A stretch of DNA of 64,000 bases, from the NCBI GenBank assembly GCA_017592665.1, contig JAGFNW010000024.1, positions 62,001-126,000 of the forward strand, read 5' to 3'. This DNA comes from Streptosporangiaceae bacterium NEAU-GS5. Its GTDB lineage: Bacteria > Actinomycetota > Actinomycetes > Streptosporangiales > Streptosporangiaceae. The position numbers and the translations under genes are program-made. The notes under the pieces were generated by a model, which saw only the letters and a list, made by a program, of their open reading frames with translations, was not told where the DNA came from and made no database searches. Positions 1-64,000 of the stretch are shown piece by piece; position 1 is the first letter of the stretch, and each line of letters begins with the position of its first letter.

Positions 1-76
1 GCTGCTTGGGCGTGTCCAGGCCGACGCGCTGACCGACGCCGCCCGCGAGCACCACCCCGACGACGGGACGGCTCAT
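1..76 (-). CDS. IspD-like nucleotidyltransferase, N-terminal fragment
   Basis: Only the first 25 residues lie in the window. They begin MSRPVVGVVLAGGVGQRVG and end TPKQ, which is the nucleotide-binding signature (GGxGxRxG...PKQ) of the IspD/TarI family of sugar- or polyol-phosphate cytidylyltransferases. The ATG overlaps the stop of the upstream DUF5941 gene in an ATGA, so it is the third gene of a coupled operon. Given the CDP-alcohol phosphotransferase in the same operon, a role in making a CDP-activated alcohol is more likely than the MEP-pathway IspD role, but a fragment cannot decide this. Confidence 0.75.
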   Translation of the reverse strand, partial: MSRPVVGVVLAGGVGQRVGLDTPKQ

Positions 77-786
77 CCGCGGTCTCCGGCGGCCTCGTCC
101 TCGGGCGCCTGCTCGAGATCCTGGTCGGCCTCGGCCTTCGACTGGGCGGCCGCCTTGTCCAGGCGCACCCAGCTGACCACGCTCTCCACGGTGAACAGCA
201 CGAACAGATAGGCCGTCAGCACGGCCATCACCGGCGTCAGCTGCCCGAGCGCCGCGCCCACGCCGATGACCAGCAGCCGCAGCTCCCAGCCCAGCCCGGC
301 GCGGAACAGCCACTCCGGCGGCCAGATGGCCTGCCTGGTCCGGTAGACCGTGTCGTAGGTGTGGTAGCCGATCACGTAGAGCAGCGCGTAGGTCAGCCAC
401 TTCGGCGCGTCGGCGATCTGGGCGTACAAGATGATCGTGACGAACTCGGCGGCGCGGATCAGCGGCGGCGTCAGCCAGTCGAAGCGGCCCAGGTGGTCGC
501 GCCCGGCCGTGGCGCCGATCAGGAGGATCAGCACCAGCGGCGGCACGAGCAGCGAGGCGCCCTTGTCCACGTCGTCGATGGCGCCCGTGACGGCCAGCGC
601 GGCCACGATGGCCAGCGCCACCAGCGTGGCCGGCACCTCCGGCAGCCCGCGACCGAGCCGAGGGGCGACCCACCGGGCCAGCGGGCCGTCGTCGCGGTAG
701 GCCAGCAGACGCGCGGTCTGCGCCCGGCGCGCCTCCTCCTCGGGGTCGGGAAGCGCGGATGCCTCGGCCTGCGTCTGGGTGATCAT
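73..786 (-). CDS. DUF5941-type integral membrane protein
   Basis: This protein of 237 residues starts MITQTQAEASALPDPEEEA and has a charged cytoplasmic-looking N-terminus followed by about five hydrophobic segments (for example residues around 57-72, 80-92, 112-126 and 170-205) and an acidic tail. It resembles the DUF5941 proteins that actinomycetes encode beside CDP-alcohol phosphotransferases. The start is fixed by an ATGA overlap with the upstream gene, and its own stop overlaps the next start, so translation is coupled across all three genes. No catalytic motif is recognised. It may be an accessory membrane subunit of lipid or polymer synthesis, which is inferred from context only. Confidence 0.7.
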   Translation of the reverse strand: MITQTQAEASALPDPEEEARRAQTARLLAYRDDGPLARWVAPRLGRGLPEVPATLVALAIVAALAVTGAIDDVDKGASLLVPPLVLILLIGATAGRDHLGRFDWLTPPLIRAAEFVTIILYAQIADAPKWLTYALLYVIGYHTYDTVYRTRQAIWPPEWLFRAGLGWELRLLVIGVGAALGQLTPVMAVLTAYLFVLFTVESVVSWVRLDKAAAQSKAEADQDLEQAPEDEAAGDRG

Positions 787-2363
787 GCGGCTGACCTCAG
801 GATGCGTCCGGTGACGGTGTAGGCGGTGGCGATCGCGCCCCAGGTGATGAGGGTGAGGAAGGTGATCCGCGGATCGAAGAGCGCGGTCACGATCGCGATC
901 GCCGCGAACCGCTCGCCGATGGGGAACACGATCATCTTGCGCGCCCAGTGGACGGCGCGGAAGCGCCCGGCCCGGCTCCAGAACCTGATCAGGCCCCGGA
1001 TGCCCCGGCTGTTGGCGTCCCTGCGATGCGCCAGCGCCGCCATCAGCGGGGCGTCGTCGGCGTGCGACAGTTCGAGGGTGGGCAGCGGCACCGGCGGCTT
1101 GCGCCGGTTGGCCGCGCCGAAGGAGAAGTCGAGCAGGTGCTTGACCGTCTGCAACGCGATCGCGGTCAGCGCGAGATCCCACACGCCCTGCCCGTCGCCG
1201 AACTGCCCGGACACCGCCGCGCCCACGGCCAGCCCGACATAGACGGCGTACTCCTTGAAGCGGTCGAACGTGGCGTCCAGCCAGGCCCCGAGCACGCCGA
1301 ACTTGCGCGCGTAGCGGGCCAGCTGCCCGTCGACGCAGTCGAAGACGAACGCGAAGTAGATCAGCGCGCCGCCGGCCACGTAGCCGACCCGGCCGCCGGT
1401 CGCGAACGCCGCCGCCGCGCACAGCCCGAGGAAGATCGAGATCAGCGTGACCTGGTTGGGCGTCAGCCCGCGCCGGGCCGCCCAGCGGGCGATGAAACGC
1501 GAGTAGGTGCTGACGAAGTACGTGGTGAAGAAGCCGTCGGCGCCCTTGACCGCGTTGTCCAGCCGGGCCCGATCCTCGTTGAAGGCGGTCATCGCGCGGA
1601 CCGCGTCGGCGGCGTCGGCCGGGCCATGGAGGCGCTGGAAGAACAGGTCGTCGCGGCCCCGCACGCCCACCGAGACGCCGCGCCTGACCAGCCCGAGCAC
1701 GAGCAGCTCGGTCACGTCGTCCTCGGGGCCGAACAGGTGGGCCATCTCGGCCAGCTCGCGGGCGGTCTCGGCCACCGTGGCCAGATGCCGCTGGTTCAGG
1801 TGGAGCGGGCCCAGCAGGGCCGCGTTGGGCCTGGTCACCCGGTGATAGGCGGACCCCGCCGAGATCACCCGGCCGCCGCGGACGCCGGCCCTGACCGGCA
1901 GGCCCTCGAGGACGCCGTCGCCGATTTCCGGGACGGCCTCGTCCTGGTCATAGGGGTCGAAGTCGGCCTCGGCCGTCTCGTCGCGGAGGATCAGCGCGAG
2001 CGCGCCCCGCTTCGTGGTCTTGATCTGGTAAAGCAGCTCGTCGTGGACCAGCGCGTCGGCCGGGAGGATCAGTAGGTTGTCGTCGGCCGAGCTTGCCAGC
2101 TCGGCCAGCGCCCGCAGATCGGCCGCGAGGTCCACGCAGGCGACGACGGTGGTCTCCGGGTGCTCCTCGTATGCCGCCGCGTCGGCCGGGCGGGCCAGCG
2201 TGACCGGCCGTGGGTCCAGCGTGGCGGCCTGTCCCAGCAGTCTCCCGTACGCCGTGGGGGCGCCTGGCAGGCCGTCCAGGGTGATGGCCGTGGGCGGCAC
2301 GACGGCGGGCGGGGGGGAACCGATGGGGCCGGGAGGGGAACCCAGCAGGACCACGCGGGTCAT
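783..2363 (-). CDS. CDP-alcohol phosphatidyltransferase with N-terminal nucleotidyltransferase-like extension
   Basis: The C-terminal half (from about residue 270) is a membrane CDP-alcohol phosphotransferase. It carries the full metal and substrate motif D-x2-DG-x2-AR-x8-G-x3-D-x3-D, seen as DCVDGQLARYARKFG followed by AWLDATFDR. Such enzymes transfer a phospho-alcohol from a CDP-linked donor to a second alcohol, making phospholipids or di-alkyl phosphates. The first roughly 250 residues look like a degenerate nucleotidyltransferase fold (DNLLILPADALVHDELL) without the GGxGxR loop. At 526 residues it is far longer than a plain enzyme of about 200. The ATG at 2363 has a weak AAAGGG upstream. 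It heads an operon with DUF5941 and an IspD-like protein. The exact substrate is unknown. Confidence 0.8.
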   Translation of the reverse strand: MTRVVLLGSPPGPIGSPPPAVVPPTAITLDGLPGAPTAYGRLLGQAATLDPRPVTLARPADAAAYEEHPETTVVACVDLAADLRALAELASSADDNLLILPADALVHDELLYQIKTTKRGALALILRDETAEADFDPYDQDEAVPEIGDGVLEGLPVRAGVRGGRVISAGSAYHRVTRPNAALLGPLHLNQRHLATVAETARELAEMAHLFGPEDDVTELLVLGLVRRGVSVGVRGRDDLFFQRLHGPADAADAVRAMTAFNEDRARLDNAVKGADGFFTTYFVSTYSRFIARWAARRGLTPNQVTLISIFLGLCAAAAFATGGRVGYVAGGALIYFAFVFDCVDGQLARYARKFGVLGAWLDATFDRFKEYAVYVGLAVGAAVSGQFGDGQGVWDLALTAIALQTVKHLLDFSFGAANRRKPPVPLPTLELSHADDAPLMAALAHRRDANSRGIRGLIRFWSRAGRFRAVHWARKMIVFPIGERFAAIAIVTALFDPRITFLTLITWGAIATAYTVTGRILRSAA

Positions 2364-2597
2364 GGCACCCTTTCAAGCAGCGGGCATTCGGTCGGTCATT
2401 CATCAGGTCATGTGTGCGGCCATGCGTCCGGTCAAGCGTTCGGCAAGGCCGGGACGCGGCCGTCAAAGCTTAGTGACCTTTCGGTTAAGACGTTGCATCC
2501 CAGGTTTACCGTACGGCTACCCGATGTCCAGCTGGTCACCCCTCGCCAGACGCTCGAACGTGCCCGAATTCTTACCGAAATTTCACAATCTGCCCTG

Positions 2598-3386
2598 ATG
2601 GCTAGGATGAGCAGCGTGGTCCTTTATCGCGACGAGGGCGTCGTGTTGCGTACGCAGAAACTCGGCGAAGCCGACCGCATCGTCACGATCCTGACCAAGC
2701 GCACCGGCAAGGTCCGCGGGGTGGCCCGCGGCGTGCGGAAGACGACCTCGCGCTTCGGCGCGCGGCTCGAGCCGTTCTCCCACATCGACCTGCAGTTGCA
2801 CACCGGGCGCACGCTCGACGTGGTCACCCAGGTCGAGACCATCCGCCCGTACGGCGAGGCGCTCGTCGCCGACTACCCGCGCTACACGGCGGGCACGGCC
2901 ATGCTGGAGACCGCCGACCGCCTGACCGTGGGGGAGAAGGAGCCGGCGCTGCGGCAGTTCCTGCTGCTGGTCGGGGGCCTGCGCACGCTGGTCGAGGGCG
3001 GGCACGAGGCCCGGCTCGTCCTGGACGCGTTCTTCCTGCGCTCACTCGCGGTGGCCGGATACGCCCCGGCGCTGGCCGAGTGCGCGCGCTGCGGGGCCGA
3101 GGCCGTACGCGCGTTCGCGATCGTCGCGGGCGGCGTGGTGTGCGGCACCTGCCGGCCGCAGGGCGCGGCCGTTCCGGCCGCCGAGACGATCGCGTTGATG
3201 ATCGCGCTGCTGCGCGGCGACTGGCCGGCCGCCGACGCGTCCGAGTCGCGGCACCGCGTCGAGTGCAGCGGCCTCGTCGCCGCCTACCTGCAGTGGCACC
3301 TGGAGCACGGGATCCGCTCGCTCCGCCATGTGGAGCGCGAGCCGGCGCACCCGTCCGCGCAGTTCCCGCACGGTTCCCGCACCTGA
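2598..3386 (+). CDS. recO: DNA repair protein RecO
   Basis: RecO mediates RecA loading in the RecFOR recombination pathway. The protein (262 residues from the ATG at 2598) has the family's N-terminal OB-fold start, VVLYRDEGVVLRTQKLGEADRI, the basic stretch GVARGVRKTTSRFGARLEPF, and a C-terminal zinc-type cysteine set (CARCG near residue 162 and CGTC about 20 residues later). A second ATG in frame at 2607 would give MSSVVLYRDEG and is equally plausible. Neither has a good ribosome site, so leaderless initiation is possible. uppS follows after 36 bp in the same direction, the usual actinomycete order. Confidence 0.93.
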   Translation: MARMSSVVLYRDEGVVLRTQKLGEADRIVTILTKRTGKVRGVARGVRKTTSRFGARLEPFSHIDLQLHTGRTLDVVTQVETIRPYGEALVADYPRYTAGTAMLETADRLTVGEKEPALRQFLLLVGGLRTLVEGGHEARLVLDAFFLRSLAVAGYAPALAECARCGAEAVRAFAIVAGGVVCGTCRPQGAAVPAAETIALMIALLRGDWPAADASESRHRVECSGLVAAYLQWHLEHGIRSLRHVEREPAHPSAQFPHGSRT

Positions 3387-3422
3387 GGGCCACCTGACGA
3401 CCAGGCGGCAGGCAATACCCTC

Positions 3423-4208
3423 GTGACTATGGTGAGCACGCCCAGACCGCCGACTCCGCATCCGTCCGGCGCCAAGCCGCCCGCGATCCCGCGCGAGCTG
3501 ATCCCGCGGCACGTCGCGATCGTCATGGACGGCAACGGCCGCTGGGCCAAGACGCGTGGGCTGCCCCGCACCGAGGGCCACAAAATGGGCGAGGCCTCGC
3601 TGTTCGACGTGATCGAAGGCGCCATCGAGATCGGCGTCCCCTATCTGTCGGCGTACGCGTTCTCGACCGAGAACTGGAAGCGCTCTCCGGACGAGGTGCG
3701 CTTCCTCATGGGGTTCAACCGCGACGTGATCCGCCGCCGCCGCGACCAGCTCAACGAGATGGGCGTGCGCGTCCGCTGGGCCGGCCGTCCGGGACGCCTC
3801 TGGAAGAGCGTGATCAAGGAGCTGCAGGACGCCGAGGAGATGACGGTCGGCAACTCCACGCTGACGCTCCAGTTCTGCGTCAACTACGGCGGCCGGGCCG
3901 AGGTCGTGGACGCCGCGGTCCGGCTGGCCGCCGACATCGCCGCCGGCCGGGTCAAGCCCGGCCGGGTGTCGGAGTCGGTCTTCGCCCGCTACCTCTACCA
4001 GCCGGAAATCCCCGACGTCGACCTGTTCCTGCGCCCTTCCGGCGAGCAGCGCACGTCCAACTACCTGATCTGGCAGGCCGCGTACGCCGAGATGGTCTTC
4101 CAGGACCGCCTCTGGCCCGACTTCGACCGCCGCGACCTCTGGGAGGCCTGCGAGGTCTTCGCCAAACGCGACCGCCGCTACGGCGGCGCCCTTCCCAACC
4201 AGGTCTGA
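3423..4208 (+). CDS. uppS: Isoprenyl (undecaprenyl-type) diphosphate synthase
   Basis: This is a cis-prenyltransferase making the polyprenyl diphosphate carrier for cell-wall synthesis. The signature [14 protein letters not shown] contains the catalytic Asp of the diphosphate site. [13 protein letters not shown] and the C-terminal [15 protein letters not shown] and WPDF motifs are all intact. The GTG at 3423 or the ATG at 3429 could start it, changing only two residues. It ends exactly one base before the stop of the convergent PadR gene, leaving no terminator space. It probably shares a transcript with recO. Confidence 0.95.
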
Positions 4209-4547
4209 TCAGCTGGTGGCCGGCCACGGGGTGCTGCCGAGGGCGGCCGAGATGGTCGCGGCGAACTCCTGCCAGCGCTGGCGCTCGCCGTTCAGCGAGC
4301 GGCGCCCGGCGTCGGTGAGTTCATAGGTGCGGCGCCGCCGCCCGGCCACCACCGACCAGCTCCCGGCGATCAGCCCGGCCTTCTCCAGCCGGTGCAGCGC
4401 CGGATAGATCGTTCCAGTCGGGAGGTCGAGCCGTCCGTGCGTGTTCTCACGCAGGGTCTCCTTGACCGCGTAGCCATGCAGCGGTCCGTCTTCCAGAGTG
4501 GCCAGCATCAGCCCGTCCAGATGCCCTTTGAGCACCTCGGCTCTCAT
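4209..4547 (-). CDS. PadR-family transcriptional regulator
   Basis: This protein of 112 residues has a winged-helix PadR pattern: LKGHLDGLMLATLEDGPLHGY, then a helix-turn-helix with GTIYPALHRLEKAGLI and the wing RRRRTYELTDAGRR. Members of the family repress genes and respond to phenolics or drugs. The MRAEVLKG start at 4547 is preferred over an ATG nine bases further upstream because the family usually begins there, but no strong ribosome site is seen for either. It is convergent with uppS. No transporter or target lies beside it, so its ligand is unknown. Confidence 0.85.
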   Translation of the reverse strand: MRAEVLKGHLDGLMLATLEDGPLHGYAVKETLRENTHGRLDLPTGTIYPALHRLEKAGLIAGSWSVVAGRRRRTYELTDAGRRSLNGERQRWQEFAATISAALGSTPWPATS

Positions 4548-4610
4548 AGGTAGCAACGCTACACCGCCCTACGGAAGCAGGGCCAGCGCCGTGGTGGGCT
4601 CGAGGTTGCC

Positions 4611-5159
4611 TCAGGCGCGGCGGCGGGCGCGGTAGGCGGCGACGTGGATGCGGTTTCCGCAGGTGCGGCTGTCGCAGTAGACGCGGGAGCGGTTGCGGGA
4701 CTCGTCGACGAAGACGTGCGAGCAGTCGGGGGCGGCGCACACGCGCAGCCGCTCCCACTCGTCCTCGACGAGCACGTGCGCGAGCGACACCCCGCAGTCG
4801 GCCGCCAGGTGCTCGGCCACCGACGCGCCGGGCGCGTGATAGTGGATGTGCAGCGAGAACCCGTCGTGCTCGGTCAGGTTGGGGGTGATGCGGGTGCGGC
4901 CGAGCAGCGCGTTCAACTGGGAGACGGCCGTCGGCTGGTCGGGCGCGTGGAAGACCGCGTGGAACGCCGACCGCACGGCCCTGACCTCGGCGAGGTCGGC
5001 CGGATTCAGATATTCCACGCCGCTGACCTGATGGCGCAGGATGAAGGCCTCGAGCTCCTCGAGGGTGGCCAGGCTGTCACGCCCGTCCGCCTCCGGCGAC
5101 GTGTTGATCAGATCGACCACGACGGCAAGCGCGTGCACCATGTCATGGCTGAACGGCAT
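4611..5159 (-). CDS. CGNR zinc-finger / ABATE-domain protein
   Basis: The 182-residue product has the two-part architecture of the CGNR family. An N-terminal ABATE-like helical region (LVNT-like VDLINTSPEADG) is followed by a C-terminal zinc finger with C-x4-C and the signature YCDSRTCGNRIHVAAYRAR. These proteins are thought to be transcription regulators, though few have been studied. The start MPFSHDM is chosen because it follows a strong GAGGGAGGG ribosome site. It lies 44 bp downstream of zur on the same strand and may be read from that transcript. Confidence 0.8.
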   Translation of the reverse strand: MPFSHDMVHALAVVVDLINTSPEADGRDSLATLEELEAFILRHQVSGVEYLNPADLAEVRAVRSAFHAVFHAPDQPTAVSQLNALLGRTRITPNLTEHDGFSLHIHYHAPGASVAEHLAADCGVSLAHVLVEDEWERLRVCAAPDCSHVFVDESRNRSRVYCDSRTCGNRIHVAAYRARRRA

Positions 5160-5203
5160 CGACGCCCTCCCTCGCTCCGTTCGGCGTGGGCAGCGTACCT
5201 CTT

Positions 5204-5590
5204 TTACCGCTCCGCGGAGGCCGTACAACTGTTACAGGTGCCGAAGACCTCGACCGTGTGCGTGATCTCAGTGAAGCCGTTCTGGGCGGCGACGCGCTCG
5301 GCCCAGCGCTCGACGTCGGGGCCGGCCACCTCGACCGTGTGGCCGCAGTGCCGGCAGACCAGGTGGTGGTGATGGTCGCCGGTGGCGCAGGCGCGGTAGA
5401 CCGACTCGCCGTCGTCGGTGCGCAGCACGTCGACCCGGCCGTCGTCGGACAGCGCCTGCAGCGCGCGGTAGACCGTGGTGAGCCCGATCTTGGCGCCGTC
5501 GGCCCGCATCTCGGTGAAGATGTCCTGCGCGCTCCGGAAGCCCTCGCTGTGCCGGAGGGTCTCGTGGACCGCCTCCGCGCTCCGACTCAT
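5204..5590 (-). CDS. zur: Zinc uptake regulator, Fur family
   Basis: This 128-residue Fur-family repressor has the DNA-binding helix region (GLTTVYRALQALSDDGRVD), the metal-site stretch TGDHHHHLVCRHCGH and a second Cys pair, CNSC, near the C-terminus. Together the cysteines form the structural zinc site. Its position as last gene of znuA-znuC-znuB-zur, with a Zur box in front of znuA, identifies it as Zur rather than Fur. It should therefore repress its own operon when zinc is plentiful. Its ATG overlaps the stop of... the upstream permease gene's end in an ATGA arrangement, so the two are translationally coupled. Confidence 0.92.
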   Translation of the reverse strand: MSRSAEAVHETLRHSEGFRSAQDIFTEMRADGAKIGLTTVYRALQALSDDGRVDVLRTDDGESVYRACATGDHHHHLVCRHCGHTVEVAGPDVERWAERVAAQNGFTEITHTVEVFGTCNSCTASAER

Positions 5591-6429
5591 GCGGCCCTGC
5601 CTTTCCCTGTTTCCCAGCTGCCTCGCCGTACGAATCTACCGAGCCCGAGCGCCAGTACGAAGCCCGCCAGGGAGAGCAGGACGATCGCCGAGCCGGACGG
5701 CACGTTGACGTAGTAGGAGGTCGTCAGGCCGCCCAGGGTCGCGGCCAGGCCGAGGACCACGGAAAGCGCCATCGTGCCGCGGAAGCTGCGGGTCAGCTGC
5801 TGGCTGGTGGCCACGGGGACCACCATGAGCGCGCTCACGAGCAGCAGGCCGACCGCGCGCATCGCGACCACCACGGTCAGGGCGGCCACCACGGCGATCA
5901 GCAGGCTGAGGAACCGGACGGGAAGCCCGCTGGCGCGGGCCACCTCCTCGTCCTGGCAGAGGACGAACAGCTCACGGCCGTACATGGCCAGCACGCCGAG
6001 CACGAAGACCGCGAGCACGGCCATGACGGCGAGGTCGGCGCCCTGCACGCTGGTGATCGAGCCGAAGAGGTAGACGTTGAGCGAGGCCGTGCTCTCGCCG
6101 GGCGCGAGATAGATCAGCAGCGCGCCGCCCGCGAGACCGCCGTAGAACAGCAGCGCGAGCGCCACGTCCCCGCCCGTCCGGCCGCGAGCGCGGACCAGCT
6201 CGATCGCGACCGCGCCGAGGATCGCCACCACGACGGCCATGTAGACCGGCTGGGTGCGGGTCAGGAAGCCGAGCGCCACGCCCGTCAGCGCCACGTGGCC
6301 GATGCCGTCGCCGAGCAGCGCCAGCCGCCGCTGCACGATGAACGTGCCGACCGCGGGCGCGGTCAGCCCGACCAGGAACGCGGCGATGAGCGCGAACCGC
6401 ATGAAGTCACGGGTGAAGATCTCGATCAC
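5587..6429 (-). CDS. znuB: Zinc ABC transporter, permease
   Basis: This is a 280-residue ABC-3 family membrane permease with about eight transmembrane segments. Family features include PAVGTFIVQRRLALLGDGIGHVALTGVALGF near the N-terminus and the cytoplasmic coupling region FVLCQDEEVARASGLPVRFL. It forms the channel for zinc entry with the ATPase and binding protein encoded upstream. The start is a GTG at 6429 that overlaps the znuC stop in GTGA. The longer open frame upstream of this GTG is an out-of-family extension and was discarded. Confidence 0.92.
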   Translation of the reverse strand: MIEIFTRDFMRFALIAAFLVGLTAPAVGTFIVQRRLALLGDGIGHVALTGVALGFLTRTQPVYMAVVVAILGAVAIELVRARGRTGGDVALALLFYGGLAGGALLIYLAPGESTASLNVYLFGSITSVQGADLAVMAVLAVFVLGVLAMYGRELFVLCQDEEVARASGLPVRFLSLLIAVVAALTVVVAMRAVGLLLVSALMVVPVATSQQLTRSFRGTMALSVVLGLAATLGGLTTSYYVNVPSGSAIVLLSLAGFVLALGLGRFVRRGSWETGKGRAA

Positions 6430-7253
6430 GACTGGCTCCCCTCGGCCAGATGCCATCCGCGCAGGTGGCCCTCGGCCGGCTCCTCGGCGTGCGGGTGCAC
6501 GTGGTCGTGCCCGGGCAGCGCGTGCACGCCCACCGCGGGCGGCGGCGCGCCGTCGTGGACCACGCAGCCCTCGCGCAGCACCACGGCCCGCGTGATCAGC
6601 GGCTCGATCGGGCCCAGCTCGTGGGCGACCAGCAGCACGGTCTTGCCTTCGCCGATGAGCGCGCCGAGCGTGCCGGCCAGGAGCCGCTGGCTCTCGGCGT
6701 CCACACCGGCGGTCGGCTCGTCCAGGACGAAGGTGTCCGGCTCGCCGGCGAGCGCGCGGGCGATCAGCACCCGCTGCTGCTGGCCTCCGGACAGGGCGCG
6801 TACGGGATGACCGGCGAGGTCGGACAGGTCGACGGCGGCCAGGGCGCGCGTGACGGCCTCGCGGTCGGCGGCGCTGGTCGGGCGGAAGCGGCTCTGCCGG
6901 GAGATCCGCCCCGAGGAGACCACCTCGCGTACGGTCGCCGGGACGCCGCCGCCCACAGACAGGCGCTGCGGCACGTAACCGATGCGCCACCACTCGCGGA
7001 ACTTCGCGGGGGCCGCGCCGTACAGCTTGGTGGCGCCGCCGGACAGGGGGACCAGCCCGAGCAGGGCGCGGATGAGCGTCGACTTGCCCGAGCCGTTGGA
7101 CCCGAGCACGGCCACCACCTCGCCCGGCCGGACGGTCAGGTCGATGCCGCGGAGGATGAGCCGCCCGTCCATGGACACCCGGCCGTCGCTCATCGCGAAC
7201 ACCGGAGCGGTCTTGACGTCGGCGGCCTTGTCGGCCGAGGAGGTCACGAGCAT
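6426..7253 (-). CDS. znuC: Zinc ABC transporter, ATP-binding protein
   Basis: This 275-residue ATPase has Walker A GSNGSGKST, signature LSGGQQQR, Walker B FVLDEP and the switch histidine in VAHE. It powers zinc import with the ZnuB permease. The C-terminal tail is His-rich (GHDHVHPHAEE), a metal-buffering or sensing feature common in zinc transporters. The ATG at 7253 lies inside the last codons of znuA, giving a 10-bp overlap that couples the two. Confidence 0.92.
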   Translation of the reverse strand: MLVTSSADKAADVKTAPVFAMSDGRVSMDGRLILRGIDLTVRPGEVVAVLGSNGSGKSTLIRALLGLVPLSGGATKLYGAAPAKFREWWRIGYVPQRLSVGGGVPATVREVVSSGRISRQSRFRPTSAADREAVTRALAAVDLSDLAGHPVRALSGGQQQRVLIARALAGEPDTFVLDEPTAGVDAESQRLLAGTLGALIGEGKTVLLVAHELGPIEPLITRAVVLREGCVVHDGAPPPAVGVHALPGHDHVHPHAEEPAEGHLRGWHLAEGSQS

Positions 7254-8191
7254 CGGAGCGCCTTCCGCAGGGTCGTGAGGTTTTCCCGCGCGGCGGACAC
7301 GTAGTCTCCCTGCTCGGGCCTGCTCTCGATGGGGTTGAGCACCGCGGTCGCCGCGCCGACCTCCTTGGCCAGGACTTCGGCCACCTTCGGGCTGACGAGC
7401 TCTTCGGTGAAAATGGTGGTCACCTGCTTCTGCCGGGCCACGTCGGCGACCTGCGCCAGGCGGGCCGGCGACGGCTCCGACTCGGGGTCGATGCCGGCGA
7501 TGCCGACCTGCTCGAGGTGGTAGCGCTGGGCCAGGTAGCCGAAGGCGGCGTGACCGGTCACGATGGCGCGGTTGGCGCACGTGGCCAGCCCCTTGGCGTA
7601 CTCGCCGTCGAGGGCCGTCAGCCGCGCGGCCGTCGCGGCGGCGCGCTGCTTGTAGCCGGCCGCGTGGGCGGGATCGGCCGTGGCCAGCCGCTCGCCGAGG
7701 TCGGTGGCGATGGTCGCGAAGCGGCTTGGGTCGAGCCAGATGTGCGGATCGTACGGAACGTCCGACTCCTCGTGCTCGCCCTCCTCCGACGCCGCGTTGA
7801 TGGTGGGCACGAGCGTGGCCGCGTCGAAGGCGCGGTCGGCGGCATGGGCGGCGACGGCCTCATCGACGGCCGGCTGCACGCCCTTGATGTAGACGACCTG
7901 GCGGGCGTCCTCGATCTGGCCGACCTGCTGGGGTGTCAGCTCGAGGTCGTGCGGTTCGACGCCGGGCTTGGTGAGCCCGGTGACCGCCACGTCCTGGCCG
8001 CCGACCTGCTGCGTCAGCCACTCGAGCGGGTAGAAGGCGGCCGCCACGGGGATGGCGCCGGGGTTGACGGAGTTGGCGGGGTTGTCACCGGGGTTGGCGG
8101 GGTCAGCGGTGTTGGCGGTGGAGAGCCCACACGCGCTCATCGTCATGAGGACGACAGCGCCCGTGACGATACGCATAATTCCGGACTTCAC
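7244..8191 (-). CDS. znuA: Zinc-binding lipoprotein of the ABC transporter
   Basis: This 315-residue cluster A-I substrate-binding protein has a signal peptide ending in the lipobox MSAC (Cys at about residue 21). Metal-site histidines are visible in GVEPHDLELTP, DPHIWLDPSRF and VTGHAAFGYLAQRYH. A short acidic/His loop (EEGEHEESDVPYDPH) sits where ZnuA proteins carry their His-rich loop. It captures zinc outside the membrane for ZnuBC. It is the first gene of the operon, and a Zur box lies 21 bp before its start, so it should be induced by zinc shortage. Confidence 0.92.
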   Translation of the reverse strand: MKSGIMRIVTGAVVLMTMSACGLSTANTADPANPGDNPANSVNPGAIPVAAAFYPLEWLTQQVGGQDVAVTGLTKPGVEPHDLELTPQQVGQIEDARQVVYIKGVQPAVDEAVAAHAADRAFDAATLVPTINAASEEGEHEESDVPYDPHIWLDPSRFATIATDLGERLATADPAHAAGYKQRAAATAARLTALDGEYAKGLATCANRAIVTGHAAFGYLAQRYHLEQVGIAGIDPESEPSPARLAQVADVARQKQVTTIFTEELVSPKVAEVLAKEVGAATAVLNPIESRPEQGDYVSAARENLTTLRKALRCS

Positions 8192-8211
8192 GCGTCAAGT
8201 ATCGGTCAAAA

Positions 8212-8226
8212 TGAAAACGGTTGTCA
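8212..8226. promoter_or_regulatory. Zur box upstream of znuA
   Basis: TGAAAACGGTTGTCA is a 7-1-7 inverted repeat with one mismatched pair, close to the actinobacterial Zur consensus TGAAAATCATTTTCA. It lies between the start of znuA (8191) and the end of the downstream-facing gene at 8230. This position would let zinc-loaded Zur block znuA-znuC-znuB-zur transcription. Confidence 0.8.
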
Positions 8227-8229
8227 AAG

Positions 8230-8544
8230 TCAGATTACGCCGAGGCGGCTGAGGGCGACCAGAACCACGAAGACCACGACCCCGGCGCGCAGCAGCTTGG
8301 CGCCCGGGCTCAGCGACGGCCAGGACAGATAGGCCAGCCAGCAGACGAAGACGAGCAGGACGGCCGCCGACAGCGCCCCGAGGGCCGGCGGCAGGGCGAG
8401 GGAGCCGAGCAGGAGCAGCACGACGGCCACGGGGAGCACCCACCGGGGAAGCTGGGCCAGGAACACCAGCAGCGTGCCGCTACGCCGCTCCACCTGCTGC
8501 CGCACGCCCGAGGCACCGGGCGTGAAGAACTGCTCATCCGCCAT
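8230..8544 (-). CDS. Small integral membrane protein, unknown function
   Basis: This protein of 104 residues has a polar N-terminus (MADEQFFTPGASGVRQQVERRSGT) and three hydrophobic segments at about residues 34-50, 55-72 and 84-102. It resembles short actinobacterial membrane proteins of the DUF6703 kind found beside glyS, but no functional motif is seen. Its 3' end lies only 4 bp from the Zur box, so its transcript probably reads toward znuA. The start ATG at 8544 is divergent from the next gene. Confidence 0.6.
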   Translation of the reverse strand: MADEQFFTPGASGVRQQVERRSGTLLVFLAQLPRWVLPVAVVLLLLGSLALPPALGALSAAVLLVFVCWLAYLSWPSLSPGAKLLRAGVVVFVVLVALSRLGVI

Positions 8545-8605
8545 GGTCCAACCCTACGGCCCCGGCCAGGCCACTGTTCCCAAGATCACATGCGATGCTG
8601 GGGGT

Positions 8606-8914
8606 GTGCTCGCAGTGATCCGTTATTCGGTGCCGAACGGCCAGGCCGAGGAGTTCCTCGGGCAGACTCGCGACATCCTCGACCTGCTCGCCGGCCAGCC
8701 GGGGTTCCTGCGCGGCCAGGTGGGCCGGTCCGTGGACGAGCCGGTGCTGTGGGCGCTGGTCAGTGAGTGGGAGGGGGCCGGGTTCTACCGCCGGGCCCTG
8801 TCGGCCGCGCGCATGGTCATGTATCCCCTGATGACGCTCATGATCAACGAGCCGGGGGCGTTCGAGGCCGTTTATCGGAGCGAGGCCGACGCGCCGTCCC
8901 CTAAGCTTGGATGA
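8606..8914 (+). CDS. Antibiotic biosynthesis monooxygenase-like (ABM fold) protein
   Basis: This 102-residue protein begins at a GTG with GGGG upstream (MLAVIRYSVPNGQAEEF). The pattern of a first strand, then GQPGFLRGQVGRSVDEPVLWALVSEWEGAGFYRRAL, fits the ferredoxin-like dimeric alpha/beta-barrel ABM family. Members include heme-degrading and quinone-modifying enzymes as well as many with no known reaction. The longer open frame reaching upstream overlaps the neighbouring divergent gene and was rejected. It is followed after 75 bp by glyS. No substrate can be assigned. Confidence 0.65.
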   Translation: MLAVIRYSVPNGQAEEFLGQTRDILDLLAGQPGFLRGQVGRSVDEPVLWALVSEWEGAGFYRRALSAARMVMYPLMTLMINEPGAFEAVYRSEADAPSPKLG

Positions 8915-8989
8915 GATCGCCCAGGTCACACGGGCGCGCCAAGAACCCCTTTCCAATTCCCCGACACCCAGCCGGATGGAGTTTTCCTC

Positions 8990-10375
<1,386 letters not shown>

Positions 10376-10391
10376 GCCCCGTCCCGATGTC

Positions 10392-10409
10392 TGCCCCGGG
10401 CCGGGGGCA
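10392..10409. terminator. GC-rich hairpin between convergent genes
   Basis: TGCCCCG and CGGGGGCA form a short stem with a three-base loop in the 43-bp gap between the convergent stops of glyS and the peptidase gene. There is no T-run, as is usual for actinomycete terminators. It could serve both directions. Confidence 0.45.
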
Positions 10410-10418
10410 TCTCTACGG

Positions 10419-11876
10419 CTAGGGGCAGTGAAGGTTGGGGGCGGGGACGGTGCCGTTGAGGAGGTAGTTGTTGACGGCGGCGTCGACGCAGGGGCTTTGG
10501 CCGTAGGCTCCGTGGCCCTCTCCCTCGAGGGTGATGAGGGTCGCGGTGCGCAGTTGCCGGGTCAAGGACTGGGCCCATTGGTAGGGCGTGGCGGGGTCGC
10601 CGGTCACGCCGACCACCACGATCGGGTTCGAGCCGGTGGCGTTGATCTGGTGGTTCTTGTCCTCGCCGGGAAAGGGCCACAGGCTGCACGTGCCCGCGCC
10701 CGCCGCCTCGGAGGCGAAGATGGGCGCCTTCGGAGTGAGCTCGCGCATCAGGGCCTCCGCTCGCGCGATGGTCGGGCGATCGGTGGTGTCGGCGCACGAG
10801 ATGGCCACCAGTGACGACTGGAGCGTGTTGTAGGTGCCGTCCGGGTTCCGCCCGTTGAACTGGTCGGCCAGGTTGAGCAGGCCCGCACCGTCGCCCTTCA
10901 GCGCGTCGCTGATGGCGTCGGTGAGCAGCGGCCAGGACAGCTTGCTGTAGAGGGCTTCGGCGACGGCGGTGCGGCCCGTCTCCCGGGTGACGGTCCGGCC
11001 CTCGACGTTCAGCGGCTGCTTGGCCAGGTCGTCGAGGAGGCCGAGGATGGTCGCGTTCGCGGCGGCCGTGTCCTTCCCGAGCGCGCATCCTTGCTTCACG
11101 CAGTCGGCCAGATAGTCCTCGTACGCGTGCTGGAAGCCCATGATCTGGATGCGCGAGCTTTCGAGCGAGCTGATGGCCGGGTCGACCGCGGAGTCGAGCA
11201 CCATCCGGCCGACGTTCTTGGGAAACTGGGAGGCGTAGACCGCGCCGAGTTGCGTGCCGTAGGAGAAGCCGAAGAAGTTGAGCTTGGGGTCGCCGAGGGC
11301 GGCGCGCATGCGCTCCATGTCGCGGACCGCGTTGATGGTGCCGACGTAGGGCAGGACCCGGCCGGACAATCGCTGGCAGCCCTCGGAGAAGGCCTTGGTC
11401 AGCTTCGTCTCGGTCGCGGTGTCCTCGCTGGGCTCGGCGTCCAGCCACTTCTCCAGGGCCGGGCCGCGCAGGCAGTGCACGCCTTCGCTCCGCTCGACTC
11501 CGCGCGGGTCGAAGGAGACCAGGTCGTAGCGCTGGTTGAGGGTGCTGAACGCCTGGCCCGCGCCGAGCAGGGTGGTCACGCCCGAGCCGCCGGGGCCGCC
11601 GAAGTTGAACACCAGCGAGCCGATCCGCTGGGCCTTGTCCTTGGCCTGCAGCCGGATGAGGGCGATGCCGATCTGCTCGCCGTTCGGCTTGGTGTAGTCG
11701 AGCGGCACCTTGAGCGTGGCGCAGCTGAATCCGGCCACGGTCGATTGGGCGTCGCACGACTGCCACACCAGGGCGGCGCCGGGCGTGGGCGGGTCCGAGG
11801 CGTCCGGCCCGTCGTCGCGCCAGCCGGCCAGGGCGCACACGAGAAAAGCGATTGCCAGCGATGCGGTCAGTCGCAT
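10419..11876 (-). CDS. Secreted alpha/beta-hydrolase, tripeptidyl aminopeptidase-like
   Basis: This 485-residue protein resembles the Streptomyces tripeptidyl aminopeptidase (Tap/SlpD) group. It has an oxyanion region NFGGPGGSG, nucleophile elbow FGFSYGTQLG (Ser in GxSxG), a catalytic Asp region VTGDPATPYQ and C-terminal His in GEGHGAYGQ. The C-terminal TAP-like domain is present. The start ATG at 11876 follows GGAGGG. The signal sequence ends LAGW where relatives often have a lipobox LAGC, so it is predicted secreted rather than lipid-anchored. It lies 40 bp downstream of the cytochrome b gene and may share its transcript. Confidence 0.85.
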   Translation of the reverse strand: MRLTASLAIAFLVCALAGWRDDGPDASDPPTPGAALVWQSCDAQSTVAGFSCATLKVPLDYTKPNGEQIGIALIRLQAKDKAQRIGSLVFNFGGPGGSGVTTLLGAGQAFSTLNQRYDLVSFDPRGVERSEGVHCLRGPALEKWLDAEPSEDTATETKLTKAFSEGCQRLSGRVLPYVGTINAVRDMERMRAALGDPKLNFFGFSYGTQLGAVYASQFPKNVGRMVLDSAVDPAISSLESSRIQIMGFQHAYEDYLADCVKQGCALGKDTAAANATILGLLDDLAKQPLNVEGRTVTRETGRTAVAEALYSKLSWPLLTDAISDALKGDGAGLLNLADQFNGRNPDGTYNTLQSSLVAISCADTTDRPTIARAEALMRELTPKAPIFASEAAGAGTCSLWPFPGEDKNHQINATGSNPIVVVGVTGDPATPYQWAQSLTRQLRTATLITLEGEGHGAYGQSPCVDAAVNNYLLNGTVPAPNLHCP

Positions 11877-11916
11877 GACACCCTCCGATTTGGGCTGATA
11901 TCGGAGGGTTATCCCA

Positions 11917-13161
11917 TTAGAGCGTACGGCGTGAGGCGAGCCATGACCGGGTGGCCACATAGACCAGCACCGGCAGGACGAAGACGGCGGCCCGCAGCAC
12001 CCAGGTCACCGGCACGGGGTCATCGAAGTAGCGGACGGCGATCCCGGCCCACTGCACGCCGAAGAAGGTGAGCACGGCCAGCCCCAGCGCGGTCCGCTCG
12101 GGAGCGTCGCGCGGCCGGTCGAGCAGCTGGTGGTATTCGCGGTCGCCGGTGAAGCGGCGCTCGATGAACGGATAGAAGAACAGCACGCCGAAGAACCCGA
12201 ACATGACGAGCATGGGGATCCACAGCCCGATCGCGAACGTGTGCCCGAACGCGTTGACGTCCCAGCCCGGCATGAGCGTGGACGCGCCGTCCAGCACCCC
12301 CGAGAACCACCACGGCTGAACTTCCTCGAGCTCGGTGGCATAGCTGTAGCGGCCGTGCAGCCACACCGGGTTCACCTGGACGAACGTGGCCAGCAGCGCG
12401 ATCACGGCGAAGGTGCCGAGCGTGGTGGCGGCGTTTTTGACGGCGAAGTAGGGGAAGAACGGTCCGCCGCGCACCTTGTCGGGCCCCGCGGCCGTCTTGG
12501 CGTACTCGGTGTGCTTCTGCCGCCAGGTGAGGATCAGGGCGTGGAGCGGGATGATCGCGGCGAGGATGCCGGGGATGAGCAGGATGTGCGCCGCGTATAT
12601 CCGGGGGATGATGTCGCCGCCGGGGAACGCCCCGCCGAACAGGAACATCTCCAGGTAGGTGCCGGCGACGGGGATCGCCAGCAGCAGGGCGTCGAGGGCC
12701 CGCACGCCTTCTCCGGCGAGCTGATCGCCGGTCAGCGAATAGCCGAGGAACGCCTCCAGCAGCACCGTCGCGAACAGCACCACGCCGAGCATCCAGGTGA
12801 GCTCGCGCGGCCGCCGGAAGGCGCCGGTGAAGAAGACCCGGATCAGGTGCGCCACGATCGCCAGCACGAACACGGTCGCCGACCAGTGGTGCAGCTGGCG
12901 GACCAGCATGCCGCCGCGCACGTCGAACGTGATCGCCACTGTCGAGTCGTACGCCTCGACCGGCTTGTAGAACAGCGTCAGGAACGTCCCGGTCAGCAGG
13001 AGCAGCACGAACGAGTAGAGCGCGATCTCGCCGAGCAGGAACGACCAGTGGCTGGGAAAGGGCTTGCGCAGCTGCGGCCGCAGCCATCGTGCCAGGCCGA
13101 GCCGCTCGTCGGTGTATTCGGCGACGGCCCCGGCGGCCTTCTTGCTCGTGGGTAAGGCCAT
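11917..13161 (-). CDS. Stand-alone cytochrome b (QcrB-like) with altered Qo motif
   Basis: This 414-residue integral membrane protein has a complete cytochrome b core. Four candidate heme ligands are seen, His91/His105 and His192/His207 (spacing x13 and x14, the second as in b6-type proteins). It is shorter than actinobacterial QcrB (about 540 residues). The conserved quinol-oxidation motif PEWY/PDWY reads PWWF (residues 283-286), so the acidic residue is missing. No Rieske (qcrA) or cytochrome c (qcrC) gene lies beside it. It is probably a paralogue of the main bc1 cytochrome b, with another electron partner or no quinol oxidase role. Confidence 0.85.
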   Translation of the reverse strand: MALPTSKKAAGAVAEYTDERLGLARWLRPQLRKPFPSHWSFLLGEIALYSFVLLLLTGTFLTLFYKPVEAYDSTVAITFDVRGGMLVRQLHHWSATVFVLAIVAHLIRVFFTGAFRRPRELTWMLGVVLFATVLLEAFLGYSLTGDQLAGEGVRALDALLLAIPVAGTYLEMFLFGGAFPGGDIIPRIYAAHILLIPGILAAIIPLHALILTWRQKHTEYAKTAAGPDKVRGGPFFPYFAVKNAATTLGTFAVIALLATFVQVNPVWLHGRYSYATELEEVQPWWFSGVLDGASTLMPGWDVNAFGHTFAIGLWIPMLVMFGFFGVLFFYPFIERRFTGDREYHQLLDRPRDAPERTALGLAVLTFFGVQWAGIAVRYFDDPVPVTWVLRAAVFVLPVLVYVATRSWLASRRTL

Positions 13162-13418
13162 GCCCCCGATTCTGTACGCCCGCGGCCTCCGGGACCAGAC
13201 CCAACACCCGGAAAAGGTCTAAACCATTATTGGTTCATACCATTCCGAGCGCTTGGAAAAATCGCGGGATCTTTACTCGGGAGGCAATTGGAGTAGACCG
13301 CGCTCACGGGCTTGAGCTGCGGTAACTCCTTAATGGCCATTGTGTGAAGTTTGACCGTCGAATTCGTCGGTAGAGTCCCCGTAGGCGGCGTGCAACGAGG
13401 TCGACGAAGGAGCTCCCC

Positions 13419-16085
13419 GTGCCCAAGTACGTTTACGATTTCACCGAGGGAAACAAGGATCTCCGGGATCTGCTCGGCGGCAAGGGCGCCAATCTCGCGG
13501 AGATGACCAACCTGGGGCTGCCGGTGCCCCCCGGTTTCACCATCACGAGCGAGGCCTGCCGCAGCTACCTGTCGGACGGCGGTCTCCCCGACGGCCTGGC
13601 CGACGAGATCGCCACCCACCTCGGCGCGCTGGAGAAGGCGATGGGCAAGCGGCTCGGCGCCGCCGACGATCCGCTGCTGGTGAGCGTGCGGTCCGGGGCC
13701 AAGTTCTCGATGCCCGGCATGATGGAGACGGTCCTCAACGTCGGCCTCAACGACGAATCCGTCCTCGGCCTTGCCAAGCAGGCCCAGAACGAGCGCTTCG
13801 CGTGGGACTCCTACCGCCGGCTCATCCAGATGTTCGGCAAGACCGTGCTCGGCGTCGAAGGGGAGCTGTTCGAGCAGGCCCTCGACGAGCTCAAGGGCGA
13901 GCGGGAGGACACCGAGCTGGACGCGGCCGACCTCCGGCGGCTGGTCGACACCTACAAGGGCATCGTGCACGAGCAGTGCGACCGCGACTTCCCGACCGAC
14001 CCCCGCGAGCAGCTCGACCTGGCCATCCGCGCGGTGTTCGACTCGTGGAACGCCGAGCGCGCCATCCTCTACCGCCGCCAGGAGCGCATCCCGTCCGATC
14101 TCGGCACCGCGGTCAACGTGGTGGCCATGGTGTTCGGCAACCTCGGCGACGACTCGGGCACGGGCGTCGCCTTCACCCGCGACCCCGGGTCGGGCCAGCA
14201 GGGCGTCTACGGCGACTATCTGCCGAACGCGCAGGGCGAGGACGTGGTGGCCGGCATCCGCAACACGGTCCCCCTTCAAGATCTCGAACGCATCGACGCC
14301 GACTCCTATCACCAGCTGCTCGACATCATGGCCACGCTGGAGCGTCACTACCGCGACCTGTGCGACATCGAGTTCACGATCGAGCGCGGCAAGCTGTGGA
14401 TGCTGCAGACCCGCGTCGGCAAGCGCACCCCGGGGGCCGCCTTCCGGATCGCCGCCCAGCTCGTCGAGCAGGGTCTCATCGATCTCGACGAGGCCGTCGT
14501 ACGGGTGACCGGCGACCAGCTGAGCCAGCTGATGTTCCCCAAGTTCGCCGACGACACCGGCAACAGGCTGCTCACCAAGGGCATGAACGCCTCGCCCGGC
14601 GCCGCCGTCGGCAAGGCCGTCTTCACCTCGCCCAAGGCCGTGGAGCTGGCCGAGCAGGGCGAAGCCGTCATTCTCGTCCGCCGTGAGACCAATCCGGACG
14701 ACCTGTCCGGCATGATCGCGGCCCAGGGGGTGCTCACCTCGCGCGGCGGCAAGACCTCGCACGCCGCGGTGGTGGCCCGGGGGATGGGCAAGACCTGCGT
14801 CTGCGGGGCCGAGGAGCTGGACGTCGACGTGCCGGCCGGGCGGTTCACGGTCGGCGACGTGGTGGTCGAGGAAGGCGACGTGATCTCGATCGACGGCACC
14901 AGCGGGGCCGTCTACCTGGGTGAGGTGCCGGTCGCGCCGTCGGCCGTGGTCGAGTACTTCGAGGGGCGGATGCCCGACGACCCGCTGGTCAGGTCCGTAC
15001 ACCTGATCATGTCGCACGCCGACGGGGCGCGTCGGCTGGCCGTACGGGCCAATGCCGACAACCCGGACGACGCGGCGCGTGCGCGGCGGTTCGGGGCGCA
15101 GGGGATCGGGCTGTGCCGCACCGAGCACATGTTCCTCGGCGACCGGCGGCAGCTGGTGGAGGATCTGATCCTCGCCTCGGGCCAGAAGGAGCGCCAGGTG
15201 GCGCTCGACGCGCTGGAGCCGCTGCAGCGCGGTGACTTCATCGGCATCTTCCGCGCCATGGAAGGGCTGCCGGTGACGATCCGGCTGATCGATCCGCCGC
15301 TGCACGAGTTCCTGCCGGATATCACGGATCTGTCGGTCAAGGTAGCGGTCTCAGAAGCCGGCATGAGATCGCCTGACAGCGCCGCGAAGGGCGGCGCCTC
15401 TGACAAGGATCGGCGGCTGCTGGAGGCCGTACGGCGGCTGCACGAGCAGAACCCGATGCTGGGCCTGCGGGGCGTGCGCCTGGGGCTGGTCATTCCGGGC
15501 CTGTTCGCCATGCAGGTCAGGGCCATCGCCGCGGCGGCCAAGGAGACCGGCCACGGCCGGGCCGAGATCATGATCCCGCTGGTCGGAGCCGTACAGGAGC
15601 TGGAGCTCGTACGCGAGGAGGCGCAGCGCATCCTCGCGGAGACGGAGACCGAGGCCCTGATCGGCACCATGATCGAGGTGCCGCGCGCCGCGCTCACGGC
15701 CGGCCAGATCGCCGAGGCCGCCGAGTTCTTCTCCTTCGGCACGAACGACCTCACCCAGATGACTTGGGGCTTCTCCCGCGATGATGTCGAATCCGCATTT
15801 TTCGGCAAATATCTGGAGAAAGGGATCTTCGGGGTGTCGCCGTTCGAGACGATCGACCGCGACGGGGTGGGCCGGCTCATGCGGATCGCGACCGAGGAGG
15901 GCCGCCGCGCCCGGCCGGGACTCAAGCTCGGCATCTGCGGCGAACACGGCGGAGACCCGGAATCGGTGCGCTTCTGCCACGAGATAGGACTGGACTACGT
16001 GTCCTGCTCGCCGTTCCGCGTCCCGGTCGCGCGTCTCGAGGCGGCCCGCGCCGCCCTGATGCGCGAGGCCTCGGACACCCGATGA
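13419..16085 (+). CDS. ppdK: Pyruvate, phosphate dikinase
   Basis: The enzyme interconverts pyruvate + ATP + phosphate and PEP + AMP + diphosphate. At 888 residues it has the normal three-domain layout. The ATP-grasp domain comes first (GGKGANLAEMTNLGLPVPPGF), then the swivelling phospho-His domain (GGKTSHAAVVARGMGK with the His at about residue 455), then the PEP/pyruvate barrel ending in the catalytic-Cys motif GICGEHGGDP. The GTG start at 13419 follows GAAGGAG. It is monocistronic. The 257-bp gap upstream separates it from the divergent cytochrome b gene and must hold both promoters. Confidence 0.96.
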   Translation: MPKYVYDFTEGNKDLRDLLGGKGANLAEMTNLGLPVPPGFTITSEACRSYLSDGGLPDGLADEIATHLGALEKAMGKRLGAADDPLLVSVRSGAKFSMPGMMETVLNVGLNDESVLGLAKQAQNERFAWDSYRRLIQMFGKTVLGVEGELFEQALDELKGEREDTELDAADLRRLVDTYKGIVHEQCDRDFPTDPREQLDLAIRAVFDSWNAERAILYRRQERIPSDLGTAVNVVAMVFGNLGDDSGTGVAFTRDPGSGQQGVYGDYLPNAQGEDVVAGIRNTVPLQDLERIDADSYHQLLDIMATLERHYRDLCDIEFTIERGKLWMLQTRVGKRTPGAAFRIAAQLVEQGLIDLDEAVVRVTGDQLSQLMFPKFADDTGNRLLTKGMNASPGAAVGKAVFTSPKAVELAEQGEAVILVRRETNPDDLSGMIAAQGVLTSRGGKTSHAAVVARGMGKTCVCGAEELDVDVPAGRFTVGDVVVEEGDVISIDGTSGAVYLGEVPVAPSAVVEYFEGRMPDDPLVRSVHLIMSHADGARRLAVRANADNPDDAARARRFGAQGIGLCRTEHMFLGDRRQLVEDLILASGQKERQVALDALEPLQRGDFIGIFRAMEGLPVTIRLIDPPLHEFLPDITDLSVKVAVSEAGMRSPDSAAKGGASDKDRRLLEAVRRLHEQNPMLGLRGVRLGLVIPGLFAMQVRAIAAAAKETGHGRAEIMIPLVGAVQELELVREEAQRILAETETEALIGTMIEVPRAALTAGQIAEAAEFFSFGTNDLTQMTWGFSRDDVESAFFGKYLEKGIFGVSPFETIDRDGVGRLMRIATEEGRRARPGLKLGICGEHGGDPESVRFCHEIGLDYVSCSPFRVPVARLEAARAALMREASDTR

Positions 16086-16107
16086 TCCGCAAATATCCGT
16101 CGTAGAA

Positions 16108-16124
16108 CGGAATTATTTGTTCCG
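16108..16124. promoter_or_regulatory. Inverted repeat before the TetR gene
   Basis: CGGAA and TTCCG form an inverted repeat around the AT-rich core TTATTTG, placed 15 bp before the TetR start. The AT-rich centre stands out in this GC-rich DNA. A self-repression operator is a fair guess, without direct proof. Confidence 0.4.
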
Positions 16125-16138
16125 GTATGCTGGGTCGT

Positions 16139-16780
16139 ATGACCTCTGCACCGATGAGCGGGCGGCGCGCCCAGGCCGCCCGCAACAACGAACTGATCCT
16201 GCAGGCGGCGCGCGAGGTCTTCATCGCCGATCCGGGCGCGCCGATCTCCGCCGTGGCCGACCGGGCCGGGGTGGGGATCAGCGCGCTCTACCGCCGCTAC
16301 GCCAGCAAGGAGGAGCTGCTCCAGACGCTCTGCGGCGACGGCCTGCGGCGCTACATCACCGAGACGGAGACGGCCCTCACCGACCTCGACGCCGGGATGG
16401 ACCCGTGGGAGGCCTTCGGCGGGTGGATGCGGCGCCTGGTCGACGCCGACAGCAGCTCCCTCACCGTACGGCTGGCCGGCACGTTCACCCCCACCGCCGA
16501 GCTGTTCCAGGACGCCACGCTGGCCAACGAGCTCACCGTCCGGTTCTTCGACCGCGTGAAAGAGGCCGACGTCCTGCGGGACGACCTGGACGTGGCCGAC
16601 ATCGCCATGGTTCAGGAGCAGCTCACGGCCATCCGCATCGGCGACCGCGAGCGCATGCTCGACCTCCGCCACCGCTACCTCACGCTCGCCCTCGACGGGA
16701 TGCGGGCGCCGGCCCGCACGCCGCTGCCCGGCTCCACCCCCACCTGGCAGGAGCTCAGCGGCAGGTGGCGCCCGCAATGA
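16139..16780 (+). CDS. TetR-family transcriptional regulator
   Basis: This protein of 213 residues has an N-terminal TetR helix-turn-helix: RNNELILQAAREVFIADPGAPISAVADRAGVGISALYRRYASKEELL. The C-terminal ligand-binding domain gives no hint of the inducer. The ATG at 16139 (MTSAPMSGRRAQ) is preferred, though an ATG at 16127 is in frame and would run into the inverted repeat. It stands between ppdK and dgt. No divergent target gene is adjacent, so the regulated genes are unknown beyond likely autoregulation. Confidence 0.88.
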   Translation: MTSAPMSGRRAQAARNNELILQAAREVFIADPGAPISAVADRAGVGISALYRRYASKEELLQTLCGDGLRRYITETETALTDLDAGMDPWEAFGGWMRRLVDADSSSLTVRLAGTFTPTAELFQDATLANELTVRFFDRVKEADVLRDDLDVADIAMVQEQLTAIRIGDRERMLDLRHRYLTLALDGMRAPARTPLPGSTPTWQELSGRWRPQ

Positions 16781-16839
16781 CGGCACAGGCGAAGGGGTAG
16801 AGTCCTCTTCCCACTCGGGGGAGTTCAGGGGGAGGCCGC

Positions 16840-18102
16840 ATGGCCCACTACGACGAGCACGACCAGGCCCGATGGGCGCCCGAGCCGCCCGGCAACCCTG
16901 AGCGCGGCGCGTTCGAGCGCGACCGGGCCCGCGTGCTGCACAGTGCGGCGCTGCGCCGCCTCGCCGCCAAGACCCAGGTCGTCGCGCCCACCGGCGACGG
17001 CACCCTCACGCCGCGCACCCGGCTGACCCACTCGCTGGAGTGCGCCCAGATCGGCCGCGAGATGGCCCGGATCCTCGGCCGCGACCCCGACCTCGTCGAG
17101 ACCGCCTGCCTGGCCCACGACCTCGGGCACCCGCCGTTCGGGCACAACGGCGAGACGGCGCTCGACGAGTTGGCGGCCAAGTGCGGCGGCTTCGAGGGCA
17201 ACGCCCAGAGCCTGCGCCTGCTCACCCGCCTCGAAGCCAAGATCGTCATGGCGGACGGGCACGGCGCCGGGCTCAACCTCACCCGCGCCACGCTCGACGC
17301 CGCCGTCAAATACCCGTGGACCAAGCCCGCCTTCGCGGGCGCGGGCGGCCGGGTCAAATTCGGCGTGTACGCCGACGACGCGCCCGTCTTCGACTGGGTG
17401 CGCGAGGACGCGCCGGGCACCAGGGTCAGCTTCGAGGCCCAGATCATGGACTGGGCCGACGACGTCGCCTACTCGGTCCATGACCTGGAGGACGCGCTGC
17501 ACTCGGGCCACGTCACGCTCCAGGCGCTGCGCGACCCCGGCCAGCGCCGCGAGGTCTGCGCCCTGGTCAAGAAGTGGTACGCCGCCGACGCCGGCGCGCA
17601 GGAGCTGGCCGAGGTGTTCGCCCGGCTCGTGGCCGAGCCGCTCTGGCCGGCCCGCTTCGATGGCGGCCCCGCCGCCCTCGCCGCCCTGAAAAATCTCACC
17701 AGTTCCCTCATCGGCCGGTTCTGCCGCGCCGCCCTGGACGCCACACGCGAGGCCTACCCGGAGGCGGTCATGGCCGCGCGACACGCCGCCGACGTGATCG
17801 TCCCGCGCGTGACCCGGCTGGAATGCGCGCTGCTGAAAGGCGTCACCGCCTACTACGTCATGAGCCGCGACGATCACCACGCCGAACAGGGCAGACAGCG
17901 CGAGCTGATCGCCGAGCTGGCATCGTTGATCATGCTGGGCGCGCCCGTCACACTTGAGCCGGGGTTTCGCCCCGCCTTCGAGGAGGCAGGGGACGACGCG
18001 GGGCGGCTACGCGCGGTCGTCGACCAGATCGCGTCCCTCACCGACGCGTCCGCCGTCGCGACGCACCGGCGTCTGCTCACCGACACGGGCCGCAGGGTGT
18101 GA
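16840..18102 (+). CDS. dgt: Deoxyguanosinetriphosphate triphosphohydrolase
   Basis: This HD-superfamily enzyme cleaves dNTPs to deoxynucleoside and triphosphate. The metal-binding set is clear: the His of RLTHSLECAQI, the HD pair of ACLAHDLGHPPFGHNGE, and a later Asp in MDWADDVAYSVHDLED. At 420 residues it is normal for the short bacterial type. A GGGGGAG lies upstream of the ATG. In actinobacteria dgt often precedes dnaG, and here only an FAD enzyme and a lipoprotein gene intervene. Confidence 0.95.
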   Translation: MAHYDEHDQARWAPEPPGNPERGAFERDRARVLHSAALRRLAAKTQVVAPTGDGTLTPRTRLTHSLECAQIGREMARILGRDPDLVETACLAHDLGHPPFGHNGETALDELAAKCGGFEGNAQSLRLLTRLEAKIVMADGHGAGLNLTRATLDAAVKYPWTKPAFAGAGGRVKFGVYADDAPVFDWVREDAPGTRVSFEAQIMDWADDVAYSVHDLEDALHSGHVTLQALRDPGQRREVCALVKKWYAADAGAQELAEVFARLVAEPLWPARFDGGPAALAALKNLTSSLIGRFCRAALDATREAYPEAVMAARHAADVIVPRVTRLECALLKGVTAYYVMSRDDHHAEQGRQRELIAELASLIMLGAPVTLEPGFRPAFEEAGDDAGRLRAVVDQIASLTDASAVATHRRLLTDTGRRV

Positions 18103-18125
18103 TACTTCCCGGATAAGGAGGGGCC

Positions 18126-19355
18126 ATGGCGCGAATGGTGATCATCGGTGGCGGGCTGGCCGCCGCGAAGGCGGCCGAGACGCTGCGCGGGGAAGGGTTC
18201 GCAGGGGAGATCGTCCTCATCGGAGCCGAGCAGGAGCGGCCGTACATCCGGCCGCCGCTGTCGAAGGGCTACCTGCAGGGCACCGACGAGCTCTCCTCGG
18301 TGTACGTGCACGAGGAAGGCTGGTATGCCGACAACGACGTCCAGCTCCGTCTCGGCGAAGTGGTCACGCGGATCGATCGCGCGGCCCACGTGGCCTATCT
18401 CGGTTCGGGGGAGCGAGAGCCGTACGACAAGCTGCTGATCGCGACGGGCGCGACCCCGCGCCCGCTGCCGGTGGAAGGGGCCGACCTCGACGGCGTGCAC
18501 TATCTGCGCACCCTCGCCGACAGCCAGGCGCTCCGCGCCGCCTTCGCCCACCAGGGCAACGTGGTCATCATCGGCGCCGGCTGGATCGGCCTCGAGACGG
18601 CCGCCGCGGCGCGGCAGGCCGGATGCGAGGTCACGGTCGTCGAGCCCGACCCCACTCCGCTCTACCGGCCGCTCGGCCGCGAGCTCGGCGAGGTCTTCGC
18701 CGGGGTGCACCAGCGGCACGGCGTCGATTTCCGGTTCGGCGAGCAGGCGGCGCGGCTGCGCGGCGGCGCCGGGCACGTCCGCGAGGTGGTGACCTCGACC
18801 GGCGCGGTGCTGCCGGCCGACGACGTGGTCGTCGGCATCGGCGCCGCCCCCAACGTCGAGCTGGGCCGCGACGCCGGGCTCGAGGTCGCGTCCGGGATCG
18901 TCACGGACGCGTCGCTGCGGACCAGCGATCCGGATGTGTACGCCGCGGGAGACGTGGCCGAGGCCGCGAGCCCGCTGCTCGGCCGCCGGATCCGCGTCGA
19001 GCACTGGGCCAACGCCCTCAACCAGGGCCCGGTCGCGGCCAAGGCCATGCTGGGCCAGGACGCGATCTACGACGACGTGCCCTACTTCTACACCGACCAG
19101 TTCGAGATCGGCATGGAGTTCTCCGGCGACATCGCCGGCTACGACGACGTGGTCTACCGCGGCTCGGTCGACGACCTGGAGTTCATCGCGTTCTGGCTGC
19201 ATCACGGCCGCGTCCTCGGCGGCATGAACGTCAACGTGTGGGACGTCGTCCCCGACATCCAGGCCCTCATCCGGCTCGGCCGGTCGGTCGACGTCAAACG
19301 CCTCACGGACACCTCTGTGCCACTGGACACGACACATTCCGAGAACGGGACGTGA
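18126..19355 (+). CDS. FAD-dependent NAD(P)-disulfide-type oxidoreductase, ferredoxin reductase-like
   Basis: This 409-residue protein has an N-terminal FAD Rossmann motif (IIGGGLAAAKAAETLR), a central NAD(P) Rossmann motif (VIIGAGWIGLETAAAARQ), the ATG motif LLIATGA and the FAD-closing VYAAGDVAEAAS. The architecture matches the ferredoxin/rubredoxin reductases that feed electrons to monooxygenases or ferredoxins. The start follows GATAAGGAGGGGCC. It begins 23 bp after dgt and may be cotranscribed. No ferredoxin or P450 is adjacent, so its electron acceptor is unknown. Confidence 0.88.
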   Translation: MARMVIIGGGLAAAKAAETLRGEGFAGEIVLIGAEQERPYIRPPLSKGYLQGTDELSSVYVHEEGWYADNDVQLRLGEVVTRIDRAAHVAYLGSGEREPYDKLLIATGATPRPLPVEGADLDGVHYLRTLADSQALRAAFAHQGNVVIIGAGWIGLETAAAARQAGCEVTVVEPDPTPLYRPLGRELGEVFAGVHQRHGVDFRFGEQAARLRGGAGHVREVVTSTGAVLPADDVVVGIGAAPNVELGRDAGLEVASGIVTDASLRTSDPDVYAAGDVAEAASPLLGRRIRVEHWANALNQGPVAAKAMLGQDAIYDDVPYFYTDQFEIGMEFSGDIAGYDDVVYRGSVDDLEFIAFWLHHGRVLGGMNVNVWDVVPDIQALIRLGRSVDVKRLTDTSVPLDTTHSENGT

Positions 19356-19418
19356 CCAAGGTCCGGGTTGGATAAAAATAGACCGTTTAGTTCGGATACC
19401 GTCGAGCGGGTGGAGATC

Positions 19419-20222
19419 ATGCGATCGGGGACGGCCCTTTGGCGTTCCATGGGTCTGGTGCTGCTGACGGCGGCGTGTAGCGCGCCCGCGGGGGTGGCCG
19501 GGGTCAGCACGGAGTCCTCCGGTCCTAGGCCGAGTGCGGTCCCCTCGGCCTCGCATGTCGCCGCCCCCGTCCGCCCGACGGCCGCCGATCCCGTACGGCT
19601 CCCGCCGCCCAAGGTCTCGCCGTACAAGTACGCGTTCCCGGTCGCCGGCTGCCACGTCACGTACGCCCGCAAGCTGCTCGTGCTGCCCAAGACGACGATC
19701 TGGGCGGCGAAGGGCTGCGCGTTCGTGGCGCCGGTCGCCGGCGTCGTACGCGAGGTCAACATCCAGAACCGGTGGGCCCCCTCGACCGACCGCGGCGCCG
19801 ACCGCGAGGGCAGGTTCGTGACCGTGCTCGGCGACGACGGCGTGCTCTACCTCGGCGGCCACCTCGACTCGGTCGAGGCCGGCATCCGCCCGGGGGTGAA
19901 GGTCAAGGCCGGTCAGCGGCTGGGCCGGGTGGGTAATTCGGGCAACGCCCGCGACACCGGGCCCAACCTCTACTTCGCGATCACCTGGGTCGCCCCGCCG
20001 AAGTTCTGGTGGATCCGGCGCGGCATGGTCGAGCCGTGGAACTACCTCGACGCCTGGTGGGCCGGCAATCCGACGTTCTCGCCGCGCGCGGCCATGGCCT
20101 CGGTGCGCAAGCGCGTCGGCGCCCTGCCGGCCTGCTCCCAGCTGTGCGCGGGCAAGCCGCCGGCGGCACAGCCGCACAAGACGCACGGCCCCAATCCGGA
20201 GATACCCAACCTCGGCGACTGA
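19419..20222 (+). CDS. Degenerate M23 (LytM)-fold lipoprotein
   Basis: The product (267 residues from the ATG at 19419) has a signal peptide with lipobox LTAAC, a Pro/Ala-rich linker, then a LytM-like beta-barrel: [68 protein letters not shown]. An active M23 peptidase needs a His-Asp pair and a HxH motif. Here the last motif reads NLY instead of HLH, so it is probably a non-catalytic cell-wall-binding relative, as in LytM factors that activate other hydrolases. Start choice is uncertain, with a GTG at 19410 also in frame. It ends 35 bp before dnaG. Confidence 0.72.
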
Positions 20223-20257
20223 CACCTGGACCACCGGGTTCCGAATAGACTTTCGTC

Positions 20258-23056
20258 GTGGCCGGGCGCATCAGTGACGAGGACATCGCGCTCGTACGGG
20301 AGCGCTCGCCGATCGCCGACGTGATCGGCGAGTATGTGCAGCTGCGCAACGCCGGCGGCGGCAATCTGAAGGGCCTGTGCCCCTTCCACGACGAGAAGTC
20401 CCCCTCCTTCAACGTCACCCCGACCAACGGTCTCTACTACTGCCTTGCCGGCGAGACCAGAGTGATGACCTGGTCCGGCGTCAGGCCGATCAGCGAGCTC
20501 GCGGGCGGCGTGCACAGGATCCTGGCCGCCGACGGCACGTGGGTCGACGCCCCCTTCAAGTCGTTCGGGGTCCAGCGGCTCATGCGCGTCGTTCTCAGCC
20601 GCAACGGACAGCAGAAGGAGATCTTCGCGACTCCCGAGCACCGCTGGTTCGTGCGGTCAGGGAAGGACCGGAGCCGCCGGCGCGAGCTGACGACGCAGGA
20701 GCTGCGCTCCGAGCACCGTCTGGTCGCCGTGTTCCCCGCCACCAGGGTGAGGAGAACCACGCCGTCGCCCTTCGGGATCGCGCACGGGATCACCTTCGGC
20801 GACGGCACGCGCTGCGGCTCCGGATCGAGGGCGACACTGGATCCGATCAAGGATGTGGCGCTGCTCAAGTGGTTCCCGCACAGTCTGGTGACCGACGGCG
20901 GCACTGATCGGCGCCGCCAGCTGCTCGTCCACCACCTCCCGGGGTTCTTCAAGAGCCTTCCTCCGCTCGACGAGTCCGTCTCCTACCTGAGCGGGTGGCT
21001 GGCCGGATACCTGGCCGCTGACGGGCACGTGGCCAAGGACGGCACCGTCATGCTCAACTGCGCCGACAGGGACGTGCTGGAGTTCGTCCGGCTGGTCTGC
21101 ACCCGGCTGGGGATCGGCACGTTCGGCGTCACCGAGCAGATCCGGGTTGGATTTCCCGGCCGTGAACCGAGTTCGATCTTCCGGATCCACTTCGTCAACG
21201 ACGACATGACCGAGGACTTCTTCCTCCTGGATGAGCACCGCATCCGTTTCCGGGCGAGCACCAAGGCGTTTTCGCGGAAGTCGTGGACGGTGCGGTCGGT
21301 CGAGGAGACCGACAGGGTCGAGGAGGTGTTCTGCGCGACCGTCGAGCACGGTCATGCGTTCGTCCTCGAAGACAACATTCTGACCGGCAACTGCTTCGGG
21401 TGTGGGGAGGGTGGCGACTCGATCACCTTCGTGCAGAAGATCGACGGGTTGTCGTTCGCCGAGGCGGTCGAGCGGCTGGCGGGGCGGGGCGGCATCCAGC
21501 TCCGCTACGAGCAGGGCGGCTATGTCCCGGGGCGGCAGCAGGGCGAGCGGTCGAGGCTGGTCGAGGCGCATCGAGCCGCCGCCGAGTTCTACGCGGCCCA
21601 GCTGGTCGGGCCGGACGCGGGGGTGGCCAGGCGGTTCCTGTCGGAGCGCGGGTTCGAGCGGGTCGACGCCGAGCATTTCGGGGTCGGCTACGCGCCGGCC
21701 GAGTGGGATGCGCTGTCGCGCCACCTGATGGGGCGCGGGTTCACGGCCCAGGAGCTGATCAAGGGCGGGATCTCGCGCGAGGGCCGGCGCGGTCCGATCG
21801 ACCGGTTCCGCGGCCGGCTGGTGTGGCCCATCCGCGACATCACGGGCGACACGATCGGCTTCGGCGCGCGCAAGCTGCTGGATTCCGACGACGGCCCCAA
21901 GTATCTGAACACCCCCGAGTCGCCGATCTATCACAAGAGCTCGGTCCTTTACGGGGTCGACCTGGCCAAACGTGAGATCTCCAAGCGCTCGCAGGTGGTC
22001 ATCGTCGAGGGCTACACCGACGTGATGGCCTGCCATCTGGCCGGGATCCCGACGGCCGTGGCCACGTGCGGCACGGCGTTCGGCGAGGAGCACATCAAGG
22101 TCCTGCGGCGGATCCTGTTCGACCAGGGCCAGGGCGAGGTGATCTTCACCTTCGACGGCGACTCGGCTGGGCAGAAGGCGGCGCTCCGCGCGTTCCAGGA
22201 CGAGCAGAAGTTCGTCACCCAGACGTTCGTGGCCGTGCAGCCCGACGGGCTCGACCCGTGCGATCTGCGGATAAAGCACGGCGACGCGGCCGTGCGCGAC
22301 CTGGTCGCCAGCCGCGATCCGCTGTTCGCGTTCGCCATCCGGAGCGCCATCGGGCGCTACGACATGAACACCAACGAGGGCAAGCTGTCCGCGCTCGACG
22401 CGGCGGCGCCCATCGTGGCGTCCATCAAGGATCGGGCGCTGCGCCAGATGTACGCCGTGGATCTCGACCGGTGGCTCGGTTTCATGAACGAGCGGTTCGT
22501 GGTCGAGCGGGTGGCCGAGATCGCCGCGCGTCCCGTGGCGGCCTCGCCTTCGGCCCCGGCGGCTCGCGGGCCGGTCCAGTCCGGTGAGCCGGGCAGTCCG
22601 TACGCCAAGCTCGAGGCCGAGGCGCTGAAGCTGGCCGTGCAGCGGCCGGCCCTGCTCGGCCCCGAGTTCGACGCGCTGGCCGCCGACACGTTCACGCAGC
22701 CGCAGCTGAGCGAGCTGTTCCTGCTGGTCGTGGAGATCGGTGGCACGGCGTCGGCCGGCGGTGGCGGGCGCGCGTGGGTGGAGCGGCTGCTGGCGGCCGC
22801 TCCCGACGAGCTGCGTCCGCTCATCACCCGGTTCGCGGTCGAGGAACTGCGCGTCATCTCCGAGGAGCGCTACGGCACGCAGGTGCTCGTCCGAATCCAG
22901 GAGATCGCCGTGGGGCGCACGCTCGACCGGCTGAAGGCGCGGATGCAGCGGATCAACCCGGTCGAAGAGCAGCAGGAGTACAACCGGATGTTCGGCGAAC
23001 TGGCCGCCCTGGAACAGCAGCGACGGGTCCTGAGAGAACGCGCGGCCGGGGCGTGA
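20258..23056 (+). CDS. dnaG: DNA primase DnaG, interrupted by an intein
   Basis: DnaG makes RNA primers for replication. The reading frame codes for 932 residues. Removing the in-frame intein (residues 62-378) leaves 615, the normal DnaG length. Exteins show the N-terminal CHC2 zinc domain ([13 protein letters not shown], then after splicing [11 protein letters not shown]), the RNA-polymerase core with TOPRIM motifs ([28 protein letters not shown]) and a C-terminal DnaB-interacting domain. The GTG start gives [26 protein letters not shown] element lies 7 bp before the GTG, so leaderless translation is possible. It sits in the classical dnaG-sigma order. Confidence 0.95.
20441..21391 (+). mobile_element. 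Intein with LAGLIDADG homing endonuclease, inserted in DnaG
   Basis: The 317-residue insert begins with the catalytic Cys of block A ([20 protein letters not shown]). It shows block B ATPEHRW (TxxH), two dodecapeptide endonuclease motifs ([13 protein letters not shown] at intein residues about 112-124, and [14 protein letters not shown] at about 184-197), block F ([20 protein letters not shown]) and block G ILTGN followed by +1 Cys. Both dodecapeptides keep an acidic residue, so the endonuclease may be active. The penultimate residue is Gly rather than the usual His. It interrupts the zinc ligands exactly before the Cys of CFGCG, so primase needs splicing to fold its zinc domain. Confidence 0.93.
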
Positions 23057-23188
23057 ATAACTTTACTTTCCACGCCGCACACGTCCCAAACATTGCCTTG
23101 ATATCGATCTGGTAATGACCTTCGGCTTACCAAGCGTGCCAAAAATAGGCCTGCCATTTTCTCACTCGTATACCGCAGACTGTGATGC

Positions 23189-24340
23189 GTGGGTGCATCG
23201 GTGCTGCCAAGCGGCCCGCCATCGGTAGACCAGGTGGCGGATCTCGTCGCGAGAGGAAGGGAGCGCGGAAGCGTCACGGTAGACGACGTGGCCGCCGCGC
23301 TCGACCGCTCCGAGCTGCCCGCAGACGCGCTCGAGCGCGTCGTGCGGATGCTCGCCGAAAACGGGGTTGAGGTGCTCGAGCCACAGGGCGACGAGGACGT
23401 TATCAAGCCCGACGAGGAGGATGTCGGCAAACGCGCGCCAACGAGTGACCTGGTCCGGATCTATCTGCGTGAGATCGGCAGGGTCCCCCTGCTGACCGCG
23501 GAGGAGGAGGTCGAGCTCGCCAAGGCCATCGAGGCGGGGCTGTTCGCCGAGGACAAGGTGTGCGCGAGCGCGGCCGTGCGGGTCGCCCGCCCCGAGCTCG
23601 AGGAGCTCATCTGGGAGGGCGTGCGCGCCAAGCAGCGGCTCATCGAGGCCAACCTGCGGCTCGTGGTGTCGATCGCGAAACGCTATGTGGGCCGCGGCAT
23701 GCTGTTCCTCGATCTGATCCAGGAGGGCAATCTCGGGCTCATCCGCGCGGTCGAGAAATTCGACTACACCAAGGGCTATAAGTTCTCGACGTACGCCACG
23801 TGGTGGATTCGCCAGGCGATCACCAGGGCGATCGCGGACCAGGCGCGGACCATTCGAATTCCCGTGCATATGGTCGAGACGATCAACAAATTAGTGCGGG
23901 TGCAGCGCCAGCTCCACCAGGACCTCGGCCGGGAGCCCGCGCCCGAGGAGATCGCCGCGGAGATGGATCTGCCGATCGAGCGGGTCGTGGAGATCCAGCG
24001 GATCGCCCAGGAGCCGGTCTCGCTTCAGTCGCCCATCGGCGAAGAGGACTCCGACCTCGGTGACTTCATCGAAGACGCCGACGCCGTGGTGCCCATCGAG
24101 GCGGCCGCGTTCATCATGCTGCAGGATCAGCTGGACGACATTCTGGCCACGCTGTCCGAGCGCGAGCAGCGGATCATCCAGCTGCGGTTCGGGCTGGCCG
24201 ACGGCCACCCGCGCACGCTGGAGGAGGTCGGCCGCGAGTTCGGCGTGACCAGGGAGCGGATCCGGCAGATCGAGTCCAAAACCCTCGCCAAGCTGCGGCA
24301 CCCGACCCGGGCCCAGATGCTCCGCGATTATCTCGACTGA
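23189..24340 (+). CDS. RNA polymerase sigma-70 factor, primary (HrdB/SigA) type
   Basis: The 383-residue product has a short region 1.1-like N-terminus ([26 protein letters not shown]), region 1.2 ([29 protein letters not shown]), region 2 ([56 protein letters not shown]), region 3 and region 4 ([25 protein letters not shown]). Its nearness to dnaG recalls the macromolecular-synthesis operon and supports a primary or HrdB-like role. It starts at GTG 23189. The 132-bp gap after dnaG is relatively AT-rich and may hold its own promoter. A strong hairpin follows its stop. Confidence 0.9.
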
Positions 24341-24354
24341 ACGGGTCGGCTGAA

Positions 24355-24391
24355 CGGCCCCGGCGGCCCTTGACAGGGGGCGCCGGGGCCG
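24355..24391 (+). terminator. Terminator hairpin after the sigma factor gene
   Basis: CGGCCCCGGCG pairs perfectly with CGCCGGGGCCG (11 bp). The inner bases CCCT/AGGG can extend the stem. It begins 15 bp after the sigma factor stop and ends the dnaG-sigma transcription unit. There is no T-run. Confidence 0.75.
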
Positions 24392-24455
24392 AGCCATGGC
24401 GGGACACTGAACGAAACTTTCTTGTCGTGGCGATTTCGGCGGCCTTAACTGAGGT

Positions 24456-25685
24456 ATGGAAGGTCGGCCGGGGGTGGATGACGCCGCGCTCGAACAGGCC
24501 GCGATGGCCGTGCTCGACGCTAATTGGACGGGGTCTGCCACGGTGCCCGCACCGGGGATCTATCCGCATCAGTGGAGCCTCGACTCGGCGCTGATCGCCA
24601 TCGGCCTGGCCCGGCGGCGGCCGGGACGTGCGTGGGCCGAGCTCGGGTCGCTGTTCGCGGCCCAGTGGCGTAACGGGATGATTCCGCACATCGTCTTCCA
24701 GCCCGGACACGGTTATTTCCCGGGGCCGTCGACCTGGCGGTCGGCCGACCATCCTGACGCTCCGCGCGGGGTGGCCACGTCCGGGCTGACCCAGCCGCCG
24801 CTGCACGCCTTCGCCGTGTGGTGGATCTGGCGGCACTCGGCCACCGACGCCTCCGACTTCGTACGGCAGGCCTGGCCGGCCCTGGTCGCCCAGCACCACT
24901 ATTTGTCGACATGTCGTGATCTGGCGGGATCGGGGCTGGCGGCGATCATCCATCCGTGGGAGTCGGGGATGGACGACAGCCCCGCCTGGGACGCCCCGCT
25001 GGCGGCCATCCGGCGCGACGGCGACCGGTATGACCGCTTCGCCTGGCTGGCCATCCGCTACCGCGACCACGGCTACTCGTCGGACTATCTGCGCGCCGAC
25101 CACCCGTTCGCGGTCGAGTGCCCGCTGTTCAACGGGGTCTGGCTGGTGTCCTGCTGGGCGCTGAGCCGGCTCGCCGCACTCGCCGGTGCCGACCCCGTCC
25201 CGTACGACGAGGCCGCCCAGCGGATCAGACGCGCCCTGCTCGACCGGCTGTGGAACGGCGCCTTCTACGCGCGCGACCTGCGGGCCGGGCGGCTCATCCC
25301 GATATGTACGGTCGGCGGCTTCGGGCCGCTGCTGGACCCCGGGCTGCCGCGGCCCACGGTGGAGGCGCTGGCCGACCTGCTGCAGTCGACCCGGTTCATG
25401 GGGGCGGCCGGATATCCCGTGCCCAGTTGTGAGATCAGGGCCGCCGAGTTCGACCGGGCGACGTACTGGAGGGGCCCCTCGTGGGTGAGCACCAACTGGC
25501 TGCTCCGGCGGGCGGCCGCCGTACACGACCTGAAGGACCTGGAGCGCGCGCTGACCGCCGGCACGCTGCGGCTGGTGCGGCAGGCGGGATTCCGGGAGTG
25601 CTTCGACCCGTTCGACGGCACGGGGCGCGGCTGCCGCGACTTCTCCTGGTCGGCCGCCCTCACCCTCGACCTGCTGGCCGGATAA
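24456..25685 (+). CDS. GH63-like glycosidase (mannosyl/glucosylglycerate hydrolase type)
   Basis: This 409-residue (alpha/alpha)6-barrel enzyme has motifs shared by GH63 and trehalase-like families: YPHQWSLDSALIAIGLAR, the Asp-containing IIHPWESGMDDSPAWD (probable general acid region) and YWRGPSWVSTNW near the C-terminus. Small bacterial members hydrolyse mannosylglycerate or glucosylglycerate, compatible solutes. The substrate here is not proven. No signal peptide is seen, so it acts in the cytoplasm. The ATG at 24456 has GAGG very close. A GTG at 24474 preceded by GGGGG is an alternative. The next gene follows after 10 bp. Confidence 0.75.
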   Translation: MEGRPGVDDAALEQAAMAVLDANWTGSATVPAPGIYPHQWSLDSALIAIGLARRRPGRAWAELGSLFAAQWRNGMIPHIVFQPGHGYFPGPSTWRSADHPDAPRGVATSGLTQPPLHAFAVWWIWRHSATDASDFVRQAWPALVAQHHYLSTCRDLAGSGLAAIIHPWESGMDDSPAWDAPLAAIRRDGDRYDRFAWLAIRYRDHGYSSDYLRADHPFAVECPLFNGVWLVSCWALSRLAALAGADPVPYDEAAQRIRRALLDRLWNGAFYARDLRAGRLIPICTVGGFGPLLDPGLPRPTVEALADLLQSTRFMGAAGYPVPSCEIRAAEFDRATYWRGPSWVSTNWLLRRAAAVHDLKDLERALTAGTLRLVRQAGFRECFDPFDGTGRGCRDFSWSAALTLDLLAG

Positions 25686-25695
25686 CCTGCGGATC

Positions 25696-26166
25696 ATGAG
25701 ACTGTTCGGATCCCGGCTGCCCCAGGACGTGCGCGACACGCTCGGTGGGGAGCGGCCCCTCACTCATGGGCGTACGGCCGACGGCGGCTACGCCGTGGCC
25801 ACGCTCGTGGCGCTGCACCTGCCCGGCGGCCTCACGCTGCCCTGGCACCTGATCGACCGGGCGGTCTGGGACGAGGAGGGGGTCACGGTGGTGATGACCG
25901 ACGGCACCCGGCACCGGGCCGTCCTGCCCGACCCGGGCGCGCTGCCCGAGACCATCCGTGAGCGGGTGACCAACTCCATCGTGGCAAGCCGATATGTGCG
26001 CCTGTCGGAGCGCGGGGGAGTGCGATTCGTGGCGCGGCGCCTGCCCGGCACGGACGCGCCCGAATGGCAGCTCGTCTACGACCCTGAGCTCGACCCCGAC
26101 GACCCCGGCCTTCGCGCCATGGCCGACCAAGCCCTGGAAGAGGTAAGGCGCAGCCTCGGCATCTGA
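25696..26166 (+). CDS. Conserved hypothetical actinobacterial protein
   Basis: The 156-residue product (MRLFGSRLPQDVRDTLGGERPL) is soluble. It has a repeated strand-rich core: RTADGGYAVATLVALHLP, LPWHLIDRAVWDEEGVTVVMTDGTRH, then ASRYVRLSERGGVRFVARRLPG and an acidic C-terminus. It resembles uncharacterised actinobacterial proteins of similar length. It starts 10 bp after the glycosidase stop, so the two are likely cotranscribed, but the domain gives no functional clue. Confidence 0.7.
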   Translation: MRLFGSRLPQDVRDTLGGERPLTHGRTADGGYAVATLVALHLPGGLTLPWHLIDRAVWDEEGVTVVMTDGTRHRAVLPDPGALPETIRERVTNSIVASRYVRLSERGGVRFVARRLPGTDAPEWQLVYDPELDPDDPGLRAMADQALEEVRRSLGI

Positions 26167-26208
26167 CGGTCCGCATGCCCGGGTCACGAGCCGGGCATGC
26201 GAGTGGGC

Positions 26209-26523
26209 CTATGAGTTGTGGTCGGTCTGCTCGGGCCAGCCGGTGGCGGTGGTCACCTGCGCGCCGACCGTCTCCGACTCCCACGGCTCGGTCTTGCGCA
26301 GGAACGGCACCTTGCCGCCGAGCTTGTCTTCGGCCAGATCCTTGGCCTTGCCGGCGGCCTTCGCGGCCTGCGCCCCGACCAGGCCCGCCGCCTCCTGGAC
26401 GCTCGGGTTGTCGGCCACCCGCCGCGCCGCACGCTTGATCTGCTCATACCGATCGCGGCCGGCCCGAGTGCCCAGCACATAGCCGGCGGCCAATCCGGCA
26501 GCGAATATCATCTTGTTCCGCAT
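26209..26523 (-). CDS. YtxH-like small membrane-anchored protein
   Basis: This protein of 104 residues starts MRNKMIFAAGLAAGYVLGTRAGRDRYEQI, a glycine-rich single membrane helix followed by a basic and amphipathic Ala/Lys-rich helix. This pattern is typical of YtxH-domain stress proteins. The ATG at 26523 is chosen because GGAGGG lies six bases upstream. A longer frame from 26565 lacks that. The function of the family is poorly known (envelope or general stress). Confidence 0.75.
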   Translation of the reverse strand: MRNKMIFAAGLAAGYVLGTRAGRDRYEQIKRAARRVADNPSVQEAAGLVGAQAAKAAGKAKDLAEDKLGGKVPFLRKTEPWESETVGAQVTTATGWPEQTDHNS

Positions 26524-26689
26524 CTTCACCCTCCGCGCCCAAGGTCGCTTGTGGTCGTCGGACACCTACCCAGGGGCTACATGATCTATCCGATCGCCGT
26601 CGATGTGCGAAGACGCCCACTGGTGCGCTAATCTGAATCCGCGTCGAAGGGATGGGCTCCAAACCCTGAACCTCCAGCGTATGCAGCGA

Positions 26690-26762
26690 TCCCGTGTAGC
26701 TCAATCGGCAGAGCAGCCGGCTGTTAACCGGCAGGTTATAGGTTCGAGTCCTATCGCGGGAG
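26690..26762 (+). tRNA. tRNA-Asn (GTT)
   Basis: A 73-nt cloverleaf is seen. The acceptor stem TCCCGTG pairs with CGCGGGA, with one G-T pair. The D arm GCTC...GAGC, anticodon stem GCCGG/CCGGC with loop CTGTTAA (anticodon GTT at 26723-26725), and T arm with GGTTCGAGTCC are present. The discriminator is G, and the 3' CCA is not encoded. Confidence 0.96.
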
Positions 26763-26778
26763 CACGGTTTTTCGCAGC

Positions 26779-26811
26779 AGGCCCTCGTCCCGGAGTCGGG
26801 ATCGAGGGCCT
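26779..26811 (+). terminator. Hairpin downstream of tRNA-Asn
   Basis: AGGCCCTCG pairs with CGAGGGCCT (9 bp), and the inner CCC/GGG extends the stem. It starts 16 bp after the tRNA end and is a likely terminator. Confidence 0.65.
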
Positions 26812-26818
26812 TGGTCAT

Positions 26819-26947
26819 TCAGGGGTTGAAGGCCATCCGCCGCAGGATCGCCGTCGTTTGGGCCGCTCGGCCGGCGTAGGGCTCGGGCCGCCTGCCCGAC
26901 TCGATCGTCTCGGCCAGGACAAGAAGATCATCGGGTCCGAGCCGCAC
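26819..26947 (-). pseudogene. Short coding remnant beside tRNA-Asn
   Basis: The last 42 codons of a minus-strand frame (from GTG 26947) read MRLGPDDLLVLAETIESGRR and end RAAQTTAILRRMAFNP. This looks like natural helical protein sequence, unlike the upstream part of the same frame, which is not protein-like. It may be the end of a gene whose 5' part was lost, or a small gene. No family is recognised. Its place directly next to a tRNA gene, a common integration site, fits the scar of a lost element, but that is speculation. Confidence 0.3.
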
Positions 26948-27212
26948 GGCGCGCCTTCCGGACAACGAGAGTCGTGCCGAAAGACGGGAGCCTCGGTGTT
27001 CTCCGATCTGGCCACGCTCTGTTGTGGTTTGTATACGGATTTGGAGGACAAATCTGGGGGCTGTCGCAGAAAATGTGATCCGCCGCGCCTGGTGGCTCCT
27101 TGTGAGGGGTCGCCTCGAATCTGTAATCGCAGCGGGGGAGGGCCGCTGAGTCAGGGCGCCGCGCCGCCCCGGAAGCGGTGTGGGCCCGTAAGCGAGATGT
27201 GGCGGTTGTGCC
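26948..27212. other. Intergenic region upstream of the nitric oxide synthase gene
   Basis: No convincing gene is seen here. The stretch holds an inverted repeat at 27038-27054 (GATTTG, loop GAGGA, CAAATC), about 160 bp before the NOS start and next to TATACG. This could be an operator or part of the promoter. A 24-codon frame from GTG 27076 exists but lacks support. Confidence 0.35.
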
Positions 27213-28334
27213 GTGCTTTCGTGGGTGAAGTCGAGGTCGAGGAAACAGGGCGACAGACCCGTACTGGATAAGGAATGGGAGGAGGCCGAGCGGTTCATCC
27301 GGCTGTTCTACGCGGAGAACCCCTCGGCGGGAGCCGTACGCTCTCGTTTGCGCGAGGTCGCGGCGGAGATCGGGCGGTCGGGGACATACACGCACACCCC
27401 GGCCGAGCTGGCCTTCGGCGCGCGCGTCGCGTGGCGCAACAGCAGCCGCTGCATCGGCCGGCTCTACTGGCGGTCGCTGCGGATCAGAGATCGGCGGGAG
27501 GCCGGCACGGCCGACGCCGTGGCCGAGGAGTGCGTCGAGCATCTGACGGCCGCGACCAACAACGGCAAGATCCGTCCGACGATCACCGTTTTCGCGCCCG
27601 ACCGGCCGGCGGAGCGGGCGCCGCGCGTGCGCAACGAGCAGCTCATCCGCTACGCCGCCTATCGCGCGCCGGACGGCGCCGTGATCGGCGACCCGCTGAA
27701 CCTGGGCCTGACCGACCAGGCCCTCGAACTCGGCTGGCAGGGCCGGGGCGGCCGGTTCGACGTGCTGCCACTGATCATCGAGGCCGAGGGCGGGCCGGTG
27801 CTGCGGGAGCTGCCGTCCGAGGTGATCCTGGAGGTGCCGCTGACCCACCCGGAGTACGCCTGGTTCGCCGACCTCGGCCTGCAGTGGCATGCCGTTCCGG
27901 CGATATCCAACATGTGCCTGGAAATAGGCGGCATCTGCTACCCGTGCGCGCCCTTCAACGGCTGGTACATGGGCACCGAGATCGGCGCGCGCAACCTCGC
28001 CGACGCCGACCGCTACGACCAGCTGCCGATCGTCGCCGAACGGCTCGGCCTCGACATCACCAACGACCGCACGCTCTGGCGCGACCACGCGCTCGTCGAG
28101 GTGAACGTCGCCGTGCTGCACTCGTTCGCCGCGGCCGGGGTGACCATGAGCGACCACCACACCGAGGCGCGCCGATTCATGACGCATCTGGAACGGGAGG
28201 AACGATCGGGGCGGGTCTGCCCCGCCGACTGGTCGTGGATCGTGCCGCCCCTGTCGGGGTCGCTGACGCCGGTCTTCCACCGCTACTACGACGAGGCCCA
28301 GCTGACTCCTGCCTTCGTCCACCACATGGTGTAG
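27213..28334 (+). CDS. nos: Nitric oxide synthase, oxygenase domain (bacterial NOS)
   Basis: Bacterial NOS oxidises L-arginine to NO and citrulline using heme and a pterin, with electrons from unrelated flavodoxins or reductases. The heme-ligand motif ARVAWRNSSRCIGR has the proximal Cys at residue 80. The arginine-site Glu is in GWYMGTEIGARNL (residue 256), and the dimer/pterin end reads CPADWSWIVPPLSGSLTPVFH. The length of 373 residues equals an oxygenase alone, with no reductase domain. The start is a GTG at 27213, and another GTG at 27225 is possible. A crotonase gene follows after 11 bp. No txt-type nitration genes are nearby. Confidence 0.93.
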   Translation: MLSWVKSRSRKQGDRPVLDKEWEEAERFIRLFYAENPSAGAVRSRLREVAAEIGRSGTYTHTPAELAFGARVAWRNSSRCIGRLYWRSLRIRDRREAGTADAVAEECVEHLTAATNNGKIRPTITVFAPDRPAERAPRVRNEQLIRYAAYRAPDGAVIGDPLNLGLTDQALELGWQGRGGRFDVLPLIIEAEGGPVLRELPSEVILEVPLTHPEYAWFADLGLQWHAVPAISNMCLEIGGICYPCAPFNGWYMGTEIGARNLADADRYDQLPIVAERLGLDITNDRTLWRDHALVEVNVAVLHSFAAAGVTMSDHHTEARRFMTHLEREERSGRVCPADWSWIVPPLSGSLTPVFHRYYDEAQLTPAFVHHMV

Positions 28335-28345
28335 AACTATATTCT

Positions 28346-29131
28346 ATGAATGACGTTCTGGCCGCGGACGACGGCGGCGTGCGCATCCTGACGTTCAACC
28401 GGCCCGAACGGCTGAACGCGTGGACCGACGCGATGGGGCGGCGCTACTTCGACCTGCTCGAAGAGGCCGAACGCGACCCCGGCGTACGGGCGATCGTGGT
28501 GACCGGCGCGGGCAAGGGCTTCTGCGCCGGCGCCGACTTCCAGACGCTCACGGCGATCCAGACGGGCGACTACGCCGAGGAGCCGGACAAGCGGCCCAAC
28601 ACGTTCCCCGTCACGATCGGCAAGCCGATCATCGCTGCGGTCAACGGGGCCTGCGCCGGGCTCGGCATGGTGCACGCGCTGGTCTGCGACCTGGTGTTCA
28701 CCGCTGACGACGCCAAGTGGACCACCGCGTTCGCCCGTCGCGGCCTGATCGCCGAATACGGCCTTGCCTGGGTGTTGCCGCGCCTGATCGGCCAGGCCAG
28801 GGCCATGGACATTCTCCTGTCCGGCCGTACGTTCACCGGCTCCGAGGCGTACGAGCTGGGCCTGGCCGGCAAGGCCGTGCCGCGCGAGGAGGTGGTCGGC
28901 GCGGCCGTCGCGTATGCGCGGGAGCTGGCCACCTTCAGCTCGCCCGCCTCGATGGCGATCATCAAGCGGCAGGTCTGGGGCGACTGGACGACCACGCTCG
29001 ACGAGTCAAGGGACACGGCCGTGGGCCTCATGGTCGAGTCGTTCGGCCGGCCCGACTTCACCGAAGGAGTGGCGAGCTTCCTCGAGCGGCGCGAACCGAA
29101 GTTCCCGCCGCTAGAAGAACGTCCTCGATAG
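28346..29131 (+). CDS. Enoyl-CoA hydratase/isomerase (crotonase) family protein
   Basis: This 261-residue crotonase fold has oxyanion-hole segments GKGFCAGADFQTL and AAVNGACAGLGMVHAL. A Glu in RGLIAEYGLAW matches the catalytic position. It acts on acyl-CoA esters. The exact reaction (hydration, isomerisation or other) cannot be read from the sequence. The ATG at 28346 lies 11 bp after the NOS stop, with ACTATATTCT between, so it is either in the same operon or has a short leader. It converges with galK with only 4 bp between stops. Confidence 0.9.
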   Translation: MNDVLAADDGGVRILTFNRPERLNAWTDAMGRRYFDLLEEAERDPGVRAIVVTGAGKGFCAGADFQTLTAIQTGDYAEEPDKRPNTFPVTIGKPIIAAVNGACAGLGMVHALVCDLVFTADDAKWTTAFARRGLIAEYGLAWVLPRLIGQARAMDILLSGRTFTGSEAYELGLAGKAVPREEVVGAAVAYARELATFSSPASMAIIKRQVWGDWTTTLDESRDTAVGLMVESFGRPDFTEGVASFLERREPKFPPLEERPR

Positions 29132-29135
29132 CGCT

Positions 29136-30245
29136 TTAGATGACGCGGCGGGCTCCGGCGGCCGGGGTCGCGGTGAGGAACGTCGGCGCGGCCCAGCCCC
29201 GGGCCGCGTAGGCGGCCTCGGTCTGCTCGCGTACGGCCTGGGCCTTCTCCGGCGCGACGAGCGCGATGGCCGAGCCGCCGAACCCACCGCCCGTCATCCG
29301 CGCCCCGCGCGCCCCGCCGCGGATGGCCGACTCGACGGCCACGTCCAGCTCCGGCGAGGAGACCTCATATTGGTCGCGCAACGACAGATGTGACGCGTTC
29401 AGGATCGCCCCGATCTCCAGCACCGCCCCGGCGCGCAGCAGCCCGATGACGGCCTCGACGCGGTGGTTCTCGGTGACCACGTGCTGCACGCGCTTGCGCT
29501 CGTCACCGCTCAGCTGCGCGAGCGCGGCCGCCAGGTCGGTGACGTCGCGAAGGGCCGGGACGCCGAGGCGCTTCGCGGCGTTCTCGCAGTCCTGACGGCG
29601 CTTGGCGTACTGGCCGTCGGCGAGCTCGTGGTGCACGCCCGTGTTGATGATGAGCAGGGTGAGGCCGTGGGCGGCGAGGTCGAGCGGGATGTTCCTGGAC
29701 GCCAGGGAACGGCAGTCGAGGAACAGCGCGTGGCCCTCCTTGCTCAGCGCGGACGCCGCCTGATCCATGATCCCGCAGGGCATGCCGACGAAGTCGTTCT
29801 CCGCTTTCTGGCTGAGTTTGGCCAGCTCCAAGGGGGTGTGACCCAGGGCGTACAGGTCATTGAGCGCGATCGCGACGCAGAGCTCGAGCGCGGCGCTCGA
29901 GGAGAGCCCGGCGCCCTTCGGCACGTCGCCGTCGATCACGATGTCGGCGCCGCGCGTGACGCCGAGCGCCCAGAAGACGCCGGCGGGATAGCGCTCCCAG
30001 CCGGTGGCCTGGTCGAGGCCGGTGAGTGTCCTGGGCCGGCCGCCGTCCTGCAGCGAGGCGAGCCGGATGACGCCGTCGTCGCGTGGGCTGACCGCCGCCG
30101 TGACCCCCCACGGCACCGCGAACGGCAGCACGAACCCGTCGTTGTAGTCGGTGTGCTCGCCGATCAGGTTGACTCGGCCCGGCGCGTGCCACACCCCTTC
30201 GGGATCCGTCCCGTACGCCTCCCGGAAGGCATCAGCAACGCGCAT
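29136..30245 (-). CDS. galK: Galactokinase
   Basis: This GHMP-family enzyme phosphorylates galactose to galactose-1-phosphate in the Leloir pathway. The signature GRVNLIGEHTDYNDGFVLP binds galactose. The ATP loop is KGAGLSSSAALE, and the C-terminal GHMP motif is MTGGGFGGSAIALV. At 369 residues it is a normal length. galT and galE are not in the window. The ATG at 30245 follows a GAGGAGTG. An ECF sigma factor gene lies 13 bp upstream on the same strand, a tight but probably incidental pairing. Confidence 0.95.
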   Translation of the reverse strand: MRVADAFREAYGTDPEGVWHAPGRVNLIGEHTDYNDGFVLPFAVPWGVTAAVSPRDDGVIRLASLQDGGRPRTLTGLDQATGWERYPAGVFWALGVTRGADIVIDGDVPKGAGLSSSAALELCVAIALNDLYALGHTPLELAKLSQKAENDFVGMPCGIMDQAASALSKEGHALFLDCRSLASRNIPLDLAAHGLTLLIINTGVHHELADGQYAKRRQDCENAAKRLGVPALRDVTDLAAALAQLSGDERKRVQHVVTENHRVEAVIGLLRAGAVLEIGAILNASHLSLRDQYEVSSPELDVAVESAIRGGARGARMTGGGFGGSAIALVAPEKAQAVREQTEAAYAARGWAAPTFLTATPAAGARRVI

Positions 30246-30258
30246 AATCCAACACTCC

Positions 30259-31503
30259 TCAACAAGGGCCTTGAGGTAGGTTACCGGCCCTCGCCAGCAG
30301 GTAGCGCTGCTCGGGGAAGCTCGTCGCGCGCCGGGCGGCCGTCTCGTACGCGGCCCGGGCCGCGGCCAGGTCGCCCGACATCTCCAGCAGATGTGCGCGC
30401 ACCGCGTCGAGCCGGTGGCCGCCCGAGACGCGGTCGTCGTTCTCCAGCGTCTTGAGCAGGTCGAGCCCGGCCCCCGGTCCCTTCACCATGGCGACGGCCA
30501 CCGCGTGGTTGAGCGTCACGACAGGGTTGGGGGACACCCGCGCCAGCAGGTCATAGAGGGCGAGGATCTGCGGCCAGTCGGTGTCGGCGGCGTCGCTGGC
30601 CTCGGCGTGCACGGCGGCGATCGCGGCCTGCAGCTGATACGGCCCGAGCGCCGAACGCGCGAGCGTCTCGGTCACCAGGGCGATCCCCTCGTCGAGGGGG
30701 CCACGCAGCCAGAGCGCCCGATCCTGCTCCGCGAGGGGGACCAGGCTCCCGTCGTCGCGCGTCCGCGCCGGCCGGCGGGCCTCGGTGAGCAGCATCAGCG
30801 CGAGCAGCCCGGCCACCTCCCCGTCGCCGGGCAGCAGCCGGTGCACCTGCCGGGTCAGGCGCAGCGCCTCCGCCGTCAGATCGGCCCGCACGAGCTCGGT
30901 GCCGGAGGACGCCGTGTATCCCTCATTGAAGATCAGATACAGCACGTGGAGGATCGCGTTGAGCCGCTCGGCCCGCTCCGCCTCGGGCGGCATGTCGAAC
31001 TGCGCCCCGGTCGCCTTGATCCGCTGCTTGGCGCGGCTGATCCGCTGCGCCATGGTCGCCTCCGGCACCAGGAACGCCCGGGCGATCTCCGCGGTGGTCA
31101 GGCCGCCGACCGCGCGCAGCGTCAGCGCCACCTGCGAGGCGGGGGACAGAGCCGGATGGCAGCACAGGAACAGCAGCGTGAGCGTGTCGTCGGCCCCGGT
31201 GGCCGGGGAATCCTCCGGATCCTCGAGCGGCGGCGGCTCCATCAGCGCGACCGTCTCCTCGCGCCTGCGCCTGGCCTGCTCGCTGCGGATCTGATCGGTC
31301 AGCCGGCGGGACGCCACGGTGATCAGCCAGCCGCGCGGATTGGCCGGAACGCCTTCCTCGGGCCACTGCACGGCGGCCGCCAGCAGCGCCTCCTGCACGG
31401 CGTCCTCACACGCGTCGAACTGGCCATAACGCCGCACGAGCACGCCCAGCACCTGCGGCGCCCACTCCCGCAGCACATCCTCAGTGGCCGTATCCGTCCC
31501 CAT
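30259..31503 (-). CDS. ECF42-type sigma factor with C-terminal TPR-like domain
   Basis: The 414-residue product has sigma region 2 (FDACEDAVQEALLAAAVQWPEEGVPANPRGWLITVASRRLTDQIR), region 4 (TLRAVGGLTTAEIARAFLVPEATMAQRISRAKQRIK) and a long C-terminal helical extension (DUF6596/TPR-like, from about residue 185: LYLIFNEGYTASSG, LNHAVAVAMVKGPGAGL). This is the layout of ECF42 factors, which use the C-terminal domain instead of an anti-sigma factor. They are usually encoded with DGPF/YCII-domain proteins, and none is seen here. The ATG at 31503 is chosen because region 2 begins soon after. Confidence 0.88.
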   Translation of the reverse strand: MGTDTATEDVLREWAPQVLGVLVRRYGQFDACEDAVQEALLAAAVQWPEEGVPANPRGWLITVASRRLTDQIRSEQARRRREETVALMEPPPLEDPEDSPATGADDTLTLLFLCCHPALSPASQVALTLRAVGGLTTAEIARAFLVPEATMAQRISRAKQRIKATGAQFDMPPEAERAERLNAILHVLYLIFNEGYTASSGTELVRADLTAEALRLTRQVHRLLPGDGEVAGLLALMLLTEARRPARTRDDGSLVPLAEQDRALWLRGPLDEGIALVTETLARSALGPYQLQAAIAAVHAEASDAADTDWPQILALYDLLARVSPNPVVTLNHAVAVAMVKGPGAGLDLLKTLENDDRVSGGHRLDAVRAHLLEMSGDLAAARAAYETAARRATSFPEQRYLLARAGNLPQGPC

Positions 31504-31609
31504 GCCCCGCCAACATACGCTCCCCCCACCCACCCCGCGCATTTTGGTACCGGCCTCGGGTGGTGAAAATGCGTGGTTGACGTGGGGATATGGTCCGTAC
31601 GCTGGCGGG

Positions 31610-32104
31610 ATGAAGATTCGGCGGGTGGGCGCGGGCGATTGGGTGGTCTGGCGGGGGCTGCGGCTGGCGGCGCTCGCGGACGCGCCGGAGGCGTTCCTTA
31701 CCACGTTGGAGACGGCTCAGGCGTTCACCGATGACGATTGGCGCGCGGCGCTGGGTCCGAAGCGGGGGTTGAAGGCGGTCGCGTTCGTCGACGATCGCGC
31801 CGTGGGGATGGTCGGGGCGTATGTGGACGACGCCCGCCCGGGCGCGGCCCAGCTGATCAGCATGTGGGTGCACCCGGACGCGCGGTCCACCGGCGTGGCC
31901 GACGGTCTGGTGGAGGAGGCCCTGGCCTGGGCGCGGGAGCAGGGCTTCGGCGTGGTCGAGCTGGACGTCGAGCAGGGAAACGGCCGGGCCTCCCGGTTCT
32001 ACGAGCGGCTCGGGTTCACGTTCACCGGTGAGTCCGAGGTGATCGAGCGCCTGTCCGAGGCCTCGTCGATGGTGTGTTCCCGGATGGCCCGCCACCTGGC
32101 GTGA
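31610..32104 (+). CDS. GNAT-family N-acetyltransferase
   Basis: This 164-residue protein has the GNAT core: strand 4 LISMWVHPDARSTGVADGLVEEALAWA (an acetyl-CoA loop of the R/Q-x-x-G-x-G/A type, here RSTGVA) and the C-terminal EQGNGRASRFYERLGFTFTGESE. The substrate is unknown. The start is ATG 31610, with GGCGGG upstream. Its last 106 bp overlap the 3' end of the convergent iron-transport ATPase gene, which is unusual. Both reading frames contain family-conserved residues up to the edge of the overlap. Confidence 0.85.
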   Translation: MKIRRVGAGDWVVWRGLRLAALADAPEAFLTTLETAQAFTDDDWRAALGPKRGLKAVAFVDDRAVGMVGAYVDDARPGAAQLISMWVHPDARSTGVADGLVEEALAWAREQGFGVVELDVEQGNGRASRFYERLGFTFTGESEVIERLSEASSMVCSRMARHLA

Positions 32105-32865
32105 GGGACGATCAGCGGGGTGCCGGTCAGGGGATCGGGGATGATCTCGCAGCGCAGGCCGAAGACGTCCGCGATCAGATCGGCGGTGACGATCGACAGC
32201 GGGTCGCCCTCGGCGACGACACGGCCGTCGCGCATCACGATCAGGTGGGTGGCGTGGCGGCAGGCCTGGTTGAGATCGTGCAGCACGGCGACCAGCGTGC
32301 GGCCCTGTTCGTGCAGGCCGGCGCACAGATCGAGCACCTCGACCTGATGGGCGATGTCGAGGAACGTGGTCGGTTCGTCGAGCAGCAGGATGGGCGTGTC
32401 CTGCGCGAGGACCATGGCGAGCCACACGCGCTGCCGCTGGCCGCCGGACAGTTCGTCGACGCACCGGTCGGCGAGGTCGGCCACCCCGGTGGCGGCCATG
32501 GCCTCGGCGACGGCCGCCGCGTCGGCGGGCGACCATTGGCGGGTCAGCCGCTGGTGCGGGTAGCGCCCGCGGGAGACGAGGTCGGCCACCGTGATCCCGT
32601 CGGGCACGAACGAGCTCTGCGGCAGCAGCCCGAGCCGCCGCGCCACCTCCTTCGACGGCAGCGAGCCGATCACGGCCCCGTCGAGGTGTACGGCTCCCGC
32701 CCGCGGCTTCACCATCCGCGCCAGGGCGCGCAGCAACGTCGACTTGCCGCACGCGTTCGGCCCCACGATCACCGTGAAGGAGCCGTCCGGAATGCCCACG
32801 GACAGGCCGGACGCCACGATCCGCCGGTCATAGGCCAAGGTCAGGCCGGTTCCCGAGAGTCTCAA
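31999..32865 (-). CDS. Iron-siderophore ABC transporter, ATP-binding protein
   Basis: This FecE/FepC-type ATPase has Walker A GPNACGKST, signature ELSGGQRQRVW, Walker B ILLLDEP and H-loop VLHDLNQA. It energises ferric-siderophore import with the two permeases upstream. The start is a TTG at 32865 overlapping the previous stop (TTGA), as the frame has no ATG or GTG nearby. Relatives usually end soon after PDPLTGTPLIVPHAR. Here about 35 more residues follow, running antisense to the GNAT gene. Confidence 0.9.
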   Translation of the reverse strand: MRLSGTGLTLAYDRRIVASGLSVGIPDGSFTVIVGPNACGKSTLLRALARMVKPRAGAVHLDGAVIGSLPSKEVARRLGLLPQSSFVPDGITVADLVSRGRYPHQRLTRQWSPADAAAVAEAMAATGVADLADRCVDELSGGQRQRVWLAMVLAQDTPILLLDEPTTFLDIAHQVEVLDLCAGLHEQGRTLVAVLHDLNQACRHATHLIVMRDGRVVAEGDPLSIVTADLIADVFGLRCEIIPDPLTGTPLIVPHARWRAIREHTIDEASDRRSITSDSPVNVNPSRS

Positions 32866-33803
32866 CGTCGATCCTTTCGCAGCAGGAAGGCGAGATAGAC
32901 ACCGCCGATGGCGGCGGTCATCACGCCGGCGGGCAGTTGGCCGGGGGCGATCACGCGTTGCGCCGCGACGTCGGCGGCGACCAGCAGCACGGCCCCGGTG
33001 AGCGCCGACGCGGTCAGCGTGACCCCGGGCGCGCGCGTGATCCGCCGGGCCAGGTGGGGGGCGACGAGCGCGAGGAAGGCGACCGGCCCGGCCGCGGCCG
33101 TACCGGCTCCGACCAGGGCGACGCCCGCCGCCACCGTCCAGCGGCGGGTGGCCTCGACCGGCACGCCGAGGGCCTTGGCCGCGTCGTCGCCCATCTCCAT
33201 CATCCGAAGCGGCCGCGACAGAACGCCGCACACCGGGATGAGCAGCGCGAGTACGGCCGCGAGCGGGATGACCTGCTCCCAGCCGCGCCCGCTGAGGCTG
33301 CCCGTCAGCCACGCCGCCGCCGACGCGGACTCCCAGATCCCCGCCTGGGTCAGCAGGTAGGAGTTGGCGGCGGACAGGAGCGCGCCGACCCCGACGCCGA
33401 CCAGCACCAGCCGCCGTCCCCGCCGGGAAAGCACCTGTACGGCCAGGGCGGTGAGCACGCACCCGAGCACGGCGCCCGCCGCGACCGCCCATGGACTGCC
33501 GTGCCGTACGACCGCGACGATGCCGCCGGTGGCGGCGCCCGCGGTGAAGCCGAGGAAGTCGGGACTGCCGAGCGGGTTGCGGGTGAGGCTCTGGAACAGG
33601 GCTCCGCTCAGCCCGAACGCCGCGCCCACGAGCACCCCCGACGCCACACGCGGCGCGCGCAGGCCGGTCACGACGAATTCGGTGGCCGGCGTGCCCCGGC
33701 CGGCGAGCGCGGCGACGAGGTCGGAGATCGGCAGCGCGTACTCGCCGGTCGCGAGGGCGACGAGGCTCACCGCCACGGCGGCGGCGACCAGAAGCCATTT
33801 CAC
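32862..33803 (-). CDS. Iron-siderophore ABC transporter, FecCD-family permease (second)
   Basis: This 313-residue membrane permease of the FecCD/BtuC family has about nine transmembrane segments. Family motifs include LRAPRVASGVLVGAAFGLSGALFQSLTRNPLGSPDFLG and the ATPase-contact region GDDAAKALG, plus GPVAFLALVAPHLARRI. It forms the channel together with the preceding permease. The start is a GTG at 33803 overlapping the previous stop (GTGA), so translation is coupled. Confidence 0.92.
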   Translation of the reverse strand: MKWLLVAAAVAVSLVALATGEYALPISDLVAALAGRGTPATEFVVTGLRAPRVASGVLVGAAFGLSGALFQSLTRNPLGSPDFLGFTAGAATGGIVAVVRHGSPWAVAAGAVLGCVLTALAVQVLSRRGRRLVLVGVGVGALLSAANSYLLTQAGIWESASAAAWLTGSLSGRGWEQVIPLAAVLALLIPVCGVLSRPLRMMEMGDDAAKALGVPVEATRRWTVAAGVALVGAGTAAAGPVAFLALVAPHLARRITRAPGVTLTASALTGAVLLVAADVAAQRVIAPGQLPAGVMTAAIGGVYLAFLLRKDRR

Positions 33804-34792
33804 AGCGCGCTCAGCCTCCTCCGCCGGGCGAGGACGATGAAGGCGGGCGCGCCGAGGACCGCGCAGACGATGCCGACCTGCACCTCGCCGGGTCGCGCGA
33901 TCAGCCGTCCCGTGATGTCGGAGGCCAGGATGAGCACGGGCGCGAGGACGGCCGAGTAGGGGAGGATCCACCGTTGGTCGGGTCCGGTGAAGCCGCGGAC
34001 GATGTGCGGAACGGCCAATCCGACGAACCAGATGGGCCCGGCCGCGGCCGTCGCCGCGCCGCAGAGCAGGGTGATCGCCACCGCTGCGAGGATGCGGGTA
34101 CGGCCCAGGCCGGCGCCGAGCGCGCGGCCCGTGTCGTCACCGAGCGCGAGGGCGTTGAGCGGCCGGGCCAGGGCGAGGCCGAGCAGGATTCCGGCGATGG
34201 CGAGGGGCGCGAGCCGTACCGTGACGTCGGCCGTCTGGGCGGCCAGCGATCCGGTGAGCCAGAATCGCATCCGGTCGTAGGCGGCGGTGTCGGCGCGCAG
34301 CACCATGTCGCTGAACGCGCGGAGCGCGGCGGCCACGGCGATCCCGGCGAGCGCGAGCCGTACGGGACCGGCTCCGGACCGCCCGGACGAGCCGAGCAGG
34401 TAGACGACGACGGAGGCCAGCGCGGCCCCCGCGAACGCGAACCAGACATAGCCGGCCGGGTCGGTCACGCCGAGGAGCCCGATGGCGGCGACCACGCCGG
34501 CCGCCGCGCCCTCGCTGACGCCGAGCAGCCCGGGATCGGCGAGCGGGTTGCGGGTGAGGCTCTGCATGAGCGCCCCCGCGAGGCCGAGGCACGCGCCGAC
34601 GCCGATGCCGAGCACGGTGCGTGGCAGGCGTAGTTCGCGGACGACCGTCACGTCGTCCCCGGCGCCCGACGAGGTCAGCGCTTCGACCACCGCGTGCAGC
34701 GGCACGGGCCGGGCCCCCAGCGCCACGCTGAGCAGGGCCAACGCGACGAGCACACCGATCGCGAGCGCGAGCCCGGCGCTCTTGAGGGTCAC
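33800..34792 (-). CDS. Iron-siderophore ABC transporter, FecCD-family permease (first)
   Basis: This 330-residue permease is a paralogue of the next gene, with the matching motifs LRLPRTVLGIGVGACLGLAGALMQSLTRNPLADPGLLG, LGDDTGRALGAG and GPIWFVGLAVPHIVRGFTGPDQRWILP. It is the first gene of the import operon. The GTG at 34792 follows GGAGAACCT. The 68-bp gap to the divergent binding-protein gene holds the iron box, so both directions are probably iron-repressed. Confidence 0.92.
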   Translation of the reverse strand: MTLKSAGLALAIGVLVALALLSVALGARPVPLHAVVEALTSSGAGDDVTVVRELRLPRTVLGIGVGACLGLAGALMQSLTRNPLADPGLLGVSEGAAAGVVAAIGLLGVTDPAGYVWFAFAGAALASVVVYLLGSSGRSGAGPVRLALAGIAVAAALRAFSDMVLRADTAAYDRMRFWLTGSLAAQTADVTVRLAPLAIAGILLGLALARPLNALALGDDTGRALGAGLGRTRILAAVAITLLCGAATAAAGPIWFVGLAVPHIVRGFTGPDQRWILPYSAVLAPVLILASDITGRLIARPGEVQVGIVCAVLGAPAFIVLARRRRLSAL

Positions 34793-34825
34793 AGGTTCTC
34801 CTTGCCTAGGTTAAAGTGCCGCAAG

Positions 34826-34844
34826 CAAGGTTAGCCTTACCTAA
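34826..34844. promoter_or_regulatory. Iron box (DmdR/IdeR-type operator)
   Basis: The 19-bp element ending in ...TTAGCCTTACCTAA matches 15 of 19 positions of the consensus TTAGGTTAGGCTAACCTAA for DtxR-family iron repressors. It lies between the divergent permease and binding-protein genes. A weaker half site (CCTAGGTTAAAG) lies about 20 bp to its left. Confidence 0.8.
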
Positions 34845-34860
34845 GTTACAGTGAGGTCAC

Positions 34861-35829
34861 ATGAAGAGACTGACCATCGGTGTCGCGCTCGTCGCGACGC
34901 TCGGCGCGTGCGGCACGACGACCGTCGCTCCGCCTGTCGGGAAGCCGGAGGCGTCGGCGTGGAGCTTCACCGACGACCGGGGGACGACGATCACGCTGCC
35001 TCGGCGGCCCGCCCGGATCGTCGCGCAGTCGTCGGTCGCGGCGGCGCTGTGGGATCTCGGCGTACGCCCGGTCGGCGTGTTCGGGCCGCACAAGCGCGCC
35101 GACGGGACGGCCGACCCGGAGGTCGTACCGGTCGACATCACCAAAGTCGAGGGCATCGGCAACGTGTGGGACGAGTTCAACGTCGAGAAGTACGCGGCGC
35201 TGCGGCCCGATCTGCTGGTCAGCAGCATGTACGTCAAGGACACCCTCTGGTATGTCCCGGACCGGTCGAAGGCCCAGATCGAGAAGATCGCCCCGACTGT
35301 GGGGATCAGCCTGATGGGCAGGTCCGCCGATCAGCTGATCGAGCGGTATGCGAGCCTGGCCAAGGCGCTGGGCGCGAACGTCGACGCGCCGCAGATCGTC
35401 AAGGACAAGGCGCGGTTCGAGGCGGCGGCCGGCAAGCTGAAGACGTTCGCGGCCGAGCATCCTGACTTGAAGGTCATGTTCGCGAGCGGCGCGGCCGACT
35501 TGTTCTATGTCTGCTATCCGCCGGATTACGCAGATCTGTCGTATTACATCAAGCAAGGCCTGGACGTCGTGACCCCCAAGGCGGACAAGGGCGGCTACTT
35601 CGAGTCGCTCAGCTGGGAGAACGCCGACAAGTACGCGGCCGACGTCATCTTCGTGGACTCCCGGACCCAGGCTCTGACGATCCCCCAGATGGCCGCCAAG
35701 CCGACCTGGGCCGCCCTCCCCGCCGTCAAGGCGGGCCACGTCTACCCCTGGAACCCCGTGACCCGCCTCAGCTACACCGGCTACGCCGACATGCTCGAAT
35801 CCATCCTCACCACCCTCACCACCCTCTGA
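34861..35829 (+). CDS. Iron-siderophore-binding lipoprotein
   Basis: This 322-residue FecB/FhuD-type binding protein has a signal peptide with lipobox LGAC and the class III binding-protein fold: ITLPRRPARIVAQSSVAAALWDLGVRPVGVFG, LRPDLLVSSMYV, and C-terminal WAALPAVKAGHVYPWNP. It captures ferric siderophore outside the membrane for the divergent permease/ATPase operon. GAGGTCAC precedes the ATG. The siderophore is unknown, and no siderophore biosynthesis genes are nearby. Confidence 0.9.
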   Translation: MKRLTIGVALVATLGACGTTTVAPPVGKPEASAWSFTDDRGTTITLPRRPARIVAQSSVAAALWDLGVRPVGVFGPHKRADGTADPEVVPVDITKVEGIGNVWDEFNVEKYAALRPDLLVSSMYVKDTLWYVPDRSKAQIEKIAPTVGISLMGRSADQLIERYASLAKALGANVDAPQIVKDKARFEAAAGKLKTFAAEHPDLKVMFASGAADLFYVCYPPDYADLSYYIKQGLDVVTPKADKGGYFESLSWENADKYAADVIFVDSRTQALTIPQMAAKPTWAALPAVKAGHVYPWNPVTRLSYTGYADMLESILTTLTTL

Positions 35830-35878
35830 GAGATGTGAGGGTGTGAGGGGTGTGGAGGGTTGAGGGTGTGAGCGGGCG

Positions 35879-36064
35879 TGATCTTGCAGAAACTCCCGCG
35901 CTGCAGGCGGCCAGGTTGTTGATCTAGCAGGAATTCCCTTTCCGCAGCTCAGAGCTTCGGTGATCATGCACTTGCATGATCACCGAAGGCGCTGCCTGGG
36001 CATCGGGAGAAAGTGCAAGATCACGAAAGCGCTGACCTGGACTTCGGGAATCCCCGCAAGATCA
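35879..36064. repeat. Mirror-symmetric array of four 46-bp repeats
   Basis: Four related units of exactly 46 bp occur at 35879-35924 (+), 35920-35965 (+), 35978-36023 (-) and 36019-36064 (-). Each begins TGATCTwGC, has CCC near position 17-19 and ends TGATC. Neighbouring units share the 5-bp TGATC edge, giving a 41-bp period. The two pairs face each other across ATGCACTTGCAT, making a perfect 16+2+16-bp palindrome at 35955-35988. It lies between the convergent ends of the iron-binding protein and a secreted protein gene. It looks like an intergenic repeat family. Function unknown. Confidence 0.85.
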
Positions 36065-36559
36065 CGGCCCGGGGTGGGGGGCGGGGAGGGTGCAGGTTAC
36101 GGAGATGGCGGTGCCGGGGTAGCCGGCGGATTCGGGGGTGCCGGAGAGGTCGGCGGGTTGTTTGGTTTGGCTGCCGTAGAGGTGGACCTGGGCGCCGCCG
36201 GTGGTGGCTTTGGTGAGGGTGGGGGCTGGGTCGCCGGTGGAGGTGTGGGCTTCGACGGGGGCGCCGGGGGGTGGGGCGATCTTTTCGGCGTCCTTGCCGA
36301 CGTAGACCTTGCCGTCCTTGACGGCGACCGTGAGGGGGCCGTCGGGGCTGGGGGCGTCGCCGACCTCCTTGCCGTTGAAGTAGACCTTGCCGTCCTTGAC
36401 CTCGACCTTGTCGAGCCCCGCGCCCTGGCCGGGGGGCGGACAGCCGGCGGCGGCCGTGGGTGACGGATCCTCGGAGGGGCCGGCCGCGGCGGCCGCGGTG
36501 ACGGAACCCGCCAGGCCGAGGGCGAGGAGGCCCACGACGATGACGCGGGATCGTTTCAT
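36062..36559 (-). CDS. Small secreted protein with two VKDGKVY repeats
   Basis: This 165-residue protein has a signal peptide (MKRSRVIVVGLLALGLAGSVTAAAAA). A Pro/Ala stretch follows, then two similar segments, VEVKDGKVYFNGKEVGDAP (about residues 52-70) and VAVKDGKVYVGKDAEKIAP (about 78-96), and a variable tail. No family is recognised. Its stop codon is formed by the edge of the last 46-bp repeat. It is divergent from a two-component system, whose regulator may control it. The shared 123-bp intergenic region contains AGCCTT twice (36594, 36619). Confidence 0.65.
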   Translation of the reverse strand: MKRSRVIVVGLLALGLAGSVTAAAAAGPSEDPSPTAAAGCPPPGQGAGLDKVEVKDGKVYFNGKEVGDAPSPDGPLTVAVKDGKVYVGKDAEKIAPPPGAPVEAHTSTGDPAPTLTKATTGGAQVHLYGSQTKQPADLSGTPESAGYPGTAISVTCTLPAPHPGP

Positions 36560-36682
36560 CAGATGTCTTCCTTCGGTCGGTTGATTGAGGGCCAGCCTTG
36601 CGCCGGCACCCTGAAGGGAGCCTTAACCCGCCCGAAATGATCTTCAGGTTGGCTTTAGGCCCGTTCGTGCAGGCTGTACGCC

Positions 36683-37357
36683 ATGCGCGTACTGCTGGTG
36701 GAGGACGAAGAACGGCTGGCCGGGCTGCTGCGCAGCGGCCTGGCCGAAGAGGGCTTCGCCGTCGACGTGGCCCTCAACGGGAGCGACGGCCTCTGGATGG
36801 CGACCGAGAACCGTTACGACGCGATCGTGCTCGACGTCATGTTGCCCCTGCTCAACGGCTACGCCATCTGCCGGCGGCTGCGCGACGGCGGCGACTGGAC
36901 GCCGATCATGATGCTGACCGCCAAGGACGGCGAGTACGACGAGGCCGAGGCGCTCGACTTGGGGGCCGACGACTTCCTGTCCAAGCCGTTCTCCTATGTC
37001 GTCCTGCTGGCCCGGCTGCGGGCCCTGGTGAGGCGTGGCGGGCGGGAGCGGCCGGTGGCGCTGACCGTGGGCGATCTCGTGGTCGATCCGGCCGGGCTGC
37101 GCTGCCGTCGCGGCGAGACGCCGATCGCGCTCACGCCGAAGGAGTTCGCCGTGCTGCACGCGCTCGCGCGCCGCGCCGGCGAGGTGGTCTCGAAAGCCGA
37201 GCTCCTCCAGCAGGCCTGGGATTTCGCCTATGACGGCGATCCGAGCATCATCGAGGTGTACGTGAGCGCGCTCCGCCGCAAGATCGACGCGCCGTTCGGG
37301 CGGGCCAGCCTGGTGACCGTACGAGGCGCTGGTTATCGGCTGGACGGCGCGATATGA
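36683..37357 (+). CDS. Response regulator, OmpR/PhoB family
   Basis: This 224-residue regulator has an N-terminal receiver domain (acidic pair in LVEDEERL, phospho-acceptor Asp51 in IVLDVMLP, Lys in LSKPFSY) and a C-terminal winged helix (LTPKEFAVLHALARRAGEVVSKAELLQQAWD, IIEVYVSALRRKID, VRGAGYRL). It is activated by the sensor kinase encoded next, whose ATG overlaps its stop. The divergent secreted protein is a likely target. Confidence 0.95.
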   Translation: MRVLLVEDEERLAGLLRSGLAEEGFAVDVALNGSDGLWMATENRYDAIVLDVMLPLLNGYAICRRLRDGGDWTPIMMLTAKDGEYDEAEALDLGADDFLSKPFSYVVLLARLRALVRRGGRERPVALTVGDLVVDPAGLRCRRGETPIALTPKEFAVLHALARRAGEVVSKAELLQQAWDFAYDGDPSIIEVYVSALRRKIDAPFGRASLVTVRGAGYRLDGAI

Positions 37358-38568
37358 GCCGGCTGTCGGTCAGGCTGCGCGCGGCGCTCGTGGCGACCGC
37401 GGTGGTGGCGCTGGCGCTCGGGGCGGTCGCCGCGGTGCTCGCCTGGACGTTGACCAGCAGCTTCACGGCCAGCGCCAGCGCGGACGCCGAGCGGCGTGCG
37501 ACGCAGGCGGCCACGTTGTTCGGCGTGCAGGGTTCCGTGTCCATGCTGGAGGGTGGGACGCCTGACCCGGATGTGCAGGTCACGACGCAGACCGGACCGG
37601 ATTGGGGGGCGGGGTACGCCACGGCGACGCACACGGTGTCGACCGGCGCGGGGCCGTCGCTGACGATTCAGGCCCGTTCGTCGCTGACCCCGGCAAGGGA
37701 CGCGCTGACGGCGCTCCGCCCCATGCTGTACGTCGGGATCCCCACCCTTCTGCTGGTCGTCGGCGGCGTGACCTGGCTCCTGGTGGGCCGGGCGCTGGCG
37801 CCCGTGTCGGCCATGCGGGCCACGTTCGCCGACATCACGGCCCGCGACCTGCATCAGCGGGTGCCCATCCCGCGCTCCCGGGACGAGGTCAACCGCCTGG
37901 CCCGTACGCTCAACGCGACACTCGACCGGCTGGAGCACGCGATGGAGCGGCACAAGCGGTTCGTCGCGGACGCCGCCCACGAGCTGCGCAGCCCGATCGC
38001 GACCCTGCGCACCCGCCTTGAGCTGGGCCGCCGTGAGGCCCCGGCACTGACGCGCGAGGCGCTGACCGACGTCGTGCGCCTGCAGGGGCTGGCGGCCGAC
38101 CTGCTTCTGCTGGCCCGCCTGGACGCGGGCGAGCCGCTGCGCGCCGAGGAGGTGGATCTCGGCCAGGTGGCGACGGAGGAGGCGCTCAAATCCCGCGGCC
38201 GCGATGTCTCGATAAATCTGGACATCGCGACCGACGTGGTCGTCGCCGGGTCGCGCTCCCAGCTCGGGCGGATGGTGGCGAATCTGGTGGACAACGCCGT
38301 ACGGCATGCGGCGTCCGCGGTGACCGTACGGGTGGCCGCGCCGGGGACCGTGGAGGTGTCCGACGACGGGCCGGGCATCCCGGCCGAGCACCGCGAGTCG
38401 GTGTTCGGCCGGTTCACCCGGCTCGACGAGGCCCGCGCCAGGGACGCGGGTGGCTCAGGCCTGGGCTTGGCGATCGCCAGGGACATCGCCCAGGCCCACG
38501 GCGGCACCCTTTCGGTCGTCCCGGACCGATCGGAGGGCGCCTGCCTCCGGGCAGATCTGTGCTGCTGA
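37354..38568 (+). CDS. Sensor histidine kinase
   Basis: This 404-residue membrane kinase has a transmembrane helix at about residues 10-30, an extracytoplasmic sensor of about 95 residues, and a second helix at about 126-148 (MLYVGIPTLLLVVGGVTWLLVG). HAMP and the phosphorylation helix follow (FVADAAHELRSPIATLRTRLE, His at about residue 209), then an ATPase domain with N box (MVANLVDNAVRH), G1 (DDGPGIP) and G2 (GGSGLGLAI). It partners the response regulator, with overlapping start and stop. The signal is unknown. It is convergent with the expansin-like gene. Confidence 0.95.
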   Translation: MSRLSVRLRAALVATAVVALALGAVAAVLAWTLTSSFTASASADAERRATQAATLFGVQGSVSMLEGGTPDPDVQVTTQTGPDWGAGYATATHTVSTGAGPSLTIQARSSLTPARDALTALRPMLYVGIPTLLLVVGGVTWLLVGRALAPVSAMRATFADITARDLHQRVPIPRSRDEVNRLARTLNATLDRLEHAMERHKRFVADAAHELRSPIATLRTRLELGRREAPALTREALTDVVRLQGLAADLLLLARLDAGEPLRAEEVDLGQVATEEALKSRGRDVSINLDIATDVVVAGSRSQLGRMVANLVDNAVRHAASAVTVRVAAPGTVEVSDDGPGIPAEHRESVFGRFTRLDEARARDAGGSGLGLAIARDIAQAHGGTLSVVPDRSEGACLRADLCC

Positions 38569-38583
38569 TGGTGCGCGTGCCGG

Positions 38584-40179
38584 TCAGGGTGACGTGCAGG
38601 TGTAGGCGGACGGGAGCGTCGTGTCGCTGGCTCCGCGCGTGCCTTGGAATCCGAATTCGTAGGTCCCGTTCGGAGGAATCGGGTTCGTGGTGTTGTTGTG
38701 GGCCGTCACGGTTCCCCCGCTGACGGTGAACGTGGCGTTCCACATGTTCGTGACCGTCTGGCCGGACGGGAGCGTGAACCGCACGGTCCAGTTCGTGATG
38801 GCCGACGTGCCGGTGTTGGTGATCCGGACCGGCTGGATGACGTAGCCGCCGCTCCACTGCGTCTGCGTGGTCGCGGTCACCGTGCAGCCGCCTGCCGTGG
38901 CGGTCGTCGTGGTCACGGTGACCGTGTTGGACACGGCCGACACGTTGCCCGCGGCGTCCCGCGCCCTCACCTGGAATCGGTAGGTCGTGCCGGCGGTCAG
39001 CCCGGTCGCCGCGAACGTGGCCGAGGTGGACGTGCCGACCTGGGTGAACGTGCCGCCGGTGGCGCCTGGAGCGCGCAGCACGTCGTAGCCGGTCACGCCG
39101 ACGTTGTCGGTCGACCCGGTCCACGACAGGTTGGTGCCGGTCGCGGTCGTGCCGGCCGCGGCGAGGCTCGTGGGCGCGGTCGGCGCGGTGGTGTCCGGGG
39201 TCGGCGAGACCGACGGCGACGGCGACGGCGAGGATGTCGTGCCGCCGGTCGTCGTGTACGTCACCTGGGTGTACGGCGTGCTGCACTGCGAGCCGCAGGC
39301 CGTGGGGAGCGTGAAGTTGTAGACCCGGCCGCCGTTGATCAGCTGGTCGGAGACGTCCCTGACACGGATCTGGAACTGGCTGGATCCGGCTCCCGTGGTT
39401 CCGCCGATGATGTACGACTGGCCCATGTCGCTGTTCATGGCGGCGGTGACCCAGGCGCCGTTCTGCATGTACTCGACGCCGTGGATGCCGTTGGCGAGAT
39501 GCGACACCGAGATCGCGGGCCACCACACCTGGGCTCCCTGCAGGAAGCCGACGTTGATGTCGCCCGAGTAGTTGGGGGCCGGCACGAACTTCCAGGCGAT
39601 GTGCCGGTTGTTCCAGTGGTTCGGATACATGTCGCCGACCGCGGCGCCGTTCTTCACGAACTTGTTGAGTGACGGCTTGGCGAGGTCCAGGTGGTACGGA
39701 TCGTCCCGGCACCAGCCGTTGGAGTCGCCGCAGCTGTCGGCGACGATCATGGTCAGCGTCGCCCCGTTGTAGTTGTCGCTCACGAAGGAGCCGTTGCGGC
39801 AGAACGCCATGTTGGGCGCGCCGTCGTTGACGCCCGTGCAGAAGTCGCCGATGGACACCTGCACGAACCGGCCGCAGTTGAGGCCGTTGTTCCACATGCC
39901 GATCTTCGAGGTGTTGGCCCCGGTCAGCGGGCGCGGATAGAAGTTGTAGTCGCCGGGCGTGTTGTAGACGTTGAGGGCCACGAAGTCCTGGGAGTCGAGG
40001 TTGGCCTGCGGCAGCCCGCAGCCGCCGTACGGAGCTCCGAGCGCGTCGAAGTAGGTCGCGTTCGCCGTCACCGGTGTGACCGGGTCGGACAGGGCGAGCG
40101 CGGGAAGGCGGATCAGCAGGACGGCGGCCGCGACGGCGGCGGATACCGCCGTGACGCGACGGAGTGTGAGGCGAGGCAC
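38584..40179 (-). CDS. Secreted expansin-like cellulose-binding protein (DPBB-FnIII-CBM2)
   Basis: This 531-residue secreted protein has a signal peptide, then an expansin/GH45-like double-psi barrel (ATYFDALGAPYGGCGLPQ, VSIGDFCTG, MIVADSCGDSNGWCRDDPYHLDLAKPSLNKF). A second beta domain ends near residue 310, followed by a Ser/Pro/Thr linker, a fibronectin type III domain (about 335-425) and a C-terminal CBM2 (CTVTATTQTQWSGGYV, ending SAYTCTSP). Bacterial expansins loosen cellulose without hydrolysis. The GTG at 40179 follows GGGAG. It likely helps the nearby glucanase and xylanase on plant material. Confidence 0.85.
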   Translation of the reverse strand: MPRLTLRRVTAVSAAVAAAVLLIRLPALALSDPVTPVTANATYFDALGAPYGGCGLPQANLDSQDFVALNVYNTPGDYNFYPRPLTGANTSKIGMWNNGLNCGRFVQVSIGDFCTGVNDGAPNMAFCRNGSFVSDNYNGATLTMIVADSCGDSNGWCRDDPYHLDLAKPSLNKFVKNGAAVGDMYPNHWNNRHIAWKFVPAPNYSGDINVGFLQGAQVWWPAISVSHLANGIHGVEYMQNGAWVTAAMNSDMGQSYIIGGTTGAGSSQFQIRVRDVSDQLINGGRVYNFTLPTACGSQCSTPYTQVTYTTTGGTTSSPSPSPSVSPTPDTTAPTAPTSLAAAGTTATGTNLSWTGSTDNVGVTGYDVLRAPGATGGTFTQVGTSTSATFAATGLTAGTTYRFQVRARDAAGNVSAVSNTVTVTTTTATAGGCTVTATTQTQWSGGYVIQPVRITNTGTSAITNWTVRFTLPSGQTVTNMWNATFTVSGGTVTAHNNTTNPIPPNGTYEFGFQGTRGASDTTLPSAYTCTSP

Positions 40180-40311
40180 GACGGCTCCCTTGACGAACCT
40201 GAATCGTACGGAGAATCGCTTCGACGCTCCCGCCGCCGCCGATCACCGGTCAAGCGAGGGCCCCGCCCGCCCTGCCCCACCTGCTCTTCCCCGCTTCCGG
40301 ACCTGCAACTT

Positions 40312-41454
40312 TCAATCGAACGCCGGCGTGCGCGCCCGGTGAACGGCCTGCAGGAGCCCGAGGGCCGCGAGGGTGGCGACGGTCGCCGATCCGCCGTACG
40401 AGACGAAGGGCAGGGGAACGCCGACGATGGGCGTCAGTCCGACGGTCATGCCGACGTTGACGAAGGTCTGGAAGGCCAGCCAGCAGACCACGGCCCCCGC
40501 CAGCACGGTCCCGTACGGCGTGGCGCTCCGCCTGGCGATCGTGAGGCCGCGCCACAGCAGGACGCACATGAGGACCAGGATGAGCGCCGTTCCGGCGAAC
40601 CCGAGCTCCTCTCCAGCGACGGTGAAGATGAAGTCGGTGTGCTGTTCGGGGACGAAGTGCCCGGCCGTCTGCTCGCCGTGGAACAGCCCTTTGCCGAGCA
40701 GCCCGCCCGAGCCGATGGCGATCCTCGCCTGGGCCGCGTTGTAGCCGACACCCGAGGCATCAGATCCACCGAACAGGGCCATCAGACGATCCATCTGATA
40801 CGGCTTTATAAAGCCAAATTTCCACACCGCGAGGGCCCCACCCACCGCCCCCCCGAACAACAACGCCAACCAGCGCTTCCGTGCCCCGGACACGACCAGG
40901 GCCCCGACCACCATGGCCGCGAACACCAGCATCGTCCCGAGGTCGGGCTGCAGCATGATCAGCCCCATCGGCACGGCCGCCAGCAGCAGCGCCAGCGCCA
41001 CGCCGCCGAACCCGGGCCGCCGCTCGCCGTCGCGCAGTTCGCCGAGCGGCACGGCGAGGGTCAGCGCCAGCGCCACCTTCGCGAACTCCGACGGCTGGAA
41101 CTGCACGCCCGGCCCGAGCACGATCCACGAGTGCGCCCCGTTGACCCGCACCCCGAGCGGGGTGAGCACGCCCGTCAGCGACACCAGCGCCAGCACGTAG
41201 ACGAAGGGCACATACGCCCGCAGCACCCGCAGGTCGATCCGCGACACGACCCACATCAGCACGAGCCCGACGGCGACCGAGACCGCCTGCCGCACCAGGA
41301 ACGTCGACCCGGGATCGAGCCGGGTGGCCGACCACACCAGCAGCAGCCCGATGCCGCACAGGGCCAGCGCCAGCAGCGGCAGCAGCCAGTCGGGGGAGGC
41401 CAGAGCGGGCTTCCACGCGATGCGCCGCGGGATTCGATCCGATGCCGTGATCAC
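40312..41454 (-). CDS. rodA: Peptidoglycan polymerase RodA (SEDS family)
   Basis: RodA polymerises lipid II glycan strands during elongation together with PBP2. The 380-residue membrane protein has about ten transmembrane segments and SEDS landmarks: the cytoplasmic GPGVQFQPSEFAKVALAL, LQPDLGTMLVFAAM (with the catalytic-site Asp), GEQTAGHFVPEQHTDFIFTVAGEELGFAG and VGVPLPFVSYGGSA. The GTG start overlaps the PBP2 stop (GTGA). It is the last gene of the mreBCD-PBP2-rodA operon. Confidence 0.94.
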   Translation of the reverse strand: MITASDRIPRRIAWKPALASPDWLLPLLALALCGIGLLLVWSATRLDPGSTFLVRQAVSVAVGLVLMWVVSRIDLRVLRAYVPFVYVLALVSLTGVLTPLGVRVNGAHSWIVLGPGVQFQPSEFAKVALALTLAVPLGELRDGERRPGFGGVALALLLAAVPMGLIMLQPDLGTMLVFAAMVVGALVVSGARKRWLALLFGGAVGGALAVWKFGFIKPYQMDRLMALFGGSDASGVGYNAAQARIAIGSGGLLGKGLFHGEQTAGHFVPEQHTDFIFTVAGEELGFAGTALILVLMCVLLWRGLTIARRSATPYGTVLAGAVVCWLAFQTFVNVGMTVGLTPIVGVPLPFVSYGGSATVATLAALGLLQAVHRARTPAFD

Positions 41455-43355
41455 AGCGCGCTCCTGAGCCCGAGGATGCCTTCCCAGATCTTCCTGGCGG
41501 CGGGTGCCGCGTCCTCGGCCCCCCGCCCGCCCTCGCTCACCACGACCACCACGACATACGCCGGGTCGGGCGCGAACGAGGCGAACCACGAGGTGTCCTG
41601 GCGGCCGAACGACTCGGCGGTCCCCGTCTTCCCGGCCACCGCGGCCTTCTTGAACGGGAACCCCTTGAACGGCTCGGCGGCCGTGCCGTGCCGCGTCACC
41701 TGGGTCAGCGCGGCGCGGATGAACTCGAGGGTGCCGGCCGACGCCGGCAGGCGCCCTTCGACCGGCGGCGTGATGGCGCGGACCACGGTCCCGTCCGGGC
41801 GGACGACCTTCGCGCCGACGCGCGGGGCGAAGACCGTGCCGCCGTTGGCGATCGCCGCGTACGCCCTGGCCAGCTGCAACGGCGTGACCAGCACGCCGCC
41901 CTGGCCGATCGCGAAGTTGGCCGCGTCGCCGGCCCACCAGGCGCCGCCGTCGTGGCAGTTCTCCCTGGCCACGACCGTGAGGTAGGCGGCGCGGCCGCGG
42001 TCGGACAGCTCCGGGTAGCCGGTCTTCGCGCGCCGGCAGCTCTCGTCGCGGGTGGCGAGCCAGGTGGCGTGCTTCCACGTCCGGTCGGGGACCGTCCCCG
42101 AGGCCTCGCCCGGCAGGTCGACCCCGGTCGGCGCGCCGAAACCGAAGCCGCGCGCGGTCGTGGACATGACCTCGGCCGGGTGCTTGACCGGCGTGAGCCC
42201 GCCGTCGCGCTGCCACAGCTGGTCGGCGATCTGGTAGAAGATCGTGTCGCACGACTTCACCAGCGCCGTGTGCATGGTCATCCGGCCGAGGTCGGCCCCG
42301 GCGAAGTTGCGGAACGGCCGGTTGCCCACGGTGTAGGACGACGGGCAGTCGTAGGTCGCGCCCAGGCCGTATCCGGCCTTGGCGGCGGCCGCCACCGAGG
42401 TGACCTTCCACGTGGAGCCGGGCGCCCACTCACCCTGGATGGCGCGCGACACGAGCGGATGGGCCGGGCCGAGCAGCTCCTTGTACGCCTTGGCGGAGAT
42501 CCCGCCGGTCCACACGCCCGGGTCATAGCTGGGATAGCCGGCGAGGGCCGTGACCCGGCCGGTCTTCGACTCCATGACCACCGCGGCGCCCGAATGGCTC
42601 CCGGCCCGCTTCACGGCGTCGCCGAGGGCCCGTTCGGCGATCTCCTGAATTCTGGCGTCGATGCTGGTCATCAGGGTGTTTCCGGACACCGGCATGGTCT
42701 GCGTGACGACCCGGGTGACCCTGCCGGTGTTGTTGACGGCCACCACCTTCGAGCCTGCCTTCCCGGCCAGGTCGCGGTCGTATACGGCCTCCAGGCCGTC
42801 GCGTCCCACCCGTGCCTGGATGTAGCCGAGCGTGTGCGCGGCGGCCTCGCCGTACGGGTAGACCCGGACGGGCGCGAGGTCGGTCCGCACGCCGGGAAAC
42901 TCCTCCTGCCGCTCGGTGATCTGCAGCGCGACCGGAACCGCCACGTCGTCGGCCACCGGGATCGGCTCGTACGGCGAGCCCTGCCAGCACGGCTGCGTCA
43001 CGGCCGGCCCGCACAGCCGCACCTTCCCGGCGATCTGCTCGTACGGCTTGCGCAGCAGCGCGGCCAGCCGGGTGAGCACCGCCGTGCCGCCGTCCGGCTG
43101 GTGCTCGAGCACCACATAGTCGACCGAGACGACGGGCTTGACCCGGTTGGTCACCAGCGCCTGCCCGTTGACGTCGAGGATCTGGCCACGGGTCGCGGGC
43201 AGCGTGACGGTTCTTACCCGCGTCTCCGTCGCCGCCCGCACGTACCGCGGGCCGTCCACGACCTGCAGCATCCACAGCCGGGCCAGCAGCGTGACCAGCA
43301 ACCCGACGATGACCAGGCGCAGCACGGCGAACCTGCCCCGGTAGGCCCTAGACAC
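41451..43355 (-). CDS. mrdA: Penicillin-binding protein 2 (elongation transpeptidase)
   Basis: This 634-residue class B PBP cross-links peptidoglycan in partnership with RodA. It has an N-terminal membrane helix (LRLVIVGLLVTLLARLWML), a pedestal domain, and a transpeptidase domain with the nucleophile motif APGSTWKVTS (S-x-x-K), KSCD (S-x-N variant) and AGKTGTAE (K-T-G). The start GTG 43355 (MSRAYRGRF) is chosen over GTG 43361 because GAGGAG is correctly spaced from it. The start lies inside the mreD coding end, so the genes are coupled. Confidence 0.93.
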   Translation of the reverse strand: MSRAYRGRFAVLRLVIVGLLVTLLARLWMLQVVDGPRYVRAATETRVRTVTLPATRGQILDVNGQALVTNRVKPVVSVDYVVLEHQPDGGTAVLTRLAALLRKPYEQIAGKVRLCGPAVTQPCWQGSPYEPIPVADDVAVPVALQITERQEEFPGVRTDLAPVRVYPYGEAAAHTLGYIQARVGRDGLEAVYDRDLAGKAGSKVVAVNNTGRVTRVVTQTMPVSGNTLMTSIDARIQEIAERALGDAVKRAGSHSGAAVVMESKTGRVTALAGYPSYDPGVWTGGISAKAYKELLGPAHPLVSRAIQGEWAPGSTWKVTSVAAAAKAGYGLGATYDCPSSYTVGNRPFRNFAGADLGRMTMHTALVKSCDTIFYQIADQLWQRDGGLTPVKHPAEVMSTTARGFGFGAPTGVDLPGEASGTVPDRTWKHATWLATRDESCRRAKTGYPELSDRGRAAYLTVVARENCHDGGAWWAGDAANFAIGQGGVLVTPLQLARAYAAIANGGTVFAPRVGAKVVRPDGTVVRAITPPVEGRLPASAGTLEFIRAALTQVTRHGTAAEPFKGFPFKKAAVAGKTGTAESFGRQDTSWFASFAPDPAYVVVVVVSEGGRGAEDAAPAARKIWEGILGLRSAL

Positions 43356-43875
43356 GCACACTCCTCGACAGGGCCGCGATCCGGCGTGGCTCGACCCGCC
43401 TGGACCGCGTCCGCCGGTCTCCCAGCACGAGCAGCCCGGTCAGGACCAGCGACCCGCCGGCCACCGTCCAGGCCATGGCCTGGAACATGGACACCGGGTC
43501 CCACGGGGCGTGATCGAGCAGCATCCGCCCCGCCGTCTGCAGGATCAGCGCCAGGTAGGTCCCGGTCGCCGCCATGGCCAGGATCCGCGGCGCGGACGGC
43601 CGGTCGGAGGCCGCGGGGATCAGGTCGCGCAGCCCGCACACGAACCCGGTCAGGCAGAACGCCAGCGCCGACAGGCCGATGGTGTGATCGGCGGGCGGGG
43701 CGAGGTCGACGGCGAGGCCGCCGGCGAAGCCGTACGCGGCCCCCCACAGCGGCCCGCGCGCCAGCGCCACCCCGACGACGGCCAGCACCATCAGGTCAGG
43801 GCCGCCCCACGGCAGCCGATCCGCCATGGTCACCTGCAGCAGCGGCAGCACGGCGACCAACAAGGCAAGTCGCAT
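43348..43875 (-). CDS. mreD: Rod shape-determining protein MreD
   Basis: This 175-residue membrane protein has about five transmembrane segments and the MreD-like features WGGPDLMVLAVVGVALARGPLWGAAYGFAGGLAVDLAPP and GLSALAFCLTGFVCG. It connects MreC to the elongation complex. It begins 14 bp after mreC, and its last codons overlap the start of the PBP2 gene. Identification rests on both fold and position. Confidence 0.9.
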   Translation of the reverse strand: MRLALLVAVLPLLQVTMADRLPWGGPDLMVLAVVGVALARGPLWGAAYGFAGGLAVDLAPPADHTIGLSALAFCLTGFVCGLRDLIPAASDRPSAPRILAMAATGTYLALILQTAGRMLLDHAPWDPVSMFQAMAWTVAGGSLVLTGLLVLGDRRTRSRRVEPRRIAALSRSVRV

Positions 43876-43889
43876 GGCTCACCCCCGGC

Positions 43890-44666
43890 TCATGTGCCGA
43901 CAACGACGACGGCGACGAGGTTCAGCGCCGACAGCCGCGCGTACGGCCGGACGACGGCCGTGCGCGTCGCGGTCCCGGGGGTGTTCTCCACCGAGACGAC
44001 CGTGCCCACCGGCACCCCGGGCACATAGGGGCGGAGGTTCTGCGACCCCATGGTCACCACCTGGTCCCCCGGTTTGAGCGGGGCGTCCGGCCGGAGCAGG
44101 CTCAACTTGAGCAGGCCCTGGCCGGGGATGCCGGTGACCAGGCCCACCTCGTCCGAGCCGGCCATCCGCACGCCGACGGACGAGGCGGCGTCGGTGGCCA
44201 GCGCCACGGTCGACGTCACGGGCCCGGCCCAGGTCACCCGGCCGACCAGCCCGCTCGCGTCGAACACGGTCAGATCCGGCGTGAGCCCGTCGCGGGTCCC
44301 CGCGTCGATCGTCACCCGCTGATCCCGGCCGATGGCCACGACGTGCGCCGATACGGACCTGCGCCCGGCCAGCCAGGTGGCCGACGACGCCGACAGCGCC
44401 GACTGCCGTCCCGACACGTCCCGCTGGGTCTGCGCGGTGAGCAGGTCGGCGCGCAGCCGGGCGTTCTCCTGCTCCAGCGTCTGGACCCGGCCGCTGTCGC
44501 CCCAGCGCCGCGTGAGCGAGCCGATGGCGTTCTCGGCCGTGCCGTACGCGATCGAGGCGGCCGCGCGGAGCGGCGTCAGGGGGGTGACATAGCGGTCGAC
44601 GGCCACCAGCGCGCCGGCCGCGACCAGCAGCGCTAGCGGCACGCGGACGAAACGCCGCCGGTTCAT
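43890..44666 (-). CDS. mreC: Rod shape-determining protein MreC
   Basis: This 258-residue protein has one N-terminal membrane helix (VPLALLVAAGALVAVDRYV), a coiled-coil (VQTLEQENARLRADLLTAQTQRD, about residues 60-83) and a beta-barrel extracytoplasmic domain (VVAIGRDQRVTIDAGTRDGL, DASGLVGRVTWAGP, PGDQVVTMGSQNLRPYVPGVPVGTV). It scaffolds PBP2/RodA. The ATG overlaps the mreB stop (ATGA). Confidence 0.93.
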   Translation of the reverse strand: MNRRRFVRVPLALLVAAGALVAVDRYVTPLTPLRAAASIAYGTAENAIGSLTRRWGDSGRVQTLEQENARLRADLLTAQTQRDVSGRQSALSASSATWLAGRRSVSAHVVAIGRDQRVTIDAGTRDGLTPDLTVFDASGLVGRVTWAGPVTSTVALATDAASSVGVRMAGSDEVGLVTGIPGQGLLKLSLLRPDAPLKPGDQVVTMGSQNLRPYVPGVPVGTVVSVENTPGTATRTAVVRPYARLSALNLVAVVVVGT

Positions 44667-45907
44667 CGGCGGTGGTTCTCGGGCAGGAAGACGTCCTGCA
44701 TGGTCTGGAAGCGTTCGACGCATACGCCGGCGCCGAGCGCGACCGAGTAGAGCGGCCGGTCCACCCGATGGATGGGCATGCCGGTCGCGTCCCGCAGCCG
44801 CTCGGCCAGGCCGCGCAGCAGCGCGCCGCCCCCGGTCAGCACGATCCCGTTGTCGAGCAGGTCGCCGGCCAGCTCGGCCGGGCACTGGTCGAGCGTGGTC
44901 TGCACGGCGTCGATGATCGTCTGGACCTGGTCCTCGATGGCCTCGCTGATGTCGTCGGCCGCCATGGTCGCCGTCTTCGGCAGGCCCGTGACCAGGTCGC
45001 GGCCGCGGACCGGCACGGTCGCCTTCGGGTCGAGCGCCTTCAGCGGCTCCTCGGCCTGGCCGTTCGACTTGGGCTTCGACCGGAACAGGCTCCAGCCGAA
45101 CAGCGGCGCCGGCTCCGGGTCGGGCGCGTCCTCGGGCACGAGCGTCGTCACGGTCCCGACCGACTCCAGCTCGGCCGGGGGTTGGACACCCACGCGATGG
45201 CGGCCCTTCGGCGTCATCTCGGTCTCCCGCAGCCGGATCGGGTTCTGCCTGACCATGCCCAGGTCGATTTTGAGGCGTTCGGCCGTACGCTCGCCGAGCA
45301 GCAGCGCGTGCTCCTTCTTGGCGTAGGTGATGATCGCTTCGTCGAGCTCGTCGCCGCCGACGCGGAGCGACTTGGCGACCACGACGCCGCTCATCGACAC
45401 GATGGCGACCTCGGTGGTGCCGCCGCCGATGTCGACGACCATGTTCCCGGCCGCCTCGCCCACCTTCAGACCGGCGCCGATCGCCGCGGCCATGGGCTCT
45501 TCGATGATGTGCACCCGGCGCGCGCCCGCCTCGTAGGCGGCCTCCTTGACCGCGCGCTGCTCGATGGAGGTGCAGCCGCTCGGCACCGCCACCACGATCC
45601 TCGGCTTGGCCAGGAACCGGCTGGGGTGCGCCTTCTGGATGAAGTAGCGCAGCATCCGCTCGGCCGCGTCCAGGTCGGCGATCACGCCGTCCTTGAGCGG
45701 GCGGATCGTCGCCACGTGCGGGGGAGTGCGGCCCATCATGCGCTTGGCCGCCTTGCCCACCGCCACGATCTTGTCGTTGTGCAGGTTGATCGCTATCACC
45801 GAGGGCTCGTTCAGCACGATGCCCTTTCGGCGTACGTAGACCAGTGTGTTCGCCGTACCTAAGTCGACCGCGATATCACGGCCGAGCAGACCCCATCCGA
45901 AACCCAT
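44663..45907 (-). CDS. mreB: Actin-like cell-shape protein MreB, with a large insertion
   Basis: This bacterial actin guides the elongasome. Phosphate-binding loops are intact: DIAVDLGTANTLVY, VVDIGGGTTEVAIV and LTGGGALLRGL. At 414 residues it is about 70 longer than a usual MreB (about 345). The extra sequence lies at about residues 220-298, between GERTAERLKIDLG and VRGRDLVTGLPKT. It is Pro/Glu-rich (VPEDAPDPEPAPLFGWSLFRSKPK), so probably a disordered loop. It is the first gene of the operon. A hairpin at 45963-45993 separates it from the upstream gene. Confidence 0.94.
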   Translation of the reverse strand: MGFGWGLLGRDIAVDLGTANTLVYVRRKGIVLNEPSVIAINLHNDKIVAVGKAAKRMMGRTPPHVATIRPLKDGVIADLDAAERMLRYFIQKAHPSRFLAKPRIVVAVPSGCTSIEQRAVKEAAYEAGARRVHIIEEPMAAAIGAGLKVGEAAGNMVVDIGGGTTEVAIVSMSGVVVAKSLRVGGDELDEAIITYAKKEHALLLGERTAERLKIDLGMVRQNPIRLRETEMTPKGRHRVGVQPPAELESVGTVTTLVPEDAPDPEPAPLFGWSLFRSKPKSNGQAEEPLKALDPKATVPVRGRDLVTGLPKTATMAADDISEAIEDQVQTIIDAVQTTLDQCPAELAGDLLDNGIVLTGGGALLRGLAERLRDATGMPIHRVDRPLYSVALGAGVCVERFQTMQDVFLPENHRR

Positions 45908-45962
45908 CGCCGCACTGCCTTTCGAGGGGGAGGACTATCGCCCGCCCGCTCGCTGCCCGAGA

Positions 45963-45993
45963 AGCGGCCCTCCAAACGCTCTGGAGGGCCGCT
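45963..45993 (-). terminator. Terminator hairpin before the mre operon
   Basis: AGCGGCCCTCCA pairs perfectly with TGGAGGGCCGCT (12 bp, 7-base loop). It lies 23 bp beyond the stop of the FnIII protein gene and ends that unit before mreB. There is no T-run. Confidence 0.75.
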
Positions 45994-46015
45994 CGCCGCG
46001 GGGATTGACGAGGGA

Positions 46016-47467
46016 TTACAGGGCGACGGCGCTGAACTCGGCCGTACGTGCGCTCTCAGCCGTCCCGTTGAGCGCGCTGAGCCGGTAGTAGTAGCGGACG
46101 CCGCCGGTCACGGCCGTGTCGATGTAGGTGGGCGAGGTGGTCGTGACGTACGGCGTGGCGCCCTCGCCGCCGGCCGTCGTCGACCGGAAGACGTGATAAC
46201 TCGTCACGCCCGATTGGAAGCCCCACTGGAGCAGGATGTTGCCCTGCCTCGGGGTGATCACCACGCCGAACGGGACGCCGGGGGCGCCCGTCGACGTGGG
46301 TGTCGGCGTGGGTGTCGGCGACGGCGATGCGGTGCCCTGCGGCGTGACGGCGACCTCGTTGGAGTTCGGCGAGCCGCCGACCGCGTTGACCGCGTCCACG
46401 AAGTAGAAGTACGTCGTCCCGTTCTTCAGGCCCGTGTCGGTGTAGGTCGTGCCGGTGACCGTCGCCACCGGAGTGACGGCCTCGCCGTCCGACTTCGTCC
46501 CGCGATAGATCCTGTACGACGACGGGTTGCCCGTGGCACTGGCCGTCCAGCGCAGCGCGGCCGAAGCGGCGCCCGCGGTGGCCGTCAGGCCCGTGGGCCC
46601 GGCCGGGACCGAGGCCGTCGCCGGAGTGACCGTCAGCTGGTCGACCCGGGAGAGGCCGTGGTCGCTGACGGCGAACTGCTGGATCGAGTTGGCCCCGGCC
46701 CGCAGCTGCACCTGAAGGAACGAGTGCTGGTAGACGTCGAAGCTGCCGGTGATCGGGAAGCTCTGCGTGCGCGTGATGACCGTGCCGTTGACCCGGAGGC
46801 CCATCTGCCGGTTGTTCACGCCGGGGAAGAGGCCGCCCTGGAAGGCGTAGCGCCAGTCGACCGTGTACAGTCCGGCGGCCGGGACGACGACGTTGTTGAA
46901 CGTCATCGTCCCCTCCTCGGCGTAGGCCATGTCGACCACTCGCTGACCCGGCGACGACGATCCGGATGAGCCGAGGACCTGCGGGAACCAGCCGGTCAGG
47001 GTCTGGAACCAGTCGAATCCGCCGAGCAGGGCGTCCTTGCAGTAGAAAACCAGGCCGTTGCCGGCCGGCACGCCCGCCACGTTGCCGCCGGTCCCGATGG
47101 GGGGTGGCGTTTTCGACGCGTCCTCGGGCGTACGGGCCGACTCGCCGTCCGCGTTCACGGCGCTGACCTGGTAGAAGTAGGTCGGCGTCGGGCTGAGCCC
47201 GGCGTCCTTGTAGGTGGTGCCGGCGACCGTGGCGACGGGCGTGGCGCCCTCGCCGCCCGACGCCGTGCCGCGGTAGATCCGATAGCCGGTGGCGCCGGGG
47301 CTGGCGTCCCATTCGAGGGTGATCGAGGTGTCGGCGCCCGCGGTGAGCTCGAGGTCGCCGGGGGTGGCGGGCGCGGCCGCGTACGCCGGTAGGGGGCCCA
47401 GGGGGCTGACGGAGATGGCAAGCGCGCCGCCGATCAGGAGGGCGGCGCGCCGCAGTGCCGTACGCAT
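46016..47467 (-). CDS. Secreted FnIII / carbohydrate-binding module protein without catalytic domain
   Basis: This 483-residue secreted protein has a signal peptide to about residue 31. It is followed by FnIII (about 33-115), a CBM6/35-like or malectin-like module (about 130-290: MTFNNVVVPAAGLYTVDWRYAFQ, MGLRVNGTVI, VQLRAGANSIQQF, LSRVDQLTV), a second FnIII (about 297-380), a Thr/Pro linker and a third FnIII (about 400-483). No glycosidase domain is present, so it may bind wall or plant glycans as an accessory protein. GGAG lies six bases before the ATG. It lies downstream of the GH16 gene, with a hairpin between. Confidence 0.8.
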   Translation of the reverse strand: MRTALRRAALLIGGALAISVSPLGPLPAYAAAPATPGDLELTAGADTSITLEWDASPGATGYRIYRGTASGGEGATPVATVAGTTYKDAGLSPTPTYFYQVSAVNADGESARTPEDASKTPPPIGTGGNVAGVPAGNGLVFYCKDALLGGFDWFQTLTGWFPQVLGSSGSSSPGQRVVDMAYAEEGTMTFNNVVVPAAGLYTVDWRYAFQGGLFPGVNNRQMGLRVNGTVITRTQSFPITGSFDVYQHSFLQVQLRAGANSIQQFAVSDHGLSRVDQLTVTPATASVPAGPTGLTATAGAASAALRWTASATGNPSSYRIYRGTKSDGEAVTPVATVTGTTYTDTGLKNGTTYFYFVDAVNAVGGSPNSNEVAVTPQGTASPSPTPTPTPTSTGAPGVPFGVVITPRQGNILLQWGFQSGVTSYHVFRSTTAGGEGATPYVTTTSPTYIDTAVTGGVRYYYRLSALNGTAESARTAEFSAVAL

Positions 47468-47520
47468 GAGTGCTCCAGAGTCCGGGACAGTGCGGGGACA
47501 CGTGCGTGGTGCCGGGGGAC

Positions 47521-47538
47521 GGGCGGGCCGACCCGCCC
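47521..47538 (-). terminator. Hairpin after the GH16 gene
   Basis: GGGCGGG pairs with CCCGCCC around a CCGA loop, 13 bp past the GH16 stop. It is a probable terminator or attenuator before the FnIII gene. Confidence 0.55.
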
Positions 47539-47550
47539 CCAGGGTCGTGC

Positions 47551-49302
47551 TCAGGTGCCGTAGACCTGGAACTCCCAGAGGGAGTAGCCGTACGGCGTGG
47601 CGCGTGCCGTGCCGTTCACCCGGACATAGCGCCCGGATCCGGACACGGACAGATCCTGCACGCCGCCGGTGCCGGACGTGGTCGAGTAGATGTTGGTCCA
47701 GGTCGTGCCGTTGGCGGAGGTCTGGATCTGGAACGCCGAGGCGAACGCGGCCTCCCAATTCAGCACGACGCGGGAGATGGAATGGGTGGCGCCGAGGTCC
47801 ACCTGGACCCACTGCGGGTCGCTGAACGCGCTCGACCAGCGGGTGCCGGTGCTGCCGTCGGTCGCGTTGGCGGCCGGGAAGGTGGCGTTCTCGGTGGAGG
47901 AGGCGGTCGTCGTGTGGCCCTGCGAGAGCAGGGAGCCCGAGCCGCCGCCCGGAGTGCCCTGGACCGAGAACTCCCACAGCGAATAGCCGTACGGCGTGGC
48001 GCGAGCCGTGCCGTTCACCCGGATATATCGCCCGGTGCCGGACACGGCGAGATCGTCGGTTCCGCCGTCACCTGTCGTCGTCGAGAAGATGTTGGTCCAG
48101 GTCGTGCCGTTGGCGGAGGTCTGTATCTGGTAGCCCGAGGCGTACGCGGCCTCCCAGTTCAGCGTGACGTGGCTGATGTTGTACGACTGGCCGAGGTCGA
48201 CCTGTAGCCACTGCGGGTCGCTGAACGCGCTCGACCAGCGGGTCGCGGTGTTGCCGTCGGTCGCGTTGGACGCCGGGAAGGTGGCGTTCTCGGTGGAGGA
48301 GGCCGTCGTTGCCTTGCCCAGGGCGATGTTGTTGCCCTGGTTCACCGGCGCCTTGTTGTAGACGGCCACGTAGTCCATGACCATCTGACCGCCGGACACG
48401 GTGGCGGCGTTGGGGCCGCCGCCGAAGGCCGCGGGGAAGCCGCCGCCCATGGCCAGGTCGTAAATGATGAAGAAGGGATGGTCGACGGCGCTGGCCCAGG
48501 TGCTGGCCGGGACCGCGGTCGCGTTGAGGGTGAAGTAGTTGTTGCCGTCGAGGTACCAGCGGATCTGCTCGGGCGACACCGACCGGTCGATCTGCACGGC
48601 GTAGGTGTGGAAGCCCGTCTGGCAGCCGGCGCACGCGCGCTCGCCGCTGCCGATACCGGTCGACTCGTTGCACGGGCCGCCGGGGTTGGTGCCGCAGTGC
48701 AGCGTGCCGAAGAGCGAGCTGCGCCCGTTGATGTCCTCGAGGATGTCGATCTCGCCGCTGGTCGGCCAGGGTGTGCCGGTGCGTAACGGGGCGCCGAGCA
48801 TCCAGAAGGCCGGCCAGTAGCCGGCGCCGTTGCTGGTGGTGACGTTGGGCTGCTGTATCCGCGACTCCATCATCACCACGCCGCCCGGCGGGGCTCCGAA
48901 GGTGGCCGCCTGCGTCTCGATGCGCCCGGACGTCCAGCCGGAGCCGGGGTCGGAGCCCGAGTGCAGGGCGCGGAGCACCAGGTTGCCGGCGCCGTCGTGG
49001 AAGACGTTGGCCGTGCTGTTGGTCATCGTCTCGATCTCACCGGTGCCGAAACTGCTGCCTGGACCCGTGTCGTACTTCCAGACGCTGGTGTCCATGCCCG
49101 TGCCCGATCCGCCGTTGAACTCGTCGGACCAGGTGAGGCTGAAGCCGGCCGGGGGTGTCGGAGTCGCCGCGCCGGCCGGGCCGGGTGCGGCCAGAACGCC
49201 GATGGTCGCGCCGGTGGTCGCGCCGAAGACCAGGGCGACGGTGGACACCCCGGCCTTCAGCCGCAGTCCCAGCCTCCGGCCGGGGCTGATGGTGCTTGAC
49301 AT
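47551..49302 (-). CDS. Secreted GH16 beta-glucanase with two F5/8C (CBM32-like) domains
   Basis: This 583-residue protein has a signal peptide (about 1-46) and a GH16 catalytic domain (about 52-310) with the retaining-enzyme motif GEIDILED (E184, D186, E189). Two C-terminal discoidin-like F5/8C modules of about 125 residues each follow (TTASSTENATFP...ATPYGYSLWEF). The GH16 type is like laminarinases/endo-beta-1,3-glucanases. It would act outside the cell on beta-glucan. The ATG at 49302 follows GGGAGAG. The 5' side holds a GGGAGCGCTCCC operator 39 bp upstream, so LacI-type (CebR-like) repression is likely. Confidence 0.92.
   Translation of the reverse strand: MSSTISPGRRLGLRLKAGVSTVALVFGATTGATIGVLAAPGPAGAATPTPPAGFSLTWSDEFNGGSGTGMDTSVWKYDTGPGSSFGTGEIETMTNSTANVFHDGAGNLVLRALHSGSDPGSGWTSGRIETQAATFGAPPGGVVMMESRIQQPNVTTSNGAGYWPAFWMLGAPLRTGTPWPTSGEIDILEDINGRSSLFGTLHCGTNPGGPCNESTGIGSGERACAGCQTGFHTYAVQIDRSVSPEQIRWYLDGNNYFTLNATAVPASTWASAVDHPFFIIYDLAMGGGFPAAFGGGPNAATVSGGQMVMDYVAVYNKAPVNQGNNIALGKATTASSTENATFPASNATDGNTATRWSSAFSDPQWLQVDLGQSYNISHVTLNWEAAYASGYQIQTSANGTTWTNIFSTTTGDGGTDDLAVSGTGRYIRVNGTARATPYGYSLWEFSVQGTPGGGSGSLLSQGHTTTASSTENATFPAANATDGSTGTRWSSAFSDPQWVQVDLGATHSISRVVLNWEAAFASAFQIQTSANGTTWTNIYSTTSGTGGVQDLSVSGSGRYVRVNGTARATPYGYSLWEFQVYGT
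47554..48316 (-). repeat. Tandem duplicated F5/8C module within the GH16 gene
   Basis: The stretches of about 365 bp starting near 47554 and 47953 are nearly the same along most of their length, offset by 399 bp. Both encode TENATFP, WSSAFSDPQW, QIQTSANGTTWTNI and RVNGTARATPYGYSLWEF. The high nucleotide similarity points to recent duplication or gene conversion. Confidence 0.85.
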
Positions 49303-49340
49303 GGCTCTCCCTATCACTCACGCGAGAAGAACGGAGGCGG

Positions 49341-49352
49341 GGGAGCGCTCCC
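49341..49352. promoter_or_regulatory. CebR-like operator before the GH16 gene
   Basis: GGGAGCGCTCCC is a perfect palindrome matching the core of the CebR operator (TGGGAGCGCTCCCA). It lies 39 bp before the GH16 start. LacI-family repressors such as CebR use such sites to sense cello-oligosaccharides. Confidence 0.75.
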
Positions 49353-49451
49353 TCAGAGCCCGAGCGTGCGCCCCGGTCAGCACCCCTGTCAAGGGCCCAA
49401 TTCGCCTGGTGGGAGCCCTTCTCACCAAATACAGCGGTCCATAATGAGGGC

Positions 49452-49608
49452 GGGAAGCGCTCTCATGAGTCAGAAACGCCGAGCGTTTACGCTGTTGACT
49501 TCGACGGTTGGCCGTGAGAGCGCTCTCTCGCTGAGGACGCGCGTGCGCCGGGAACGTGATTTAAGTTTTCCCCGGTGCACGGTCGGCCAAGATCGGGGGA
49601 GCGTTCTC
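49452..49608. promoter_or_regulatory. Three further LacI-type operator candidates
   Basis: Imperfect or perfect AGCGCT-centred sites occur at 49452-49465 (GGGAAGCGCTCTCA), 49516-49527 (GAGAGCGCTCTC, perfect palindrome) and 49597-49608 (GGGAGCGTTCTC). The 407-bp gap between the GH16 start and the xylanase stop otherwise holds no gene. Multiple sites could allow looping or serve more than one repressor. Confidence 0.6.
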
Positions 49609-49650
49609 TTCAAGATCTCTTAAGGTGCTCTTGACCCAGCGGCGGCAAAG

Positions 49651-49694
49651 CGAAACCCGCGGGCGCCCGGTGCTGCGGGCGCCCGCGGGTTTCG
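49651..49694 (-). terminator. Terminator of the GH10 xylanase gene
   Basis: Two 19-base arms (CGAAACCCGCGGGCGCCCG and its complement) pair perfectly around a six-base loop, 16 bp past the xylanase stop. This is the strongest hairpin in the window. Confidence 0.85.
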
Positions 49695-49709
49695 GCGAAT
49701 CACCCGCCG

Positions 49710-50903
49710 CTATCGCCGCGGGGTCTGCGGAATGCGCGGCAGGACGAAGGGCGGCCCGGCGAACAGCAGGTCCGACTGGACCATCCGGTAGGCCTTCTTC
49801 GGCTGGTAGCTCTCGTCGTAAAGGGTGGCCAGGCCCTCAGGCGGGTTGGTGAACCAGGTCGGCACCCACGAGTGCTTGTCGTCGAAGCCCCACACCGTGT
49901 ACGAGATGCAGTGCGGGTTGAGCAGGCACGCCTGCAGCAGCACGCTGTAGTTGTAGGCGGACGCCTGGAGCCGCGGGTTGATCTCGTTGGAGTCGTTGGC
50001 CAGGACGCCGGCCGTCATCTGGCTGCGCGCGTCCACCTCGGTCAGCGCGACCGCCAGCTTGAGGTCGGAGAAGGCGTCGAGGGCGTCCTTGACCTGGAAG
50101 GTGTCGTAGTTGCCATATTGCGTGCCGAGGTGACCCTGGCTGCCGAGACCGTCGACCGGCACGCCCTGGGCGCGCAGCTGCTTGATCATGTTGTAGACGA
50201 AGAACGTCTTGTCGGACGGGCCCTTGTCGCTGAAGGCCTCGAGGTTGTAGTCGTTGTAGAACAGCAACGCGTTCGGGTCGGCCGCGCGTGCCCAGCGGAA
50301 GGCGTCGGCGATGTATCCGGCGCCGAGGTGCTCGGCCCAGAAACCCTTCAGGTGGATGGCGGGCGGGCTGTCCCACGGGTCGCTGGCCGCCTCGTTCACC
50401 ACGTCCCACTGCCAGATCTTGCCCTTGAAGTGCTTGACGACGTCGGTGATGTGCTTCTTCAGCAGATCGCGCAGCTGGGTGTTGGAGATCGTGCCGTTGG
50501 CGACGCCGTCGGTCAGCCACGCCGGCAACTGGTTGTGCCACACGAGCACGTGGCCGCGCACCTTCTGGTGGTTCTTCTGGGCGAAGGCGACCAGCTCGTC
50601 GGCCGGGCCCCAGTTGTAGGTGCCCTGCGTCGGCTCCAGGACCTCCCACTTCATCACGTTCTCAGCGGTGACCGTCGAGAACTGCGAGGCCACGAGCTGG
50701 CGATACTTCGGGTCGTTGGCGTCGTCCAGCGCGTCCATGTTGACGGCCGTGCCGATCGCGAGGTTGTGCCGGGCGGCGAGGGTGCGCAGGCTCTGGGCGG
50801 AGGGGTCGGACTGGCCGCCGTTGGCGGCGACCGCTCCGGCGTTCAGGGTGGCCCCGAGGGCGACGGCAACCGCGCTGATCAGGACCAGGCGTCTTAACCT
50901 CAT
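49710..50903 (-). CDS. Secreted GH10 endo-1,4-beta-xylanase
   Basis: This 397-residue enzyme cleaves xylan outside the cell. It has a signal peptide (about 1-27), then a GH10 barrel with the acid/base Glu171 in WDVVNEAASD and the nucleophile Glu289 in ALTEVDAR. Substrate-site motifs VTAENVMKWE, RGHVLVWHNQLP and YTVWGFDDKHSW are present. No binding module is attached, though the expansin and GH16 genes nearby carry such modules. The ATG at 50903 follows AAGGATG. The upstream region has GAAAC/TTTC palindromes and a CebR-like site. Confidence 0.95.
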   Translation of the reverse strand: MRLRRLVLISAVAVALGATLNAGAVAANGGQSDPSAQSLRTLAARHNLAIGTAVNMDALDDANDPKYRQLVASQFSTVTAENVMKWEVLEPTQGTYNWGPADELVAFAQKNHQKVRGHVLVWHNQLPAWLTDGVANGTISNTQLRDLLKKHITDVVKHFKGKIWQWDVVNEAASDPWDSPPAIHLKGFWAEHLGAGYIADAFRWARAADPNALLFYNDYNLEAFSDKGPSDKTFFVYNMIKQLRAQGVPVDGLGSQGHLGTQYGNYDTFQVKDALDAFSDLKLAVALTEVDARSQMTAGVLANDSNEINPRLQASAYNYSVLLQACLLNPHCISYTVWGFDDKHSWVPTWFTNPPEGLATLYDESYQPKKAYRMVQSDLLFAGPPFVLPRIPQTPRR

Positions 50904-50980
50904 CGAACATCCTTTCGTCCGAGAGCGCGCCCCAGGTGGGGCGCGAAGCTGACGGAGGGGGTGCGGGGGGTGCGGGACCT

Positions 50981-51009
50981 GAAATATTTCGAAACTGTGC
51001 CGAAACTTT
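50981..51009. promoter_or_regulatory. GAAA/TTTC elements upstream of the xylanase gene
   Basis: GAAATATTTCGAAAC and CCGAAACTTT lie 78-106 bp before the xylanase start. They resemble the CGAAA-TTTCG palindromes reported before actinomycete xylanase genes. TTTCGAAA at 50987-50994 is a perfect palindrome. Confidence 0.5.
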
Positions 51010-51100
51010 ATGGCGACCAGATGCCCTCGTCAACCACCTAATCCACGCGCTGCGCTGAGCGGTCGCACGGTCCAATCGGGGCAACACAAAACGCCATGTT

Positions 51101-51126
51101 GGATAGCGCTCTCCGAAACTTTTCGG
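51101..51126. promoter_or_regulatory. Paired operators: CebR-like site and CCGAAA-TTTCGG palindrome
   Basis: GGATAGCGCTCTCC (51101-51114) is an imperfect CebR-type site. It is joined to CCGAAACTTTTCGG (51113-51126), a perfect 6-2-6 palindrome. They lie about 200 bp before the xylanase start and 16 bp past the end of the signalling operon. A dual input on the xylanase promoter is possible. Confidence 0.5.
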
Positions 51127-51141
51127 CAATTGTCCAGGCGC

Positions 51142-52362
51142 TCAGGCGACGTAGATGATTGTGATCAGCAGGCAGACCAGGAGGCCCACGATGAGCGCGC
51201 TGGTCAGCGCGATGACGCGGAGCCTGCGGCGGAAGGGGCTCTGCGTCTCCAATTGCCACGTTCTGACCACGGTCTCCTTCCGCTCAGGAGTGGTGCTGCG
51301 GTACACCCAGGAGGCGGGAACTCGTCCGGTCACCGGCGCTGGAGCGGGCGCTGGAATCGTCACGGTTATCGGCGCGGCGACTTCGGGCGCGACCGGCGAC
51401 ACTTCGGGCAGGATCGGCGGCAGGCCGGCGTCGGCCGGCGGCTTGCGGAATCGCTTCGACAGCACGGGGATGCTGTGGAAGTCGTCCGGCTCTCGAAGGT
51501 CGGCGCACAGCTGGGCGAGCTCTTCTTGCACGTCAGGATCTGCCACGCGCCGAAGTCGCTTGATGCGCTCGGAGGTCTCCGGTTTTTTCAGATCATCCGC
51601 CTCCAGCAGCAGCGAGTCTGAGCCGTCGACATGCAGCTCCTGCCACACGATGGGCTCGCGGGCGATGGCGAGCAGGCTGAGGTGGATGAGGCGGCCAGGG
51701 AACCGGTCCATGAACGCGCAGAGCTTGCCGGCGGCCGCCCATCCGGGATGCTGGAATCCCGGCATTCCGGACTGCCGTAGCGGCAGATGATCTAGTCCTG
51801 GCACGTACATTCCGTCATAGTCGATCAACCGGAGCCGGTCACCTGCCTCGACGATCACGTTTCCCGGCTGAAGGTCGCCGTGGGCGATCTGGCGTTTGTG
51901 CATGTTGTGGATGGTCACGGCGAAATCCCGGCGGCACCGCTCGACAGCCAAGGAGTTGTCGGCGTTGCTGCCGAGCCAGGTCAGCAGCGGAACCCCTCCG
52001 ACCCACGGCATGAGAAGAACAGGCCACCAATTGCCGTCCCACCCTTTGATTCCGCGGGCGTGATAGGCGCAGTCGACCGTCCAGTTCGCCGGCCGCCTGG
52101 CCAGTTCCTCGGTGATGTGCCGATACCGGTCGGCGCGATCCGGGTCGGCCGTCGTGTAGCACTTGACCGCCCAGATCTGGCGGCCCGTTGTGGTCAGCTT
52201 GAACACCCGGCTCGCGGCGCCTGGCCGGCCGTGTGGCGAATCCGACCCGCTGACCTTGTGCTGCTCGACTTCGGCTGCGTGAAGCAGGGTGTCCGGGTCG
52301 AAGCAACTGCGCGTGTCCGCCAGCCAATCTTGATAGTTTCGATCAGAAGGGAATGGCCTCAT
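51142..52362 (-). CDS. YegI-like protein kinase with C-terminal membrane anchor
   Basis: The 406-residue product has a divergent protein-kinase domain in the first 250 residues: ATP-anchoring Lys67 (IWAVKCY), catalytic loop IAHGDLQPGNVIV (H161, D163, N168) in the HGD form, and metal motif DYDG (181-184) in place of DFG. This HGDLxPGN form is shared with the E. coli YegI kinase group. A Pro/Ala linker leads to a single C-terminal membrane helix (about 383-405), so the kinase is tail-anchored with its domain in the cytoplasm. It is the last gene of the five-gene operon, 12 bp after the PP2C gene. Catalytic residues look intact. Confidence 0.82.
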   Translation of the reverse strand: MRPFPSDRNYQDWLADTRSCFDPDTLLHAAEVEQHKVSGSDSPHGRPGAASRVFKLTTTGRQIWAVKCYTTADPDRADRYRHITEELARRPANWTVDCAYHARGIKGWDGNWWPVLLMPWVGGVPLLTWLGSNADNSLAVERCRRDFAVTIHNMHKRQIAHGDLQPGNVIVEAGDRLRLIDYDGMYVPGLDHLPLRQSGMPGFQHPGWAAAGKLCAFMDRFPGRLIHLSLLAIAREPIVWQELHVDGSDSLLLEADDLKKPETSERIKRLRRVADPDVQEELAQLCADLREPDDFHSIPVLSKRFRKPPADAGLPPILPEVSPVAPEVAAPITVTIPAPAPAPVTGRVPASWVYRSTTPERKETVVRTWQLETQSPFRRRLRVIALTSALIVGLLVCLLITIIYVA

Positions 52363-52374
52363 GACTGCCTGACC

Positions 52375-53163
52375 TCAATGGAGTTCCAGGTTGAGCAACG
52401 TGACGTCGTCGTTGTGCATCTCGCGCAGTTCGCGTTTGTTCCCCACCCATTCCATGAACGCCGACGGGTCGGCCAAGGCGGCGTTCACCTGCTCCCATGG
52501 ATCGGCCCCGCACTCCATGCGGCCGAGTATCCATTTCGCCAATGCGTCGGTGGCCAGGACGAAACGCTGGCCCGCGACCCAGGTCCCCGAGACAAGGCGC
52601 ACCCGGGGCCGCAGGGTCGCCTCGGTCATGCCGACACTCGTCACCAAGGGAGGCGTGTCGTTGAAATCCTCGGAGTGTTCGATCGGGAAGGTCGTCATCC
52701 CGCCCGCGGTGGCCCAGAAAAGGTTGGTGTCGCCGATCGCCGCGGCGTGCCACGTGCCGGTCCCGCCATGTTCGTCGTCGTCCTGGAAGAACACGGCGAG
52801 GATCGTGGCCGCTGCGCCCTCCCACAGTTTGGAGATCTCATACCAGCGCAGTGGCCGGCCCTGCTGCTCGCGGTCATGGTGAAACTTGCGCAGCGCCGGG
52901 AGCCATGAGGCGCAGGCGGCACTCAGGGCCGAGGCGAACCACTGATTTGTGGTGACGGTCCGCCGTGGCGACCGGGCCATCACCCGGACCAGTTCCGCGG
53001 CCCACCTTTTGGACAGGAAATGTTCGGTGGCGCCATCAGCCATGGCGAGGCGGACCGTCGGGCCGTGCAGTCGTGTCGTCTCGGCCGGCCAGCAGGCGTC
53101 CATGTTCTCCGTGGCGCTGTTGCCCCGCTTGGCGACCGAGAAGACCGTGGCGTCGGCCTTCAC
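52375..53163 (-). CDS. PP2C-type protein phosphatase (YegK/PphC-like)
   Basis: This 262-residue phosphatase has PP2C metal-site motifs in order: NSATENMDACW, MADGATE, AAIGDTNLF, LATDALAKW and the C-terminal HNDDVTLL. It would remove phosphate from Ser/Thr residues modified by the kinases of the operon. The sequence lacks a membrane segment. The start is a GTG overlapping the vWA gene stop (GTGA), which ties the two translationally. The gene order vWA-PP2C-HGD kinase matches the yegL-yegK-yegI-like TerY-P triad known from other bacteria. Confidence 0.85.
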   Translation of the reverse strand: MKADATVFSVAKRGNSATENMDACWPAETTRLHGPTVRLAMADGATEHFLSKRWAAELVRVMARSPRRTVTTNQWFASALSAACASWLPALRKFHHDREQQGRPLRWYEISKLWEGAAATILAVFFQDDDEHGGTGTWHAAAIGDTNLFWATAGGMTTFPIEHSEDFNDTPPLVTSVGMTEATLRPRVRLVSGTWVAGQRFVLATDALAKWILGRMECGADPWEQVNAALADPSAFMEWVGNKRELREMHNDDVTLLNLELH

Positions 53164-54032
53164 CTGAGGAGATTCCCGCCTGGCACGTTCCGGGTGCCGA
53201 TCTGCAGGAACTTGACGATGAAATCGATGTTGGCGTTCTGCACGAAACCCCGGGAGCCCGAAACGAGCGGCACGTTGTATTCGTCCGCGTAGCGCAGCAT
53301 GCGGTCAGGAAGCGGGCTGGAGATGGCGAACAGCGCGGCAGCACGAGGGTCCAAGCCGTCGGCGGTCGCTGGAAAGGCGATGCGCCGGTTCTTTTCCGGG
53401 TCCGCGTCGCCTTGTTCCGGCGCGCTGGCTATGTGCAGGTTGAACAACAGGGCATAGCCGTCCTCCGTCCGCAGGGAAAGGATCTTCTTCCCGATCTCCG
53501 TGGGGTCGCCGTCGGTGGCCCAAGCGTCGGTGATGTTGAGCACGATCGGTGGGAAATGGTCGTAGTTCTCGCTCACCCAGGTGTCGAGAAGCGCGTGGAC
53601 GCGAGTGAGCGCCGCGCACATGGGAGTCCCCTGCTGGGAGACCGGCCGGACCCAGATGGGGACCTTCCGCACTCGGTCGACGAACCCGCCGTTGCCGTCC
53701 GGCCACCGCTCGACCCTGGTTTCGACCGCCATCGTGCCCTCGCTCAGCTCGCTGGTGGTCGCGAAAATCTGGCCGCTCAACCGGCCGCTCAGCACGGAAT
53801 CGGGCTCGTTCTCGGCCCCGTAGCCGATTATTGCGATCTTGAAGTAATCGCGGATGCCCTCATCGCTCGTGCAACGCAGGATCAGACTGTGCAGCACCTC
53901 GTTGATGGCGTCCGCCAGGACTTCGGCCTTGACCTGACCCTCACTGGTCTTGCCACCCATGGACCCCGACTGGTCGATCAGGAAAATGAAACAGGCCGGA
54001 CGCGCCCTGCTGATTTCCGCATCGTATGGCAC
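53160..54032 (-). CDS. TerY/YegL-like von Willebrand factor A domain protein
   Basis: This 290-residue protein is almost entirely a vWA domain with a complete metal-ion-dependent adhesion site: DQSGSMG (D20, S22, S24), the Thr of QQGTPMCAAL and the Asp of ITDAWATDGDP. It has no signal peptide, so it acts in the cytoplasm. TerY-type vWA proteins are proposed effectors or scaffolds in phosphorylation-dependent stress systems. It starts 16 bp after the pseudokinase-propeller gene and overlaps the PP2C gene. Confidence 0.85.
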   Translation of the reverse strand: MPYDAEISRARPACFIFLIDQSGSMGGKTSEGQVKAEVLADAINEVLHSLILRCTSDEGIRDYFKIAIIGYGAENEPDSVLSGRLSGQIFATTSELSEGTMAVETRVERWPDGNGGFVDRVRKVPIWVRPVSQQGTPMCAALTRVHALLDTWVSENYDHFPPIVLNITDAWATDGDPTEIGKKILSLRTEDGYALLFNLHIASAPEQGDADPEKNRRIAFPATADGLDPRAAALFAISSPLPDRMLRYADEYNVPLVSGSRGFVQNANIDFIVKFLQIGTRNVPGGNLLR

Positions 54033-54048
54033 GGCAGATTTCCTTTCT

Positions 54049-55989
54049 TCAGAGTGTCAGCCGGATGTCGGCCGCTCCGTTGGATATGGCGGCGCCGGCA
54101 CCGGTGTCGCGTATGGCGTAGACATGGCCGTCCGCGCTGCCGAAATAGACGAAGCCGTTGCCGACGAGCGGAGGGGTGCGCGTGATCGGACCGCGTGTGG
54201 CGAATTTCCACAGCCGGCCGCCGTCCGCGGCATCAAGTGCGTACAGCCGCCCGTCTCGGCACCCGACGTACACGCTGTCGTCATGGAACGTGGGGCCGGC
54301 GTCGACTCCGGCGGGCAGTTCTGTCAGCCATCGTTGCCGGCCCGTCGCGGCGTCCAGAGCCATGACGGTTCCGAGATCGTCAGCGCAGAACAAGGTGGAG
54401 CCGGCAAAAGCGGGTTCGCCTGCCACGAGGCCTCTGGTGGGCACGGTCCACCGCTGCCGGCCGGTGCCGGCGTCCAGCGCGCATACGATCGGCTGGTTCG
54501 TGGCGTTCGTGCCGCCGGAGTAGATGATGCCGTCGACGTGCACCGGCCAGCAGCCGCTCAGGTCGGCGTCGCCCGTAGTCCATAGATGAGACAGGCCGTC
54601 GCCGGCTATTTCGTAGGCCGCCAGTCCGGCGGTGGTGCCCACATGAATCCGGCCCTCGGCGTAGACAGGGGTGGAGCCCATCGCATCACCGATTGTTGCC
54701 CGGCTCACGGTCCCGTCGTGCGGCCAGATGGAGACGAGGGTGCCGTCCGTCGCCGCGAAATGGACTCCACCCGCGCCGATCACCAAATTCGAGCTGCCGA
54801 TTCCCCCGATGCGGAGTGTCCTGACCGCACCATCATCGTCGTCCCGGTCGACGATGTAGAGCAGGCCGTCCGTGGAGGCGGCGAAGACGTGCCCATCGTG
54901 GTAAAGGGGCCGGGCAAGGATCGCATCGCCTGTCTGGACACGTCGGAGATGGCTTCCGAGCACGGGATCCAGAATGTAAAGGCAACCGTCCATGGACCCG
55001 ACATACAGCTCTTTGTCGCCGCGCAGCGACATCGGAGCGTCGATCATTCCGTAGGTCTGTTGTACCCAGGGCAGCCATTCCCGCACCGGCGTCGCCTGAC
55101 CAAGGGCGGCAGGTTGTGGTGGCATCGATGTGCCGGGCGTAAGCCAGGAGATGGCCGGCGGGTCCGCATTCGATATGGCCGGCGCCGCAGCGGCTTCCGC
55201 CACGTCGGCACCGGCAGTGTGATTCATCCAGACTCGCTGCAGCTCATACGATTTGAGGGTCGTGCTGATTTTGTCGAGTCCGGGGCGCCGCCAGCGGCGC
55301 CGGCGCAGACAGTTGGAGATCAGCCGGCGAATTTCGAGAGGCACCGCCGGATGGTCTGATAACAGTTCGACGGCCCGGCGCGAATCGTAGTCGGCGGTAC
55401 CGTTGATCATCTGTGCGAGGATGCGGCCGAGTGCCTGAGAATCCGTTTTCTTGCGCCGGCGGAGCCTGCCGCGCGGGCCGAGCATCGGGAGCAGGAAATC
55501 CTCCCACCCGCGGACCACGCGGTGATCGTCGTCGAGGAAGACGGAATCCAGATCCAGCTCACCACAGCGCGCGCCTTTACCTCTGAGCCAGAGCAGCGCA
55601 TCGGTCACCTCGGCGATATTCGCACACGCCTGCTCGACGGTGAATTCCTCACCTGCTTCGATCCGCTCTCGAATCGTCCGGGCCGAGTCCTCCGGCATCC
55701 TGGTGACCGCCCACCACTTGCCCACGCGATCGACCCCGCCGTCGAGGATGGGCACGAATGGGAGTTCCTTCGATATCTCCGCCAACTGGGATACCCGGGC
55801 GAAGAACTCTCGCTCCCGGCGGGAATTGACGAAGGCGGCATCGACGTAGAGCAGTAGGGCGGGTTTCCCGGTGTTCTGCGATACGGCCGTGGACCACTCC
55901 GCCCAGGGGTCATCGTGTTTCTCGTTCTGCGGAAACGTGTACGGAGGGTTCGCGCGCCACTTGTCGGGTTTGGCGTGGAACCAGTTCAT
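54049..55989 (-). CDS. Pseudokinase fused to a PQQ-type beta-propeller
   Basis: The 646-residue product has an N-terminal kinase-like fold (about 1-270) that lacks catalytic residues. The beta-3 Lys is absent (ALLLYVD). The HRD loop reads CGELDLDSVFLDD, so HRD becomes CGE and the Asn becomes Ser. DFG reads WEDF. From about residue 330 it has about seven propeller blades with PQQ-like repeats (LDAGTGRQRWTVPT, LDAATGRQRWLTELPAG, LDAADGGRLWKFAT). It is a diverged paralogue of the upstream gene and overlaps its stop by ATGA. A regulatory or scaffold partner is likely. Confidence 0.82.
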   Translation of the reverse strand: MNWFHAKPDKWRANPPYTFPQNEKHDDPWAEWSTAVSQNTGKPALLLYVDAAFVNSRREREFFARVSQLAEISKELPFVPILDGGVDRVGKWWAVTRMPEDSARTIRERIEAGEEFTVEQACANIAEVTDALLWLRGKGARCGELDLDSVFLDDDHRVVRGWEDFLLPMLGPRGRLRRRKKTDSQALGRILAQMINGTADYDSRRAVELLSDHPAVPLEIRRLISNCLRRRRWRRPGLDKISTTLKSYELQRVWMNHTAGADVAEAAAAPAISNADPPAISWLTPGTSMPPQPAALGQATPVREWLPWVQQTYGMIDAPMSLRGDKELYVGSMDGCLYILDPVLGSHLRRVQTGDAILARPLYHDGHVFAASTDGLLYIVDRDDDDGAVRTLRIGGIGSSNLVIGAGGVHFAATDGTLVSIWPHDGTVSRATIGDAMGSTPVYAEGRIHVGTTAGLAAYEIAGDGLSHLWTTGDADLSGCWPVHVDGIIYSGGTNATNQPIVCALDAGTGRQRWTVPTRGLVAGEPAFAGSTLFCADDLGTVMALDAATGRQRWLTELPAGVDAGPTFHDDSVYVGCRDGRLYALDAADGGRLWKFATRGPITRTPPLVGNGFVYFGSADGHVYAIRDTGAGAAISNGAADIRLTL

Positions 55990-57926
55990 GTGCTTGCGGG
56001 GACGAATCGGTCCAGGTCGACGACCAGGAGAGTGCCGTCCGCGGCCCCCATGATCATCTGGGGGGCGTCGGCGGCGGGATTGTCCGCCAGTTCCACCACG
56101 GGACTGTCGCCGATCTTGTACACGGACCGGTCTGATCCGTCTGTCGCGCACACCGCATTCACCTGTCCCACCCCGCCGACGTACACGCGATCTCCGATGA
56201 GAACGGGGGACGACGTGATCGCCCCGCCGGCCAAAGTGCGCCAGATTCTCTTCCCGCTCTCGGCGTCGACCGCGTACAAGCAGCCGTCCGTACTGGCGAA
56301 GTACACGGTCCTGTCCCGGACCACCGGCCGGAAATTGACCGCGCCACCCGTGGCGAAGCTCCATTTCGGGGACCCGTCCTCGGCCGCGACCGCGTGGAGG
56401 CGCTGGTCGCCGCTGCCGAAGTACACCGTGTCCCGTGCGACGGCGGCGGAGGCGTGGATGGCGCCCTCGCTGGGATAGATCCACGCCATATCGCCGGAAC
56501 CAAGGTCGAATGCGTACATGAACCGGTTCCAGGAACCGACGAAGATGCGACCGCTGTGAGCGACAGGTGCCGCGTGCACGATGTGCCGGGTCTCGAACGT
56601 CCAGAGCAGAGCGCCCGTGCCGATCGTCCGAGCGGCGATCTGCCCGCCGCTGTCGCCGTGGATCACGATTCCTTCGCTGATGGTGGGGGCGGAGGCGACG
56701 GTGTCACGCAGGTCGGCATGCCACCTGACATGTCCCGTGGTCGCGGAAAGCGCGTTCAGACGATGGTCGCTGGTGGCGACGACGATCGTGTTCCCGTCGA
56801 TCGCCGGGGCGCTTTCAACCCGTGCCTTGGTTTCGTGCCGCCACCGCGGCTCCAGTGTGTCGGTCTCGAATGCGCAGACGACTCCGCCCAGCCCGGCCGC
56901 GACCAGCGTTCCGTGGGCGACGGCCGGACGTACATATCCGTCGGAACGCCCCATGGGGAGAGGCTGGTCCAAGGCCAAGGTGCGCGATGCGCCGAGAACC
57001 AGGGTGGGCTGTCGCACCTCGGGCTGCTCCTGCACCGGGGTCTCCGCGAACTCGCGGAGTATGCCGAGCGCGCGCGGTGGCAAGTGCGGACGCGAGGTCC
57101 TGGAATCGGCCCCCGCGAGGTCGTTCAGGGTTTTCGAGATGTGCTCGAGCGTGGGACGCGACAAGGGATCGGCGCGCATGCAGGCGTAGACGAGCCGGCG
57201 AAGCTCGGCGGGCACCGAACGCTCGCCGGTGAATTTCGGGTCGCCGGAGCGGTTGCGTTCGACCACCCAGTTGACATTGACGCGCGGCACCGCCTTCGCC
57301 GCGGCGTACGCCAGGCAGGCGCCAAACGAATATACGTCGACGGCGATCGTCTGAACTGCTGCGACATCCATTTGTTCCGGCGCCGCGAAGCCGGGCGTGC
57401 CGAACGGACGATAGGGCGTCGTTATCGGCCGCCGAGTGTCGCGGGCCAGACCGAAATCTATGAGCAGAGCGCCTTCCGCACGGACCAGGATGTTGCCGGG
57501 ATGAATATCCCGGTGAATGATCTGCTTGGCCGCCAGCGCTTCCAGGGCATGGCAGAGTGAGTTGCCCAGCCAGGCGACCGATTCCACCGGCAGCGGGGTT
57601 TCGTCGGCGCCCTCGAGTAACTGCCGCAGAGTGGGGGCTTTGATGTAGTCGACGGCGATCCAGGGATCGGAGCACTCGAGGTCGTGGCCTCGCACGGCCG
57701 GAGTGAATTCCACGCTGAGCTCCTTGGCGGCCTTCAACTCCTTCTCGAATCTCGCCAGGGAAGGCTTTCCGCCGGCTTTGATGTCTGGAGACATTCGCTT
57801 GATGGCGACGAAGTTCCCTTCGCGGTCCTGGCCGAGGTAGACCCGGCCCATCCCGCCTTCGCCCAGGACCCCGATTACCCCGTAGGGGCCGATCTGCCGG
57901 GGGTCCTCATGTGTCCACTGAAGCAC
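55986..57926 (-). CDS. Ser/Thr protein kinase fused to a PQQ-type beta-propeller
   Basis: This 646-residue protein has a complete Hanks-type kinase (about residues 13-270): G-loop GEGGMGRVY, Lys43 in VAIKR, HRDIHPGN (138-145), DFGLA (157-161) and the APE-like AAPEQ. A linker leads to a seven-blade PQQ-like beta-propeller (about 330-640) with blades such as LSATTGHVRWHADL, FDLGSGDMAWIYPS and VDAESGKRIWRTL. No membrane helix or signal peptide lies between them, so unlike most bacterial kinases with a propeller the sensor is cytoplasmic. The GTG at 57926 starts the operon. Its ligand is unknown. Confidence 0.88.
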   Translation of the reverse strand: MLQWTHEDPRQIGPYGVIGVLGEGGMGRVYLGQDREGNFVAIKRMSPDIKAGGKPSLARFEKELKAAKELSVEFTPAVRGHDLECSDPWIAVDYIKAPTLRQLLEGADETPLPVESVAWLGNSLCHALEALAAKQIIHRDIHPGNILVRAEGALLIDFGLARDTRRPITTPYRPFGTPGFAAPEQMDVAAVQTIAVDVYSFGACLAYAAAKAVPRVNVNWVVERNRSGDPKFTGERSVPAELRRLVYACMRADPLSRPTLEHISKTLNDLAGADSRTSRPHLPPRALGILREFAETPVQEQPEVRQPTLVLGASRTLALDQPLPMGRSDGYVRPAVAHGTLVAAGLGGVVCAFETDTLEPRWRHETKARVESAPAIDGNTIVVATSDHRLNALSATTGHVRWHADLRDTVASAPTISEGIVIHGDSGGQIAARTIGTGALLWTFETRHIVHAAPVAHSGRIFVGSWNRFMYAFDLGSGDMAWIYPSEGAIHASAAVARDTVYFGSGDQRLHAVAAEDGSPKWSFATGGAVNFRPVVRDRTVYFASTDGCLYAVDAESGKRIWRTLAGGAITSSPVLIGDRVYVGGVGQVNAVCATDGSDRSVYKIGDSPVVELADNPAADAPQMIMGAADGTLLVVDLDRFVPAST

Positions 57927-58289
57927 AATGCAAATTTAGCATCAATTGTTGTGTGTGCTGTGAATTTCACGGTCCGTGACATTAGCGAGACATGATGGTG
58001 TCGAACGGGGGTTCGTGGCCAATGTCCGAACGGTAACTAATAAGTAGCGGCATATGTCTTAATTTGTCCGGCAATTCGCATGGAATCCACTGTCTTGAAA
58101 GCCATGCGGCGCGGATCTGTGCCGCGAGGTTCCATCCTTGAGCCCGGTAGGTGCCTGGTCGCGCGCCGCGACTGCCGCGCCGGCAGATCCAACCGAGCGC
58201 CAACCGTCCGGTTTGGCGCATCATGAGGGCATGGCCCAAGTCGTCGCACTCTCGGGGGTCCGCTTTCGCCGGCTACTGGGGAGGCGGGC
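57927..58289. promoter_or_regulatory. Divergent intergenic region with overlapping palindromes
   Basis: This 363-bp gap separates the kinase operon from the first AfsR-like gene and must hold both promoters. GTGAATTTCAC (57960-57970) and CACGGTCCGTG (57968-57978) are two overlapping perfect palindromes, 34-52 bp before the kinase gene start, making a good operator candidate. The rest is more AT-rich than the genes and holds no supported coding sequence. Confidence 0.45.
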
Positions 58290-61106
58290 GTGAGCGTCGC
58301 GGAGGACGTGCGCTTCGGCGTGCTGGGGCCGTTGCGGGTCGAGGTGGCCGATCGGGCGGTCGGCCTCGGCGGGCCGCGTCAGCGCGCGGTTCTGGCGTTG
58401 CTGCTCATCGCGCGCGGGCGGATCGTGTCGGCCGAGCGGATCCTTTCCGAGGTGTGGGAGGGCTCGCGGCCGCCCTCCATGACGACGCTCCACGGCTACG
58501 TCTCCGAACTGCGGAGGGCGCTGGAGCCGCAGCGGGCGCCTGGTGAGACGGCCCGGTTGCTGGTGCGCGAGGGGGCCGGCTACGCCCTTCGCACGCCGCC
58601 GGCCGCGGTCGACGCCGAACGGTTCGCCGACCTCGCCGCACGCGGCCGGCGCGCGCTGGACGGCGACGACCCCGAGCACGCCGCCGATCTCCTCGGCCAG
58701 GCGCTGGCGCTGTGGCGCGGACCGGCCTACGCCGACTTCGACCGGTCGGCGTTCGCCGTGCCGGACGCGACCCGGCTGGAGGATCTGCGGGCCGCCGTAC
58801 GGGAGGATCGGCTGGCCGCCGTCATCGCGGCGGGGCGCCACGCCGAGGCGGCCGGTGAGCTCGAGGCGCTGGTGGCCGAGCAGCCGTTGCGCGAGCGCGG
58901 CTGGGAGCTGCTGGTCCTGGCCCTCTATCGGTCGGGGCGGCAGGCCGACGCGCTCGCCGCGCTTCGCCGGGTGCGCCGCCTGCTCGCCGATGAGCTGGGC
59001 ATCGATCCAGGGCGCGGGCTGCGCGAGTTGGAAGCGGCCGTGCTCGGCCAGGATCCCCGGCTGTCTCCGGGGCCGGCGTCGCCGCCCCCCGCCAAGACGG
59101 CGGGGCCTTCCGGCAACCTGCCGTTCGCGCTGTCCGGTTTCGTCGGCAGAGGCGGCGACCTCGCGGCCGTCGCGGGCCTGCTGGAGTCACACCGACTGGT
59201 CATGCTCACCGGCCCGGGCGGGGTCGGCAAGACCAGGCTGGCCCTGGAGTCGGCCCGCGCCCGGACCGACGCCGACGGGCCCTGGCTGGTGGAGCTGGGG
59301 GATCTGCACGCCCCCGAACTGCTGCCCGCCACGGTGGCCGCCGCGCTAGGTCTGCCCGCCGCGGCCTCGCCCGATCAGCTGGCCGCGATGCTGGCCGGCC
59401 GCGATCCGCTGATCGTGCTGGACAACTGCGAGCACCTGCTGGCTCCGGCCGCCATGCTGGTCCACACCCTGCTCGCGCGCTGCGGCGATTTGCGCTTCTT
59501 ATGCACCAGCCGCGAGCCGCTGGGCATTTCGGGGGAGGTGGTCTACGAGGTGCCGCCCCTGCCCGCCGCCACGGAGGCGGCGGAGCTGTTCGTCCGTCGC
59601 GCCGCCACCCAGCCCGGGTGGGAGCCCGAGCCAGGGGACGAGGAACGGATCGCCGCCCTGTGCGCGGGGCTCGACGGCATCCCGCTCGCCGTCGAGCTCG
59701 CGGCCGCCCAATGCCGGACCTTGTCCGTCGGCCAGATCGCCGAGGCGCTGGAAGATCGTTTCACCTTGCTGGTGGGCGGCCCGGCCGGGCGGCCCGACCG
59801 CCATCGGACCCTGCTGAGCACCATCGAATGGAGCGACCGGCTGCTGCGGCCGGCCGAACGCCGGCTTTTCCACCGCCTCGGCGTGTTCGGCGCGGGCTTC
59901 GATCTGGAGGCGGCCGCCGCCGTCGGCGATGTCACGCCCGTCCTCGCCCCGCTCTCGGCCCTGGTGCGCAAGTCGCTGATCACCGTGGAGCCTGGCACGG
60001 CTCCACGCCGCTACCGGATGCTGGAGACCCTCCGCCAGTACGCCCTGAACGCGCTGACCCCCGCCGAGTCGGCCACGGCTCAGGAGCGTCACCGCGTATG
60101 GGCGCTGGCCAGGGCCGAGAGCCTCGAACGCCACCTTCGCGGCCCGCAGGGCGCCCCGATGCTGGACGACCTGAGCCGCTCCCAGCCGGAGTTCCGCGCC
60201 GCCTTCGCGTCGGCGCTGGCCGTCGGGGACGGCGACTACGCGCTGCGGCTGGGTGGCGCGCTGTTCTGGTTCTGGTGGCGCCGGGGGCACGTCGCCGAGG
60301 GGCTGGCGTGGCTGTCGGACGCCTTCGCGGCCGCACCCGGCGCGGGCGTGGGCGTCCGGGCGCGTGCCCGGCTCGCCGTCGGCGCCCTGCTCTATCTCGC
60401 CGGTCAGCCGGCGCAGGCCTACGAGGTGGTCCGCACGGCCGCCGACGAGGCCCGTGCGGCCGGCGATCCGGTGACCGAGGCGATCGCCACCGCGTACGTG
60501 GCCTATTTGGGCCTGCTCAGCGGCGCCCACGTGGACGCCGCCACCCTGGCCCGCGCCGCCGTCGACCTCGCCCGGCGGACGGCCCAGGTCTGGCTGGAGG
60601 CCGAGACGCACATGGTCCGGGGGATGACGCTACGCGCCCTCGGCGATCTGCCGGGCGCCGACGCCGCCTTCAAGGAGGCGATCGCCGCGGCCCGCGCCAG
60701 CGGCCACGAATGGGTCGCGGACGGAGCCGCCTGGTGCGACATGAAGACCGCCTCGGATCGGGGGGACGGCGCCCGGGCGCTGGCGATCGCGCGGGACGTC
60801 CTCGCCGCCATGGACCGTTACGGCGACATCTCGTTCTGGCTCGTGACCGTGCACAGCGCGGCCCGCGCGCTCGCGCTGACCGGCCGGGCCGAGCAGGCGG
60901 CCGTGCTGATGGGCGCGGTGGAGGCCATCGGCGGCCGGGCCGGGGTCTCTCCGGAGCTGATGGATCCCCTGGACGGCCCGCGCGAGGCCGCGGCCGTACG
61001 GGAGGCCCTGCCGCCCGGCGCGTACGAACGCCATGCCGCGCGCGGCCGAGCCCTGTCACGGCAGGAGGCCAACGCCCTGCTGAGCACCCTCATCGACACC
61101 CGCTGA
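58290..61106 (+). CDS. AfsR-like SARP regulator (wHTH-BTAD-NB-ARC-TPR)
   Basis: This 938-residue regulator has an OmpR-type DNA-binding domain (about 8-100: FGVLGPLRVEVADRAVGLGGPRQRAVLALLLIARG), a BTAD domain (about 105-250), then an NB-ARC-type ATPase with Walker A MLTGPGGVGKTRLAL (about residue 307) and IVLDNCEHLL. A long C-terminal helical/TPR region follows. Large SARPs of this type switch on secondary-metabolite genes. The GTG at 58290 follows GGGAGGCGGG. A close paralogue begins at 62759, with an FAD monooxygenase between, so a metabolite cluster may start here. Confidence 0.92.
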   Translation: MSVAEDVRFGVLGPLRVEVADRAVGLGGPRQRAVLALLLIARGRIVSAERILSEVWEGSRPPSMTTLHGYVSELRRALEPQRAPGETARLLVREGAGYALRTPPAAVDAERFADLAARGRRALDGDDPEHAADLLGQALALWRGPAYADFDRSAFAVPDATRLEDLRAAVREDRLAAVIAAGRHAEAAGELEALVAEQPLRERGWELLVLALYRSGRQADALAALRRVRRLLADELGIDPGRGLRELEAAVLGQDPRLSPGPASPPPAKTAGPSGNLPFALSGFVGRGGDLAAVAGLLESHRLVMLTGPGGVGKTRLALESARARTDADGPWLVELGDLHAPELLPATVAAALGLPAAASPDQLAAMLAGRDPLIVLDNCEHLLAPAAMLVHTLLARCGDLRFLCTSREPLGISGEVVYEVPPLPAATEAAELFVRRAATQPGWEPEPGDEERIAALCAGLDGIPLAVELAAAQCRTLSVGQIAEALEDRFTLLVGGPAGRPDRHRTLLSTIEWSDRLLRPAERRLFHRLGVFGAGFDLEAAAAVGDVTPVLAPLSALVRKSLITVEPGTAPRRYRMLETLRQYALNALTPAESATAQERHRVWALARAESLERHLRGPQGAPMLDDLSRSQPEFRAAFASALAVGDGDYALRLGGALFWFWWRRGHVAEGLAWLSDAFAAAPGAGVGVRARARLAVGALLYLAGQPAQAYEVVRTAADEARAAGDPVTEAIATAYVAYLGLLSGAHVDAATLARAAVDLARRTAQVWLEAETHMVRGMTLRALGDLPGADAAFKEAIAAARASGHEWVADGAAWCDMKTASDRGDGARALAIARDVLAAMDRYGDISFWLVTVHSAARALALTGRAEQAAVLMGAVEAIGGRAGVSPELMDPLDGPREAAAVREALPPGAYERHAARGRALSRQEANALLSTLIDTR

Positions 61107-61120
61107 CCAGCGGTCCCAAG

Positions 61121-61151
61121 CCGTTTCCCGGCCTGGGAAGCCGATTCCCAG
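61121..61151. promoter_or_regulatory. Possible SARP-type repeat before the monooxygenase gene
   Basis: CCGTTTCCCGG (61121) and CCGATTCCCAG (61141) are direct repeats 20 bp apart, with TGGGAA between them. SARPs bind direct repeats, usually spaced by 11 or 22 bp, so the spacing is not ideal and the call is tentative. Confidence 0.3.
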
Positions 61152-61231
61152 CGACCGCCAAGCGGCCGCGCACATTCTCGTTGCCATGAGCGGCGCCGCC
61201 TCCCCGGCGGCCTGACAACGAGGGGGACCAC

Positions 61232-62596
61232 ATGAAGCGAACCACGCACGCCGTCGTCGCCGGCGCTGGAATGGGCGGGCTGCTCGCGGCCCGGGTGCTC
61301 AGCGAAACCTACGACCAGGTCACGGTGCTCGACCGGGACGGGTTACCCGATGAGGGCGTGCCGCGTCGGGGTGTGCCGCAGAGCGGCCACGCGCACGGGC
61401 TGCTGTCGCGGGGCAGCGAGATCCTCGAGGAGCTGTTTCCCGGGCTGACCGCCGACCTCGTCGCCACGGGCGCGATGACCTGCGACGCCCAGAACGACGT
61501 CCAGTGGTTCGGTGACGGCCACCCGCTGCTTCGGGCGCCGTCGCAGCTGCAGTGCCTGCTGGTGAGCCGGCCGCAACTCGAATGGTACGTACGCTCCCGG
61601 GTCGCCGCCCTTCCCGGCGTGGAGATCCACGAGCGCTGCGAGGTGATCGAGCCGATCGCCGGCGCGGACGGGACGGTCACGGGGGTACGCCTCCAGCGCC
61701 ACGGCCAGGGGCCCGAGGACATGCCCGCCGACCTCGTGGTGAACGCCACGGGCCGCAGCAACCGTGGCACTGAGTGGTTGCGCAGGCTGGGCTACGAGCT
61801 TCCGGCCGAGGAGCGCGTCGACTCCCGGCTCGTGTACGTCTCGCGCGAGTATCGGCGCCGCCCCGGCGACACCGACGTCAACGCCATGGTCGTGGGGCAC
61901 ACCACGGCCACGCCGAGGGGCGGGGTCGCGCTCAGCGGCGAAGGCGACCGCTGGCTGGTCACCCTCTTCGGCATGGGCGACGACATCGCGCCCGTCGACC
62001 CCGACGGATACCACGCGTTCGCCGCCCGGCTGCCGGTGCCCGACCTGCACCGCCTCCTGGAGCGCCTGGAACCGCTCGGCCCGCCGCGTCAGATGCGCAT
62101 CCCGGTGAGCATCCGCCGCCGCTACGAGCGGCTCGGCCGTCACCCCGAGGGCTACCTGGCCTTCGCCGACGCCCTGTGCCAGTTCAACCCCACGTACGGA
62201 CAGGGCATGACGGTGGCCGCATGCGAGGCCGCCGAACTGCGCCGATGCCTGGCGGATGGAGGTCCGACCGGCCTGGCCGGCCGCTTCTACGAGCGGGCGG
62301 CCCGGATCATCGACGTGCCGTGGGACATGTCGGTCGGCGGGGACCTGCGGTTCCCGGCGGTCGAGGGGCCGCGGACCCTCCGGGTGAAGCTGCTCAACGC
62401 CTACATCGGGCGCCTTCACGCGGCCGCGGCGGCCGACCCGGTGGTGGGCCGCGCCTTCCTGAGCGTGGCCAACCTGCAGGCGCCGCCGCAGCGTCTGCTG
62501 TCGCCGGGCGTGCTGTTCCGCGTGCTCCGCCCGCGCCGCGGCGCCACGGCGGCCCCGCAGATCGTGGCCGCGGAAAAGATCCCGGTCACCCGCTAA
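61232..62596 (+). CDS. FAD-dependent monooxygenase (PHBH-fold)
   Basis: This 454-residue flavoprotein has an N-terminal Rossmann loop (AVVAGAGMGGLLAARVL), the middle DG-like region (DLVVNATGRSNRGTEWLRRLG) and a GD-like motif, here LAFADALCQFNPTYGQGMTVA. This places it near the 2-polyprenyl-6-methoxyphenol hydroxylase/tryptophan-halogenase-related group. It probably hydroxylates or oxidises a small molecule. The substrate is unknown. GAGGGGGACC precedes the ATG. It lies between two AfsR-like genes in the same direction. Confidence 0.88.
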   Translation: MKRTTHAVVAGAGMGGLLAARVLSETYDQVTVLDRDGLPDEGVPRRGVPQSGHAHGLLSRGSEILEELFPGLTADLVATGAMTCDAQNDVQWFGDGHPLLRAPSQLQCLLVSRPQLEWYVRSRVAALPGVEIHERCEVIEPIAGADGTVTGVRLQRHGQGPEDMPADLVVNATGRSNRGTEWLRRLGYELPAEERVDSRLVYVSREYRRRPGDTDVNAMVVGHTTATPRGGVALSGEGDRWLVTLFGMGDDIAPVDPDGYHAFAARLPVPDLHRLLERLEPLGPPRQMRIPVSIRRRYERLGRHPEGYLAFADALCQFNPTYGQGMTVAACEAAELRRCLADGGPTGLAGRFYERAARIIDVPWDMSVGGDLRFPAVEGPRTLRVKLLNAYIGRLHAAAAADPVVGRAFLSVANLQAPPQRLLSPGVLFRVLRPRRGATAAPQIVAAEKIPVTR

Positions 62597-62632
62597 CACC
62601 TACGCAGATTGTGAAGAGAGGACGTTCTCACA

Positions 62633-62680
62633 ATGAAGGGCATATCCGCCGGCAACGCCGGCAACGCTGTCTGGTTTTGA
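62633..62680 (+). CDS. Possible 15-codon micro-ORF
   Basis: ATG at 62633 opens MKGISAGNAGNAVWF followed by TGA. GAGAGGA lies about ten bases upstream. The frame sits in the 162-bp gap between the monooxygenase and the second AfsR-like gene. It has a GNA repeat and ends in aromatic residues. It could be a tiny peptide precursor or leader peptide, or chance. No known family is matched. Confidence 0.3.
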   Translation: MKGISAGNAGNAVWF

Positions 62681-62758
62681 GCCCCGGCACCACTTCTTGG
62701 GGCGCGGCCCGTCGGTTACCCTCGCATCAAGATCTCCGTCAGCCATTGCGAGGGGCCG

Positions 62759-64000
62759 ATGGGCCGGGTGCGGTTCGGGGTGCTTGGTCCTGTCCAGGCC
62801 GAGGTGGACGGACACGCGGTGAACCTGGGCGGCGCGCGGCAGCGGGCCGTGCTCGCCGTCCTGCTGATCGCCCGGGGCAGGATGGTGTCGGCCGAGCGCA
62901 TCGTGTCGGACGTGTGGGAAGGCGGCCCGGCCCCGTCGCCGACGACGCTCCACGCGTCCATCTCCCACCTGCGCCGGGCGCTTTCGCCCGGCCGGGCGCC
63001 ACGCGACCCCGCCGGGCTGCTGGTCCGCGAGGGCCCTGGATACGCGCTGCGCGCCGATCCGGCCGACGTCGACGCCGAACGCTTCGCCGACCTGGCCGTA
63101 CGCGGCCGTCGTGAGCTGGACGGCGGCCGGCCCGGGCCCGCGGAGGAGCTGCTGACCGAGGCCTTGGGGCTGTGGCGCGGCACCGCCTACGAGGACCTGG
63201 GCGAGGCCGCGTTCGCCGTTCCCGAGGCGGCCCGGCTCACGGACCTGCGGGCCGCGGCGTCCGAGGATCGGCTGGCCGCCCTCATCGACCTGGGCCGCCA
63301 CGCGGCCGCGACCGGCGAACTGGAAGCGCTGGTGGCCGGGCAGCCGCTGCGCGAACGCGGCTGGGAGCTCCTGGTCCTCGCGTTATACCGGTCGGGGCGG
63401 CAGGCCGACGCCGTCGCGACACTGCGCGCCGCTCGGCAGCGGCTCGCCGATGAGCTCGGCGTCGACCCCGGACCGGCGCTGCGCGACCTGGAAGCGGCCG
63501 TGCTCGCCCAAGACCCCCGGCTCGACCCCCGGCCCGCCCTCCGTGGCGCCCCCTCCATTGAGGTCACGCCCGTCGCGGGCAATCTGCCGTTCTCGCTGTC
63601 GAGCTTCGTCGGGCGTACGGATGACATCGCGGCCGTCGGCCGGCTACTCGGCGAACACCGCCTCGTCACCCTCACGGGGCCGGGCGGGGTCGGCAAGACC
63701 CGGCTCGCGCTGGAGACGGCCCGAGCCCGCACCGGCGACGGCGACGGTCCCTGGCTGGTGGAGCTGGCCGCCCTCACCTCGCCCGACCTGCTGCCCGCCA
63801 CCGTGGCCGCCCCCATGGGCATCGCGGGAGTCACCTCCGCCGCGGATCTGGCGGCCGTGCTCGCCGGCCGAAAGCTCCTGCTCGTGCTCGACAACTGCGA
63901 GCACCTGCTCACCGCGGCCACCACGCTCGCCGGGGTGCTGCTGAGCCGCTGCCGCGACCTGCGCATCCTCGCCACCAGCCGGGAGGCCCTGGGGGTGGAG
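62759..64000 (+). CDS. AfsR-like SARP regulator, second copy (partial at window end)
   Basis: 414 residues lie inside the window and the frame remains open at its right edge. Starting at ATG 62759 (MGRVRFGVLGPVQAEVDGHAVNLGG, with GAGGGG upstream), it has the same order as the first copy: OmpR-like DNA-binding domain, BTAD domain (ALGLWRGTAYEDLGEAAF) and NB-ARC ATPase with TLTGPGGVGKTRLAL and LLVLDNCEHLL. The two proteins are very similar in the first 400 residues, pointing to gene duplication. The C-terminal helical region is beyond the window. Confidence 0.92.
   Translation, partial: MGRVRFGVLGPVQAEVDGHAVNLGGARQRAVLAVLLIARGRMVSAERIVSDVWEGGPAPSPTTLHASISHLRRALSPGRAPRDPAGLLVREGPGYALRADPADVDAERFADLAVRGRRELDGGRPGPAEELLTEALGLWRGTAYEDLGEAAFAVPEAARLTDLRAAASEDRLAALIDLGRHAAATGELEALVAGQPLRERGWELLVLALYRSGRQADAVATLRAARQRLADELGVDPGPALRDLEAAVLAQDPRLDPRPALRGAPSIEVTPVAGNLPFSLSSFVGRTDDIAAVGRLLGEHRLVTLTGPGGVGKTRLALETARARTGDGDGPWLVELAALTSPDLLPATVAAPMGIAGVTSAADLAAVLAGRKLLLVLDNCEHLLTAATTLAGVLLSRCRDLRILATSREALGVE

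Follow-up and report, generated by a model that had tools for sequence, protein, structure and literature searches.

The 64,000-nucleotide stretch of Streptosporangiaceae bacterium NEAU-GS5 analysed here (the window) carries on its forward strand a primase gene, dnaG, interrupted by an intein. The precursor gene (20258-23056; GTG start, 932 codons plus stop), identified by its DnaG domain matches, encodes the CHC2, DNAG_N, Toprim and DnaB-binding domains of a bacterial DnaG, and its zinc motif is whole only across both flanks of the insertion. The N-extein (20258-20440; 61 residues), placed by a PF01807 match and by alignment with intein-less DnaG, contains the zinc ligands C41 (20378-20380) and H44 (20387-20389). 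The intein itself (20441-21391; 317 residues, C1 to N317) follows, and the C-extein (21392-23053), whose DNAG_N, Toprim and DnaB-binding domains were placed by Pfam and alignment, opens with C379 (21392-21394), at once the +1 nucleophile and zinc ligand 3, and also holds ligand 4, C382 (21401-21403), both assigned by alignment with intein-less DnaG. Compared with an intein-less DnaG from the same family (locus L011, 612 residues), the insertion comprises exactly residues C62-N378 of the precursor, at a GLYY / CFGC junction; it is in frame, precisely absent from relatives, and ends in Asn before Cys. The computed lengths are 932 residues for the precursor, 317 for the intein and 615 for the spliced product. 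A sequence-only reading of this DNA had proposed a 317-residue intein with two LAGLIDADG-type motifs directly before the Cys of CFGC, parting the zinc ligands; exact alignment confirms both points, with C41 and H44 on one side, C379 and C382 on the other, and the Asp of both motifs present.

In the precursor, the Cys that follows GLYY is Cys1 of the intein, which thus occupies the place of the third zinc ligand: a domain search finds the CHC2 zinc finger of the product in two stretches, and the Pfam CHC2 match spans residues 6-64, across Cys1. No second dnaG was found in the genome. Because the ligands are split and no second dnaG was found, intein splicing is almost certainly required for the primase; the earlier statement that the enzyme would be inactive until splicing holds at that strength. 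A scan of positions 20150-23300 found no promoters or terminators.

The residues expected of a splicing intein are in place, as judged from 78 aligned intein relatives, 38 of which are DnaG inteins, and the intein boundaries agree with alignment to relatives and to intein-less DnaG. Cys1 (20441-20443), the class 1 nucleophile, is found in 78/78, as are T64, H67 (B10) and W69 (B12) of the block B sequence TPEHRW (20630-20647). Cys298 at block F position 4 (21332-21334) is also found in 78/78, a count partly selected by the search pattern, and in 6/6 phage reductase inteins read by tblastn. The block F His, His305 (21353-21355), is kept in 36/38 DnaG inteins and 48/78 of the whole family, and the block G end T315-G316-N317 (21383-21391) in 74/78, 71/78 and 78/78 at its three positions. 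Block registers were checked by alignment, W69 against an engineered gp41-1 intein (6riz) and Cys298 against 1mi8. Between the splicing blocks lie the two motifs of a LAGLIDADG homing endonuclease, each with its acidic residue: the first (20771-20809, 13 residues) holds Asp121 (20801-20803; Asp in 68/78), and the second (20987-21031, 15 residues), within a Pfam LAGLIDADG_3 match above cut-off in the dnaG product, holds Asp194 (21020-21022; Asp in 69/78). In nine shortened natural inteins (135-207 residues) C1, T64, H67, W69, C298, N317 and the Thr at G5 are all invariant. The fold agrees: an AlphaFold2 model (mean pLDDT 85.9) has the Hint fold, its top structural matches are inteins, and the best of them, PI-PfuI, aligns with the predicted model over 302 residues (Z 22.1, rmsd 3.4).

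The penultimate Gly, which had been singled out as a departure from the usual His, proves to be the norm of this family (71/78 overall and 38/38 DnaG inteins). We accordingly rejected it as a sign of weak splicing, since passages of PMC5050341 also describe a phage intein with a penultimate Gly that splices and in which Gly to His slows splicing. The block F His was likewise considered as a general substitute for the absent penultimate His, and rejected, as 29/78 relatives have neither; those same relatives count against the explanation that we prefer below.

The inteins at this site belong to a family whose distribution is sporadic. The DnaG site is occupied in 35/46 related genome loci, all 35 of them in Actinomycetota; with the window's own genome included, it is occupied in 11/200 genomes of the same family, and nine DnaG intein cases occur in 394 genomes of the same class, while 182/193 same-family DnaGs matched have no intein. 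The lengths of the DnaG inteins (154-328 residues) take in full inteins, decaying endonucleases and mini-inteins, with a decay series that descends from 321 to 154 residues. One viral primase (L082, from IMG/VR) has an intein at the same site, and members of the family also stand just before a Cys in RtcB and ribonucleotide reductase. Whole-length profile comparison points to phage ribonucleotide-reductase inteins as kin (hhalign probability 100, E 2e-43; 99.1 for the shortened inteins), including those of Thermobifida phage P318, Vibrio phage ICP1 nrdA, Corynebacterium phage Stickynote and others. All six that were read share Cys1, TxxH, the block F Cys, Thr at G5 and Gly at G6; they differ in host protein, in B12 (Phe or Tyr in 5/6, Trp only in P318) and in a terminal Gln in 5/6. 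The best tblastn match in named phages (34.7%) is in a reductase, and no match listed (50 rows, some records twice, with 240 records matched) carries a primase annotation. A PHROGs search with 11 inteins gave no match, and when the window intein alone was searched against PDB sequences, the one match looked like chance.

Across families, intein identity is higher than DnaG identity when the window is compared with Nocardiopsis (69-74% vs 56-57%) and with an Acidimicrobiia metagenome-assembled genome (59% vs 34%). Recent transfer is nevertheless not general, because the inteins of Frankiaceae and Quadrisphaera show less similarity than the DnaGs that carry them, and for the most part the intein tree tracks host families. 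In 13 selected pairs of full-length inteins, one of which includes that of the window, dN/dS ratios of 0.04-0.25 in the splicing part and 0.05-0.19 in the endonuclease part, with synonymous distances of up to 1.47 that are near saturation for some pairs, indicate purifying selection on inteins of the family.

The intein bears marks of two splicing classes, a feature absent from the sequence-only reading, as were the phage-reductase lineage, the endonuclease decay series and the class 3 intein in DnaB. Cys1 and the TxxH of block B (T64, H67) are those of class 1, and each is present in 78/78; W69, C298 and T315, at B12, F4 and G5, complete the WCT triplet, given as the class 3 signature in passages of PMC3196547 and PMC5050341. 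Cys1, Trp and the block F Cys occur together in 78/78 aligned relatives. At F4 the block F Asp of class 1 inteins is replaced by Cys in every relative, and a passage of PMC4031507 treats Asp there as the commonest class 1 state, not a defining one, with Cys the next. The lack of a position-1 nucleophile that defines class 3 is found in none of the 78, and passages of PMC6195587 describe class 3 inteins as without Cys1 and generally without the Thr of TxxH.

We therefore did not take the WCT triplet as proof of class 3 membership, since Cys1 is present and the profiles point to phage reductase inteins. These profile results also weigh somewhat against a place in the monophyletic class 3 clade. 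It is improbable that the intein splices in the class 3 manner, with Cys298 attacking the N-junction directly, W69 and T315 assisting, and Cys1 a bystander or second choice. The complete triplet would suit such a course, as would the alignment of Cys298 with the block F Cys of class 3 DnaB inteins; against it stand the universal Cys1 and Thr of TxxH, unlike class 3 inteins, and a lack of profile kinship between the splicing part and class 3 DnaB inteins (probability 1.7), the values of 83.8 and 16.1 obtained against the latter being matches mainly to the endonuclease. Moreover, a PDB search (to E 10) with the profile of the nine shortened inteins returned 21 sequences, among them engineered gp41-1, and the DnaBi1 and MchDnaB1 chains were absent; the other inteins among these matches are, we presume, class 1.

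The class 3 mycobacterial DnaB inteins (M. smegmatis DnaBi1, 6bs8; M. chimaera MchDnaB1, 6rix) share the WCT triplet and a primosome host, and DnaBi1 shares the Hint fold of the modelled DnaG intein (Z 17.4, rmsd 2.0, 121 aligned); they differ in Ala1, DxxH, a His-Asn end and Ser+1, and their splicing parts have no close profile kinship with that of the DnaG intein. The engineered gp41-1 WCT intein (passages of PMC7664689) builds on a class 1 intein and carries Trp, Cys and Thr where the DnaG intein has them; there the triplet was grafted with Cys1 removed, giving mainly cleavage, whereas the DnaG intein keeps Cys1 with WCT. The Bethlehem RDF phage intein, treated in passages of PMC5050341 as class 1 with an endonuclease, has Gly before its terminal Asn and lies in another host protein.

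On this evidence we think it probable that the insertion is a mobile, functional intein of the phage ribonucleotide-reductase-type lineage, seated just ahead of zinc ligand 3 in the cell's only known DnaG; most likely it is a Cys1-initiated class 1 intein. Cys1, primed by T64 and H67, would form the first thioester in an active site shaped by Trp69, Cys298 and Thr315, with Cys298 in place of the usual block F Asp; the N-extein would pass to Cys+1, also zinc ligand 3; Asn317 would cyclise without a penultimate His; and ligation would rebuild the motif CxxH-x17-CxxC, so that zinc could be bound and the primase become active. The LAGLIDADG part would cleave dnaG copies that lack the intein, at the conserved codons of the zinc motif, and so spread the element among actinomycetes, perhaps via viruses, and decay of the endonuclease after fixation would leave mini-inteins.

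Other explanations fare less well. A non-splicing remnant or an assembly artefact is extremely improbable: standard intein models do score weakly (the Pfam Intein_splicing match is below cut-off, E 0.10 in its own genome, where the sole match of the intein_Nterm profile at E 0.1 or better is an Rhs protein), yet a full set of splicing residues, the same site filled in other genomes, the status of this dnaG as the only primase gene found and purifying selection in the family all speak against it. Other genomes have the insertion at the same codon; with no second dnaG and low dN/dS, these cases rule out misassembly or chance insertion. It is unlikely that the intein serves as a conditional switch in which primase is paused because zinc or oxidants hold back its precursor, zinc capturing Cys1 (after C41 and H44) or Cys298. 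The geometry of the insertion and the extension of the CHC2 match to residue 64 fit such a switch, as do published findings that zinc and peroxide inhibit the DnaBi1 intein (passages of PMC7360933 and PMC6195587) and a DnaBi1-type intein with Cys48 and a block F Cys in the DnaB of the same genome. The same geometry, however, would result from any Cys1/Cys+1 intein before a ligand Cys, and the precursor model falls below pLDDT 50 at residues 44-50, 52-59 and 380-386. Since the family precedes Cys in several dissimilar proteins and most same-family DnaGs have no intein, the insertion site needs no regulatory reason. Zinc or redox control as such is plausible by analogy, because zinc binds the block F Cys of M. 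smegmatis DnaBi1 (passages of PMC7360933) and the DnaG intein has a block F Cys as well.

The genome's DnaB helicase has an intein too, a class 3 element of the mycobacterial DnaBi1 type, in the P-loop; because DnaG and DnaB each carry an intein, both primosome partners must splice. A selected pairing of the two was rejected: DnaB-intein matches (E 1e-10 or better) occur in 9/11 DnaG-intein genomes against 110/189 others, not above chance (one-sided Fisher p = 0.106), with the DnaB site read in six of the nine co-occurrence genomes (G000, G187, G003, G087, G101, G164) and the remaining three (G090, G165, G184) being weaker matches. A more speculative suggestion, possible rather than probable, is that the DnaG family is a half-way form: a class 1 lineage that independently gained WCT and kept Cys1, in which either Cys, or the two in relay, may start splicing, and which, beside the class 3 intein of DnaB, would make two inteins of separate origin that lock the primosome and whose Cys could respond together to zinc or oxidants.

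In the titles, abstract openings and some passages of the open-licence PMC literature we found neither a DnaG intein reported at the zinc-motif site nor a family with Cys1 plus WCT, and the phrase 'DnaG intein' is absent from that literature as searched. Tori and Perler in 2011 reportedly discuss WCT inteins that retain the N-terminal nucleophile, so that work may already have published the hybrid signature. The DnaG site is notable in itself for two reasons: a residue that binds zinc in an essential primase, of which no second copy turned up, doubles as the +1 nucleophile, and in this cell a class 3 intein also interrupts the P-loop of DnaB. DnaG of eubacteria is named as an intein host in a table of PMC5874633, in a row giving no site, class or species. 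Eight mycobacteriophage TOPRIM (primase/topoisomerase) inteins, at an active-site position of a primase-like host, are described in passages of PMC5050341 without being located in a zinc motif; we liken them to the DnaG intein by description only. Passages of PMC7664689 state that the WCT motif occurs only in class 3 and argue that descent of class 3 from class 1 through simultaneous changes is improbable, the graft with Cys1 removed having mainly cleaved. A natural Cys1 plus WCT family, conserved in bacterial and viral loci, cautions against assigning class 3 from WCT alone and makes a stepwise origin of class 3 directly testable. If the half-way form is real, WCT can be assembled while the N-terminal nucleophile is still present, and this would supply the step so far lacking in accounts of how class 3 inteins arose.

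The dnaG precursor gene (20258-23056, + strand) has 932 codons, and its product carries DNAG_N, Toprim and DnaB-binding domains plus a CHC2 zinc finger split into two stretches. Pairwise alignment against a DnaG of 612 aa, taken from a genome of the same bacterial family that lacks the intein, shows that the extra residues are exactly C62-N378 (20441-21391, + strand), which bears out the intein that a sequence-only reading had placed there, as well as its separation of the zinc ligands: C41 and H44 lie upstream, C379 and C382 downstream. Computed masses are 102.8 kDa for the precursor, 35.6 kDa for the intein and 67.2 kDa for the spliced product. A search of this genome, 9.96 Mb in 127 contigs at 99.4% completeness, found neither a second dnaG nor a second copy of its intein. 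The insertion is a genuine intein and belongs to a known kind, DnaG being already among the catalogued intein hosts (a table of PMC5874633). The gene 3' of dnaG encodes a sigma-70-type sigma factor (23189-24340, + strand; named from its translation), an order that recalls the macromolecular synthesis operon.

The intein starts with Cys1 (block A), has T64-x-x-H67-x-W69 in block B and Cys298 at position 4 of block F, which also holds His305, and ends in T315-G316-N317 (block G) before Cys+1; the complete WCT triplet (Trp at B12, Cys at F4, Thr at G5) is therefore found together with Cys1 and the TxxH motif. In an alignment of 78 related inteins (the window's, L006, L007, all 46 named-genome loci and 29 of the 45 viral loci), C1, T64, H67, W69, C298 and N317 are each conserved in all 78, T315 in 74 and G316 in 71, the conservation of C298 being partly selected because this residue lies in one of the two search patterns. 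C298 is also present in the DnaG inteins of genomes G242, G255, G305, G400 and G214 (in pieces), from a profile search that did not use the C298 pattern, and a block-F Cys occurs in all six phage reductase inteins read among 240 records matching by tblastn. The register of Trp and Cys was set by PDB alignments, in which W69 pairs with the engineered Trp of gp41-1, and the Ssp DnaB intein has its block-F Asp opposite C298. Standard intein models score the window's intein poorly, and Pfam Intein_splicing recovers 48 of the 78 family members at E 0.001.

Class 3 inteins are defined by Trp B12, Cys F4 and Thr G5 without a position-1 nucleophile (PMC3196547, PMC5050341), and the triplet is stated to be exclusive to them (PMC7664689); Cys at F4 by itself is not rare, coming second after Asp (PMC4031507). 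By hhalign, the family matches five phage reductase inteins at probability 100 (E 2.4e-43 over the intein) and six class 3 DnaB inteins at 83.8, mainly in the endonuclease part; for nine shortened inteins the corresponding probabilities are 99.1 and 1.7. The six phage reductase inteins read resemble the window's in Cys1, Cys at F4 and Thr at G5, but B12 is Phe or Tyr in five and Trp only in that of Thermobifida phage P318, from which we infer that the triplet looks to have been built step by step within a class 1 lineage (Cys or Ser at position 1). The fold does not tell the classes apart, as structural comparison of the model gives Z 19.3 for NpuDnaE and 17.4 for DnaBi1, the class 3 DnaB intein of M. 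smegmatis; the top match is PI-PfuI (Z 22.1), an intein from a ribonucleotide reductase, and Foldseek instead puts TliVMA first. Within the open-licence literature searched, conserved Cys1 plus WCT in a lineage outside class 3 seems to be new; a 2011 paper reportedly may already treat WCT inteins that retain the N-terminal nucleophile.

The sequence-only reading had also remarked on Gly in place of the usual His before the terminal Asn. The Gly is indeed there, though as the rule among DnaG inteins (38 of 38 rows), and in a phage intein with penultimate Gly a change to His made splicing slower (PMC5050341). A block-F His, present in 36 of the 38 DnaG rows, could act as helper; 29 of the 78 family rows have neither a block-F nor a penultimate His.

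Among the 46 named-genome loci, 35 are DnaG genes that share the insertion codon, and every one of these comes from Actinomycetota (Nonomuraea, Nocardiopsis, Streptomyces, Actinoplanes, Actinoallomurus, Geodermatophilaceae, an Acidimicrobiia MAG and others); among the remaining 11, CHHN follows the intein in six, of which L065 was tested and is RtcB, and others are ribonucleotide reductases, as testing of L067 and L074 showed. In four intein-bearing Actinoallomurus/Actinomadura DnaGs (L047, L066, L078, L079), which include the two smallest DnaG inteins, fewer residues separate zinc ligand 2 from ligand 3, with FNVSNGLWH in place of the FNVTPxxGxYY found elsewhere. The closest of the 45 viral loci (L082, IMGVR_UViG_3300042540_001044; 48%) is a DnaG-type primase whose family intein (4001-4969) occupies the equivalent zinc-motif position, in the layout CWFH...GALGVFN, intein, CFVCG. 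Such a viral gene may have ferried the intein between viruses and their hosts. The sharing of the exact zinc-ligand site by DnaG and a viral primase seems new within the open-licence literature searched. In another viral locus (L096, IMGVR_UViG_3300045256_000188, from 4001), two family inteins adjoin each other within a gene whose flanks are reductase-like: a single Cys is both the +1 residue of the first intein and Cys1 of the second, and the second ends before CGFVST.

DnaG is occupied in 11 of 200 same-family genomes, the window's own counted and three further matches (G161, G185, G195) left out of the count; 394 genomes of the class gave ten matches, of which nine lie in DnaG, that of G214 in pieces, and the tenth is RtcB-like. 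An RtcB-like gene (L145, G209:C23:109500-114500) has a frame change inside the endonuclease part of its family intein, either true decay or a sequencing error. DnaG inteins range in length between 328 and 154 aa, and several have degraded or missing endonuclease motifs, a series that follows the pattern of a homing cycle. For 13 chosen pairs of full-length inteins (dS up to 1.47), dN/dS is 0.04-0.25 in the splicing part and 0.05-0.19 in the endonuclease part. Identity is greater for the intein than for DnaG in 250 of 351 pairs, as between the window and Nocardiopsis with its close kin (69-75% against 56-57%) or the Acidimicrobiia MAG (59% against 34%), and the reverse holds in Frankiaceae (56% against 68%) and Quadrisphaera (54% against 64%). 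The window's intein clusters with Nonomuraea inteins (support 100/98), while its DnaG falls in a clade (100/100) whose 11 other members are all intein-less, the intein-less rows having been picked as best hits. The DnaG tree needs a minimum of two presence changes. A history of intein transfer plus losses fits; inside families the intein tree mostly parallels the hosts.

In the precursor, Cys1 occupies the place expected for ligand 3 after C41/H44, and Cys+1 is ligand 3 in the product, so that zinc might capture a splicing cysteine; zinc binds the block-F Cys of DnaBi1 (PMC7360933). Control by zinc or oxidants, an effect that the sequence-only reading had raised, is hypothetical here. The same geometry arises with any Cys1/Cys+1 intein placed before a ligand Cys. 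The precursor model has a mean pLDDT of 85.9 and is unsure at 44-50, 52-59 and 380-386.

Outside the window, a further intein, of 405 aa, interrupts the P-loop of this genome's replicative helicase DnaB (G000:C44:90891-92105, - strand; 1279-2493 of locus L148), with junctions RPAIGK|ALALDT...PTHN|STLGLDF. These junctions, with the motifs DAHHQW and RCVEVD, give Ala1 and WCT; PDB searches match the class 3 DnaB inteins MchDnaB1 of M. chimaera (E 3e-43) and DnaBi1 (E 7e-41), and Cys48, the disulfide partner in DnaBi1 (PMC6195587), is retained. A direct repeat of ~30 residues (RGGVAARSAPAPVAHAATVDRDEAAALGDH twice) lies between its splicing blocks. Direct reading of the sequences placed the intein in the P-loop for 25 of 30 DnaB-intein loci and for four more genomes. 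DnaB inteins were matched in 119 of the 200 same-family genomes and in 9 of the 11 with a DnaG intein, and pairing above chance was rejected (p = 0.106). An Rhs-type repeat protein of the same genome (L150, G000:C65:53236-53463, - strand), whose Hint-like domain ends in HN before the C-terminal part, scored below the cut-off of the intein N-terminal model that picked it up and is not an intein in a housekeeping protein. A DnaG intein alongside a class 3 DnaB intein seems new within the open-licence literature searched, and with inteins in both DnaG and DnaB, both primosome partners of this bacterium would have to splice.
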